Made by a program: the position numbers and the translations under genes. Of a stretch of 43,938 nucleotides of DNA, positions 1-43,938 are shown piece by piece. The stretch comes from Sideroxydans sp. (GTDB lineage Bacteria; Pseudomonadota; Gammaproteobacteria; Burkholderiales; Gallionellaceae). The stretch covers positions 1 through 43,938 of the forward strand of contig JAQUAD010000020.1 of NCBI GenBank assembly GCA_028687425.1. The letters run 5' to 3'. Each line of letters starts with the position of its first letter. The stretch's first letter is position 1. The notes under the pieces are model-generated. The model did no database searches and was not told the origin of the DNA. It was given only the letters and a program-made list of their open reading frames with translations.

Positions 1-763
<763 letters not shown>

Positions 764-804
764 TTAAGTCGCGATTGAAAACTGTCGCTCGCAGCCAATA
801 CTTC

Positions 805-819
805 GCAAGCTCCGTGCCA
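805..819 (-). promoter_or_regulatory. sigma54 (-24/-12) promoter of nifH
   Basis: Reading leftward, the sequence is TGGCAC-GGAGC-TTGC, an exact match to the consensus TGGCAC-N5-TTGC. The -12 GC lies about 70 bp from the nifH start codon, leaving a leader of about 57 nt. Confidence 0.93.
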
Positions 820-848
820 CCCCACCTACAAAATCCCAAGCTCCTGAA

Positions 849-1751
849 ATGAAACAGAATTCCACTCAATCAAAAACCCGCACAGGGGAAGTGGAACACA
901 ACAAGGAAACGCACTTTGTAGGAGTAGCTACAAGCCAAAGCACAGCGCTGCCACGCAATGCACGCCTGCCCATCAACCGCTGCAACCTGCCCGCCGACAT
1001 CCTCGGCGGCCTCACCTTCCAGCGCGCGCCTGTCGCCCTCGAGCTGGACGGCGTCGCCCAGTTCCACCGCGGCCTGTTCCTACTGCTCGACACGCTGGAC
1101 GATGCGCACGAACGCGCTCTGGCATTCATCGTTCACATGAATGCCAGCTTCTATCTGGACCAACCGGAACAAGCGGGCTTCACCGACAGCACCCTGCACA
1201 AAAGACAAAAAGCTGACTACCTGCGCATGATGCGCGGCTGGAGTTTCGATTCGGACGGCGTAGAAGGCGCCGCACTGAAAGGCTGGGTGGAATCAAGATT
1301 TGGTTTGCTGCCCAGGCACCACGGCGGACACATCCGCGACTTCTCCGGCGAAGCCTATAGAAGCTATCTGGAAAAACGCGCCACCGCGCTGTACGGCACC
1401 AACGCCATCGAAGCCCAGTTCGACCTGCTCTATACCTATTGCCAGTACGAACTCGCCCGCGCGCATCCCGACGAGACACACCTCACCCTGTATCGCGGCG
1501 TGAACCGCCTCGACGAATACGAGACCCTCACCACACTGGAAAACAAACACCGCATCGTCCTGCTCAACAACCTCAACTCCTTCACTGCCAACAAGGAACG
1601 CGCAGACGAATTCGGCGACAAACTCCTCACCGCCCGCGTGCCGCTGGCGAAAGTGTTCTGCTATACGAGATTGCTGCCGGGGATGCTGCAGGGGGAAGAC
1701 GAGTACACCGTGATCGGCGGGTTGTATGAGGTGGAGTTGGCGGCGTATTGA
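849..1751 (+). CDS. draT: NAD+-dinitrogenase-reductase ADP-ribosyltransferase DraT
   Basis: Transfers ADP-ribose from NAD+ to an arginine of NifH, switching nitrogenase off reversibly when ammonium appears or energy falls. Homology to DraT appears to begin near residue 43 (INRCNLPADILGGL) and runs to the end. Recognisable parts are ELDGVAQFHRGLF, HHGGHIRDFSG, LYGTNAIEAQFDLLYTYCQY, the LYRGVN segment with the NAD-binding Arg, the LNSFT element (STS-like) and the catalytic Glu-x-Glu near GEDEY. Length is 300 aa, slightly longer than usual. The start is uncertain: the ATG at 849 has no Shine-Dalgarno site, while a GTG at 891 follows AGGGGAA. Either way the nifH UAS at 917-932 lies within the frame. 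The divergent arrangement with nifH is as in Rhodospirillum and Azospirillum. The partner hydrolase draG is not in this window. Confidence 0.93.
   Translation: MKQNSTQSKTRTGEVEHNKETHFVGVATSQSTALPRNARLPINRCNLPADILGGLTFQRAPVALELDGVAQFHRGLFLLLDTLDDAHERALAFIVHMNASFYLDQPEQAGFTDSTLHKRQKADYLRMMRGWSFDSDGVEGAALKGWVESRFGLLPRHHGGHIRDFSGEAYRSYLEKRATALYGTNAIEAQFDLLYTYCQYELARAHPDETHLTLYRGVNRLDEYETLTTLENKHRIVLLNNLNSFTANKERADEFGDKLLTARVPLAKVFCYTRLLPGMLQGEDEYTVIGGLYEVELAAY
917..932. promoter_or_regulatory. NifA upstream activator site (TGT-N10-ACA) for nifH
   Basis: TGT-AGGAGTAGCT-ACA matches the NifA-binding consensus exactly and sits about 100 bp upstream of the nifH -24 element, the usual distance. It falls inside the 5' part of the draT reading frame. 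Confidence 0.85.
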
Positions 1752-1853
1752 CCTGGTTTTCTTTTAGTCTGCCATTCCGGCGCAGCAGACATCCCATCGA
1801 GTTTGTACAGCGTATGCTGTATTGCCTATCAGCGCAGAGGCTGTAATGCTTGT

Positions 1854-1887
1854 GCTCAACCCGTCGTTGCAGGGGACGGTTAGCTTA
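1854..1887 (+). mobile_element. Possible degenerate attC half-site
   Basis: GCTCAAC at 1854-1860 fits the inverse core RYYYAAC and is followed by CCGTCGTTGCAGGGGACGG and GTTAGCT. The second core deviates from GTTRRRY at one base and the whole is only about 32 bp. It is recorded because a much better attC lies at 2557-2640 and another core-like GTTAGGC at 2163. It may be a remnant. Confidence 0.3.
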
Positions 1888-1906
1888 CCAAGAGAGGTAA
1901 TAGGGG

Positions 1907-2167
1907 ATGTCCGGATACAAGACAAACAGCGGCAAAAATCTTCGCAGGGAATGGAACATCCCTGCCTTGCAGGCGCGGTATCACAAAAGCGGCACGTGGT
2001 TTATGCCACTTGATCGCTTTCCAGGCGCCTTTTGCGATCAGGGCGGCTATGTGGCTTTCGAAACGCGGAGCGCCTATTCTTCCTCGCCCAATTTGGAAAT
2101 TGGCATGCGTGTAAATATCCGAACGGGAATTTCAAAGCTGCCCGGTTACATGCGAGTTAAATGTTAG
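1907..2167 (+). CDS. Small conserved hypothetical protein (86 aa), probable cassette gene
   Basis: No function recognised with confidence. The 86-residue product opens MSGYKTNSGKNLRREWNIPA and continues with ARYHKSGTWFMPLDRFPGAF, GGYVAFET and IGMRVNIRTGISKLPGY. This looks like a compact globular alpha/beta domain; similar segments occur, from memory, beside or within HNH-type and restriction-related proteins, which is a weak lead only. An AGGGG precedes the ATG. The stop codon is embedded in GTTAGGC (2163-2169), which matches the integron core GTTRRRY, so the gene end coincides with a possible cassette boundary. Base composition is lower in GC than the nif genes, consistent with transfer. Confidence 0.5.
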   Translation: MSGYKTNSGKNLRREWNIPALQARYHKSGTWFMPLDRFPGAFCDQGGYVAFETRSAYSSSPNLEIGMRVNIRTGISKLPGYMRVKC

Positions 2168-2194
2168 GCGCGTCACGTACAGGAGACATAACAC

Positions 2195-2590
2195 ATGGGG
2201 AACACACATTTGGAATTCATGTGGCCATCGCTACCGGACACAATCCCAGTATTGCTCATCTTTATTGTCCTGCCGGGTTGGCTGATTTGGCTCGTCTTCA
2301 GGTACACCTCGCTGTCGCGTTGGAAAAAATACATTCTGCTTCCAATTTGCCTTATTAGCCCTTTACTCGCGACAGCATTTTGGCCTTTTGTGTTGAAGTC
2401 AAGCGGAATAATCAACTTCACTGGCCCCGGAGATTACCAGCCTCCGTACAGTTGGTATGCCCAAGAGCTTTTCGGGAGGGTTAGCGACTACGTCTGGGTG
2501 AGCATCACTGCTTTAGCTATTCTTGCCTTAAGGGGGGTGCTCAAATCAAAAGTCACACCTAACATGGCGATTAAAAGAGACGGCGCATAA
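2195..2590 (+). CDS. Small membrane protein ending in an attC-encoded tail
   Basis: 131 residues with three predicted membrane segments: about 14-35 (PVLLIFIVLPGWLIWLVF), 45-68 (ILLPICLISPLLATAFWPF) and 104-118 (SITALAILALRG). No family recognised. The last residues (NMAIKRDGA) are translated from the left half of an integron attC site; this type of ending is common in cassette-borne or once cassette-borne proteins. The start ATG follows ACAGGAGACATAACAC, with GGAG about 9 nt upstream. Composition is AT-rich relative to the window. Function unknown. Confidence 0.6.
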   Translation: MGNTHLEFMWPSLPDTIPVLLIFIVLPGWLIWLVFRYTSLSRWKKYILLPICLISPLLATAFWPFVLKSSGIINFTGPGDYQPPYSWYAQELFGRVSDYVWVSITALAILALRGVLKSKVTPNMAIKRDGA

Positions 2591-2640
2591 GCCCCCCCTA
2601 CTTTAACGATATGCCCGACCCGCAAGTTCCAGCGTTAGGT
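2557..2640 (+). mobile_element. Integron attC recombination site
   Basis: Inverse core ACCTAAC (2557-2563) and core GTTAGGT (2634-2640) are exact reverse complements and satisfy RYYYAAC / GTTRRRY. The 84 bp between and including them show imperfect dyad symmetry (TGG against CCA next to the cores, GGCGCATA against TATGCCC), as expected for a folded single-strand attC. It overlaps the 3' end of the membrane-protein gene. No integrase gene is present in the window. Confidence 0.75.
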
Positions 2641-2691
2641 ACTCGCTCCCCATGGGATTGATTCAAATGTTAGAGCGCAAAGGAGAGAATC

Positions 2692-3093
2692 TTGCTCTTG
2701 TTCAAGACCAGCAAAGACACGCTACCTGCCGTAGTTATGTTTGCGAAGCACGTGCAGCGCCCGAGCGCAGCGCCCGGAGAGGTAATTTTGATTGCCCAAA
2801 CCAGAGATGAACTGCAACCTGGCCAAAAGGCAATTCAATTCAGAATGGAGTTACTGGGAATTCACGGAGACTCTAAGAAAGAGAGCAATGCGATTTGGGG
2901 GCGCTCTTGGAACTATATTGTCGAGGGCTACAACTGCCTACCTTTGAAGACCCCATTTGACATCGCAGACGTGCAGGTCACGAACCGCAATTATCAGCAA
3001 GGGGGCACCTTCTTTCATGTGGACCCGAAGGACGTTCAAGCTATCGTGGAAGGACGATATCTTGAAATAGCGCCCCCCGCTTCTTACGTTTAG
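2692..3093 (+). CDS. Hypothetical protein (133 aa), TTG start
   Basis: No family recognised. The start is a TTG with AAGGAGA 5 nt upstream; no in-frame ATG gives a comparable N-terminus. The product is soluble and mixed alpha/beta, with segments such as GEVILIAQTRDEL, GRSWNYIVEGYNCLPL and GTFFHVDPKDVQAIVEGRYLEI. It follows the attC site at 2557-2640 and begins just after AAATGTTAGAGCGC (2665-2678), which resembles AAATGTTAGGCGCG at 2160-2173. It is therefore probably the cargo of a further cassette-like unit. Function unknown. Confidence 0.55.
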   Translation: MLLFKTSKDTLPAVVMFAKHVQRPSAAPGEVILIAQTRDELQPGQKAIQFRMELLGIHGDSKKESNAIWGRSWNYIVEGYNCLPLKTPFDIADVQVTNRNYQQGGTFFHVDPKDVQAIVEGRYLEIAPPASYV

Positions 3094-3217
3094 GCTTCAA
3101 GAGACCTAATGGTCTGGATTGCACTGGAAGATAATCCGAATAGGATCGCAGCCTTTGGAAACGCTGCTCATAACATAGTCAGCATTTGATGCGTGCGATA
3201 TTTGAGGTGACAGAGTA

Positions 3218-3652
3218 GTGGGCAGATTAATATTCTTGGATTTCGATGGCGTATTGAGGCGCGTGACGTCGAATCCATCCCATTTTGATCAAGACTGCTT
3301 GAAAAACTTCGAGTCAGCTGTACGCCAGTGTCCTGTTTCCAAGATTGTGATTACGTCCTCATGGCGTCTTGCCATGCCACTAAATGAGTTGCGCAGTCGG
3401 TTCTCGCCTGATGTGGGAGCGCGGATTGTAGGCGTAACTCCTGAATGTTTGGAAGTAGAAACTTTTGAACGTTACTCTGAGATCATGCAATTCCTGAAGA
3501 AAAATAGACTGACTACGCTGCCATGGGTGGCGATTGACGATGATCCTGCGTACTTCCCCCAAAATTGTCCGGTGATATTTACCAATCCTAAAAATGGATT
3601 CAATAACGAGTGTGCTGCTCGACTAGTCAAAATATTGCTGGCCCCCGCTTAA
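3218..3652 (+). CDS. HAD-superfamily phosphatase-like protein (144 aa)
   Basis: Compact HAD-fold protein. Motif I is FLDFDGVL with the nucleophile and acid/base aspartates D8 and D10. Motif II is ITSSWR, and the motif IV-like acidic cluster is VAIDDDP. It resembles the small HAD domains found alone or fused in nucleic-acid repair proteins. The cap is minimal, which suggests a large or polymeric substrate, but that is inference. The start is a GTG with GAGGTGA about 6 nt upstream. It is the last of the small cargo genes. Directly after the stop, GCTTAAC (3647-3653) fits the inverse-core half of an attC, with no matching partner seen. Confidence 0.7.
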   Translation: MGRLIFLDFDGVLRRVTSNPSHFDQDCLKNFESAVRQCPVSKIVITSSWRLAMPLNELRSRFSPDVGARIVGVTPECLEVETFERYSEIMQFLKKNRLTTLPWVAIDDDPAYFPQNCPVIFTNPKNGFNNECAARLVKILLAPA

Positions 3653-3697
3653 CGAACGCGCATCATCAATCTTGGGCAGGTCGGGCTTTCAGAGCAC

Positions 3698-3729
3698 GCG
3701 CGTACGGGGTCAGCGCGTACGGGGTCAGC
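3698..3729. repeat. 15-bp tandem duplication
   Basis: Two exact copies of GCGCGTACGGGGTCA (3698-3712 and 3713-3727) between the HAD gene and hipA. TACGGGGTCA motifs are common in short mobile or REP-like intergenic elements; here only two units are present. Confidence 0.6.
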
Positions 3730-3755
3730 ATCGCAATACTTTCTGTAGCGGCTGC

Positions 3756-5090
3756 TTAGAGGGCCGATCTTAGCCGCTCGACCTGCGCCAGCAGGCCCGA
3801 TAATATGGGGGCTGATACTTCGGCAGGAAAATCCGTGCCCAGCAGCCCTTCCACCTCGCTAATGACGCCGGGTGTTTTGTCGATGACCTTCTGGATAGCC
3901 TCCTCAAAATCACTTCCGATGGCATTGCTCTTCGCCACTTCATTCCAGTGCCTTCTTTGAATCTCTGAAATCTTGTAATGCGTATTCTTGCTGTGCAGCG
4001 CCATGGCGAGCTTGATCTTCTTCCACTGGAACTGGTTCGCGCCGCCGCCGATGACCGACCAAGCCGACATGACATCGTAAAAAGGCGTGAGCCAGAATCT
4101 GTCTTTCGGGCCGATTGCGATGCTGAAATTTTTCGCATGTCCGTCCGGGGCGGCCATGAGCCAGAACAGCAACTGCGACATCAGGAAGTTCTTGCGATCA
4201 CTTGCGGCATTCACGCTGCCGCGCAGCTTGTCGAGGATGAAAGCCTGGCCGGGGCCGCCGTGGCTTTCGTATTTCTGGTTCGACGATATTCCTGCCACCT
4301 GGCAGAAATCTTCCTGAGGCAAACGTATCCACCAGCCGTTTTCGTACTTGCGGTCGAAGCGTTCGACCACCAGCACCTTGTGTCGCCCGAAGTGGCCGAT
4401 GCCGCACGTCGGCACTGGCAAGCCATAAGCGCGTAGCAACTGAAGGCAGAGCCACTCGTTTTCCACCGAGGTGGAAAAGTCTGCCTGCATATTGCCCACC
4501 TTGCCGAGCGGCAGCTTGAAGATGTGGGTGGTCGGCGTCGTGCCGCGCGGCCTGCACCATTGCCCTTCATGCAACAACAGCGCGGTCTTTTCCTGCGCTC
4601 CGGCGATGGAGATGCGCAACTCATCCTCCTCATTAATGCCGATATTGCGCGGACTGATCGCCGCATCAAGCATGTTCTCCACATCCTGCTCGGCAAGCGG
4701 CTCGGCATCCACCCTCCTGACATCGGGCGCATCGCTGCCCGCAGGCAACAGCTGCAATGCGCCGACGCAGTCGCGCCCGATCTTTTCCAGCAACGGAAAC
4801 GCCTGGGCAGAAGCCGCCCCGAATTTCGACGCCACCCGGCGGCGGATGTCCGGACTATCCGGCAACAGATTGTCGAAATAGAACTCGACGACATCCCCTG
4901 TGAACTGCTTCTCACCATGCGACAAAGGCATCGAAAGTGAGATGGAGCGTGCATACTCGCTCGCCAGCCAGGAAGCGGCATAAACAAAAGAATGTCCTTT
5001 GGAAGGCGCGTATTTCCAATGGCCGACCAGCTCGCCATTCATCCAGACATCCAGCACCTGTGCGGCAGCGGGACGCCCGGCCATCACCAA
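3756..5090 (-). CDS. hipA: Toxin serine/threonine kinase HipA
   Basis: HipA-type kinase; in E. coli it phosphorylates glutamyl-tRNA synthetase and induces persistence. The 444-residue product has the N-terminal HipA subdomain (about 12-120) and SIAGAQEKTALL with S161, equivalent to the autophosphorylated serine. It then has FKLPLG with the ATP-binding lysine K192, VVERFDR (242-247), the catalytic loop PDGHAKNFS (D316) and the metal-binding YDV (D339). All key residues are intact. The gene overlaps the end of hipB by 7 bp, the normal antitoxin-then-toxin order. It lies at the edge of the cassette-rich segment, consistent with acquisition. Substrate specificity cannot be read from sequence. Confidence 0.92.
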   Translation of the reverse strand: MVMAGRPAAAQVLDVWMNGELVGHWKYAPSKGHSFVYAASWLASEYARSISLSMPLSHGEKQFTGDVVEFYFDNLLPDSPDIRRRVASKFGAASAQAFPLLEKIGRDCVGALQLLPAGSDAPDVRRVDAEPLAEQDVENMLDAAISPRNIGINEEDELRISIAGAQEKTALLLHEGQWCRPRGTTPTTHIFKLPLGKVGNMQADFSTSVENEWLCLQLLRAYGLPVPTCGIGHFGRHKVLVVERFDRKYENGWWIRLPQEDFCQVAGISSNQKYESHGGPGQAFILDKLRGSVNAASDRKNFLMSQLLFWLMAAPDGHAKNFSIAIGPKDRFWLTPFYDVMSAWSVIGGGANQFQWKKIKLAMALHSKNTHYKISEIQRRHWNEVAKSNAIGSDFEEAIQKVIDKTPGVISEVEGLLGTDFPAEVSAPILSGLLAQVERLRSAL

Positions 5091-5335
5091 CTCCCCTGAA
5101 GCTGCGTGCCGCCACCTGCGTCCCGCGGAGCGATCTGCATCTCGACATCCAGCGCCATCAACACCGTGAGCAAACTATCGAGCGAGACTTTCTCCGGCTG
5201 ATTCTCGATCACCGATATACGCTCCTGGGACAACCCCACCTTTTCCCCGAGCGCTTGCTGAGACCAGCCCTTCTCTTTCCTGAGCCGCTTCAGGATGGGC
5301 CCCAACTGGCCGGAAGTTCGCACTGCAGTAGACAT
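5084..5335 (-). CDS. hipB: Antitoxin HipB, XRE-family HTH regulator
   Basis: 83 aa with one HTH: LKRLRKEKGWSQQALGEKVGLSQERISVIE (written here only as the domain at about 15-45). The C-terminal tail holds the hydrophobic core segment LDSLLTVLMALDVEMQI. It neutralises HipA and represses the operon by binding palindromes upstream. The ATG has no Shine-Dalgarno sequence and a possible -10 box (TATCTA) lies only 4 nt before it, so the mRNA may be leaderless or nearly so. The gene overlaps hipA. Confidence 0.9.
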   Translation of the reverse strand: MSTAVRTSGQLGPILKRLRKEKGWSQQALGEKVGLSQERISVIENQPEKVSLDSLLTVLMALDVEMQIAPRDAGGGTQLQGSW

Positions 5336-5382
5336 CGTTTAGATATTTCAGATATAGAATATTGTCAGACTATTCGCTTTAA

Positions 5383-5403
5383 CAAATATCGTCAATATAT
5401 TTG
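5383..5403. promoter_or_regulatory. Candidate HipB operator
   Basis: Perfect inverted repeat CAAATAT-N7-ATATTTG about 50 bp upstream of hipB, overlapping a possible -35 element (TTGACG on the minus strand) in a strongly AT-rich stretch. This fits an autoregulatory antitoxin operator, although it is not the E. coli TATCC-N8-GGATA sequence. Confidence 0.5.
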
Positions 5404-5530
5404 CAATATGGAATATCCAAACATCCGCCTGCCAAATCATTAGCCGGTTTCCTGCTCCCGATTACCCACAGGCTTCAAACGATGGGTGACAGACCACAAT
5501 TCACGTGGCCCGCACAAAGCATGACATGCG

Positions 5531-7450
5531 TTATTTCTTCAGGTCCTTGCAACTCCGCAGATACTTCCCCAACTCCCTGTCCGACTTCTGAATATGCTGC
5601 AATATCCAGTCTTTGAAGGTTTGCAGGATCAGCAGTGATTTTTCCTGATAGGGCGGCTTGGCCAGTTGCTGGATGGCCTCGATCAGCGCCGCATGTTCTG
5701 CTTCGTGCTTCGCCCTGTCGGGATAAGCGGATGCTTCCATCAATCTGTGTTCCGACTCGAAATGGTGGACCGTGTAGGCGATCAGTTCTTCGAACTGCCG
5801 CGATATGTCTTCGCTAGAGGCCTTTTCGATGATGGAGATATTCAGTTGATTGCCCAGATACGCGAGCTTCTCGTGTTCCGCATCCATCTCGTCGACGCCC
5901 ACTTGATGGGCATCATCGAGCCTGATCCACTCCATCTTGTCCAGGCCCGAGATCGGCACGCGTAAAGAGAATCCGAATCCGCTCTGTTTCTTCTGTTTGA
6001 TCGCATACATCGCCTCATCGGCAGCAGACAGCATGGAATCCATCTCCATGGCGTTGCTCGGATAAACGCTGATGCCGACACTGACGCCGACATGACATTC
6101 CTGCCGGGTGCTCAGGACGATCTTCTCGGACATTGCATCGACGATCTTCTGCGCGACGGAGGCGGCCATTTCCGGCCGTTCCATGTCGCTCACGATCAAG
6201 GTGAATTCATCGCCGCCGATGCGCGCCAGCGTGTCGGCATCGCGCACGCAGCCCAGCCAGCGCTGCGCGACGCAGACGAGCACCTCATCCCCGGCCTCGT
6301 GTCCGTATTGGTCGTTGACCGGTTTGAATCCATCCAGATCGAAATACAGCAGCGCCAGATAGCGGTTATCGCGCCTGGCCTTGGATATCTCGCGGGAAAG
6401 GCGATCAAAGAAGAGTGAGCGGTTGGGCAAGCCCGTCAGGCGGTCGTAATTGGCCTGATGCCAGATCTGCGCCTCAGCTTTCTGCCGCTCGGTCACATCG
6501 TGCACGATGCCTTCTATTCCGGCCACATGGCCGTCTGCATCGAAGACCGGCCCCTCGCTCACCTCCACCCAGCGCTTGCTGCCATCCTTATGGCGCAGTT
6601 CGAGTATGTAAGGTGTCTGGCGCACACCAGACAAGGCGCCTTCCATCTTCTGCTCGACCACTTGATTCCCCGGATTGTCCGTCAACAGTGTTGCATAGTT
6701 GACCTTCAACTCTTCCGGCGTCCAGCCCAACAGTCCTGTAATTGAGGGACTAACGTAGGTCATCACGCCATTCACGTCATGCCCATAGAGGCAATATTCA
6801 TCAGAGATGTTCTCGACCAGGCTCTGGAATTTTCTGCGACTTTCCACCAACTCGTCCTCAAGCCGCTTCCGGTCGGCAGCCTCTCGCGAGTGTTCGATCA
6901 ACATGCCGTATGTGGTTGCAAACAACTCCATGAACTCGACATCTTCCTGGCTGTATCCACCGGGACGATTGGCAAGGCCGATCACCCCGATGACTTCTCC
7001 CGAAGCAGTCTTGATAGGCAATCCGAGGAAACTGTGCAGCGGCGGATGTCCTTGTTCCCCGGGATAGCCGCCACGCCGGGGATCGTTATCCGGATCATTG
7101 GCGATGACCGCCTCGCCCGTGGTGATGGCATGCCCCCACAAACTGTTGAAATTGAAGAACTCCATGCCCTGTGCGGCATGCTGCTCATAGAAGGCGCGCG
7201 TCGTCTCATCCCATGCGATGTTCGTGATGCCGTGCGATTTGATGAATGGCGTACCGTCTTCCTTGTGCAGCAGTTCAGAGATGAATCCGAATTCACTCCG
7301 GGAAAACTTCAGCAATGTGGCCAGCACCCGGTCACACCATCCGAACGATATGCCCTGTTTCAAAAAATCCTGCTGCATGATGCGGATGGTATCCAGCATC
7401 GCGGCACGCAATTCCAGCTTATCCAAAGGGCTGTTCATCGGCTTGTTCAT
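5531..7450 (-). CDS. GAF-PAS-GGDEF-hemerythrin diguanylate cyclase
   Basis: Soluble c-di-GMP synthase with an oxygen/redox input. Domain order from the ATG at 7450: GAF (about 35-190), PAS (about 206-324), GGDEF (about 335-495) and C-terminal hemerythrin (about 505-635). The active-site GGDEF (412-416) is intact, with the product-inhibition I-site RDAD (403-406) five residues before it. Hemerythrin iron ligands are present: H526, HxxxE 563-567, HxxxH 582-586 and HxxxxD 619-624, so a diiron O2-binding site is expected. The frame extends upstream to a TTG at 7468, but no good Shine-Dalgarno site distinguishes the starts. No signal peptide or membrane segment. It stands alone between hipBA and a divergent GST-like gene. 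Confidence 0.9.
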   Translation of the reverse strand: MNKPMNSPLDKLELRAAMLDTIRIMQQDFLKQGISFGWCDRVLATLLKFSRSEFGFISELLHKEDGTPFIKSHGITNIAWDETTRAFYEQHAAQGMEFFNFNSLWGHAITTGEAVIANDPDNDPRRGGYPGEQGHPPLHSFLGLPIKTASGEVIGVIGLANRPGGYSQEDVEFMELFATTYGMLIEHSREAADRKRLEDELVESRRKFQSLVENISDEYCLYGHDVNGVMTYVSPSITGLLGWTPEELKVNYATLLTDNPGNQVVEQKMEGALSGVRQTPYILELRHKDGSKRWVEVSEGPVFDADGHVAGIEGIVHDVTERQKAEAQIWHQANYDRLTGLPNRSLFFDRLSREISKARRDNRYLALLYFDLDGFKPVNDQYGHEAGDEVLVCVAQRWLGCVRDADTLARIGGDEFTLIVSDMERPEMAASVAQKIVDAMSEKIVLSTRQECHVGVSVGISVYPSNAMEMDSMLSAADEAMYAIKQKKQSGFGFSLRVPISGLDKMEWIRLDDAHQVGVDEMDAEHEKLAYLGNQLNISIIEKASSEDISRQFEELIAYTVHHFESEHRLMEASAYPDRAKHEAEHAALIEAIQQLAKPPYQEKSLLILQTFKDWILQHIQKSDRELGKYLRSCKDLKK

Positions 7451-7706
7451 GCCCGCAGTGTAGGACAAGGCCTACGCGGCGTCGACATTCGATGTCGCAT
7501 TACCCTCATTCTGTACTGGGGCACTCATGGCCGGCTTCTTGCTCATCCCCTCCCGTTAGCACGTTGCGACACCGACCGGCATCTGCCGGATTCCTGCAAA
7601 ACCCCGGCATAGCGCCCTCTCATGCGGTGCACCACGGTTGTAGGCAATCCGACATCGCCATCATTTCCTTGTGGCATCGCGTGCGTCATTCATCTGGGAA
7701 TCGATT

Positions 7707-8324
7707 ATGAAGTTCTACATGACACCCGGCTCGTGTTCGACCGGCATCCACATCCTGCTGGAAGAGCTGGAACTGGTGTTCGAGGTGTATCTGGTCAACC
7801 TGATGGCGGGCGACCACCTCAAGCCGGAGAACCTGGCAGTGAATCCCAAGGCCTCCATCCCGACATTGGTACGCGACGATGGCTCAACCATCACCGAGTT
7901 CCAGGCCATCGCCTGGTGGCTGGCGCGCACATATCCGAAAGCAAGGTTGTTGCCGCAAGACATCGAAAGCGAAGTACGCGTGATTGAGACGCTGGACTAC
8001 GTGGTGGGCACCATCCACGGCTCGGGCTACACGCGCATCTTCACCACTGAAAATTATTCAAGCAACAAAGACGAGCACGCGACCATACAGGCACGCGGCC
8101 GCGAGATCGTGAGCAAGGGATTCGCAGTGATGAACGAGGTGCTGGCCGGCAAGGCATACGTGGTTGGCAATTTCAGCATCGCCGATGCGGCGCTGTTCTA
8201 TGTGGAATTCTGGGCGGACAAGATCAAACTCGATCTGCCGCCGAATTGCTTGGCGCATTACCAGCGCATGTTGCAGCGCCCGGCGGTGCGCCGCGTGTTG
8301 ATGGAAGAAGGATACCGGGTATGA
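7707..8324 (+). CDS. Glutathione S-transferase-like protein
   Basis: 205 aa with a GST N-terminal thioredoxin-like domain (MKFYMTPGSCSTGIHILLEE; NPKASIPTLV with the cis-Pro; ITEFQAIAWWLA in place of the glutathione-binding ES motif). An all-helical C-terminal domain follows (VGNFSIADAALFYVEFW, the N-capping box). The ATG at 7707 gives the standard GST N-terminus; the 12 residues upstream in frame do not. The stop overlaps the ATG of the next gene (ATGA), so the two are translationally coupled. Substrate unknown. Confidence 0.85.
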   Translation: MKFYMTPGSCSTGIHILLEELELVFEVYLVNLMAGDHLKPENLAVNPKASIPTLVRDDGSTITEFQAIAWWLARTYPKARLLPQDIESEVRVIETLDYVVGTIHGSGYTRIFTTENYSSNKDEHATIQARGREIVSKGFAVMNEVLAGKAYVVGNFSIADAALFYVEFWADKIKLDLPPNCLAHYQRMLQRPAVRRVLMEEGYRV

Positions 8325-9709
8325 GCGAGCAACCTGCACAGGTGAAGACCAAACTCGACTGGTCGGCCTACGAGAGCTACGGCAGTTTCGGCTTCGACAG
8401 CTTCGGAGACTTCGGCGGCGGCGAAACCGCGCCGGCTACAGGCGGCGGCTATGCCAAGGCAGCGGCGGTGTGCATGGGCAAGCGCCAATGCCAGAAGAAG
8501 GACAAGGGCGTGATGTGCCCCAGCTATCGCGTCACCGACGAAGATAAACATTCCACCCATCACCGTGCCGTCACGCTCAAAGCCGCGCTCGAAGGCAAGT
8601 TCGGCGAGCATCCTTTCCTGAGCGAGGAGCTGACCGAGGCGATGGAATTGTGCGTGAGCTGCAAAGGCTGCAAGAGCGAATGTCCGCATGGCGTGGATAT
8701 GGCGCTGCTGCGCGTGGAAGCGCTGGCACAACGCTGGCAGCAACTCGGCCGCGTACCGTTGCGCGAGCGGCTGTTCGCGCATACACCGCGCCTGGCCAGA
8801 CATCTGAAGCTGCTCAACTGGGTAGGCGCGTTGCGCAAGCGCGTGCCGCTGCTCGCAAAGACGATGGAGCGCTGGCTGGGCATCGCGGCAAGGCGTTCAT
8901 TGCCCAAGGCGGCAAGGCAGGATTTCCTTTCCGCTGTGCCCCATACTTTGCCGGGGAACGTGGCTGCGCGCGAAGTGGTGCTGCTGGTGGACACCTTCTC
9001 CAACCATCTCGATCCGCAGATCGCGCAGGCGGCGCTGGATGTGTTGCAAAGCGCCGGCTACACGGTACACATCGCGCAACCTGCTGCAGGTGAGCGCGCA
9101 CTGTGCTGCGGCCGTACCTATCTCTCCAGCGGGCTGATAGACGAAGCTCGCGCCGAGGCGACGCGTCTGCTGGATGCGCTGTCGCCTTTCGCTGAACGCG
9201 GCCTGCCCGTCATCGGGCTGGAACCTTCCTGTCTGTTGATGCTGCGCGATGAGTATCACGCGCTGGGTCTGGGCGAACGCGTCACGAAGCTTGCCAACGC
9301 TGCCGTGTTGCTGGAAGAGTTCCTCGCGCGTGAACACGACGCCAAGCGTCTCACCTTGCCGCTCCAACCGCTGAGCGGAAAAGTGCTGGTGCACGGTCAT
9401 TGCCATCAAAAGGCTTTCGGCGTGATGCCCGCGATGGAGAAAGTTTTGAAGCTGGTGCCGGAATTGCAGGTGGAACTCATCGAATCGAGCTGCTGCGGCA
9501 TGTCGGGTTCGTTCGGCATGGAGGCGGAGCATTACGAGGTGTCGATGCAGATGGGCGAATTGTCTTTGTTGCCCACGGTGCGTGCCGCCGCAACGGACAC
9601 ACTGCTGATCGCCAACGGCACCAGCTGCCGCCACCAGATCCGCGACGGCGCACAGCGCGAGGCGACGCATCTGGCACAAGTACTGCAGCGCGCTATCCTT
9701 CGCCGATAA
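8321..9709 (+). CDS. Fe-S oxidoreductase with two CCG domains (GlpC / D-lactate dehydrogenase C-terminal type)
   Basis: 462 aa. After a Gly/Ser-rich N-terminus, two ferredoxin-like cysteine clusters appear: C-x5-C-x7-C (CMGKRQCQKKDKGVMCP) and CVSCKGCKSECPHG. Two CCG domains follow, marked by CCGRTYLSSG and SSCCGMSGSFG. This layout equals the C-terminal half of FAD-linked D-lactate or glycolate dehydrogenases, or the GlpC subunit, in which electrons pass from a flavoprotein to quinone. No FAD-binding oxidase domain is present in this protein or its neighbours, so the partner is unknown. Its start overlaps the GST-like gene, and the in-frame extension to 8246 lies inside that gene. Probably cytoplasmic or membrane-associated. 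Confidence 0.85.
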   Translation: MSEQPAQVKTKLDWSAYESYGSFGFDSFGDFGGGETAPATGGGYAKAAAVCMGKRQCQKKDKGVMCPSYRVTDEDKHSTHHRAVTLKAALEGKFGEHPFLSEELTEAMELCVSCKGCKSECPHGVDMALLRVEALAQRWQQLGRVPLRERLFAHTPRLARHLKLLNWVGALRKRVPLLAKTMERWLGIAARRSLPKAARQDFLSAVPHTLPGNVAAREVVLLVDTFSNHLDPQIAQAALDVLQSAGYTVHIAQPAAGERALCCGRTYLSSGLIDEARAEATRLLDALSPFAERGLPVIGLEPSCLLMLRDEYHALGLGERVTKLANAAVLLEEFLAREHDAKRLTLPLQPLSGKVLVHGHCHQKAFGVMPAMEKVLKLVPELQVELIESSCCGMSGSFGMEAEHYEVSMQMGELSLLPTVRAAATDTLLIANGTSCRHQIRDGAQREATHLAQVLQRAILRR

Positions 9710-9820
9710 CTTATCGCGATACACTGCGACCATATTTCCCGCGCCCGACCCGAAATGCGCAATCCGGGTCAGGCTGCACCTTTTCCCGTACGGTATCTTG
9801 CCGCTCAAGGAGATATGGCA

Positions 9821-10687
9821 GTGAATACATCCAGGGCAGACCTGTACGCGGCACGATTCAACAAGGTGTTCGATTTCATCGATCAGCACCTGGACGAATC
9901 GCTATCCGTGGAGCAATTGAGCCAGGTCGCGCACTTCTCGAAATTTCATTTTCACCGTCAGTTCTCCGATTACTGCGGCATCAGTGTGATGCGGTACATC
10001 CAGTTGATGCGTTTGAAGCGTGCCTCTTACCGGCTGGTCTTCAACACGCTGGAACGGATCACCGACATCGCGCTGGATGCCGGATTCGAGAATCCGGAAT
10101 CGTTCTCGCGCGCGTTCAAGAACACTTTCGGGCAGACCCCGAGTGAATTCAGGCAACAGCCGAAGTGGCAACCCTGGAACGAGCGCTACCGGTTCCCCAA
10201 CATAGACAGGAGCAAACAAATGGAAGTGAAGATTTGGGAATTCGAGGAAACGCCGATCGCGGTACTGGAGCATCGCGGCCCGCCCGATCTGGTCAATGAT
10301 TCGGTGGTGCAGTTCATCGACTGGCGCAAGACCAGCGGTCTGTCACCGATCAAGACCAGCGACACCTTCGGCATCGTCTACGACAATCCGGACACGACGG
10401 CCCCTGCGGATTTCCGCTTCGACATCTGTGGCTCGGTAACGGAAGCAGTGCCCGCCAACCCGCAGGGTGTGGTCAACAAACGCATCCCGGCAGGACGCTG
10501 CGCGGTGGTGCGCCATCAGGGTTCGCATCAACGTATCGGTGAAGCGGCGTATTACTTGTATCGGGACTGGTTGCCGAACAGCGGAGAAGAGTTGCGCGAT
10601 TTCCCGCTGTTCTTCCATTACCTGAACCTGATGCCGGACACACCCGAGCATGAATTACTGACCGATGTGTATCTGCCGCTGAAGTAG
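9821..10687 (+). CDS. AraC-family regulator with GyrI-like effector domain
   Basis: N-terminal AraC/XylS DNA-binding domain with two HTHs (about 10-115: LSVEQLSQVAHFSKFHFHRQF, written as a domain, and ITDIALDAGFENPESFSRAF). A GyrI-like/SOUL small-molecule-binding domain follows (about 135-285, beginning MEVKIWEFEETPIAVLEHRG). This order is that of the Rob/SoxS-GyrI fusions that respond to hydrophobic or toxic compounds. The GTG at 9821 sits 8 nt after AAGGAG; an ATG at 9815 in the same frame is only 2 nt from it, so GTG is preferred. It is a single gene followed by hairpins. Targets unknown. Confidence 0.88.
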   Translation: MNTSRADLYAARFNKVFDFIDQHLDESLSVEQLSQVAHFSKFHFHRQFSDYCGISVMRYIQLMRLKRASYRLVFNTLERITDIALDAGFENPESFSRAFKNTFGQTPSEFRQQPKWQPWNERYRFPNIDRSKQMEVKIWEFEETPIAVLEHRGPPDLVNDSVVQFIDWRKTSGLSPIKTSDTFGIVYDNPDTTAPADFRFDICGSVTEAVPANPQGVVNKRIPAGRCAVVRHQGSHQRIGEAAYYLYRDWLPNSGEELRDFPLFFHYLNLMPDTPEHELLTDVYLPLK

Positions 10688-10706
10688 TTTTCCTGCACTT
10701 GGCCAG

Positions 10707-10731
10707 CCGCGTCCGGCCGCACCGGACGCGG
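10707..10731. repeat. Perfect 10-bp inverted repeat after the AraC-type gene
   Basis: CCGCGTCCGG-CCGCA-CCGGACGCGG. A strong hairpin without a following U run; it may aid termination together with the next hairpin. Confidence 0.5.
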
Positions 10732-10756
10732 ATTCCGCTCTACCCCCGTACCCATT

Positions 10757-10786
10757 CCCGACAACGGTTTTGCCATTGTCGGGTTT
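10757..10786 (+). terminator. Probable rho-independent terminator
   Basis: Stem CCCGACAA / TTGTCGGG (10757-10764 and 10776-10783) followed by TTT. It separates the AraC-type gene from the sigma54 promoter of the next operon. Confidence 0.6.
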
Positions 10787-10837
10787 GCTACCAAACTCCG
10801 CACACCACAAAGCCCGCCGTTACAGGCTTTTCGCCGC

Positions 10838-10852
10838 TGGCGCGATTATTGC
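10838..10852 (+). promoter_or_regulatory. sigma54 (-24/-12) promoter of the SIR2-NifZ-SagB operon
   Basis: TGGCGC-GATTA-TTGC keeps the invariant GG and GC with correct N10 spacing. It ends 38 bp before the SIR2-like start, giving a leader of about 27 nt. No perfect TGT-N10-ACA was found upstream; TGT-N10-ACC at 10777-10792 is a one-base miss placed closer than usual. Confidence 0.8.
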
Positions 10853-10890
10853 GAATGGTATGGCATCCCTACTGACAGGAGTCATACCCA

Positions 10891-11748
10891 ATGAGCACTG
10901 CATTCGAAGACATCTTTTCCGGCCTGCGCGATGGCAGCGTCGTTCCTTACCTCGGACCGGGCGCGCTGAGCGGCGTGACCGATGCTAACGGCAAGGCCAT
11001 TCCCGCCGACAGCGACAGCCTGATCCTGGCGATGAACAACGGCCAGCCGATGGCGCCCAAGCTGATGTACGAATTTCCGCGCGCGGCGATGAACGTGGAA
11101 TTGAAGCGCGGCCGCAATGCGGTGAACAAGTTCCTCGATGCCACCTATAAAGACACGCAGTGGAGCACCTCGCCCCTGCATGCCTGGCTGGGCGCACAGA
11201 AGCTGCCCTACATGATCGACGCCAACCGCGACACGCAGATGCAACTGCAATATGCCGGCACGCCGCACACCCTGGTGGTGGGCATCGCACGCATGGCGGG
11301 CACGGCCTTCCGCTTCAAACTGTTCCATTACGACGGCAGCAGCTACACCGCCGTCGAGCAGGAAGCCGTCGACAGCAGCCTGCCCATCCTGTTCAAGCCC
11401 CTGGGCACGCCGACACCGGAATCGAGCTACATCGCTTCCGATGCCGACTTCGTCGATTACATCACCGAGCTGATGGGCGGCTTCGCCATCCCGTCCTTCA
11501 TCAAGCGTTCGCGCCAGAACAAGCGCTATGTGACGCTGGGTCTTCGCCTGAACCGCGACACCGACCGCATGGTGTTCTCCGACGTGATCTTCGGCGCGGA
11601 CAAACCTGCCGGCTGGGCGCTGATCCCGCACCCGACCGACAAGGAGAAGCGTTACCTCGATCGCCTCAACATCGAGATCGTGAGTGCCGATGTGTCCGAC
11701 TTCCTCAGCGCGGCGCAAGGCGCCGGCGCAGCACTGGAAGCTGCATGA
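10891..11748 (+). CDS. Nif-associated SIR2-like domain protein
   Basis: 285 aa. The N-terminus (FSGLRDGSVVPYLGPGALSGV) resembles the nucleotide-binding opening of SIR2-like proteins with a GPG in the loop. The rest (HAWLGAQKLPYMIDANRDTQMQL, TPHTLVVGIARMAGTAFRFK) is a divergent Rossmann-type core. Catalytic NAD-dependent deacylase residues cannot be confirmed by eye. Genes of this type are found in nif clusters of several proteobacteria, without known function. It is the first gene after a sigma54 promoter and its stop overlaps the next start (ATGA), so it is co-expressed with hemerythrin, nifZ and the SagB-like gene. A role in protecting or modifying nitrogenase is inference only. Confidence 0.75.
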   Translation: MSTAFEDIFSGLRDGSVVPYLGPGALSGVTDANGKAIPADSDSLILAMNNGQPMAPKLMYEFPRAAMNVELKRGRNAVNKFLDATYKDTQWSTSPLHAWLGAQKLPYMIDANRDTQMQLQYAGTPHTLVVGIARMAGTAFRFKLFHYDGSSYTAVEQEAVDSSLPILFKPLGTPTPESSYIASDADFVDYITELMGGFAIPSFIKRSRQNKRYVTLGLRLNRDTDRMVFSDVIFGADKPAGWALIPHPTDKEKRYLDRLNIEIVSADVSDFLSAAQGAGAALEAA

Positions 11749-12155
11749 CGCATCCGGCTGCATGGAACGACGCGCGCCATACACTGGGCATGGCGGAATT
11801 CGACGATACCCACCGCGAATTCATCGAGCAGGTGGCCGCACTCAACGCAGCGAGTGTGGCCGAATTCCCGGCGCTGTTCCAGACGCTGGTGAACCATACG
11901 CGTGAACATTTCATCGCAGAGGGTAAACTGATGCGCGAATCGAAATATCGCGGCCTGCCGGAACACGAGGGCGAGCATCACCGCGTGCTGGGTGAGCTGC
12001 AACAGCTCAACCGCAGTCTCAAGCGCGGCCACCTGCCGCTGGTGCGCGCCTATGTGAAGGAAGGCCTGATGGATTGGTTCGACACACACGTCGCGATGAT
12101 GGATGCGGCGCTGGCGATGCATCTTAAGCGTCTGGCGAATAGCCACCCCGGATAA
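11745..12155 (+). CDS. Bacteriohemerythrin (stand-alone)
   Basis: 136-residue four-helix diiron O2-binding protein. Ligands: H23 (DDTHREF), HxxxE 55-59, HxxxH 74-78 and HxxxxD 115-120. All are present, so O2 binding is expected. Starting inside the stop of the SIR2-like gene (ATGA), it belongs to the sigma54 operon. In a nif operon an O2 buffer or O2 delivery role that shields nitrogenase is plausible; this is inference. No signal peptide. Confidence 0.9.
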   Translation: MTHPAAWNDARHTLGMAEFDDTHREFIEQVAALNAASVAEFPALFQTLVNHTREHFIAEGKLMRESKYRGLPEHEGEHHRVLGELQQLNRSLKRGHLPLVRAYVKEGLMDWFDTHVAMMDAALAMHLKRLANSHPG

Positions 12156-12175
12156 TGGAATTCGCCATGCACGCT

Positions 12176-12235
12176 TCCCCCACCCCAACCCTCCCCCGGA
12201 GGGAGAGGGGGCGAACGAATCGCTACGCGAGTTTC
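12176..12235. repeat. Dispersed intergenic repeat, copy 1
   Basis: Lies between the hemerythrin and nifZ genes: a CCTCCCCCGGAGGGAGAGG-type palindrome followed by GGCGAACGAATCGCT and ACGCGAGT. The same block, GGCGAACGAGTCGCT-GCGCGAGT, recurs at 39690-39730 inside the end of nifL. Confidence 0.65.
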
Positions 12236-12261
12236 AGATCAACGAAACAGAAGGAGACGGC

Positions 12262-12531
12262 ATGAGCATGTACAACATGGGCGACATGGTGTTCGCCGCG
12301 ATCGACCTTTACAACGAGCCGGTGGAAGAGACCGGCGAGAGCGGCATCCCCGACATGGAGGTGGGCGCATTGCTGGCCGCAGCCGGCACGCGCGGCGTGG
12401 TGGTCAATGTCGGCCACGCCAAGGAGCTGCCGGACGAAGAGATCTATCTGGTGCGTTTCGAGATCGACGCCGAGGGCACGCTGGGTGAACCCATCGGTTG
12501 TCTGACGGACGAACTGAGCGGACTGAATTAA
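12262..12531 (+). CDS. nifZ: NifZ-family protein
   Basis: 89 aa matching the NifZ domain: GDMVFAAIDLYN, then EVGALLAAAGTRGVVVNVGH, EIYLVRFE and a final GEPIGCLTDEL. NifZ assists maturation of the second P-cluster of the MoFe protein in Azotobacter. The ATG follows AAGGAGACGGC; the long in-frame extension upstream is the repeat at 12176-12235 and is not credible. It is shorter than some NifZ proteins, which carry an extra C-terminal tail. Third gene of the sigma54 operon. Confidence 0.85.
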   Translation: MSMYNMGDMVFAAIDLYNEPVEETGESGIPDMEVGALLAAAGTRGVVVNVGHAKELPDEEIYLVRFEIDAEGTLGEPIGCLTDELSGLN

Positions 12532-12533
12532 GG

Positions 12534-14066
12534 ATGAAGGATGCACGCGCTGCGTGCGTGATGGATTATCACGCGCGCAGCAAACACGCACTCGATCGCT
12601 ACGCTGCCGGGCCCGGCACGCTGGACTGGGATGCGCAGCCCGCCGCGTTCCGCTACTGGGCAGGTTGCACGCAGACCGCCTTGCCGCGCGATGTCGTCGT
12701 CGATGACATCGCTTGGGGCGCGCTCGGTGCGACGCGCGCAGCATTGCCATTCGACACCCGCACACTCGGCTCCTTCTTACGCCTGTCGCTAGGCCTCACT
12801 GCATGGAAGGAGTACGCCGGTTCGCGCTGGTCGCTACGCGCGCATCCTTCCTCCGGCAATCTGCACCCGACCGAAAGCTGGCTCATCACTTCGCAAGTGG
12901 CGGATGTCGCCGACGGCCTGCACCACTATCAGAACTTGCAGCACGCGCTGGAGCGCCGCGCATGGAACGAAGAAGCCTCTGCGCCCGGCGTGTGGCTGGG
13001 CTTCACTTCCATCCATTGGCGCGAGGCGTGGAAGTACGGCGAGCGCGCCTTCCGTTATTGCCAGCTGGACATGGGCCATGTGCTGGCCGCCGTGAGTTAC
13101 GCGGCAGCGCTGCACGGCTGGCAACCGCGCTTGCTGGCGCTGGATGAACACAAGGTCGCGCGCACACTCGGCGTGGATCGCGATGCTGATTTTGCAAACG
13201 TGGAAGCTGAGGAAGCGGAAGTGATCGTGGCGCTGCATGCCGACGGCGATGCACCCACGACATGGCAACACTACGCAGGCACACCCGGCCTGCTCGACCC
13301 GAAGCCCTTATACCAATGGCCGGTGATCAATGAAGTGAGTGCTGCCACGCGCGGCACGCCGCCTGCGACACCGGCAGCGACGCAGACCGTCGCCACGCAC
13401 GCGAACGAATCAGACATCCGCGCCACACAAGTGATATTGAAGCGCCGCAGCGCGCAAGCCTTCGATGGTGAGTCAGTGATGCCGCAGTCGTTGTTCAAAC
13501 GCATGCTCGCTGGTCTGCTGGCAGGCGGCTCGCCGGTGTGGAATCTGTGGCCGCATACGCCGCGTGTGCATCCGGTGTTGCTGGTGCATCGCGTGGAAGG
13601 AGTCGCGCCCGGCGTATATGTGTTGCCGCGTTGCGATGCATCTATCGAACCCTTGCGCGCCGCGATGCGCGACAGCTTCAACTGGCAACGCGCCGATGAG
13701 TCGCTGCCGCTGTACCAGCTCATCGCTGCGCGCGCAGGAAAAACCGCGCGCACGCTGTCCTGCCATCAGGACATTGCCACGCATTGCGCCGTCACCTTCA
13801 TGATGGTGGCCGAGTTCGCCGCGCCCATCGAGCAAGATCCTGCCGCCTACCGCCATCTGCATTGGGAAGCGGGCATGCTGGGCCACATCGTCACGCTGGA
13901 AGCCGAAGCCGCCGGTTGGCGCGGCACCGGCATCGGCTGCTTCTTCGACGATGCCGACCACGAAGTGCTCGGCTTCAAGGACACGCAGTTCCAGGTGATC
14001 TATCACTACGCGGTCGGCATGGCGCTGGACGATGCGCGCATCCTGACCCTGCCGGCCTATGCATGA
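12534..14066 (+). CDS. SagB/ThcOx-type FMN nitroreductase-family protein, two-domain
   Basis: 510 aa with two nitroreductase-like halves. The first (about 55-230) includes LRAHPSSGNLHPTESWLI, the SagB signature. The second (about 300-500) starts ATQVILKRRSAQAFDGES and holds VTFMMVAEFA and EAGMLGHIVTLEAEAAGWRGTG-like cofactor contacts. SagB/ThcOx enzymes oxidise azolines in RiPP pathways using FMN, but related two-domain proteins occur in nif clusters with no RiPP partner. The ATG at 12534 begins 3 nt after the nifZ stop; an ATG at 12561 (MDYHARSK) also suits the family N-terminus. The reaction is unknown; a flavin redox role for nitrogenase is inference. Confidence 0.8.
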   Translation: MKDARAACVMDYHARSKHALDRYAAGPGTLDWDAQPAAFRYWAGCTQTALPRDVVVDDIAWGALGATRAALPFDTRTLGSFLRLSLGLTAWKEYAGSRWSLRAHPSSGNLHPTESWLITSQVADVADGLHHYQNLQHALERRAWNEEASAPGVWLGFTSIHWREAWKYGERAFRYCQLDMGHVLAAVSYAAALHGWQPRLLALDEHKVARTLGVDRDADFANVEAEEAEVIVALHADGDAPTTWQHYAGTPGLLDPKPLYQWPVINEVSAATRGTPPATPAATQTVATHANESDIRATQVILKRRSAQAFDGESVMPQSLFKRMLAGLLAGGSPVWNLWPHTPRVHPVLLVHRVEGVAPGVYVLPRCDASIEPLRAAMRDSFNWQRADESLPLYQLIAARAGKTARTLSCHQDIATHCAVTFMMVAEFAAPIEQDPAAYRHLHWEAGMLGHIVTLEAEAAGWRGTGIGCFFDDADHEVLGFKDTQFQVIYHYAVGMALDDARILTLPAYA

Positions 14067-14159
14067 CCGCCTGCGACATGGAGCCGGGGATGCAGCGAAC
14101 TCTTTGCACACCATGCACTCAGAGTGCACTCTAGCAATGAACTCAGTAAAGGAACACGC

Positions 14160-14630
14160 ATGAACGACAACCAACTCCGCTGCTGGCTTTCGCAAGCCCG
14201 TTTCCACGTCAGCGATCCGGTTGAGACCGACATCAACCGTCCGCTGGCCAACAGCACCACTCCGCTGATGTATGCCGCGCAAACCGGCGATCTGGACGCG
14301 ATCAAGTCACTGTTGAAGCGCGGTGCCGACCCGGCCTTGCTGAATACGGATGGCAACGGCGCCTTGTGGTTCGCCTGTTTTTCCGGCAGCGAGGCATGCG
14401 TGGCCAAACTCATCAAGGCCGGCGCACCGCTGGACACGCAGAACGTGAACGGCGCGACCGCGTTAATCTATTGCGCTTCGGCCAGTAAGGCACCGCTGGT
14501 GAAACTGCTGCTGGATGCAGGCGCGAATACCGTGCTGAAGACCCACGACGATTTCACCGCACTGGAACTGGCGGCCGATCTGGAATGCCTGCGCCTGCTC
14601 AAGAACGCCAGCAAAGCTGTCCATGCCTGA
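14160..14630 (+). CDS. Ankyrin-repeat protein of the nif operon
   Basis: 156 aa with about three to four ankyrin repeats. TTPLMYAAQTGDLDAIKSLL and KRGADPALLNTDGN start the first; NGALWFACFSGSEACVAKLI, NGATALIYCASASKAPLVKLL and FTALELAADLECLRLL follow. A binding scaffold for another protein, not an enzyme. AAGGAACACGC precedes the ATG. It is 93 bp downstream of the SagB-like gene and overlaps the next gene. The partner is unknown; the co-transcribed SIR2-like or SagB-like proteins or nitrogenase itself are candidates. Confidence 0.88.
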   Translation: MNDNQLRCWLSQARFHVSDPVETDINRPLANSTTPLMYAAQTGDLDAIKSLLKRGADPALLNTDGNGALWFACFSGSEACVAKLIKAGAPLDTQNVNGATALIYCASASKAPLVKLLLDAGANTVLKTHDDFTALELAADLECLRLLKNASKAVHA

Positions 14631-14940
14631 GACACCATACTCCGTTGCCAGCGTGCAGCACCGCGTGATGGGTCAGCAGATCCGCCTGCGTTTCGCAGAC
14701 GACATCGAGCTGCGCTTCACGCCTGCCGAGGCCTCCAGCCTGTCGCTGGCACTAGTGGCGGTGAGTCTCGGCATCAGCCCCGAGCGCGAGATCTACATGA
14801 GCCCCATCGCCAGCGATGCGGCGTTCGTCGGTGCCGTGACGGATGCGGGCATGCGGATCGACAGCACCGGAACAGGCATCTGTTTGCAATGGGCAGAGGT
14901 GGAACAACTGGCTGCAGCCCTTGCGACTGCGATCGGTTGA
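14623..14940 (+). CDS. Small conserved nif-operon protein, function unknown
   Basis: 105 aa, starts inside the end of the ankyrin gene (8-bp overlap), so it is translationally coupled. Segments HRVMGQQIRLRFADDIELRF, ASSLSLALVAVSLGISPE and EREIYMSPIASDAAFVG suggest a small alpha/beta fold. No family is recognised with confidence. Last gene of the sigma54 operon; the next gene is convergent, 20 bp away. Confidence 0.65.
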   Translation: MPETPYSVASVQHRVMGQQIRLRFADDIELRFTPAEASSLSLALVAVSLGISPEREIYMSPIASDAAFVGAVTDAGMRIDSTGTGICLQWAEVEQLAAALATAIG

Positions 14941-14960
14941 TCACCCGCTGCGTACCGCCC

Positions 14961-16052
14961 CTAATCTCCCGCCTTGGGCTGGTATTGCTCGGTGGCGAAG
15001 CGCTTGACGCGTATCTCCACCGGTTCGTTCTCAGCACCGCGCAGCACCGAGATCACGGCTTCGGAATCAACCGGGCCACGGAACTTCATCCACACTTCGA
15101 TCGGCGATAAAGTGCTCAGCGGGATGCCATCGACGGCCACGATGCGATCTTTGGATTGGAGACCGGCCAACGTCAGCGGCGTGTTCTCGGCCACTTCGCC
15201 TACATTGATCTCCGCAACATGGTCATACATGCCTAGCTGGAGACCGGTGACGCCCGGCCCCATCGGACCTTTCAACACCATCTCGACCTTACGCTTTTCC
15301 GTCACCTCCACACTGCTGCAGAAGTCATCGAGTATCGACATCTGCGTCGCAGCACGATATTTGTTGCGCGTGTAGTGCAGGACGATGGTGCTGTTGTCCG
15401 CACTGATCTCGCCCGTCACCTCCCCCGTCTCTTCCGGGATCTTGCACTTGTCTGCCTTGATCGCACCGTGCCACCAGACACCGCTCAGAGCCGATCCGGA
15501 ACGCTCCATGCGGTATACGACCTGCTCGTTGCTGAAGACCGGCACCGACCCGACCAGCGTATAGGTCGACACCACTTCATCCTCGGTCACGCCGTGATGG
15601 TCGGTCGCCAGCGTGAAACGGTTGCCCTTGATGTTTAGCCGATACGGCGTGCCATCCGGCTCCAGCCAGGTGCCGACCATGGAGGTGACCTTGGCTGCCT
15701 GTTCCTGCCGGAACTCCAGCTTGATGATCTCGTCCTCCACCTTCATCGCATCTTCCGCGTTCGGCACCAGTTCCAGATAGCGACGGTAACTGCTGATCGC
15801 CTGCGCATATTTACCCAGCTTGGATTGCACCGAACCCAGGTTGAACCATGCCGCCGACAAGCCGGGATCCAGTTCCGTTGCACGACCGAACTCGTTCGCG
15901 GCCAGTTCGAGTTCGGAATTCGTCTTGGCCATCTCGATGGCGGCCACCCCGCGCACCATGTGCTTGCGCGCATCCGCCGCCGTCTCCTCGGCAAGTACGG
16001 TATTGGCGGACAACAGCGCCAGCAGCGACATCATGTACAAGAGCGTTCTCAT
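14961..16052 (-). CDS. Exported TPR-PDZ protein
   Basis: 363 aa with a signal peptide (residues 1-21, cleavage after TVLA). One to two TPR motifs lie at about 45-105 (SAAWFNLGSVQSKLGKYAQA), a beta-rich middle domain with WLEPDGTPYRLNIKGNRFTL at about 125-250, and a C-terminal PDZ domain at about 268-350 (PGVTGLQLG, AGLQSKDRIVAVDGIPLSTL). No protease residues. A GGAGAATAAG site precedes the ATG. It is the last gene of a three-gene operon of exported proteins. A periplasmic scaffold or assembly role is inference. Confidence 0.8.
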   Translation of the reverse strand: MRTLLYMMSLLALLSANTVLAEETAADARKHMVRGVAAIEMAKTNSELELAANEFGRATELDPGLSAAWFNLGSVQSKLGKYAQAISSYRRYLELVPNAEDAMKVEDEIIKLEFRQEQAAKVTSMVGTWLEPDGTPYRLNIKGNRFTLATDHHGVTEDEVVSTYTLVGSVPVFSNEQVVYRMERSGSALSGVWWHGAIKADKCKIPEETGEVTGEISADNSTIVLHYTRNKYRAATQMSILDDFCSSVEVTEKRKVEMVLKGPMGPGVTGLQLGMYDHVAEINVGEVAENTPLTLAGLQSKDRIVAVDGIPLSTLSPIEVWMKFRGPVDSEAVISVLRGAENEPVEIRVKRFATEQYQPKAGD

Positions 16053-16073
16053 CTTATTCTCCGTTTTATAGAT

Positions 16074-16955
16074 TCATTGCTGAGCCCCCGCCCGCTGCCG
16101 GGCGGCGGCTTCCTGTTTTTCCAGCGCGGCCAACTCGTTCGCAGTCTTTTCGCGATCCGCCTTGGCCTTGGCCAGCGCCGCCTTGGCGCGGCGCAGGGCA
16201 TCGCTCTCGCCGGCGGGCTTGTCACTCTTCTTCGCCGATTCACGCTCGACTTCGCGTTCAGCCTGCACGACCGCGCTTTCCCGTTCGTTCAGTAAGCCAC
16301 GCGTGGCGGTGATCTGCTGCAGTAGTTCCTGCAGCAGGGACGTAAGCTGGTCCGCCGAAGCGGGCGTAGCCTCGTCCACCGCCACTGGTGGCGAAGCGTC
16401 GGGCACGGCCGGCGTCACCGGGCTGCAATCCTTGGCACGGTTCTCCCAGCTGTCGCGCGTCTCTTCCGGGCGCAGCGCGGTATTGCGGCTGGCGCAATCC
16501 AGTTGCGACCGCGCCGTGCCGCCGACAGGCGGGGCAGGCTTGAGCAGGATGGTGCGCTCCGGCGTCACCGGCCCCACGCCTTTCAGCGTGCCCAGCAACT
16601 GCTGACGGTCCGACGCAGCCTGCTGCCTTTCCTGCTCGGCCTGCTTCTGTTTGGCGGCCTGCTGTTTCTTTTGCAGCTCGGCGGCCGCCTTGTCTTCCGA
16701 CGGCTTGGCCTTGCCCTTCTCTTGTCCGGTACGCGGGTACATGCCCGGCTTGTAATAGCAGCCGCCGCTGTAGTCGCCGGCCGGCCGGCTCATGCGGTAG
16801 GAGTTGCACTCCTTCTCGCTCGCCCAGCAGTGGCCGGACGAACCCGAGTATTTCCTGACCACTGCCGACCAGTCGAGGCAGTATTCCGCCTGTGCCAGCG
16901 CGCTCCATAGCAGCATGCCGGCCATCACCGCGAACTGTGTCGCCCGCGCACTCAT
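16074..16955 (-). CDS. Exported Cys-rich / coiled-coil protein, function unknown
   Basis: 293 aa. Signal peptide at about 1-24 (MSARATQFAVMAGMLLWSALA), then a short Cys-rich domain (YCLDWSAVVRKYSG, HCWASEKECNSYRM, GGCYYKPGMYPR). A Lys/Gln/Ala-rich coiled coil follows (about 75-125), then a Pro/Ala linker and a second long Glu/Lys/Ala coiled coil (about 205-290). The start at 16955 overlaps the FecR-gene stop (ATGA) and has GGAGGA 6 nt upstream; the frame upstream of this is not coding. Probably periplasmic. No family recognised. Confidence 0.7.
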   Translation of the reverse strand: MSARATQFAVMAGMLLWSALAQAEYCLDWSAVVRKYSGSSGHCWASEKECNSYRMSRPAGDYSGGCYYKPGMYPRTGQEKGKAKPSEDKAAAELQKKQQAAKQKQAEQERQQAASDRQQLLGTLKGVGPVTPERTILLKPAPPVGGTARSQLDCASRNTALRPEETRDSWENRAKDCSPVTPAVPDASPPVAVDEATPASADQLTSLLQELLQQITATRGLLNERESAVVQAEREVERESAKKSDKPAGESDALRRAKAALAKAKADREKTANELAALEKQEAAARQRAGAQQ

Positions 16956-17836
16956 TCCGTCCTCCCCGCTGCATCCCATGCTGCCGCAGACAGGCAGCCC
17001 TGCTGCTTGCTGCAACGCCGCTGCGTTCCGGCCGCAACCTCGACCATATCGCCCGAAGGCAAGGTCACCGCGACCACGCCTTCGCTCACCCCGACCCACG
17101 TCGTTTCAGCTTTCGCCTCCACCTCGAAGCGAGTGCCCCGCACCGCGAGCGCCGCCACCGGCGTGCGCACTTCGAACTTGCGTCCCACCTTCGCCCTGAG
17201 TCCCTTGATGAAACGGCCATAGCCGTATTCCAGTTCGCCCAGGAAACCCGATGCGACATCGTCCTGCACCACGGTGAAGGCGGTGTTGCCATTCAGCTGC
17301 ACCTCGCCGCTGCCATCCGCCACGAACAACCGCGCCCTGCCGCCCGCGGCAGTCTCGATGCGGTCACCGGCCTGCGCCGCCCCCAGCACCGTATCGCGAT
17401 ACGTACCGTCCGGCCGTCGCACGCGCACCTCGCCTTCGACCGGCACCACCAGCGCGCCCACCGGACGATTGGATTCCGTCCAGAACCGCATGTCCTGCAC
17501 GCTGCGCTCACGTTCTGCCAATAAAGTGCGTGCACGCTGCAACAGCTTTTGCGCATCTGCCACGCCGCGTCTCGATTCGGTCACGGCCATCTCGGAGATA
17601 CTGACCGCTTCCTTGTCGTTCGCCAGCTGCGAATCACGCAGCACCGATTGCGCTATGCGCAGATCGGATTCCGCAACAGACAGTCGATCCTGTGCTTTCT
17701 GAACTGCCGCAGCGGCCTGTTCGCGCAACTCCGTGGCGAACGACAATGCCTTCTGCGCAGTGCTTTCGGCGCTGGAAAGTGGTGGATACAGGGACAGGCA
17801 AAGCAGGACAGGCAGCCAAACGAGTTTGCTTTTCAT
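16952..17836 (-). CDS. FecR-domain periplasmic protein
   Basis: 294 aa. Signal peptide (MKSKLVWLPVLLCLSL...SSA), a coiled-coil segment (about 25-110, RLSVAESDLRIAQSVLRDS) and a FecR domain at about 125-270. The FecR domain shows VPVEGEVRVRRPDG, LGAAQAGDRIETAAGGRARL, FEVRTPVAALAVRGTRFEVE and VGVSEGVVAVTLPSG. Stand-alone FecR proteins without FecI occur in cell-envelope operons; no sigma factor is adjacent. An alternative start 8 codons upstream (17860) exists; neither has a clear Shine-Dalgarno site, and the shorter form gives a better signal peptide. First gene of the exported-protein operon. Confidence 0.78.
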   Translation of the reverse strand: MKSKLVWLPVLLCLSLYPPLSSAESTAQKALSFATELREQAAAAVQKAQDRLSVAESDLRIAQSVLRDSQLANDKEAVSISEMAVTESRRGVADAQKLLQRARTLLAERERSVQDMRFWTESNRPVGALVVPVEGEVRVRRPDGTYRDTVLGAAQAGDRIETAAGGRARLFVADGSGEVQLNGNTAFTVVQDDVASGFLGELEYGYGRFIKGLRAKVGRKFEVRTPVAALAVRGTRFEVEAKAETTWVGVSEGVVAVTLPSGDMVEVAAGTQRRCSKQQGCLSAAAWDAAGRTE

Positions 17837-18176
17837 CGCGAGAATTTGAGGGGTCGACATGATGATTTTGTAGCGTGGTGGGATGAACGCTATCGCTCGT
17901 AAGGTCTGTGGACATCATACGTCAGCGCTTCATCGACTGTAAATCTTGCGCATGCAGCATCCCTGCGACATGAATCCGCACGTCCTCCTGCGATTGAAAA
18001 ATCACGTTGACGCCGCTCCGCAGGCATGACAATAATCCGCCCCATGAACGCTCTGCACCTCAACCACTGCAATGTACGACTGCATCCCGTCGCGATGAAG
18101 CGCGCGGTATGGCGTATTGCGCGCGGTGGCGCGGGAGGTTCGCAGTAGTTTCGCAGTTTTCGTAACCGGATCTCCC
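17837..18176 (+). other. Gene-free stretch upstream of a terminator; possible leader
   Basis: Between the divergent FecR operon and the DMT transporter. It holds a 34-codon frame (18044-18148) without a Shine-Dalgarno site and the short repeat TTCGCAGT (18139 and 18150 regions), then the terminator at 18177. I see no tRNA or known riboswitch. Confidence 0.4.
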
Positions 18177-18213
18177 AAGGCCACAGACATCACGCTGTGG
18201 CCTTTTTGTTTTT
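18177..18213 (+). terminator. Strong rho-independent terminator / possible attenuator
   Basis: Stem AAGGCCACAG / CTGTGGCCTT (10 bp, 8-nt loop) followed by TTTGTTTTTT. It stands 70 bp before the DMT transporter and is not preceded by a convincing gene on this strand. It either ends a small RNA or acts as an attenuator for the transporter. Confidence 0.8.
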
Positions 18214-18218
18214 TCACC

Positions 18219-18242
18219 GTTCGTATTCCGGCTCGTACGAAC
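18219..18242. promoter_or_regulatory. Operator-like inverted repeat
   Basis: GTTCGTA-N10-TACGAAC lies between the terminator and the DMT transporter start, 41 bp upstream of the ATG. The spacing suits a dimeric regulator; the regulator is unknown. Confidence 0.45.
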
Positions 18243-18283
18243 AGTGAATTTGCAGCTAACTAATAGAGTCTATGGAGAACATC

Positions 18284-19162
18284 ATGTCGTTACCGGCAGC
18301 ATTCGTTTCTGTCGTTCTGATCTGGTCCACCACGCCGCTCGCCATCAAGTGGAGCTCGCTCGGTATCGGTTTCAGCTTTGCGGTCTTCTCGCGTATGGCG
18401 ATCGGCGTCCTGCTGTGCATCGCCCTGCTGGCGATGTTCCGCATCCGCTTCCCGATGCACAGCAAGGCGCGACAGGCCTATGTCGCAGGCGGCGTGAGCA
18501 TGTTCGCCGCGATGGCGCTCACCTACTGGTCGGCGCAATACGTCAGTTCGGGCATGATCGCGGTGCTGTTCGGTCTGTCTCCGCTCATCACCAGCCTGGG
18601 CGCCATGTTGTGGCTGGATGAGGAAGCACTCACGCGCAACAAGGTGGCGGGCATGGGGCTGGGTGTGCTCGGCCTGCTGATGGTGTTCTACGGCGGACTC
18701 GATCTCGGCTCCAACGCGGGCATCGGCATCGTCACGCTGTTGTGCGGCGTCACTGCGCAATCGCTGGGACTGGTGTGGGTGAAGCGCATCGGCGACGACA
18801 GCCCGCCGCTGGCGATGACCTGCGGCACGTTGGCCGTGTCGCTGCCGCTGTTCCTTGCCGCCTGGTTCCTGATGGACGGCCATGTGCCCAGCAGCGTGCC
18901 GCAGCAATCCATCGCGGCGACCTTGTACCTGGGGGTGTTCGGTTCGGTGCTCGGTTTCGCGCTGTACTTCTATCTGGTCAAACACATGGATACCGGCCGC
19001 GTCGCGCTGATCACCCTCATCACCCCGGTGCTGGCCCTGCTGCTCGGACATGCCCTGAACAACGAGACCATCCTGCCGCAGGTGTGGATCGGCACGGCCA
19101 GCATCGTGGCAGGGCTGGGACTGCACCAGTGGGGCGGACGCTGGGGCTGGCGGCTTCGGTAA
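18284..19162 (+). CDS. DMT-superfamily (EamA) transporter
   Basis: 292 aa, ten predicted membrane helices in two EamA halves (about 5-135 and 150-285). Typical features include the N-terminal IWSTTPLAIKW and VFGSVLGFALYFYLVKHMDTGR near the second-half helices. Members usually export amino acids or other small metabolites; the substrate cannot be assigned. The ATG at 18284 has GGAGA 7 nt upstream and is preferred over the ATG at 18272. The leader contains a terminator and an inverted repeat, suggesting regulated expression. Confidence 0.9.
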   Translation: MSLPAAFVSVVLIWSTTPLAIKWSSLGIGFSFAVFSRMAIGVLLCIALLAMFRIRFPMHSKARQAYVAGGVSMFAAMALTYWSAQYVSSGMIAVLFGLSPLITSLGAMLWLDEEALTRNKVAGMGLGVLGLLMVFYGGLDLGSNAGIGIVTLLCGVTAQSLGLVWVKRIGDDSPPLAMTCGTLAVSLPLFLAAWFLMDGHVPSSVPQQSIAATLYLGVFGSVLGFALYFYLVKHMDTGRVALITLITPVLALLLGHALNNETILPQVWIGTASIVAGLGLHQWGGRWGWRLR

Positions 19163-19207
19163 GACCGTGCACCTGCATATCAGGATGCTGCACCGCTGAA
19201 GCCTGCT

Positions 19208-21232
19208 TCAGTTTGCAGCCGCGACCAGGCTCACCTGGTTGCGGCCCGCAGCCTTGGCCTGATACATGGCCGTATCGGCGCGTTTCAGCACGGCATCCAC
19301 ATTCTCATCGTCGGCACACAGGCAGGTTACTCCGATGGAGACAGTGAAGTGAATTGCCTCTCCGCTATCGATCGGCACTTCGGTGGCGGCAAGCGCCAGT
19401 CGCAGTCTTTCCGCCGCATCCATCGCATGCTGCGTATTCGTCTCCGGCATCATCACAACGAATTCCTCGCCGCCGAAGCGACCGACGATATCTATCTCGC
19501 GCAAGGTATGCAGGCAGACGTCACTCAGTTTTCGCAGCACTGCATCGCCTGCATAGTGGCCGTAGCTGTCGTTCACCTGCTTGAAGTGGTCCACATCGAA
19601 CATCAACAGTGCCAACGGTTTCACGTACCGTCTCGCGCGCAGCAATTCCTGCTCTGCCAGTTCGTAGAAATGACGCCGGTTGTTCAATCCCGTCAGCACA
19701 TCGGTCTGCGCACGACGCTCCAGTTCACGCTCGAAGCGCTTGATCTCGGTGATGTCGTGGAAGGCCACCACGATCCCCGTACTGCCCGCCTGCTTGACCA
19801 GTACCGACGCACTCACCGACACCGGCAGTAAAGAACCATCCTTGCACCTGAACAATTCTTCCAGGCTGTGATAAGTCGCCCCCGTCTCCAGCACCTTCAA
19901 CATCTTGCAAGCGGATCTTGGCTCCTGCGTACCATCTGCGTTCACATGCATCAACTCGTGCATGTCCTGCCCCAGCATATCCATCAGTTCGTATCCCAGC
20001 ATGGTGGTCACAGCCTTGTTGGCAAACGTGATCCTGCCGGTACTATCCATCACCAGCAAACCATCGCTCATGGTGCCGGTTATCTCGCGCAGATTCCTCT
20101 CTTTCTCCTGCAACCAGCTTAATGCCTGCCTGCGCCCGAGGCTGGTATAGCTGATGATCGCGATACCCAATGCAAGCAGCGAATAGACGACCAGCAACAT
20201 GAAACGGCCACTGTCCTGATTGAAAAAGGACCGCCCGTGCAAGGATTCCATGGAGACAAAGGCTACGATTTTCCAGTAATAGTCCGTGGCTGCGATCTCG
20301 CGCTGACTTGGCGCGCTGGGCAGCGGCGAACCGGTTGATGAGTGCAGTTCCGGCTTTAACGGGTGAGCCGTACTGAATACGAAAAGACCATTCTTCGTTT
20401 TCAGCGCGCCCTTGTCGCCGGTACTGATCGTTTGCCACTCCGCCGGGAATTCGTTGCCGAAAGTATGTTCCGCCTTGCCCAGCATGAATCCCCACTCATC
20501 CTCGGGTTTGGATGCACTCAGCCAATAACCATCCCGGTTCAGCAACATCGCGCCACGCTGCTCGCCGCCCTGAATGGCGCTACGGAAGTGTTCCAGCACA
20601 TCCAGACCGAAATAGTTCAGCAGCAACACACCGCGCTTGCGGCCTGCCTTGTCGAACACGGGCATACCGAAACGGATCATCGGCTTGAAAGGGCGTTCAA
20701 GTTCCCCGTGCTCGATGTTCAGATCCAGCGGAGACACATATATCTCTCCCTGCCCCAGCTTGACGGTGTCACGAAAGAAGTAGCGCCCCGACTTGTCCTG
20801 CAATTTTGCACGCGGAACGATAGCGGGCTGGCCGTCGTTGAAGTTGACGCGAACCGTCTCCATGCCGGCCGCATCGATAAGGCGTATTTGGTCATAGCGT
20901 TTGCTCTCGCTCGCCACCACCAGGAACTGGCTCTCCAGATCGGCCAGCTCTGCAGCCCCCCCGCGCTCGACATAGTGACGCAATGCCGGCGTCGTGGCGA
21001 GTACTCGCAAGGTAGAGATCACCTCATGGAAATCCTGCGCGATCTGCACCCGCGCGTTCTCGACCAGTGCAGCCTCGCGCACTTTGGTGATTTCCAGATT
21101 ATGGCGTCTGTCCGCGTCCTTATAGGCCACGACGACCATGGTGAGCAGCAACGCAGCTGGAAAGAACAGAAACACAAAGCGCAAGAAAAAATCGCGCAAG
21201 CGGATCTTCTCATCACTTCGATAAAATAGCAT
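19208..21232 (-). CDS. Membrane Cache-PAS-GGDEF diguanylate cyclase
   Basis: 674 aa. TM1 (about 14-38, FFLRFVFLFFPAALLLTMVV), a periplasmic dCache-type sensor (about 45-335), TM2 (about 348-368, FMLLVVYSLLALGIAIISYT), PAS (about 380-505) and GGDEF (about 510-670). The catalytic motif is GGEEF, with the I-site REID five residues before it, so an active, feedback-inhibited cyclase is expected. The ATG at 21232 follows GAGGAGG; the ATG 10 codons upstream has no such site. It converges on the DMT transporter. The extracellular ligand is unknown. Confidence 0.9.
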   Translation of the reverse strand: MLFYRSDEKIRLRDFFLRFVFLFFPAALLLTMVVVAYKDADRRHNLEITKVREAALVENARVQIAQDFHEVISTLRVLATTPALRHYVERGGAAELADLESQFLVVASESKRYDQIRLIDAAGMETVRVNFNDGQPAIVPRAKLQDKSGRYFFRDTVKLGQGEIYVSPLDLNIEHGELERPFKPMIRFGMPVFDKAGRKRGVLLLNYFGLDVLEHFRSAIQGGEQRGAMLLNRDGYWLSASKPEDEWGFMLGKAEHTFGNEFPAEWQTISTGDKGALKTKNGLFVFSTAHPLKPELHSSTGSPLPSAPSQREIAATDYYWKIVAFVSMESLHGRSFFNQDSGRFMLLVVYSLLALGIAIISYTSLGRRQALSWLQEKERNLREITGTMSDGLLVMDSTGRITFANKAVTTMLGYELMDMLGQDMHELMHVNADGTQEPRSACKMLKVLETGATYHSLEELFRCKDGSLLPVSVSASVLVKQAGSTGIVVAFHDITEIKRFERELERRAQTDVLTGLNNRRHFYELAEQELLRARRYVKPLALLMFDVDHFKQVNDSYGHYAGDAVLRKLSDVCLHTLREIDIVGRFGGEEFVVMMPETNTQHAMDAAERLRLALAATEVPIDSGEAIHFTVSIGVTCLCADDENVDAVLKRADTAMYQAKAAGRNQVSLVAAAN

Positions 21233-21533
21233 CAATCCTCCTCGGTACCGGCACAGGATCACTTATTGGGTGAATTCGGGTGTGATCTCCATCAAGCCGG
21301 CACCATGCGACCACATTACCCAGCGCCGATCGATTTGTCCACGAAGCGTATGTCGATACCGTACCGATTCACCCTGTTTTAGCTCACAGAAGCATTGCCA
21401 ACAGGATGCCGGAATGCATTCGAACGCGCCTGCAGCACGGTTGGCTAATTCGCACTATGAATGTGGACGTTGCTGCATTGATTTGCGATAGACTGCCGCG
21501 CCTTTTCATGATCACCACGAATACCCGGAATAT

Positions 21534-22271
21534 ATGCAACGCCTGTTCTTCTCCTTGGTTTTTGCAATCTCGCTGGTCATATCGCCGCATGCATCAGCCG
21601 ACCAGCACGACTTCGAACAATGCCGCCAGATCTTCGCCAACGGCGAACCGCCGCTCATCAAACAGCAGGACGCGCAGAAACTGCGCGCGCTCTGCTTCAG
21701 CGCTTTCGCCGTGCTGCACTCCGGCCAGAGCCGCACGCCGCTCTACGTCGCCGAACGACTCAACCGCAAGACGTTGCAAAGCGCACATGAAAAGCGCAAG
21801 GACAAATTCTTCGCCGATGCGCGCCTGCCCCGTGCCGAGCGCGCGGAGCTGGACGACTACAAAGGCTCCGGTTACGACCGCGGCCACATGGCACCCGCAG
21901 CAGACATGACCACGCCGGAATCCATGGCGCAAAGCTTTTCGCTCGCCAACATGGTGCCGCAAGCGCCGCTAAACAACCGCAAGGCCTGGGCAGGGATAGA
22001 GAAATCCACGCGCAAATATGTGATGCGCGCCCAGAGCGATGTGTACGTGATCAGCGGCCCGGTATTCGACTCCGCCCCCGCCACCATCGGACACAACCGT
22101 GTCTGGGTGCCAAGGCATCTGTTCAAACTGGTCTACGACCCTGCCGCGAACAAGGCATGGGCGCACTGGGTCGACAATCAGGACACGGCAAAGGTCGGCA
22201 AGCCGATCAGCTATCCGGAACTCGTCAAACGCACCGGCATTAGTTTCCTGCCAAACTACCGGGGCAGTTAA
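21534..22271 (+). CDS. Secreted DNA/RNA non-specific endonuclease (NUC1 family)
   Basis: 245 aa with a signal peptide (MQRLFFSLVFAISLVISPHASA, about 22 residues). The beta-beta-alpha metal nuclease core has DRGHMAPAAD with catalytic H118, and LANMVPQAPLNNRKAW with the Mg-binding Asn. GPVFDSAP and VWVPRHLFKLVYDP complete the family pattern. It degrades nucleic acid in the periplasm or outside the cell, perhaps for phosphate or nucleotide salvage. The next gene starts 26 bp downstream and may be co-transcribed. Confidence 0.9.
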   Translation: MQRLFFSLVFAISLVISPHASADQHDFEQCRQIFANGEPPLIKQQDAQKLRALCFSAFAVLHSGQSRTPLYVAERLNRKTLQSAHEKRKDKFFADARLPRAERAELDDYKGSGYDRGHMAPAADMTTPESMAQSFSLANMVPQAPLNNRKAWAGIEKSTRKYVMRAQSDVYVISGPVFDSAPATIGHNRVWVPRHLFKLVYDPAANKAWAHWVDNQDTAKVGKPISYPELVKRTGISFLPNYRGS

Positions 22272-22297
22272 ACCAACCACTCTTTCAGGAATAAATA

Positions 22298-22684
22298 ATG
22301 AGAACCTTGATACGAATGTTTTTCCGCACACTGCGTCTGGTACTGATGCCGTTCATGCTGCTATGGGCGAAGCTGGCGATGCCCAAGGGCATGGTGCGCA
22401 GCGCGGAAGCGCAGCAACAGGTCGATAGCGAATGCGCAAAACTGGCGCTGTACCACTTCCAGACCTGCCCGTTCTGCATCAAGGTACGCCACGAGATGGG
22501 ACGCCTGTCATTGCCGATCACACTGCGCGACGCGCAGCATGATGCGGAACACAAGGAAGCTTTGCTGCAAGGCGGCGGCAAAGTGCAGACACCTTGCCTG
22601 CGCATCACCGGCGATGATGGTCAGGTGCAGTGGATGTATGAATCGGGAGACATCATTCGCTACTTGCAGCAGCGGTTTGGGTGA
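22298..22684 (+). CDS. Membrane-anchored glutaredoxin-like protein
   Basis: 128 aa. An N-terminal hydrophobic anchor (about 5-27, IRMFFRTLRLVLMPFMLLWA) precedes a glutaredoxin/GST-N fold (about 50-128) with the dithiol CPFC (57-60), the cis-Pro context QTPCL and YESGDIIRYL (glutathione contact). Predicted thiol-disulfide exchange at the membrane. An AGGAATAAATA site precedes the ATG. The topology (which side holds the CPFC) is not certain. Confidence 0.85.
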   Translation: MRTLIRMFFRTLRLVLMPFMLLWAKLAMPKGMVRSAEAQQQVDSECAKLALYHFQTCPFCIKVRHEMGRLSLPITLRDAQHDAEHKEALLQGGGKVQTPCLRITGDDGQVQWMYESGDIIRYLQQRFG

Positions 22685-22972
22685 TGCTGTTGTGCATTGC
22701 GGCGGAGGCGGGAATCACATACGGCGCAATGCCCGTTGGTTATTGCGCCTTACGCGAGTTGGGCGTCTCGACCTAATCAAGAAGCGCAAGATTTTTGTTC
22801 TGACAATTAGCAAGTGAGGGTTGACTATTCTCGTGCTTGCCTTTCGCCAACCTTCTGCAAGGCTTTTCAAAATCTCCCAGCCGTATTACCTAGCTTGTGT
22901 TTCTCTATCGATACAAAGAAACATGCAAAAACATCTTGGATTTAACGCGCTGGCACAACAGATTTAGGAATC
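22685..22972. other. AT-rich gene-free stretch
   Basis: No credible gene, RNA or mobile-element end seen. Composition shifts to AT-rich, marking the start of the accessory segment that runs to about 24.7 kb. Confidence 0.5.
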
Positions 22973-23047
22973 TTAGGCAAGACTGACGGGCGCAAGCGGC
23001 CTCGTATCACTCAGAAAAGATTCGCCATCGGTTATAAAACGGGCCAT
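22973..23047 (-). CDS. Possible 24-aa small protein
   Basis: Product MARFITDGES followed by FLSDTRPLAPVSLA. Too short for homology by eye. Support is a very strong Shine-Dalgarno site (AGGAGG, 8 nt before the ATG) and an upstream AT-rich region with TATCTATATT. There is no hydrophobic segment, so it is not a typical type I toxin. It could be a leader peptide, a RiPP-type precursor or chance. Confidence 0.35.
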   Translation of the reverse strand: MARFITDGESFLSDTRPLAPVSLA

Positions 23048-23110
23048 AGTTGTCCCTCCTATAAACGCCCAAATATAGATACTTCTGGAGCGAGGTTGAT
23101 TGTATACAAC

Positions 23111-23133
23111 GCCCCCTAGCAATGCTAAGGGGC
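23111..23133. repeat. Hairpin between the 209-aa gene and the small frame
   Basis: GCCCCCTAGC-AAT-GCTAAGGGGC, a 10-bp stem with one mismatch. It lies downstream of the 209-aa gene on the minus strand and may serve as its terminator, although no long U run follows. Confidence 0.45.
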
Positions 23134-23207
23134 AGGTCTGCAATTGAGCAAAAAATATTGCAAGACCGGACCTCATACTTCCATTAGGCCTCAGGTTGAA
23201 AACCGTA

Positions 23208-23837
23208 CTATGGCTGTGGCCTTGCATCTTTTATTCGCTTGATTTCCTCAATAAGGTCAACCACCCGCCAGCGTTTACTCTGTAGATCGAACCGTACAAA
23301 AACTTCATGTGCATTCGGGTTTGGAAGCGATGCAATTCCGAGCGTTATGTCATCGGAACCTCCTTCTAGGTGATGATACTTGAGAAGCGTAAATAGCTGA
23401 GAGGTCGCATATTTGTACTGATCTTCAGTCATCCCGTCGCAAAAAATAAACTTCATGCGCTGGTTGCTTCTAGTAACTGAGTAAATACCGAAAAGCCAAG
23501 AGCCTTCATCCACAACTTTTCCCTTGCCTGAGGTAAAGGTCTTGAACTTTGATCGGTCGCACCTAAAGAGGCGAACAACAAGAGACTGGAGGGTGGCCTT
23601 GAATCGTGGGTACGCAAACTCTAGAGAATCTTCAGCTGCTTTGGCGAGAAATTTATCAATAAACGGCTTTGCTATGTAAATGGCGATTGCTGGAACAATC
23701 ATCCATTCAAGCGCGGCCATCTGTTGATTCGAGCGAGATTCCGCTTGAAGTGCAATCCCTTCCAAGTTGGATGCGGAGGAAATTTCTTCGAACATGTCTT
23801 GTTCGAAATTATCACTGTGGGAAATCCCAATATCCAT
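23208..23837 (-). CDS. Hypothetical protein (209 aa) with one membrane segment
   Basis: No family recognised. The N-terminal 45 residues are polar; a hydrophobic segment (about 45-60, WMIVPAIAIYIAKPF) is followed by a soluble domain containing SWLFGIYSVTRSNQRMKFIFCDG and YKYATSQLFTLLKYHH. Codon use is AT-rich, unlike the nif genes, which suggests transfer. It stands alone between a hairpin and the toxin-antitoxin pair. A membrane-associated effector of a mobile or defence element is possible but not shown. Confidence 0.55.
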   Translation of the reverse strand: MDIGISHSDNFEQDMFEEISSASNLEGIALQAESRSNQQMAALEWMIVPAIAIYIAKPFIDKFLAKAAEDSLEFAYPRFKATLQSLVVRLFRCDRSKFKTFTSGKGKVVDEGSWLFGIYSVTRSNQRMKFIFCDGMTEDQYKYATSQLFTLLKYHHLEGGSDDITLGIASLPNPNAHEVFVRFDLQSKRWRVVDLIEEIKRIKDARPQP

Positions 23838-23951
23838 GGCAGTGGCTCCTAAAAAAGGACGTTTAGGAAACGTTTATGGTCATGTCTTGCAATCAAACAA
23901 GAATCAATTTTGCAAAATCCAATCCCGATCTTCGTTGCTTCTCAGTAACGC

Positions 23952-24284
23952 TTACACCAGCACTTCAAGACCGTGTTTTTCAACCACGCTCAACAAACGA
24001 AGCGCCATCCCGCTTGGGCGTTTCTGGCCGGTTTCCCACTTCTGAACAGTAGATTCACTGGTGTTCAAATAGCGCGCAAAGACAGGTTGGCTGACGTGAG
24101 CGTGCTCGCGAATGCGTTTGATGTCCTGAGCATTGAACTCCGGGACAACATCCAGGCAGAGCGCATCGTATTCGCGTAGCGTCGTTTTGGTGATGGCACC
24201 CGCACGGTGCAATCCGCTTGCTGCACTATGAATAGCGGCAAATGCGTCGCTCTTGGGTTTTGCTGTAGTCGTTTTAGTCGTCAT
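23952..24284 (-). CDS. HigA/NadS-type antitoxin, XRE HTH
   Basis: 110 aa. A long N-terminus (MTTKTTTAKPKSDAFAAIHS), then a C-terminal HTH: NAQDIKRIREHAHVSQPVFA, RYLNTSESTVQKWETGQKRP and SGMALRLLSVVEKHGLEVL. It overlaps the upstream toxin gene by 11 bp, the toxin-first order of higBA-like pairs. It would neutralise the toxin and repress the operon. Confidence 0.88.
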   Translation of the reverse strand: MTTKTTTAKPKSDAFAAIHSAASGLHRAGAITKTTLREYDALCLDVVPEFNAQDIKRIREHAHVSQPVFARYLNTSESTVQKWETGQKRPSGMALRLLSVVEKHGLEVLV

Positions 24285-24651
24285 GGCATATCTCCAGTAA
24301 TTCTTTATTCGCCAACAGGGCGGCAATCTTCTCTTCCCCGGCACTCGCATAGTCCTTCGCCAATTTCTTGAAGGCGGTCAATTCATTCGGCGTGATGTTC
24401 TCGCGATCCTTCTTGGCAAAGAGGTAGGCATATATCCAACGCTTCCCTGCCTTGGCCAAAATGATTGATCGGTGCATGTTGTCGTTCAGGCGTTTCTTGA
24501 ACACCCCGCCACCAAGATCATCCGCTTGCCCTTGCATGACCTGCCGGATGGCTCGGCACAAATCCTCATCGGGTATCTTGGCCTTGCGCGCTTCTTTGGC
24601 AAACCATGCTGTCTTGAATGCTCGAACGGTGATTGGAGGCTTTTGGGGCAT
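24274..24651 (-). CDS. RelE/HigB-like toxin (type II TA)
   Basis: 125 aa of the RelE-like family paired with NadS-type antitoxins. Key segments are FAKEARKAKIPDEDLCRAIR, GGGVFKKRLNDNMHRSIILA, KAGKRWIYAYLFAKKDRENI and a helical C-terminus (TAFKKLAKDYASAGEEKIAA). These toxins are predicted ribosome-dependent mRNA nucleases. The start ATG at 24651 is preferred to one five codons upstream. It is the first gene of the pair. Confidence 0.88.
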   Translation of the reverse strand: MPQKPPITVRAFKTAWFAKEARKAKIPDEDLCRAIRQVMQGQADDLGGGVFKKRLNDNMHRSIILAKAGKRWIYAYLFAKKDRENITPNELTAFKKLAKDYASAGEEKIAALLANKELLEICHDD

Positions 24652-24722
24652 GGCAAATGGTAGCACTTGGTGCTACCCGCCTCAACCCCTGCTTTTGACC
24701 ATATGGATAGAAAGAAGACGAC

Positions 24723-25073
24723 TTACAGAATCCCCAGCACCTGCTCCGGTGGCCTGCCGATAGCCGCCCTGTCGCCATTGATCACGATCGGTCGCTCCAG
24801 CAGTTTCGGGTTGTCGGCAATGATCTGCAGCCATTCGGCATCGGGCCGCTCATCTGTCTGAGAGATGCCGAGTTCTTTGGCAAGGTCTTCGTTGAAGCGG
24901 ATGATGGCCTTGGGGCCTTTGCCCAGTTTCTTCACTACTTCTGCCAGCGCCGCCACTGTGGGGGAGGTTTCCAGATATGTGATCAGTTCCGGCGCTATGC
25001 CTTTTTCCTGCAACAGGGCTAGGGTCGCTCTGCATTTGCTGCATTTGGGGTTGTGATACATCGAGACGTTCAT
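24723..25073 (-). CDS. arsC: Arsenate reductase / Spx-like ArsC-family protein
   Basis: 116 aa. N-terminal MYHNPKCSKCRATLALL holds the nucleophilic cysteine of ArsC (HNPxCxxxRxTL). YLETSPT follows the first domain, and the C-terminal ERPIVINGDRAAIGRPPEQV carries the arginines that bind arsenate in E. coli ArsC. Length is slightly shorter than the 141-aa E. coli enzyme. No other ars genes are nearby, so a general glutaredoxin-dependent reductase or regulatory role is equally possible. Four bp downstream of the Anbu gene on the same strand would suggest coupling; here it follows Anbu in the transcription direction. Confidence 0.85.
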   Translation of the reverse strand: MNVSMYHNPKCSKCRATLALLQEKGIAPELITYLETSPTVAALAEVVKKLGKGPKAIIRFNEDLAKELGISQTDERPDAEWLQIIADNPKLLERPIVINGDRAAIGRPPEQVLGIL

Positions 25074-25077
25074 GTGC

Positions 25078-25806
25078 TCAGCTCTCCCAGGGGAATCTGG
25101 GCAAGCCCATCAACGCCTGCACCAGGCCTTGATTCCACGCTTCAGACAGTTCCTTGGCGAAGGGATCGTTCTCGGTGAGCGTCATGCGCTGACCGAAATC
25201 GAGTGCACCTTTGCGCAGGATGAGCAGGTCGATGGGCGGGCCGACGGTGAGGTTGCTGCGGGTGGTGGAATTCATCGACACCAGTGCGCAGCGGGCGGCG
25301 CGCTCTATCGGTGTGTCGCGTTTGATGATGCGGTCGAGGATGGGCTTGCCGTATTTCACTTCGCCGATCTGCAGGAAGGGATGGTCGTCCGATTCGTGGA
25401 TGTAGTTGCCCTGCGGGTAGATGAGCAGGGTCTCGGGTCGGTCGTTGCCGACCTGTCCACCGAAGATGAAGGTGGCTTCGAAATTGGTGTTGGCGGTGTC
25501 GCGCTCGGCATGCTGTTTCTGCACGCCGGCGCTGATGCTGGCGATGTAGTCGGCAGCGGCCAGCATGGTCGGCACGAACTGCAAGTTGACCGGTGCCGCG
25601 TTCTCGATGTCGCTCCAGATGCGTTTGACGACGGCTTGCGTGGTGGCGAGGTTACCCGCCGAAAGCAATACGAAGGAGCGTTCGCCGGGCCACACGAAGG
25701 AGTGCATCTTGGTGTAGGTGGAGATGTTGTCGAAGCCCGCGTTGGTGCGCGAATCGGAGCAGAACACCAGGCCTTCCTCGGTGTTGATGGCCACGCAATA
25801 TGTCAT
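25078..25806 (-). CDS. Anbu, bacterial proteasome-related peptidase
   Basis: 242 aa. The proteasome-type N-terminal-nucleophile layout is clear: MTYCVAI with Thr2 as the predicted nucleophile after Met removal, D18 in CSDSRTNAG and K33 in YTKMHSF, equivalent to the T1/D17/K33 triad. FVLLSAGNLATTQ is also typical. Anbu assembles into open helical rings and is linked genomically to alpha-E, ATP-grasp and transglutaminase genes, proposed to make or degrade a peptide-like product. Two of those partners lie directly upstream here. No transglutaminase gene is present. Confidence 0.9.
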   Translation of the reverse strand: MTYCVAINTEEGLVFCSDSRTNAGFDNISTYTKMHSFVWPGERSFVLLSAGNLATTQAVVKRIWSDIENAAPVNLQFVPTMLAAADYIASISAGVQKQHAERDTANTNFEATFIFGGQVGNDRPETLLIYPQGNYIHESDDHPFLQIGEVKYGKPILDRIIKRDTPIERAARCALVSMNSTTRSNLTVGPPIDLLILRKGALDFGQRMTLTENDPFAKELSEAWNQGLVQALMGLPRFPWES

Positions 25807-25834
25807 ATCGATACGATCATTTCAGGTTGTTAAA

Positions 25835-25853
25835 GCCGCCGCTTCGCGGCGGT
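25835..25853 (-). terminator. Hairpin between the alpha-E and Anbu genes
   Basis: GCCGCCGC-TTC-GCGGCGGT, a stable stem followed on the minus strand by CTTTAA. It could partly terminate transcription before the Anbu gene. Confidence 0.45.
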
Positions 25854-25886
25854 GCGTCTTTGGGCGCGCAACACTAACACGCGCTT

Positions 25887-26879
25887 TCATTGCTGGGCAA
25901 ACTCGATCTCTCCCTGCGCCTGAACGGACGGCACAACGCCGTCTTGCCAGGCATGGAAGTAATTCTGCAGCAGTGCATCGTGTATCTCACCCAACTGCAT
26001 CTGCACCACATCGATATACTCATGCAGCGCTACTGCATCGAGATTGTCCGTTGCATGCTGTGCGATCTTTAGCCGCAGCAAGGCGGTGAGCTGCTGCAAC
26101 TGTTGCGACTTCGGCATCAGCTTGAAGCTGCTTTCCATCTCGCTCAGGCAGTGCGCCACGCTGCGCGGGAAGCGCATGTCCTGCAACAGGAAGCGCACGG
26201 CGTCGTTGCTGCGCACATGCATGGAGACCAGACGGCGATATGTCTGGTAGGCCGACAGTGAATCGAGCGTGCTCATCCAGATGCGTTCCACCAGCGCTTC
26301 GCGCACCACGCTGTCGTCGGGGAAGCTGATGGCGGAATGCAGATCGAGGATGCGCGTGGTCATGTCGGCGCGTTCGACGTTGCGGCCGAGCTTGATGAGT
26401 TGATAAGCCTCGTCGTGCGGCATGGTGCCGGAGAACAGGCCGACGATAGCGTGGCGCTGCTGGATGATCTCGTTCAGCACCATGTAGCGTTCGCGCCGGC
26501 TCTGGCATGCCGCCTGCGCATTCTGCCGCACATACAGATACAGGCTGTTGATGCGTTCCCACATCTCGGCGGGCAACACTTCGCGCAGGGTGCGCGTGTT
26601 CTCGCGGGCATATTTCACGCAGGAGAAGATGGCGCTCGGGTTGCGCTCGTCCTCGATCAGGAAACGCATGGTCGCTTCCTCGTTCGCCTCCGGATAATGC
26701 TGCGCGAACAGATCGTCCAGCCCCGCGATCTCGACCAGATTCGTCCAACCGAAGGTGGCGCCATGCGGCAGGTCGAGCAGCACGTGCGTGGTGCTGTTGA
26801 TCAGGCGTGCGGTGTTCTCGGCGCGCTCCAGGTAACGCGCCATCCAGTACAGGTTCTCGGCTACACGGGCGAGCATCAT
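25887..26879 (-). CDS. Alpha-E domain protein
   Basis: 330 aa, almost wholly helical, starting MMLARVAENLYWMARYLERA, the alpha-E signature. LPHGATFGWTNLVEI, GTMPHDEAYQLIKLGRNVER and WMSTLDSLSAYQTYRRL are conserved regions. The start (ATGATG at 26879) overlaps the stop of the ATP-grasp gene. Alpha-E proteins always sit beside a circularly permuted ATP-grasp enzyme and are thought to act with it in peptide-bond formation. A much longer frame continuing through the ATP-grasp gene is a shadow. Confidence 0.9.
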   Translation of the reverse strand: MMLARVAENLYWMARYLERAENTARLINSTTHVLLDLPHGATFGWTNLVEIAGLDDLFAQHYPEANEEATMRFLIEDERNPSAIFSCVKYARENTRTLREVLPAEMWERINSLYLYVRQNAQAACQSRRERYMVLNEIIQQRHAIVGLFSGTMPHDEAYQLIKLGRNVERADMTTRILDLHSAISFPDDSVVREALVERIWMSTLDSLSAYQTYRRLVSMHVRSNDAVRFLLQDMRFPRSVAHCLSEMESSFKLMPKSQQLQQLTALLRLKIAQHATDNLDAVALHEYIDVVQMQLGEIHDALLQNYFHAWQDGVVPSVQAQGEIEFAQQ

Positions 26880-28324
26880 GCTGCGTCCTCCACGATCCAG
26901 GTGTCTTTGCTGCCGCCGCCCTGCGAGGAATTCACCACCAGCGATCCCTTGCGCATGGCGACGCGGGTAAGGCCGCCGGTGGTGGCGTACAGTTGGTCCG
27001 ATTGCAGCACGAAGGGCCGCAGGTCGAGATGGCGCGGTGCGAGTTTGCCGTCCACCAAGGTCGGCGCGGTAGAGATCTCCAGTGTGGGTTGCGCCATGTA
27101 GTTGCGCGGGTCCTTGCGGATCAGTTCGGCGAACTTGTCGCGCTCTTCCTGCGTCGCGCGCGGTCCGATCAGCATGCCGTAGCCGCCGGATTCGTTGGCC
27201 GGCTTCACCACCAGCTTGTCGAGGTTGGCCAGCACGTAGTCGCGCTGTTCGTCGATCATGCACAGGTAGCTGGGCACGTTGGCGAGTATGGGTTCTTCGT
27301 CCAGATAGTATTTGATGATCTGCGGCACGTAGGCGTACACCACCTTGTCGTCCGCCACGCCCGCGCCCGGCGCATTGGCGATGCCGACATTGCCCTTGCG
27401 CCAGGCACGCATCAGCCCCGGCGTGCCCAGCACCGAATCCGGGTTGAACACTTCGGGATCGAGGAAGGCGTCGTCGATGCGGCGGTAGATCACATCCACG
27501 CGCTGCAAGCCGGTGATGGTCTTCATGTACACGATGTCGTCCGCGCCCACTACCATGTCGCTGCCTTCCACCAGATAGGCGCCCATCTGCTGCGCGAGGT
27601 AGCTGTGTTCGAAATAGGCCGAGTTGTAGATGCCCGGCGTAAGCACGGCGATCACCGGCTGCTCGTTCTCGCGCGGCGAGAGCGCGGCCAGCGTCTGGTA
27701 GAGCTGGGTCGGGTAGTCGTCTACCGGCAAAATATTCGTGGTGCGGAACACTTCGGGGAAGATACGCTTCATGACCTGCCGGTTCTCCAGCATGTAGGAC
27801 ACGCCGGAGGGCACGCGCAGATTGTCTTCCAGCACATACACCGTGCCGTCCTTGTCGCGCACCAAGTCGGTGCCGCAAATGTGCGCCCACACCCCGAAGC
27901 GGGGCGTGATGCCCACGCATTGCGGACGGAAGTTGCCCGAACCTGCCAGCACCTCGGCGGGAAACACGCCGTCCTTGATGATCTGTTGTTCGTTGTACAA
28001 ATCGTTGATGAACAGGTTCAGCGCACGCAGGCGTTGCTTGAGCCCGGCCTGTATCGATTGCCATTCCTTGCGCCCCATCACCCGCGGCACCGGGTCGAAC
28101 GGCCACACGCGGTCGATGTTACCCGCCTCGCTGTATACGGTGAAGGTAATGCCCATGGCCATGATGGTGGCGTCCACCGCCTGCCGTCGCTTGGCCAGCT
28201 CGTCCTCGTGCAGCGAATTCATATAGTCGAACAAGGGCTGGGCTGCAGGGCGCGGCCTCAGTTCACGATCCAGCAGTTCATCGTAGGCGGAATGGGTGGC
28301 GTATTCGTCTCTGGCGAGTTCCAT
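26876..28324 (-). CDS. Circularly permuted ATP-grasp ligase (type 2)
   Basis: 482 aa. N-terminal FDEL/ARDEYAT region, then GRKEWQSIQAGLKQRLRAL, FNPDSVLGTPGLMRAWRKGN, VVKPANESGGYGMLIG (the ATP-binding glycine-rich loop) and a C-terminal YATTGGLTRVAMRKGSLVVN followed by SSQGGGSKDTW, all diagnostic. Predicted to ligate an amino acid or peptide to an acceptor using ATP. First gene of the ATP-grasp / alpha-E / Anbu / ArsC run on the minus strand, divergent from the TraB/GumN gene. The product of the pathway is not known. Confidence 0.92.
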   Translation of the reverse strand: MELARDEYATHSAYDELLDRELRPRPAAQPLFDYMNSLHEDELAKRRQAVDATIMAMGITFTVYSEAGNIDRVWPFDPVPRVMGRKEWQSIQAGLKQRLRALNLFINDLYNEQQIIKDGVFPAEVLAGSGNFRPQCVGITPRFGVWAHICGTDLVRDKDGTVYVLEDNLRVPSGVSYMLENRQVMKRIFPEVFRTTNILPVDDYPTQLYQTLAALSPRENEQPVIAVLTPGIYNSAYFEHSYLAQQMGAYLVEGSDMVVGADDIVYMKTITGLQRVDVIYRRIDDAFLDPEVFNPDSVLGTPGLMRAWRKGNVGIANAPGAGVADDKVVYAYVPQIIKYYLDEEPILANVPSYLCMIDEQRDYVLANLDKLVVKPANESGGYGMLIGPRATQEERDKFAELIRKDPRNYMAQPTLEISTAPTLVDGKLAPRHLDLRPFVLQSDQLYATTGGLTRVAMRKGSLVVNSSQGGGSKDTWIVEDAA

Positions 28325-28478
28325 GGCTTTGTTCTGTCAGTTTTCCTACAAAGCATTAAGCAAATAGCGTGCCAGCCCGTTTTGCGCGCTGGCCATATAT
28401 GAAGATTGACCCGGCTGTCGGGACAAACTACCGTGCGCCCTTGCCCCATGTTGCAGCATGGTCATTCAAGGAGGCCTC

Positions 28479-29444
28479 ATGTCCGATCTGTTCCGTAACG
28501 CATTGCTCGCCATATTGTTGTCTGCCAGTCCGCTGCTTGCCGCACCCCAGCCAACTGACTGCCCGCCTCCGCCCGCCCCTCCTACGCAGGAACAGATCCA
28601 GGACGCCATGCGCCACACCCGGGATCGCGGCTTCCTGTGGCGCATCAGCAAGGACGGGCACGACTCGTGGCTGTATGGAACGATACATGTCGCCAAGTTC
28701 GAGTGGATGTTTCCCGGCCCGGCTGTGATGAAGGCGCTCGATGGTAGCGACGTGCTGGCGCTGGAACTGGACATGATGGATGCCGATATCCGGCAGCGCG
28801 TGACGCAGGGCATGTCTGAGTTGTCATTGCCCGCCGACACGGCCTTGCCTGCCGCGCTGACTGCGCGGCTGCGCAAACAGGCCGATGCCAGTTGCATGCC
28901 TTACGACGCCATCGCCGCTTATCCGGGCGAGATGCAGCTGATCACCATCACCCTCATGAAAGCCAGACTGGACGGACTGGAATCCGCCTACGCCATCGAC
29001 GCTGTATTGTCCGGCATCGGGCATGCCGCGCAAAAAGAGGTGATCTCGCTGGAGACGCCGGAATCGCAGATCGCCACGCTGAAACAGGACGACGAGCAAG
29101 CGGCCATCAGCTACATGGAGACATCGCTCGAAGAAATGGAAACCGGCAAGGACCGCGAACAACTGCGCCGCATCGCAAAGATATGGGACGGATCGGACAG
29201 CGCGGAACTGGCGCGCTACGAATTATGGTGCGACTGCGTCAAGACACCGGAACAGCGCAAATTCATGCACAAGCTGCTGGACGAACGCAATCCCGCGCTG
29301 GCTGATAAAATCGATGCGCAGCACCGCAGCGGCAAGAAGATATTCGCCGCCGTCGGCAGTCTGCATATGTTCGGCGATGGCGGCCTGCCCGCATTGATGG
29401 CGAAGCGCGGCTACCGCGTACAGCAGATCGACTTCACCCGCTGA
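28479..29444 (+). CDS. TraB/GumN-family exported protein
   Basis: 321 aa. Signal peptide (MSDLFRNALLAILLSASPLLA), then the family motifs: GFLWRISKDGHDSWLYGTIH with the first conserved histidine, LALELDM, and near the C-terminus KKIFAAVGSLHMFGDGGLPA with the second. TIKI/TraB-type proteins are proposed metallopeptidases; no biochemical role is known for this clade. The ATG at 28479 follows AAGGAGGCCTC. Confidence 0.85.
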   Translation: MSDLFRNALLAILLSASPLLAAPQPTDCPPPPAPPTQEQIQDAMRHTRDRGFLWRISKDGHDSWLYGTIHVAKFEWMFPGPAVMKALDGSDVLALELDMMDADIRQRVTQGMSELSLPADTALPAALTARLRKQADASCMPYDAIAAYPGEMQLITITLMKARLDGLESAYAIDAVLSGIGHAAQKEVISLETPESQIATLKQDDEQAAISYMETSLEEMETGKDREQLRRIAKIWDGSDSAELARYELWCDCVKTPEQRKFMHKLLDERNPALADKIDAQHRSGKKIFAAVGSLHMFGDGGLPALMAKRGYRVQQIDFTR

Positions 29445-29465
29445 GCTGCACGAAGAACGTGCGAC

Positions 29466-29960
29466 TCAGGCGGCCTTCAGTTTCCCGCACAAGGATCGCG
29501 AAGCGGACATCTCCGGAAACTCCTCGTTGGCACTCTTTTCCCAGGCCGCAGTCGAGAGTCCCACCTTGATCAGATCCTCGCTGTCCACGCCGTGGAAGTG
29601 GTCGGTCATCCAATGTTTGAGGAAGTACAGCATGTCGAAATAGACAGGCAGATCATCCCGCAGGTGTTTCTTGTGCAGCAGGTCCAGATGTTCGAGCAGC
29701 TTGCGGTTCTCGTGCCGGTGCGCGTCCAGGTCCTTGTGCTGCAACTGCTCCAGCAAGCGTTCCTCCAGCGCGAAGTGCTTGCTGCAATAGTTCATCAATG
29801 CATCGAGGATATACACGATGGTGGTGTTGGCCTTGCGTTCGAAGGCGGCGATAAACAGGCAATTGAGCATGTTGACCAGCTCCTTGTGCTGTTCGTCCAG
29901 ATGACGGATGTTGACGCTGTATGCATCCTGCCATTCAAAGAATGTATTCCGGGTAGTCAT
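29466..29960 (-). CDS. Bacteriohemerythrin A of the pair, one ligand altered
   Basis: 164 aa: hemerythrin domain at about 8-130 plus a C-terminal extension (LIKVGLSTAAWEKSANEEFP) shared with its neighbour. Ligands seen: H25 (LDEQHKEL), HxxxE 62-66 and HxxxxD 121-126. The HxxxH helix reads DAHRHENRKLL: H81 is followed by N85 where the paralog has histidine, with an extra H83 between. The Shine-Dalgarno site AAAGGAGAACAC fixes the start at 29960. A sigma54 promoter lies at 30005-30019. Likely an O2 buffer or sensor expressed with nif; altered iron binding is possible. Confidence 0.9.
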   Translation of the reverse strand: MTTRNTFFEWQDAYSVNIRHLDEQHKELVNMLNCLFIAAFERKANTTIVYILDALMNYCSKHFALEERLLEQLQHKDLDAHRHENRKLLEHLDLLHKKHLRDDLPVYFDMLYFLKHWMTDHFHGVDSEDLIKVGLSTAAWEKSANEEFPEMSASRSLCGKLKAA

Positions 29961-30004
29961 GTGTTCTCCTTTCTGATCGCACATATGTAGATGGTTTTCA
30001 TGCA

Positions 30005-30019
30005 GCAAACATCATGCCA
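30005..30019 (-). promoter_or_regulatory. sigma54 promoter of hemerythrin A
   Basis: Reading leftward TGGCAT-GATGT-TTGC: GG and GC are spaced correctly and the -12 is about 45 bp from the start codon. Confidence 0.82.
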
Positions 30020-30086
30020 ATGGAACAACTCCGTCACTCACCGCCTGCGCAGCAAAGCAGAGCCGGATGCCCTGCAATGGCAAGCA

Positions 30087-30590
30087 TCAAGCCGCCTTCC
30101 ACAGCTCCCACCATTTCTTGGAGGCTGACATTTTGGCGAATTCCTCATTCGCGCTCTGTTCCCATGCCGCAGTCGAGAACCCCGCCTTGACCAGGTCGTC
30201 GCTGTACAGGATGTCCACGCCCTGGATGTGTTCCTTCAACCAGTGCTTGAGGAAACTCAGCATCTCGAAATAGATGGGCTTGTCTTCCAGCAGGTGTTTC
30301 TTGCAGAGTCGATCCAGCTGGTCCAGCAGCTTGCGATGCTCTTCCTTGTGCGCGGCGAAATCCTTGTATTTCGCCTGCTGCAGCAGACGCTCTTCCAGAG
30401 CGAAATGCGTCTGCGTATAACTCATCAGCGCATCGAGGATACCCGCGATCACCTTGTCTCCCTCGCGCTTGGATACCGCGATAAACAGGCGATTGAGGAT
30501 ATTGACCAGCTCCTTGTGCTGGTCGTCGATGGTCTTGATATTGACGCTGTATGCGTCGGTCCATTTGAAGAAGACTTCCTGGTTCGACAT
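30087..30590 (-). CDS. Bacteriohemerythrin B of the pair
   Basis: 167 aa, about 60% identical by eye to the downstream 164-aa protein over the whole length, so the two are a tandem duplication. All diiron ligands are present: H25, HxxxE 62-66, HxxxH 81-85 (AAHKEEHRKLL) and HxxxxD 121-126. The shared C-terminal tail (DLVKAGFSTAAWEQSANEEF) is not part of a minimal hemerythrin and may bind a partner. CAGGAGAACAC precedes the ATG. Its sigma54 promoter is at 30635-30649. Confidence 0.92.
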   Translation of the reverse strand: MSNQEVFFKWTDAYSVNIKTIDDQHKELVNILNRLFIAVSKREGDKVIAGILDALMSYTQTHFALEERLLQQAKYKDFAAHKEEHRKLLDQLDRLCKKHLLEDKPIYFEMLSFLKHWLKEHIQGVDILYSDDLVKAGFSTAAWEQSANEEFAKMSASKKWWELWKAA

Positions 30591-30634
30591 GTGTTCTCCT
30601 GAATTGATTGGTGCACAACTGCCCCCCTCATTCA

Positions 30635-30649
30635 GCAAGCATCATGCCA
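30635..30649 (-). promoter_or_regulatory. sigma54 promoter of hemerythrin B
   Basis: Reading leftward TGGCAT-GATGC-TTGC, differing by one base from the promoter of hemerythrin A and at the same distance from its start codon. No TGT-N10-ACA found nearby. Confidence 0.82.
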
Positions 30650-30670
30650 AGCACCCGTTACAAGGTTATT

Positions 30671-30689
30671 ACCATGCCATTGGCATGGT
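30671..30689. repeat. 19-bp palindrome upstream of hemerythrin B
   Basis: ACCATGCCA-T-TGGCATGGT, perfect except for the central base, 22 bp upstream of the sigma54 promoter. It is either an operator or the end hairpin of the nifF operon. Confidence 0.45.
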
Positions 30690-30765
30690 CTTGTGCGTCA
30701 AGCCGGACTGAAAATGCACAAAAACAGATCGCAGCGCATCCCGATGGTGCACTGCCGGACGGGGA

Positions 30766-31664
<899 letters not shown>

Positions 31665-31683
31665 TCATGGGTCCAGTTCTAAA

Positions 31684-32241
31684 TCAAACCGGGCCGCGAC
31701 CTGCGCGTGTCAGTTCCACAGTACGAGTCATCGCTTCGTCGAACGACACCTTGTCGCCCTTGGGCTTGTAGTCGCCCAGTGCCTTGTACACGGTCACGAT
31801 CTTGGTGGTCGGGGACTGTCCCTTGAAGTCGCCCTTGTCCAGCGCGGCCATGTCGATCAGCTCGTTCCAGATCAGACCTTCCTGCATGGAGATGGCGGTG
31901 AAGCTGTAGCCATCCTTCTCGATCACCAGCGGCTTGGCGATGTTCACCACGAACAGGATGATCATCACATTGTCGGCGAAGTCCGCCTTGTAGTAGTCGA
32001 GGATCTGCGGCAGCAATGCCAGGTCGTCCAGGCTGCCGACGTACATCTTGATCTTGTCGTTCTCTGCCAGCACCACGGTGTTCTTGATGGTGGACACGGG
32101 CGGCTTGCGGTGGCCCAGTGCATCGCCCACTTCGCCCAGTTCCAGCACGAGGTCGCCGCGATAGCCGGCGTAGTTGCCGTCACTCTCCTTGAAGTTCATG
32201 TTGAACAGCAGGCCTTTGGTTTCGTAGGTATCGAATAGCAT
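31684..32241 (-). CDS. Uncharacterised protein (185 aa) between rnfH and nifF
   Basis: No family recognised. Soluble, acidic, mixed alpha/beta: MLFDTYETKGLLFNMNFKES, GDLVLELGEVGDALG, NKIKMYVGSLDDLALLPQ-like helix, NVMIILFVVNIAKPLVIEKD and a C-terminal helix SFDEAMTRTVELTRAG. No cysteine motif, signal peptide or membrane anchor. Lying between rnfH and nifF on the same strand, it is expected to be made with the electron-supply system. It may be an assembly or regulatory factor; that is inference. Confidence 0.72.
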   Translation of the reverse strand: MLFDTYETKGLLFNMNFKESDGNYAGYRGDLVLELGEVGDALGHRKPPVSTIKNTVVLAENDKIKMYVGSLDDLALLPQILDYYKADFADNVMIILFVVNIAKPLVIEKDGYSFTAISMQEGLIWNELIDMAALDKGDFKGQSPTTKIVTVYKALGDYKPKGDKVSFDEAMTRTVELTRAGRGPV

Positions 32242-32426
32242 GGTTATGTTTCCTGAGGTTGGTTAAAGAAAAAAGTTATCACTCGATGAAGGTGCATATG
32301 ACCGTAGCGAGCGATTCGAGTGCAAGGCGCCCGGAACGGAGTGACGAGACATATCGTGTGAGATAGGCGAGGAAGCGAGTACCGCGCAACGCAGCAATCG
32401 ATTCGCGCAGTAGGTCAGGTGCGCCT
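32242..32426 (-). other. Spacer after rnfH
   Basis: 185 bp. A frame of 52 codons (32279-32437) overlaps the end of rnfH but lacks a good ribosome site. The sequence looks like a dispersed intergenic repeat, not a gene. No promoter recognised. Confidence 0.4.
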
Positions 32427-32705
32427 TCATTCTTCATCGTCACCGGCGAACACGCGTCTCGGCACGGTTGCCGGATCGGCAGTGATGGGACGATAGATCT
32501 CGACGCGGTCGCCCGGCTTGAGCTTGTCATCCAGCTCGGCCATCTTGCCGAAGATGCCCACCTTGTATTCCGCAAGGTCGATGTACGGGAACTTGCCGAG
32601 GATGCCGGACTGCTCGATGGCGAGCTGCACGGTGGCCTCTTCCGGCACTTCGATGCGTAGCCAGAGCTGGTTGACGGTTTCGGAATAAGCGATGCCGACT
32701 TGCAT
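32427..32705 (-). CDS. rnfH: RnfH, ubiquitin-fold Rnf-associated protein
   Basis: 92 aa with the RnfH pattern: MQVGIAYSETVNQLWLRIEV, then VQLAIEQSGILGKFPYIDL, YKVGIFGKMAELDDKLKPGD and RVEIYRPITADP (the conserved end). A beta-grasp fold protein of unknown mechanism found with rnf operons in nitrogen fixers. Between rnfE (158 bp upstream) and the 185-aa gene. Confidence 0.88.
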   Translation of the reverse strand: MQVGIAYSETVNQLWLRIEVPEEATVQLAIEQSGILGKFPYIDLAEYKVGIFGKMAELDDKLKPGDRVEIYRPITADPATVPRRVFAGDDEE

Positions 32706-32863
32706 TAGTACACCTCCACCAAGCGCTTACACGGCGTGGACATCGGCGTTGCGCGGTGCACGCAACCTTGCCCATCCACCCGATATGTACTGGCTATTGC
32801 GCGCGATGCACTTTGTATTCCAACTCGCATAAGCCCATTACTGAAGGTGTTCATTGCCATCTC

Positions 32864-33544
32864 CTAATTAGCGGCGGCGGCAGCAGCGGCCACCGCATCG
32901 GCACGTTCGGCGCGGCGGCGGTCATAGACACGCTTCGCAGCCAGCAGGAAGCCCAAGGCCATGAATCCGCCCGGCGGCAGGATCATCAGCAGAAAACCTT
33001 TGTAGTCGGGCACGATGGTTGTTTCGAGGAAGGCGAAGGCAGGCCCCAGCAGCAGATGCGCGTTGGCGAACAGCGTGCCGCTGCCCAGTATCTCGCGCAC
33101 ACCACCCAGCGCCACCAGCGCCAGCGTGAAGCCCATGCCCATCATCAGACCGTCCAGCGCCGCATCCGGCACCGAGTTCTTGGAGGCGAACGATTCGGCG
33201 CGGCCGAGGATGGCGCAGTTCACCACGATCAATGCGATGAACAGACCCAGCACCTTGTACAGCTCATGCGCCCAGGCGTTGAGGCTCATATCCACCAGCG
33301 TGACCAGTGTGGCGATCAACACGATGTAGACCGGGATGCGCACCTCGGGACTGATCAGGTGACGCACGCTGGACACGATGATGTTGGACATCAGCAGCAC
33401 GGCGGTACTCGCCAGTCCCATGCCCAGTCCGTTGGTGGCCGTGCTGGTCACCGCCAGCAGCGGGCACAGCGCCAGCATCTGCGCGAACACGACGTTGTTG
33501 TTCCACAGACCTTCTCGTGTGATGCGACCGTATTTCTCGTTCAC
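32864..33544 (-). CDS. rnfE: Rnf complex membrane subunit RnfE
   Basis: 226 aa, six membrane helices. Starts [20 protein letters not shown] with the typical [12 protein letters not shown] and a conserved Cys in the first helix; [16 protein letters not shown] carries the second Cys. RnfA and RnfE form the inverted pair that binds a [2Fe-2S] cluster in the membrane. Overlaps rnfG by 4 bp. C-terminus is Ala-rich. Confidence 0.95.
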
Positions 33545-34164
33545 TTTTCACCTCCTGCTTCATCCAGCAGTTGCACCTTGTTCGCTTCGAAGAACTGCAG
33601 GCCTTCCTTCACCGCCTTCACCACCGCACGCGGTGTGATGGTGGCGCCGGCGAACTGGTCGAACACGCCGCCGTCCTTCTTCACCGCCCATTTGTCGATG
33701 GACGGTTCACCCAGCCACTTGCCGGTGAAGTTCAAGATCCAGTCGCTCTTGGCCGGTTCGATCTTGTCGCCCAGACCCGGCGTCTCGGCATGCTTGATCA
33801 CGCGCACACCGAGCAGCTTGCCTTCGCGCGACACACCCATCACACATACGATGGCACCGGAGTAGCCGTAACCGGTGATGCGATACACCACCGCTTCCAC
33901 CTTGCCCTTGTTGCGTGCACGCCAGGCCAGAACCTCGCCCTCGCCGCCCGGCAGGGTCACCGTATCCTTCAACAACTCGTTGTCATAACTACCCGGCAAT
34001 ACCTGCGTCAGCGATTGCTTGAGGTCGGCCTCTTCTGCCGCCTTGATGTCCGGCCCGGTCGCCAGCGAGGCGAAGGCCAGCGCGGCACTGGTGAGCAAAG
34101 CCACACTGCCCAGCAGCGATGCCTGATATCCGAGCTTGGTGCGCAGTTCTTCGAGTTTCATCAC
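33541..34164 (-). CDS. rnfG: Rnf complex flavoprotein subunit RnfG
   Basis: 207 aa. One N-terminal membrane helix (about 14-36), then a periplasmic FMN-binding domain with [11 protein letters not shown] and [15 protein letters not shown]. In AGAT the threonine (T175) is the predicted covalent FMN attachment site. Overlaps rnfD and rnfE by 4 bp each. Confidence 0.95.
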
Positions 34165-35228
34165 GCCCCCTTCTTCGCCGGCAATGCAGCGCCCTTGCGG
34201 TCGCGGCCATAGATGCGCGGCTTAACATATTGGTCGATCAACGGCGTGGCGGCATTCATCAGCAGCACCGCGAAGGCCACGCCTTCCGGGTAACCGCCCC
34301 AGGTACGGATGACCCAAGTGAGCAGGCCGCAACCGAGACCGAAGATGAATTGCCCGGTGGTGGTATTCGGTGAAGTGACCGGATCGGTGATGATGAAGAA
34401 CGCGCCCAGCATCACACCACCGGACAGCAGGTGCACCATGGGACCGGCGTAGTGGTTTCCGTCGATGAAGCTGAACACCAGCGCGGGCACAGCCACGCCG
34501 AGCAGCATCGCGACCGGCGCATGCCAGGTGATGATGCGGCGCGCGATGAGGAACAGACCGCCGAGCAGGATCAGCACGGCTGCCGTCTCACCCAGACTGC
34601 CGACACGCAAACCGGACAAGGCATCCATCGGCGTGAAGTAGCCGGTCAGCGCCTGGTCGAGTCCGATGCCGCGCGTGAATTCCGTCTTCACATGTCCCAG
34701 CAGGGAAGCGCTCGCCATGCCGTCCAGCGGCTGGCTGAGGAAGGTGATCTTCAGACCTTCGATCAGGTTCAAGCCGTTCGGCGAACTCAGCGTCGACGGG
34801 ATGCCCCAGGTGGTCATCTCCAGCGGGAAGGAGATGAGCAGCATCACGCGTGCGGCCATGGCCGGGTTGAACACGTTCTGTCCCAGCCCGCCGAAGATCT
34901 GCTTGCCGACGACCACCGCGAACAGACTGCCCAGCACCGCGATCCACCAGGGCGCGTAAGGCGGCAGCGACAAGGCCAGCAGCCAGGCGGTGAGAATGCC
35001 GGAACCATCCATGATCACCGGCTTCACCGCGCGCTGCTGGATGCGGATGACGAATGCCTCGCCGAGAATCGCGGCGATCAGCGATACCGCCCAAATATTG
35101 ATGGCAGGCCAGCCGTACAGCCAGAAACCGAACACGGTGGCGGGTGCGAGCGCCAGCATCACGGTGAGCATCACCTTGCCGATGGAGCTCGGCGCGTGGG
35201 CGTGCGGGGAATGGGCGATGGGGTTCAT
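34161..35228 (-). CDS. rnfD: Rnf complex membrane flavoprotein subunit RnfD
   Basis: 355 aa with about nine membrane helices. MDGSGILTAWLLALSLPPYAP, GKQIFGGLGQNVFNPAMAAR and SPNTTTGQFIFGLGCGLLTW are family landmarks. The region aligned with the covalent-FMN motif (D-x-x-[ST]-x-A-T) reads DGMASASLL (169-177), so S175 takes the place of the usual threonine. Overlaps rnfC and rnfG by 4 bp. Confidence 0.94.
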   Translation of the reverse strand: MNPIAHSPHAHAPSSIGKVMLTVMLALAPATVFGFWLYGWPAINIWAVSLIAAILGEAFVIRIQQRAVKPVIMDGSGILTAWLLALSLPPYAPWWIAVLGSLFAVVVGKQIFGGLGQNVFNPAMAARVMLLISFPLEMTTWGIPSTLSSPNGLNLIEGLKITFLSQPLDGMASASLLGHVKTEFTRGIGLDQALTGYFTPMDALSGLRVGSLGETAAVLILLGGLFLIARRIITWHAPVAMLLGVAVPALVFSFIDGNHYAGPMVHLLSGGVMLGAFFIITDPVTSPNTTTGQFIFGLGCGLLTWVIRTWGGYPEGVAFAVLLMNAATPLIDQYVKPRIYGRDRKGAALPAKKGA

Positions 35229-36748
35229 GCTGTCTCCTCCGGCGCCTGCGCGGCGGACTCTTTCTCGGCAGCTTCTTTTTCAGCGGCAGCCTTGGCGGCC
35301 GCCTCTTTAGCGGCGCGCGCAGCCTTGCGTTTCGCCATCATCTCGGCGCGTTCACGCTCGATGCGTGCCAGACGTTCGCTGCGTGCTTCGGCCAGTTTCT
35401 TGGTGGCTTCCTGTTTCAGCTTGCCGCGCTCCTGCGCGGCGAGGTCGCCCTTGGCATAGTTGAAGTAATGCACCAGCGGGATGTGTGCCGGACACACATA
35501 GGAACAGGAACCGCAGGCAATGCAATCCTTGAGACCGAGATCGACCGCACCGGCCAGATCGGAACCGCGGATGTGTGCCGCCATCTCCAGCGGCAGCAGA
35601 CCGACCGGGCAGGCGCGCACACAGGTTGAGCAACGGATGCACGGCGAGGCTTCGTCCTGACCGATCTCGTCCGCGGTCAGCGCGAGGATGCCGCTACTGC
35701 CCTTCACCACCGGCACCGCGGTGTTGGTGATGTGCTGCCCCATCATCGGGCCGCCCAGCACCATGCGCGTTGCAGCTTGCGAGAAACCGCCCGCGAAATC
35801 GATCAGTTCCTGCACCGGCGTACCCACCAGCGCTTCCACGTTCGCGGGCGATTTGATCGCACCACCGCTGACGGTGACGATGCGGGAGATGAGCGGTTTG
35901 CCGAAACGGATCGCCTGATGCACGGCGAAGGCGGTGGCGACGTTGTGTACCAGCACGCCGATGTCGGCCGGACGCCCGCCCGCGGGGATCTCCTGTCCGG
36001 TCAGCACCTGGATGATCTGCTTCTCGGAACCCATCGGATACATGCTGGGCATGGCCACCACTTTCATCGATGAAGCACGCGCGGCACCGCGCATCGCCTC
36101 AATGGCTTCCGGCTTGTTGTCCTCGATGCCGACGATCACTTCTTTCGCGGCGACCGCCTGTGCGATCAGGCTGATGCCTTCCACGATGGCGGTGGCGCGT
36201 TCGCGCATGATGCGGTCGTCGCAGGTGAGATAGGGTTCGCACTCGCCGCCGTTGATGATCAGCGTCCGCACACCGCGGCTCAGGTTCAGCTTCAGTGCGG
36301 AGGGGAAGGTCGCACCGCCGAGACCGACGATGCCCGCGGAAGAAACGCGTGCGGAGATCTCTTCGGCTTCCAGCGCGAACGGATCGTCGCAGACATCCAG
36401 CGTCGTCCATTCATCCAGTCCGTCGCATTCGAGGGTGAAGGTGGGCACCGGCAGACCGGAAGGATGCGGCGCCACATGGTCGCCCAGTGCGACGATGGTG
36501 CCGGAACTCGGCGCATGCACCGGCGCGGAGACGTTGCCCTGCGCGGCGGCGATGAGCTGGCCTTTCAATACTCGGTCACCCACGCTGACCACGGGGATGG
36601 CCGGTGCGCCGATGTGTTGCTGCAAAGGCACATAGAGTTTACCGGGCAGCGGCACGGCACGGATACCGCGTGCCGCCGACAGGTCCTTGCGGCCTTCGGG
36701 GTGCACGCCGCCGCGCATGCCGGAGAAAAATTTTTCGAAGATCTTCAC
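35225..36748 (-). CDS. rnfC: Rnf complex NADH/Fe-S subunit RnfC
   Basis: 507 aa. MRGGVHPEGRKDL near the start, then NADH/FMN-binding region (GIVGLGGATFPSALKL; NGGECEPYLTCDDR). Two [4Fe-4S] motifs: CIRCSTCVRACPVG (370-380) and CIACGSCSYVCPAH (409-419). A Lys/Ala/Glu-rich helical tail runs from about 430 to 507. The GTG at 36748 overlaps the rnfB stop (GTGA) with GGAGG just upstream; the frame continues upstream of it only as a shadow inside rnfB. Takes electrons from, or gives them to, NAD(H). Confidence 0.94.
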   Translation of the reverse strand: MKIFEKFFSGMRGGVHPEGRKDLSAARGIRAVPLPGKLYVPLQQHIGAPAIPVVSVGDRVLKGQLIAAAQGNVSAPVHAPSSGTIVALGDHVAPHPSGLPVPTFTLECDGLDEWTTLDVCDDPFALEAEEISARVSSAGIVGLGGATFPSALKLNLSRGVRTLIINGGECEPYLTCDDRIMRERATAIVEGISLIAQAVAAKEVIVGIEDNKPEAIEAMRGAARASSMKVVAMPSMYPMGSEKQIIQVLTGQEIPAGGRPADIGVLVHNVATAFAVHQAIRFGKPLISRIVTVSGGAIKSPANVEALVGTPVQELIDFAGGFSQAATRMVLGGPMMGQHITNTAVPVVKGSSGILALTADEIGQDEASPCIRCSTCVRACPVGLLPLEMAAHIRGSDLAGAVDLGLKDCIACGSCSYVCPAHIPLVHYFNYAKGDLAAQERGKLKQEATKKLAEARSERLARIERERAEMMAKRKAARAAKEAAAKAAAEKEAAEKESAAQAPEETA

Positions 36749-37281
36749 GCAGCCTCCAGCTTCGGCTTGTTCCAGTACCAGGACTGCAAGGTCACGGGCA
36801 CGGCTTGCAGCGACAACGCTTCGGTCGGACACACATCCACACATTTGCTGCAGGCGGTGCAGGCTTCACGGAACACCACGTGTATCTGCTGCGCCGCGCC
36901 CATGATGGCGTCGGTGGGACAGACCTTGAAGCAGCGCGTGCAGCCGATGCAGATCTCTTCCTTCACCTCGGCGACTTGCGGGCCTTTGTCTTCCACGCCG
37001 GACAGGTCGGCTTCCACGCCCAGCTTGTCGGCCAGTGCCTGCACCAGCGCCACACCGCCCGGCGGGCACAGGGTGACCGGCGCACTGCCGTCGGCCAGCG
37101 CCTGCGCCGCACCGGTGCAACCGGGATAGCCGCACTGACCGCATTGCGAACCTGGCAGCATCTGTTCGATCTCGGCGACGATGGGGTTGCCTTCCACGCG
37201 CAGGTAGCGCGCAGCCAGCCCGAGCAGCAGACCGAGCACGGTGCCGAGGACAGTCAGACTAACGATGGCGGCGACTAACAT
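36745..37281 (-). CDS. rnfB: Rnf complex ferredoxin-type subunit RnfB
   Basis: 178 aa. N-terminal membrane anchor (about 3-25), the CGQCGYPGC cluster domain (C47, C50, C55, C72), then two [4Fe-4S] ferredoxin motifs at C111-C121 and C141-C151. Proposed exit or entry site for ferredoxin/flavodoxin electrons used by nitrogenase. 9 bp after rnfA. Confidence 0.96.
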   Translation of the reverse strand: MLVAAIVSLTVLGTVLGLLLGLAARYLRVEGNPIVAEIEQMLPGSQCGQCGYPGCTGAAQALADGSAPVTLCPPGGVALVQALADKLGVEADLSGVEDKGPQVAEVKEEICIGCTRCFKVCPTDAIMGAAQQIHVVFREACTACSKCVDVCPTEALSLQAVPVTLQSWYWNKPKLEAA

Positions 37282-37290
37282 TTGTATTCC

Positions 37291-37872
37291 TTAATGAGAA
37301 GCCAAGCCGGCAAAACCCATGAATGCCAGCGAGAGCAAACCCGCGACCACGAAACCGATGGGCGCACCCGCGAATGCGGCGGGTACTTGCGCCAGCGAGA
37401 GGCGCACGCGCAGGCCGGTGAACAACAGCATCACCAGCGTGAAACCGAGCGCGGAACCGAAGCCATATAGAAGGCTGTGCATGAAACCGTTCTTCTCCTG
37501 CACGTTGAGCAGCGCCACGCCGAGCACTGCGCAGTTGGTGGTGATCAGCGGCAGATAGATGCCGAGCACCTGATATAAAGCCGGACTGAGTTTGCGGATC
37601 GCCATCTCGGTGAACTGCACGGTGGCGGCGATCACCAGGATGAAGGCGAGGATGCGCAGGTACTGGATACCCAGCGGCTGCAACAGCCAGTGCTCCAGCA
37701 TCCAGCTGGCGGCCGTGGCGAAGGTCAGCACGAAAGTGGTGGCCATGCCCATGCCCAGCGCACCGTCCATCTTCCGGGACACGCCCATGAACGGGCACAG
37801 TCCCAGGAACTTCACCAGCACCACGTTGTTGACCAGCGCCGTGCCCAATAGCAGTAGAAATATTTCCGACAT
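37291..37872 (-). CDS. rnfA: Rnf complex membrane subunit RnfA
   Basis: 193 aa, six membrane helices, homologous to RnfE in inverted topology. [20 protein letters not shown] opens it; [18 protein letters not shown] and [15 protein letters not shown] carry the two Cys that bind the membrane [2Fe-2S]. The ATG at 37872 is preceded by AGGAG; the frame upstream of it is regulatory DNA. First gene of the operon, behind the sigma54 promoter at 37900-37914. Confidence 0.95.
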
Positions 37873-37899
37873 CGCGTTCGTTCTCCTGAGCCCTACTCT

Positions 37900-37914
37900 G
37901 CAAGGCCCGTGCCA
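37900..37914 (-). promoter_or_regulatory. sigma54 promoter of the rnf-nifF operon
   Basis: Reading leftward TGGCAC-GGGCC-TTGC, an exact consensus match. The -12 lies 28 bp upstream of rnfA, giving a leader of about 17 nt that includes its Shine-Dalgarno site. Confidence 0.93.
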
Positions 37915-37922
37915 ACTGTCGC

Positions 37923-37937
37923 GCACCGAAAGGGTGT
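37923..37937. promoter_or_regulatory. NtrC-type site 1 (one mismatch)
   Basis: GCAC-CGAAAGG-GTGT, one base from the NtrC consensus GCAC-N7-GTGC. Its centre is 44 bp from site 2, about four helical turns. Confidence 0.6.
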
Positions 37938-37966
37938 GCACGGAATCAGGCATTTGGGAGATATGC

Positions 37967-37981
37967 GCACCAGCGCGGTGC
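37967..37981. promoter_or_regulatory. NtrC-type site 2 (perfect)
   Basis: GCAC-CAGCGCG-GTGC matches GCAC-N7-GTGC fully and lies about 100 bp upstream of the nifL -24 element, the normal enhancer distance. Confidence 0.75.
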
Positions 37982-38020
37982 AGAAAACCCTTGTCGTTGT
38001 CAGGTTCGCGCATGCACCGA

Positions 38021-38036
38021 TGTAGCAAACATAACA
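38021..38036. promoter_or_regulatory. NifA upstream activator site for rnf
   Basis: TGT-AGCAAACATA-ACA, exact TGT-N10-ACA, about 107 bp upstream of the rnfA -24 element. It is only 46 bp from the nifL -24, so it most likely serves rnf. Confidence 0.82.
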
Positions 38037-38081
38037 ATTCGCCCAATGACTGCGGCATTGAGCGGAAAACGAAAAATTACG

Positions 38082-38095
38082 GGCATGTTTATTGC
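38082..38095 (+). promoter_or_regulatory. sigma54 promoter of nifLA
   Basis: GGCAT-GTTTA-TTGC (GG-N10-GC). The -12 lies 34 bp before the nifL ATG, leaving a leader of about 22 nt with the CGGAG ribosome site. Confidence 0.75.
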
Positions 38096-38128
38096 TGAAT
38101 GTGTGATGTCATCCATTACGGAGTTCAC

Positions 38129-39757
38129 ATGTCCGAGCAAAAGCACCCTCCAGAGAACCTGCCGACACATCTGTTCCGGCAGGCGGTCGCGCAAGCCGCG
38201 CTGGCGATCTCTATCACCGATGCGCACGCCAACATCCTGTACGCGAACGGTGCGTTCTCGCGCATCACCGGTTATAGCCAGGAAGAGATCGTCGGCCATA
38301 ACGAATCCATCCTGTCCTACCGCGTGACGCCCAAGCTGGTGTACGAAACGCTGTGGGCGCAGATTCAGCGCCAGCGTCCGTGGAACGGTTTGTTGGTGAA
38401 CAAAAGGAAGGACGGCAGCCGCTATCTGGCCGACGTCACCATCACCCCGGTGGTGAACGATCAGGGCGAGACCACGCACTTCCTCGGCATGCAGCGCGAC
38501 GTAACCGAGGTGCACCGCCTGGAGCGTCAGGTACAGAACCAGAAGGCTCTGATCGAATCGGTGGTGGATGCGGCGCAGGTCGCCATCGTGCTGCTGGACG
38601 ATCACGAACAGGTGCTGCTGGACAATCAGGAATACAAGAAGCTGATCGGCGATCTGGGCAAGGAGCCTGCGGCGCGTTTGCTCACCGAGTTGCGCGCACA
38701 GATGGGCGACGCCTTCAGCACGGCCTATGAGAAACACCGCAACATCGCCGCGCGCGAAGTGCAGATCGAGACGCCGAAGAAGACCACGCGCTGGTTCTCC
38801 TGCGCTGTGTCATGGTTCGAAGAGCAGGATGTCGGCGCGGATGCCTTCTACGAGCCCACGCGCCGCCACTATCTGTTGCTCACCATCCAGGACATCAGCG
38901 AACTGAAGCGGCAACAGGAAGCGATGCGCATCAACAGCCTGCGCGCCTTGCTGGCCGAACATGAACGCATACAAGGCCTGCGCGAGACACTGGCCGGCGC
39001 GGTGTTCCAGCTGGAAGGCCCGCTCAACATGCTGAGCGCCGCCACCACCATGCTGGAGCGTCGCCTGTCCAGCCAGGGTGCAAGCAATGGCTCCGGCGAC
39101 ATCACCGCCAGCGCGCTGGAAGAAGCGATCAGCAAGAGCCGCGAGGCGCTGGAGACCTTGCGCGCCTGCATCCCGGAACATGATGACGAGACAATGCAGC
39201 TGATAGACATCAACGATGTGCTGGTGGACGTGCTCAAGCTGGCCACGGCCAACCTGCTCAGCGCCGGCATCGTGGTGGAATGGTCGCCTGCCGCGCAGTC
39301 CGCCACCCTGGCGGCGCATCCGGCACAGCTGACCAACCTGTTCAAACATCTGGTCGCCAATGCCATCGAGGCGATGAACGAGCGACGCGGCGGCACGCGC
39401 GAATTGCGCATCGCCTGCACAGTGCTCAGCGACCATCTGGAAGTGATGGTGGAAGACACCGGCCCCGGGGTGCCGGACGAGTTGCGCTACACCGTGTTCC
39501 AGCCTTTCTTTACCACCAAGGGTGCAGGAAAACAGCACCTCGGACTGGGACTTGCCATGGCCCAGGAAGTCGTGAGCCGCCACGGCGGCACACTGGACAT
39601 CGATCCCAACTATCACGCCGGCTGCCGCATGCGCGTGCAACTGCCGCTGACGAACGGGCAAGCCCGTTTCCCTCTCCACAATCCTCTCCCGCACGCGGGC
39701 GAGGAGGCGAACGAGTCGCTGCGCGAGTCTTTCAAACACGGAGGCAGCCATGTCTGA
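38129..39757 (+). CDS. nifL: NifL, redox- and nitrogen-sensing anti-activator of NifA
   Basis: 542 aa. PAS1 at about 18-130 has the FAD-type features ([16 protein letters not shown] with W85), PAS2 at about 145-260, and a helical H-like region at about 270-315 ([13 protein letters not shown], with Phe where kinases have His). A GHKL ATPase domain follows at about 395-507: N411, [15 protein letters not shown]. NifL binds NifA and blocks it when FAD is oxidised or nitrogen is ample. The last about 34 residues (from about 509) are encoded by a dispersed repeat. The ATG at 38129 has GGAG 6 nt upstream. Overlaps nifA by 8 bp. Confidence 0.95.
39661..39733. repeat. Dispersed repeat, copy 2, inside the nifL 3' end
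   Basis: CCTCTCCCGCACGCGGGCGAGG-type palindrome (written here as a description of 39683-39704), then GGCGAACGAGTCGCT and GCGCGAGT. Matches the block at 12176-12235. Translated in the nifL frame. Confidence 0.65.
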
Positions 39758-41285
39758 TACCCGCGAAGAACTCGACCTGCTGCGCGCCGAACTGGAGACG
39801 CTGTATCAGGTGAGCCGCGTGCTGTCGCACTCGCTCAATTTCAAGCAAACGCTGGACGGCGTGCTGAACGCGCTGCATGAAGGCGTGGCGCTGGACCGCG
39901 GCATGGTCAGCCTGATCGACGCCGCCACCGGCGAGCTGCAAGTGTCGCTGGTGTACGGCGTGTCCGACACCGTCACCGAGGAAGTGAGCTACCTGCCCGG
40001 CGAAGGCGTGGTCGGCACCATCCTCAAGACCGGCAACAGCATCGTGGTCGACTGCATCATGGACGAGCCGCGCTTCCTGTCGCGCATGGGTATCTACAAC
40101 CCGCAGGGCGCCTTCGTCGGCGTGCCGATCCGCATCGGCCAGAAGGTGGTCGGCGTGCTGGCTGCGCAACCGGCCATGGGCATGGCCGACCAGCTGGACG
40201 AGTATCGCCACTTCCTGGAGATGGTGGCCAACCTGATCGGCCAGAGCGTGCGCCTGTCGCAGGAAGTTGCGCAGGAGAAACTGGCACTCGCCGAAGAGCG
40301 CGACGGCCTGCGCCGCACCGTGCGCGCGCAATACGGCTTCGACAACATCATCGGCCACACCCAGTCCATGCGCCGCATCTTCGAACAGGTGCGTCTGGTG
40401 GCGAAGTGGAACACCACGGTACTGATCCGCGGCGAGACAGGTACTGGTAAGGAGCTGATCGCCAATGCCATCCACTACAACTCGCCGCGTGCGCGCAATG
40501 CCTTCGTGAAACTGAACTGCGCCGCGTTGCCCGAGACCTTGCTCGAATCGGAATTGTTCGGCCACGAGAAAGGCGCCTTCACCGGCGCGGTCGCGCAACG
40601 CAAGGGACGCTTCGAACAAGCCGAAGGCGGCACCGTGTTCCTCGACGAGATCGGCGAGATCTCCGCCTCGTTCCAGGCCAAGCTGTTGCGCGTGTTGCAG
40701 GAAGGCGAACTGGAACGCGTGGGCGGCACCAAGACCATCAAGGTGGACGTGCGCGTGGTGGCGGCGACGCACCGCGATCTGGAGGCCGAGGTGGAGAAAG
40801 GTCGCTTCCGCGAAGACTTGTATTACCGTCTGAACGTGATGCCGCTGACCCTGCCGCCGCTGCGTGAGCGCATGGAAGACATCCCCGACATCGCGCGCTT
40901 CCTGGTGGAGAAGGTCAGCACGCAACAAGGCCGCACACTCAGCCTCACCGAAGCCGCACTGCGCGTGCTGATGCATCACGACTGGCCGGGCAACGTGCGC
41001 GAACTGGAGAACTGCCTGGAACGTGCCTCGGTGATGACGGAAGGAGAAACCATAGACCGCGATGCGATCCTGCTCACCGGCATCGACGAGAAGATCTCCG
41101 CTTCGCGCGGCCCGGTGCAGAACGTCGACCTGGACGATCCGCATCTTGATGAACGCGAACGCGTGATCGCCGCACTGGAGCAGGCAGGCTGGGTGCAGGC
41201 CAAAGCTGCGCGCCTGCTGGACATGACGCCGCGCCAGATCGCCTATCGCATACAGACCTTGAACATCAAGGTGAAGCAGATCTGA
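39750..41285 (+). CDS. nifA: NifA, sigma54-dependent activator of nif genes
   Basis: 511 aa. GAF domain at about 22-170; AAA+ domain at about 195-430 with Walker A GETGTGKE (228-235), the sigma54-contact GAFTGA (275-280) and Walker [10 protein letters not shown]-terminal Fis-type HTH at about 480-503. The linker before the HTH has no Cys-x4-Cys, unlike the oxygen-sensitive NifA of rhizobia and Herbaspirillum. This fits control by the co-encoded NifL. GGAGG precedes the ATG. It binds TGT-N10-ACA sites such as those at 917 and 38021. Confidence 0.97.
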
Positions 41286-41287
41286 TC

Positions 41288-43480
41288 ATGCCCCCGAGCT
41301 CGTCACTGTTGTATGAGATCGGCATCGACGATGCGGAGATCGCGCAGCGCAAAGCCTTTCTGACTTTCGATGAAGAGGATGCAGCCCTGTTGCTGGAGCT
41401 GCATGGCCTGCTCAAGGACAAACGTGGCGAACTGATCGACATCTTCTATGCACACCTGCTGCAGTTCCCGGAGATACGTCCGCTGCTCGGCGACGATGTG
41501 CATCTGGAAAGATTGAAGCAGGCGCAGCTGACCTATTTCGATCAGCTGACGCAGGGCAGATACGATGCCGGCTACATCGAGAACCGGCTGCATGTCGGCG
41601 TCGTGCACCAGCGCGTGGGCCTCACGCCCAAGTGGTACATGAGCGCCTACTGCAAGTACATGAACGAGGTGGTGCCGCATGTGCTGATGCATTACCGGGA
41701 TGACGAGCCGCGCGGGCATCGTGCCGTGCGCGCCCTGCTCAAGGTGGTGTTCTTCGACATGGGGCTGGCGCTGGACACCTACTTCCATGCCGAACACAAG
41801 GCATTGTCGCTGGCGCGCAGCTACACCGAACAGATCGTCAGCAACATGCCGATCGGCTTCATCGTGCTGGATGAAACGGGCCGCATCCGTCTGGTGAACA
41901 ACGCCGTGTTGCAGATGTTCGAGATGACCGGCAATGATGCCTGGCACAACCGCTCCCCCGGTGCATTCCTGGGCGCGCATGAACTGGATGACGCAGTCTT
42001 CCAGGTGCTCAAGACGCAGCAGCACCTGCATGAGTTCGGGTTCGGGCTTGACGTTGCAGGGAAGCGGCGCGCATTCCTGGCCGACATCTCGCTGGCACAG
42101 ATGGGCGAAGAGCGCGTGGTGCTGTTCATGATCCAGGACATCACGCTGCGCAAACAGTCCGAGGACGAGATCCATCGCCTCGCCTTCTATGATTCACTGA
42201 CCCATCTGCCGAATCGTCGCCTGTTGCAGGAACGGCTGCTGCAAAGCATGTCCATCAGCTCGCGCAGCGGCAAGCATGGCGCGGTGATCTTCATCGACCT
42301 GGACAACTTCAAGACGCTGAACGATACGCAGGGGCACGATGTCGGCGACGAACTGCTGCAGGAAGTGGCCACACGCCTCACGCGCAATGTGCGTGAAGGC
42401 GACACCGTGTCGCGTCTGGGCGGTGACGAATTCGTGGTGGCGCTGGAATCGCTGAGCGGCATCGAAAAGGAAGCCGCCAATCAGGCGGAGACCATCGCCG
42501 AAAAGATACGCGCGGAGCTGAGCCAGCCGTATCAGTTGAAAACCATTGAACACAACAGCTCGCCCAGCATGGGCGTCAGCCTGTTCCGCGGCCACCAGAA
42601 CAGTATCGATGAAGTGCTGAAGCAGGCAGACCTTGCCATGTACCAGGCCAAATCGACGGGACGCAACCGCGTGTGTTTCTTCGATCCTGCCATGCAGGTC
42701 GAGATGGAGTACCGCGCCGAACTGGAAAAGGACCTGCGCGCTTCGGTGCGGCGCGACCAGCTGGAGCTGTACTACCAGATGCAGGTGGACGACAACGGAC
42801 GCATCATCGGTGCCGAAGCCTTGATCCGCTGGAACCATCCGCTGCGCGGCATGGTGTCCCCGGCCGAATTCATCCCGCTGGCGGAAGAGATCGGCATGAT
42901 CCTGCCCATCGGCGACTGGGTGATCGAACAGGCCTGCAACCAGCTCAAGCGCTGGGAGATGGACGTTGCGATGCGCGACATTGTGCTGTCGGTCAATGTC
43001 AGCCCGCGCCAGCTGAGCCAGCCGTGGTTCGTCGAGCAGGTCAATGAATGCATCGAACGCAGCGGCATCCGCCCTTCCCGCCTGAAGCTGGAACTCACCG
43101 AGAGCTTCATCCTCGACGATGTGGAAGAGGCCATCGTCAAAATGCGGGAATTGCGCCACATCGGCATCCGTTTCGCCATGGACGATTTCGGCACCGGCTA
43201 TTCATCGCTGGCATACCTGAAGCGTTTGCCGCTGGAACAACTGAAGATCGACCAGTCGTTCGTGCGCGACATCGCGACCGACAAGAACAACAGCATCATG
43301 GTGCGCACCATCATCAACATCGCCAACAACTTCGGCCTGGAGATCATCGCCGAAGGGGTGGAGACGGATGATCAGCTCGCCTTCCTGCGCCAGTACGGAT
43401 GCAACCGTTACCAGGGCTACCTGTTCGGCAAGCCGGTACCGCTGGCCGAATTCGAACGCCTCTGTCATGCCATGGAGTAG
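41288..43480 (+). CDS. Globin-coupled PAS-GGDEF-EAL protein (c-di-GMP turnover)
   Basis: 730 aa. Globin-coupled sensor domain at about 10-170 with the proximal heme histidine in VVHQRVGLTPKWYM (H107). Then PAS at about 180-290, GGDEF at about 295-465 (GGDEF 378-382 intact, I-site REGD 369-372) and EAL at about 475-725 (EALIRW at 510, DDFGTGYSS, KIDQSFV). Both catalytic domains appear intact, so it could make or degrade c-di-GMP according to O2 binding. It begins 2 bp after the nifA stop, so it shares the nifLA transcript. Such a placement ties c-di-GMP to nitrogen status. Confidence 0.92.
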   Translation: MPPSSSLLYEIGIDDAEIAQRKAFLTFDEEDAALLLELHGLLKDKRGELIDIFYAHLLQFPEIRPLLGDDVHLERLKQAQLTYFDQLTQGRYDAGYIENRLHVGVVHQRVGLTPKWYMSAYCKYMNEVVPHVLMHYRDDEPRGHRAVRALLKVVFFDMGLALDTYFHAEHKALSLARSYTEQIVSNMPIGFIVLDETGRIRLVNNAVLQMFEMTGNDAWHNRSPGAFLGAHELDDAVFQVLKTQQHLHEFGFGLDVAGKRRAFLADISLAQMGEERVVLFMIQDITLRKQSEDEIHRLAFYDSLTHLPNRRLLQERLLQSMSISSRSGKHGAVIFIDLDNFKTLNDTQGHDVGDELLQEVATRLTRNVREGDTVSRLGGDEFVVALESLSGIEKEAANQAETIAEKIRAELSQPYQLKTIEHNSSPSMGVSLFRGHQNSIDEVLKQADLAMYQAKSTGRNRVCFFDPAMQVEMEYRAELEKDLRASVRRDQLELYYQMQVDDNGRIIGAEALIRWNHPLRGMVSPAEFIPLAEEIGMILPIGDWVIEQACNQLKRWEMDVAMRDIVLSVNVSPRQLSQPWFVEQVNECIERSGIRPSRLKLELTESFILDDVEEAIVKMRELRHIGIRFAMDDFGTGYSSLAYLKRLPLEQLKIDQSFVRDIATDKNNSIMVRTIINIANNFGLEIIAEGVETDDQLAFLRQYGCNRYQGYLFGKPVPLAEFERLCHAME

Positions 43481-43495
43481 AGGCACGATTTTTGC
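43481..43495 (+). promoter_or_regulatory. sigma54 promoter of the Nif11-like gene
   Basis: AGGCAC-GATTT-TTGC keeps GG-N10-GC. It starts right at the stop codon of the globin-GGDEF-EAL gene, giving a leader of about 85 nt. No exact NifA site was found upstream. Confidence 0.72.
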
Positions 43496-43591
43496 TGCCG
43501 AGGGCGCAAGGTCAAAATTTTCAGGTTTTGGCTGACAAATACGGGATGCAGTGCAGCCCGTTGTTTCGTTTACTCCAAAAAAGAGACCAAC

Positions 43592-43810
43592 ATGGCGATC
43601 AAGAACATCAAGGATTTTTCCGACAAGGCGCGCAGCGATGCGGCACTGAAAGAACAACTGGCAGCCTGCATGAAAGTGCGCGAACTGCTGGCACTGGCAC
43701 AAGCGAACGGCTTCGACTTCATCGAGGACGAACTGTATCCGCCCAATGAGCCGCAATTCACCGCAGATCAATTGTCCGAGCGCATGGCCAAGGCGCTGCT
43801 GCGGGCCTGA
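43592..43810 (+). CDS. Nif11-domain small protein
   Basis: 72 aa matching the Nif11 pattern: IKNIKDFSDKARSDAALKEQ, VRELLALAQANGFDFIEDEL. Nif11 domains occur as stand-alone proteins in nif clusters and as leader regions of some RiPP precursors. Here there is no Gly-Gly cleavage site or Cys/Ser-rich core, so it is the nif-type. Behind its own sigma54 promoter and 2 bp before the next gene. Function unknown. Confidence 0.8.
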   Translation: MAIKNIKDFSDKARSDAALKEQLAACMKVRELLALAQANGFDFIEDELYPPNEPQFTADQLSERMAKALLRA

Positions 43811-43812
43811 TC

Positions 43813-43938
43813 ATGTGCGACACCGACAAGCCGGGCACACCCCGCTACTTCGTCACCTACACCGGCATCAAGATGCCGTTCAAGCTGGTCAACGAACTGG
43901 AGCCGCATGAAGTGCAGAACCGCAACACCTACTTCTGC
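43813..43938 (+). CDS. Small nif-linked conserved protein, truncated by window edge
   Basis: The 42 visible residues start MCDTDKPGTPRYFVTYTGIK and include MPFKLVNELEPHEVQNRNTY. Proteins with this RYFVTYTGxKxPxKLV start are familiar from nif clusters; the function is not known. Begins 2 bp after the Nif11-like stop, so it is in the same unit. Cut off at the right edge. Confidence 0.7.
   Translation, partial: MCDTDKPGTPRYFVTYTGIKMPFKLVNELEPHEVQNRNTYFC

Follow-up and report, generated by a model that had tools for sequence, protein, structure and literature searches.

Two nif helper modules, one with a SIR2-fold protein that has lost its catalytic histidine, are joined behind a sigma54 promoter in a Sideroxydans-like bacterium

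Introduction

A role is missing for several nif-linked genes. Here, we single out a SIR2-like gene paired with a hemerythrin gene (Hr) and, next to them, NifZ, SagB and ankyrin (Ank) genes, which have links to sulfur handling. Together with a gene for a small protein, they lie in a nif region of a Sideroxydans-like, iron-oxidising member of the Gallionellaceae. What do these six genes do, and do they form one system? The window, i.e., the whole stretch of DNA that was analysed, has a length of 43,938 nucleotides.

Proteins with the same family names as single components appear in published work. The SIR2 family protein Rcc03262 of Rhodobacter capsulatus is present in the wild type and absent in a nifA double mutant (PMC6925177), and a figure legend on Rhodovulum names a SIR2 family protein after nifT (PMC9412634); in neither source did we see a function for it. 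The ankyrin gene Bphy_7751 of P. phymatum, numbered near nifH, has a log2 fold change of -7.11 in nifA mutant nodules (PMC8305402). For both Rcc03262 and Bphy_7751, we draw the parallel with proteins of the window from the family name. NifZ has a role in P-cluster maturation and is non-essential (PMC6484116; PMC6016461); the main text of the latter paper, consulted for NafH, does not contain the word hemerythrin. A legend in PMC11208148 includes a hemerythrin among the components of a nif cluster, and we saw no role given for it in that paper. Nif clusters and many hemerythrins are reported for the Sideroxydans ES-1 genome, and the portion of that report available to us does not describe this module (PMC3770913). 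In our literature searches, we came across no function reported for the SIR2-Hr pair or for a NifZ-SagB-Ank-small protein module, no paper combining SIR2 with hemerythrin, nif and nifZ, and none combining SagB with nitrogenase and nif.

Results

Layout of the locus

The six open reading frames, their shared strand and their range (10838-14940) were all confirmed, which bears out the initial annotation of six genes with overlaps or short gaps behind a -24/-12 site. Genes for RnfD-, NifL- and NifA-like proteins are also in the window. The features are as follows:

2..760, minus strand: nifH (context; PF00142, 405 bits), truncated by the contig end, as the window begins within the gene
849..1751, plus strand: draT, dinitrogenase reductase ADP-ribosyltransferase (context; PF07357, 340.7 bits)
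10838..10853, plus strand: sigma54 -24/-12 promoter, two mismatches to the consensus, position conserved
10891..11748, plus strand: SIR2-fold protein, catalytic His lost (from fold and His position)
11745..12155, plus strand: single-domain hemerythrin (Hr) with all seven putative di-iron ligands (TIGR02481 over cut-off)
12156..12261, no strand: Hr-NifZ gap with a dispersed palindromic repeat, core 12189-12209 (14 genome copies)
12262..12531, plus strand: NifZ2, a short NifZ paralogue (PF04319, 47.1 bits)
12534..14066, plus strand: SagB/ThcOx-type protein with two nitroreductase domains (TIGR03605, 87.9 bits)
14160..14630, plus strand: ankyrin-repeat protein (Ank) of a nif-linked subfamily (PF12796, Ank_2)
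14623..14940, plus strand: 105-aa protein, conserved, no family over cut-off

SIR2 and Hr overlap by 4 bp, and Ank and the 105-aa protein gene by 8 bp. Purifying selection acts on each of the six genes, as dN/dS is 0.02-0.31 in 26 comparisons of the window genes with up to five relatives. One correction concerns the 106-bp gap between Hr and NifZ2. It carries a palindromic repeat, of which the genome has 14 copies with at most two mismatches (reversed-pattern control, 0), and the gap is absent from five close relatives (L037, L038, L056, L064 and L067), where the two genes overlap directly.

Promoter and NifA sites

The putative promoter reads TGGCGCG-N4-TTGCG. In the window, 16 sites have at most two mismatches against 12.8 expected, and 20 of 100 shuffles reach 16; this count is not significant, and a single site alone therefore proves nothing. 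We judged the site by its position among relatives, in 42 loci hand-picked before the test and covering the range of relatives (the window, 40 of the 80 collected loci, and L056). A site with at most two mismatches lies at -90 to -51 of SIR2 in 27 of the 42, the window included, against 0.06 expected; anywhere within 250 bp, the numbers are 31 and 0.32. The expected values are only rough, because some loci are near-identical, some start codons were placed by offset, and the expectations come from single-base shuffles. L099, L114 and L156 have no site with up to three mismatches in the tested range, in the case of L099 owing to a misplaced start codon. From this conserved position, the sigma54 promoter proposed in the initial annotation is real. 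A NifA-type TGT-N10-ACA lies upstream in 18 of the same 42 loci (1.8 expected), and no exact copy was found upstream of the window's own promoter near 10838.

A SIR2 fold without the catalytic histidine

The window protein has the SIR2 fold. Its match to PF13289 (SIR2_2), at 17.9 bits, is below the curated cut-off of 24.5. Of five scanned relatives, three lie over this cut-off, a pair with 68 bits and a third with 27.2, and scores of 20.7 and 18.3 put the remaining two under it. The catalytic histidine of the HG motif is lost, as the equivalent position 171 is Leu, Met, Thr or Val in 43 of 44 alignment rows. This register was judged from the Pfam-covered region and the secondary structure of the predicted model. 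Profile alignments with KomC and ThsA, which end before or at the histidine motif, would place the residue at position 148, where none of the 44 rows has His; a conserved His is thus absent in both registers. The NAD-site Asn of the TTNYD motif is kept as N112 in all 38 window-type rows and is Trp in all six rows of another type.

In shape, the protein thus resembles a virus-defence enzyme, but the residue crucial for catalysis is gone, and a role as an NAD-linked enzyme is unlikely. It is very improbable that the protein is active as an NADase or defence effector and lies in the nif region by chance. We set this reading aside for the histidine loss; in addition, a sigma54 promoter precedes the gene, SIR2 is nearly restricted to nif genomes (see below), and a PADLOC search with the window protein gave no match at E 0.1.

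Co-occurrence with nif

Two surveys were run. The family survey covered 120 genomes, any nifD/E match being counted as nif (50 with, 70 without). The phylum survey covered 397 genomes, in which nif meant nifD over the cut-off plus three drafts with nifE-like or partial matches (47 against 350); 28 further genomes with weaker nifD-like matches (E up to 0.001) were classed as without nif.

SIR2 was present in 45 of 50 family genomes with nifD/E and in 3 of 70 without (Fisher p 1e-23), leaving three genomes with SIR2 only and five with nifD/E only; among genomes with nifD over the cut-off, 37 of 38 had it. In the phylum, SIR2 was found in 22 genomes and nif in every one of these, for three on the strength of nifE-like or partial matches (p 2e-23, or 1e-17 when these drafts are not counted as nif). 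The phylum matches comprise 21 clear ones and a weak one, a 60-residue piece in G487. The SIR2-fold protein is thus nearly confined to nif genomes in both surveys. As 25 of the 47 phylum nif genomes lack it, it is dispensable for nitrogenase in general. At the level of loci, a nif gene, draT or draG lies on the same stretch in 65 of 81 SIR2 loci and in 39 of the 45 that span at least 18 kb; a core nif gene is absent from the covered stretch in 22 of the 81, seven of them at least 18 kb long.

SagB is only enriched in nif genomes, whereas SIR2 tracks nif. Strong SagB matches occur in 33 of 50 family nif genomes and in none of the 70 others. In the phylum, 17 of 39 SagB-positive genomes were classed as without nif, i.e., 17 of the 350 non-nif genomes. 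The scattering of non-nifZ genes outside nif, which would speak against a nif function, is therefore partly seen for SagB. Both surveys support the initial assignment of the genes to nitrogenase as nif accessory genes.

A partnership of SIR2-Hr with DraT/DraG looked attractive from the 81 loci. A non-catalytic fold binding NAD or ADP-ribose would modulate NifH ADP-ribosylation, with Hr reporting O2. Of these loci, 35 contain draT and 27 contain draG; in eight, draT immediately precedes SIR2, in the same orientation and at a distance of less than 600 bp. In addition, 40 of 43 family genomes with window-type SIR2 have draT. Common linkage to nifH would explain this proximity. The phylum test is contrary: among the 47 nif genomes, draT is present in 9 of 22 with SIR2 and in 19 of 25 without it (p 0.02), so that an obligate co-occurrence is not seen, and it is missing in three of the six phylum genomes whose SIR2 is of the window type by score (G183, G187 and G195). 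We consider the partnership quite improbable and rejected it.

The other five proteins

Hr scores 28.9 bits for Hemerythrin and 65.7 for TIGR02481 (cut-off 51.75), both over the cut-offs, and 67.4 for the narrower NF033749, under its cut-off of 84. Residues H23, H55, E59, H74, H78, H115 and D120, which we take to be the seven di-iron ligands, are invariant in 12 sequences. Hr lies at most 1 kb downstream of SIR2 in 42 of 81 loci, in Gallionellaceae, Thiobacillaceae, Chromatiaceae and others.

NifZ2 exceeds the PF04319 cut-off of 27, and a second NifZ in the same genome (103 bits) lies beside nifW on another contig (C60). SagB is over the TIGR03605 cut-off of 78.4, both of its halves match a PDB relative, the nitroreductase 3eo7, and K167-Y168 and R304-R305-S306 are invariant in 17 sequences. 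The TIGR03605 match could mark a RiPP azoline oxidation pathway co-regulated with nif. This is highly unlikely and was set aside, because YcaO was not found in the 99% complete draft genome by a search whose control was positive in 5 of 14 known genomes. Ank scores 78.9 bits for Ank_2 (cut-off 27.3), and in other nif loci its homologues lie next to SagB or SIR2. The 105-aa protein gene (dN/dS 0.18-0.31) is present in 29 of 120 family genomes, 28 of which have a strong SagB match.

Two modules joined in one clade

The initial annotation had treated the six genes as one unit. Instead, they are two older nif helper modules that have been joined. Module 1, SIR2-Hr, is widespread and mostly near nif. 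Module 2, NifZ2-SagB-Ank-small, follows nifENX-fdxB in five loci of other Gallionellaceae (L048, L050, L055, L061 and L063). The joined order is restricted to one clade of six genomes, one of which (G016) has no detected small gene. In the remaining Gallionellaceae loci that we examined, the modules lie apart. Among the phylum nif genomes, a positive association between SIR2 and SagB is lacking: SagB is present in 7 of 22 with SIR2 and in 15 of 25 without (p 0.08).

A single system or complex of all six proteins for nitrogenase protection or maturation would agree with contiguous, overlapping genes and with the 31 of 33 strong-SagB family genomes that have SIR2. In Mangrovimicrobium (L114), Hr, Ank, SIR2, rhodanese, SagB and NifZ2, i.e., all components except the small protein, are close together around nifHDK, and in G183, a rhodanese-Ank fusion comes after SIR2. 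Nevertheless, we regard one system as unlikely, given the separate modules, the single clade, the phylum result and 17 family genomes with SIR2 and no strong SagB.

Conversely, module 2 may have been rearranged behind the SIR2-Hr promoter by accident, with no tie to SIR2-Hr. The single clade fits this, as do the five loci after fdxB, where a search of the 300 bp before NifZ2 gave no good -24/-12 site. SIR2 has, however, come to lie near Ank or SagB independently in L114, L152, L180 (where a rhodanese-Ank fusion adjoins it) and plasmid pBN1, and both modules are nif-linked regardless. We consider an accident somewhat unlikely. In other lineages, a rhodanese adjoins Ank or is fused with it. On the Methylococcus EFPC2 plasmid, SagB-GlpE-hyp-Ank lies beside nifH; like the fusion next to SIR2 in L180, this connects parts of the two modules in a different lineage.

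Discussion

Our preferred explanation, to which we give an even chance, is a NifA/sigma54-type nitrogenase accessory locus in which two nif helper modules with putative holding and repair roles have been joined. Because its catalytic histidine is lost, the SIR2 NADase fold is predicted to bind, but not to cleave, NAD(H), ADP-ribose or a similar nucleotide. The single-domain Hr paired with it can bind O2, and on or near nitrogenase or the Fe protein the two may act as an O2- or redox-responsive holding or protecting pair. NifZ2 and Ank would dock onto immature or damaged nitrogenase, where the flavin protein, with rhodanese where present, may handle the cysteine or sulfur chemistry by which metalloclusters are assembled or repaired. 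We infer the ligands, partners, regulator and both activities, and a protection or maturation role is our best functional guess. Of the protection or maturation module first proposed, the nif accessory genes stand, the single ancestral unit does not, an NAD-linked enzyme is unlikely, and the mechanism is the conditional one given here.

A bolder version, which we find fairly unlikely, is a so far undescribed safeguard system. The disarmed defence-type SIR2 would be a pseudoenzyme that senses NAD(H) or ADP-ribose. Together with the O2-binding Hr, it would let O2 and redox state control the activity or repair of nitrogenase, and NifZ2-SagB-Ank(-rhodanese) would be a linked flavin/sulfur repair arm. 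Should the proteins protect nitrogenase when O2 is low, or repair it, they would be candidates for use in engineering nitrogen fixation that tolerates O2, and a defence enzyme fold would have been converted into a metabolic guardian.

Comparison with known systems

NifZ2 shares the PF04319 domain with A. vinelandii NifZ, the P-cluster assembly factor; in contrast to it, NifZ2 is a short paralogue, and the host genome keeps its other NifZ beside nifW. The window SagB is like the SagB/ThcOx azoline dehydrogenases in its TIGR03605 score and in the 3eo7 match of both halves. It differs from them in being nif-linked in Gallionellaceae, in a host genome without YcaO. As in the nifB-nifZT operons of R. 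capsulatus, Rhodovulum and R. tropici, the SIR2-like gene lies within a nif operon. On R. tropici pRtrCIAT899b, the SIR2 copy directly follows nifT; it is of the other type (22% identity to the window protein, Trp replacing Asn112), and unlike in the window, neither Hr nor module 2 is annotated alongside. Compared with the defence SIR2 NADases ThsA, KomC and DSR2, the window SIR2 is without the catalytic His, and its distribution is nearly confined to nif genomes.

Genomic setting of the six genes

The six genes lie within a nif region. The window is a single contig (C31) of a draft genome of 2.79 Mb. Its main features are as follows:

2-760, minus strand, nifH (the contig begins inside this gene)
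849-1751, draT, next after nifH
10891-14940, plus strand, the six genes
29466-30008 and 30087-30638 (minus), a tandem pair of single-domain hemerythrin genes
41288-43480, Protoglobin-PAS-GGDEF-EAL protein, immediately following the NifA-like gene

At the opposite end of the contig are an RnfD-family gene, a PAS-HATPase gene, a GAF-AAA-Fis gene and a globin-coupled GGDEF-EAL protein. From their domains and order, the second and third are probably NifL-like and NifA-like, respectively. As nifH and draT stand at one end and these genes at the other, the six genes sit inside the nif region. The remaining nif genes are spread over other contigs, with the nifE tail, nifN, nifX and fdxB on C103 and nifW plus a second NifZ on C60. 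No nifD match was found in the draft genome, which we take as an assembly gap. Among the best 80 of at least 554 SIR2-encoding stretches, the closest named relatives of the SIR2 protein are Sideroxydans MAGs (L082 and L107, 92% identity), and by kinship of this protein the host is a Gallionellaceae iron oxidiser.

Each tandem hemerythrin gene has a close -24/-12 match with one mismatch (at 30004 and 30634, respectively); this is perhaps a second sigma54-driven hemerythrin locus of the same nif region. Another 1-mismatch site (43481) is found immediately behind the Protoglobin gene.

Six open frames are present, as the initial annotation described. There is a 4-bp overlap between SIR2 and Hr and one of 8 bp between Ank and the small gene, and 2 bp separate NifZ2 from SagB. 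Between Hr and NifZ2, a gap of 106 bp contains a palindromic repeat (core 12189-12209) that occurs 14 times in the genome when up to two mismatches are allowed; a reversed-pattern control gave 0. Because the Hr stop overlaps the NifZ start in five relatives, the gap is a late insertion. Purifying selection acts on all six genes (dN/dS 0.02 to 0.31 over 26 comparisons).

Promoter conservation

The -24/-12 site at 10838 has two mismatches to the consensus. Sites of equal quality occur 16 times in the window vs 12.8 expected; hence, this site alone carries no weight. Conservation was assessed in 42 SIR2 loci picked by hand, the window among them, with expected values from shuffles. At -90 to -51 of the start codon, a site with at most two mismatches was found in 27/42 loci (0.06 expected) and one with at most three in 36/42 (0.43 expected). 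The proposed co-operon is borne out, and the locus is sigma54-promoted. An exact TGT-N10-ACA lies upstream in 18/42 loci vs 1.8 expected; none was found upstream of the window's promoter.

Distribution relative to nif

In the family sample (120 genomes), SIR2 occurs in 48, any nifD/E match in 50 and both in 45; 37 of the 38 genomes with nifD over the cut-off carry SIR2. SIR2 without a nifD/E match occurs in G059 (partial gene), G077 (broken gene) and G065, where a contig bears nifB, nifT and two NifZ. Five genomes show the reverse (G021, G049, G072, G093, G101). Strong SagB matches number 33, all in nif genomes and 31 with SIR2, and 17 genomes have SIR2 without one. The small gene is found in 29/120.

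The partial (L052, G059) and broken (L053, G077) SIR2 genes, both in genomes without a nifD match, look as if they decayed following nif loss. The draft G107 (L046; contigs C67 and C245) contains nifD twice and SIR2 genes of both types, so it either has two nif clusters or is a mixed bin.

In the phylum sample (397 genomes), all 22 SIR2 genomes, including a weak 60-residue match in G487, have nif evidence: 19 have nifD over the cut-off, which 44 genomes reach, and G000, G187 and G328 have nifE-like or partial matches. SIR2 is absent from 25/47 nif genomes, with 28 more genomes with weak nifD-like matches tallied as without nif. SagB occurs in 39 genomes, 22 of them with nif. Among the nif genomes, neither draT (9/22 with SIR2 vs 19/25 without) nor SagB (7/22 vs 15/25) is positively associated with SIR2.

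Among 81 loci (the best 80 of at least 554 stretches, plus the window), a core nif gene is present in 59, a nif gene, draT or draG in 65, and Hr within 1 kb downstream of SIR2 in 42. For the 45 of these loci of at least 18 kb, the first two counts are 38 and 39. The SIR2 protein has matches in 29 plasmid records, none of them reaching 60% identity (grouped by the first word of the name: Rhizobium 12, Sinorhizobium 7, Mesorhizobium 7, Methylococcus 1, Paraburkholderia 1, Bradyrhizobium 1), and in 3/3 records examined it lies within a nif cluster. The proposed nif link is strong, and the six genes are a real, little-studied component of the nif accessory set.

A single clade joins two modules

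The idea of one six-gene system is unsupported. SIR2-Hr occurs without the other four genes in other Gallionellaceae, frequently downstream of nifHDK-draT. In five loci (L048, L050, L055, L061, L063), NifZ2-SagB-Ank-small comes after nifENX-fdxB; in L071 and L075, NifZ2 holds that place and SagB is missing. The complete run is found in the window genome, G031, G060, G063 and G066. G016 has a five-gene run in which the small gene was not found. The SIR2 proteins of these six genomes group in one clade (support 100/100; tree of 54 sequences), and it is in this clade only that the two modules are joined.

Components are also found together in other lineages. In Mangrovimicrobium L114, nifHDK is surrounded by a rhodanese and by every component except the small gene. 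SagB adjoins SIR2 on the opposite strand in L152, and Ank genes are close to SIR2 on Paraburkholderia pBN1. In the diazotroph genome G183, a rhodanese-ankyrin fusion (L180, 8859-9860) is directly downstream of SIR2. On the Methylococcus EFPC2 plasmid (L077, 4493-10008), accessory genes divergent from nifH encode a response regulator, truncated haemoglobin, Rieske, ArsC/Spx-like protein, SagB, GlpE and Ank.

Individual proteins and possible roles

SIR2: The protein has a SIR2 fold without the catalytic histidine, and the suggested NAD enzyme is not supported. It may sense or sequester a nucleotide.

Hr: Residues H23, H55, E59, H74, H78, H115 and D120 are kept in 12/12 orthologues. They represent the ligand pattern of O2-binding hemerythrins, and Hr is ligand-complete. 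Together with the SIR2 protein, it could form an O2/redox-responsive guard of nitrogenase.

NifZ2-SagB-Ank: These proteins, with rhodanese in other lineages, might perform sulfur/redox steps in metallocluster maturation or repair. SagB K167-Y168 and R304-R305-S306 are invariant in 17 sequences, and no YcaO partner was found in the window's genome.

Comparison with known systems

SagB has two nitroreductase domains, as in 3eo7. NifZ2 is a short paralogue of NifZ, and A. vinelandii NifZ is described in PMC6484116 and PMC6016461 as aiding P-cluster maturation. Likely relatives appear in two nifA datasets. Table 1 of PMC6925177 lists an R. capsulatus SIR2 family protein as found in the wild type and not in the double mutant for nifA, and in Table 1 of PMC8305402 the P. 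phymatum ankyrin gene Bphy_7751 has a log2 fold change of -7.11 in nodules of the nifA mutant.
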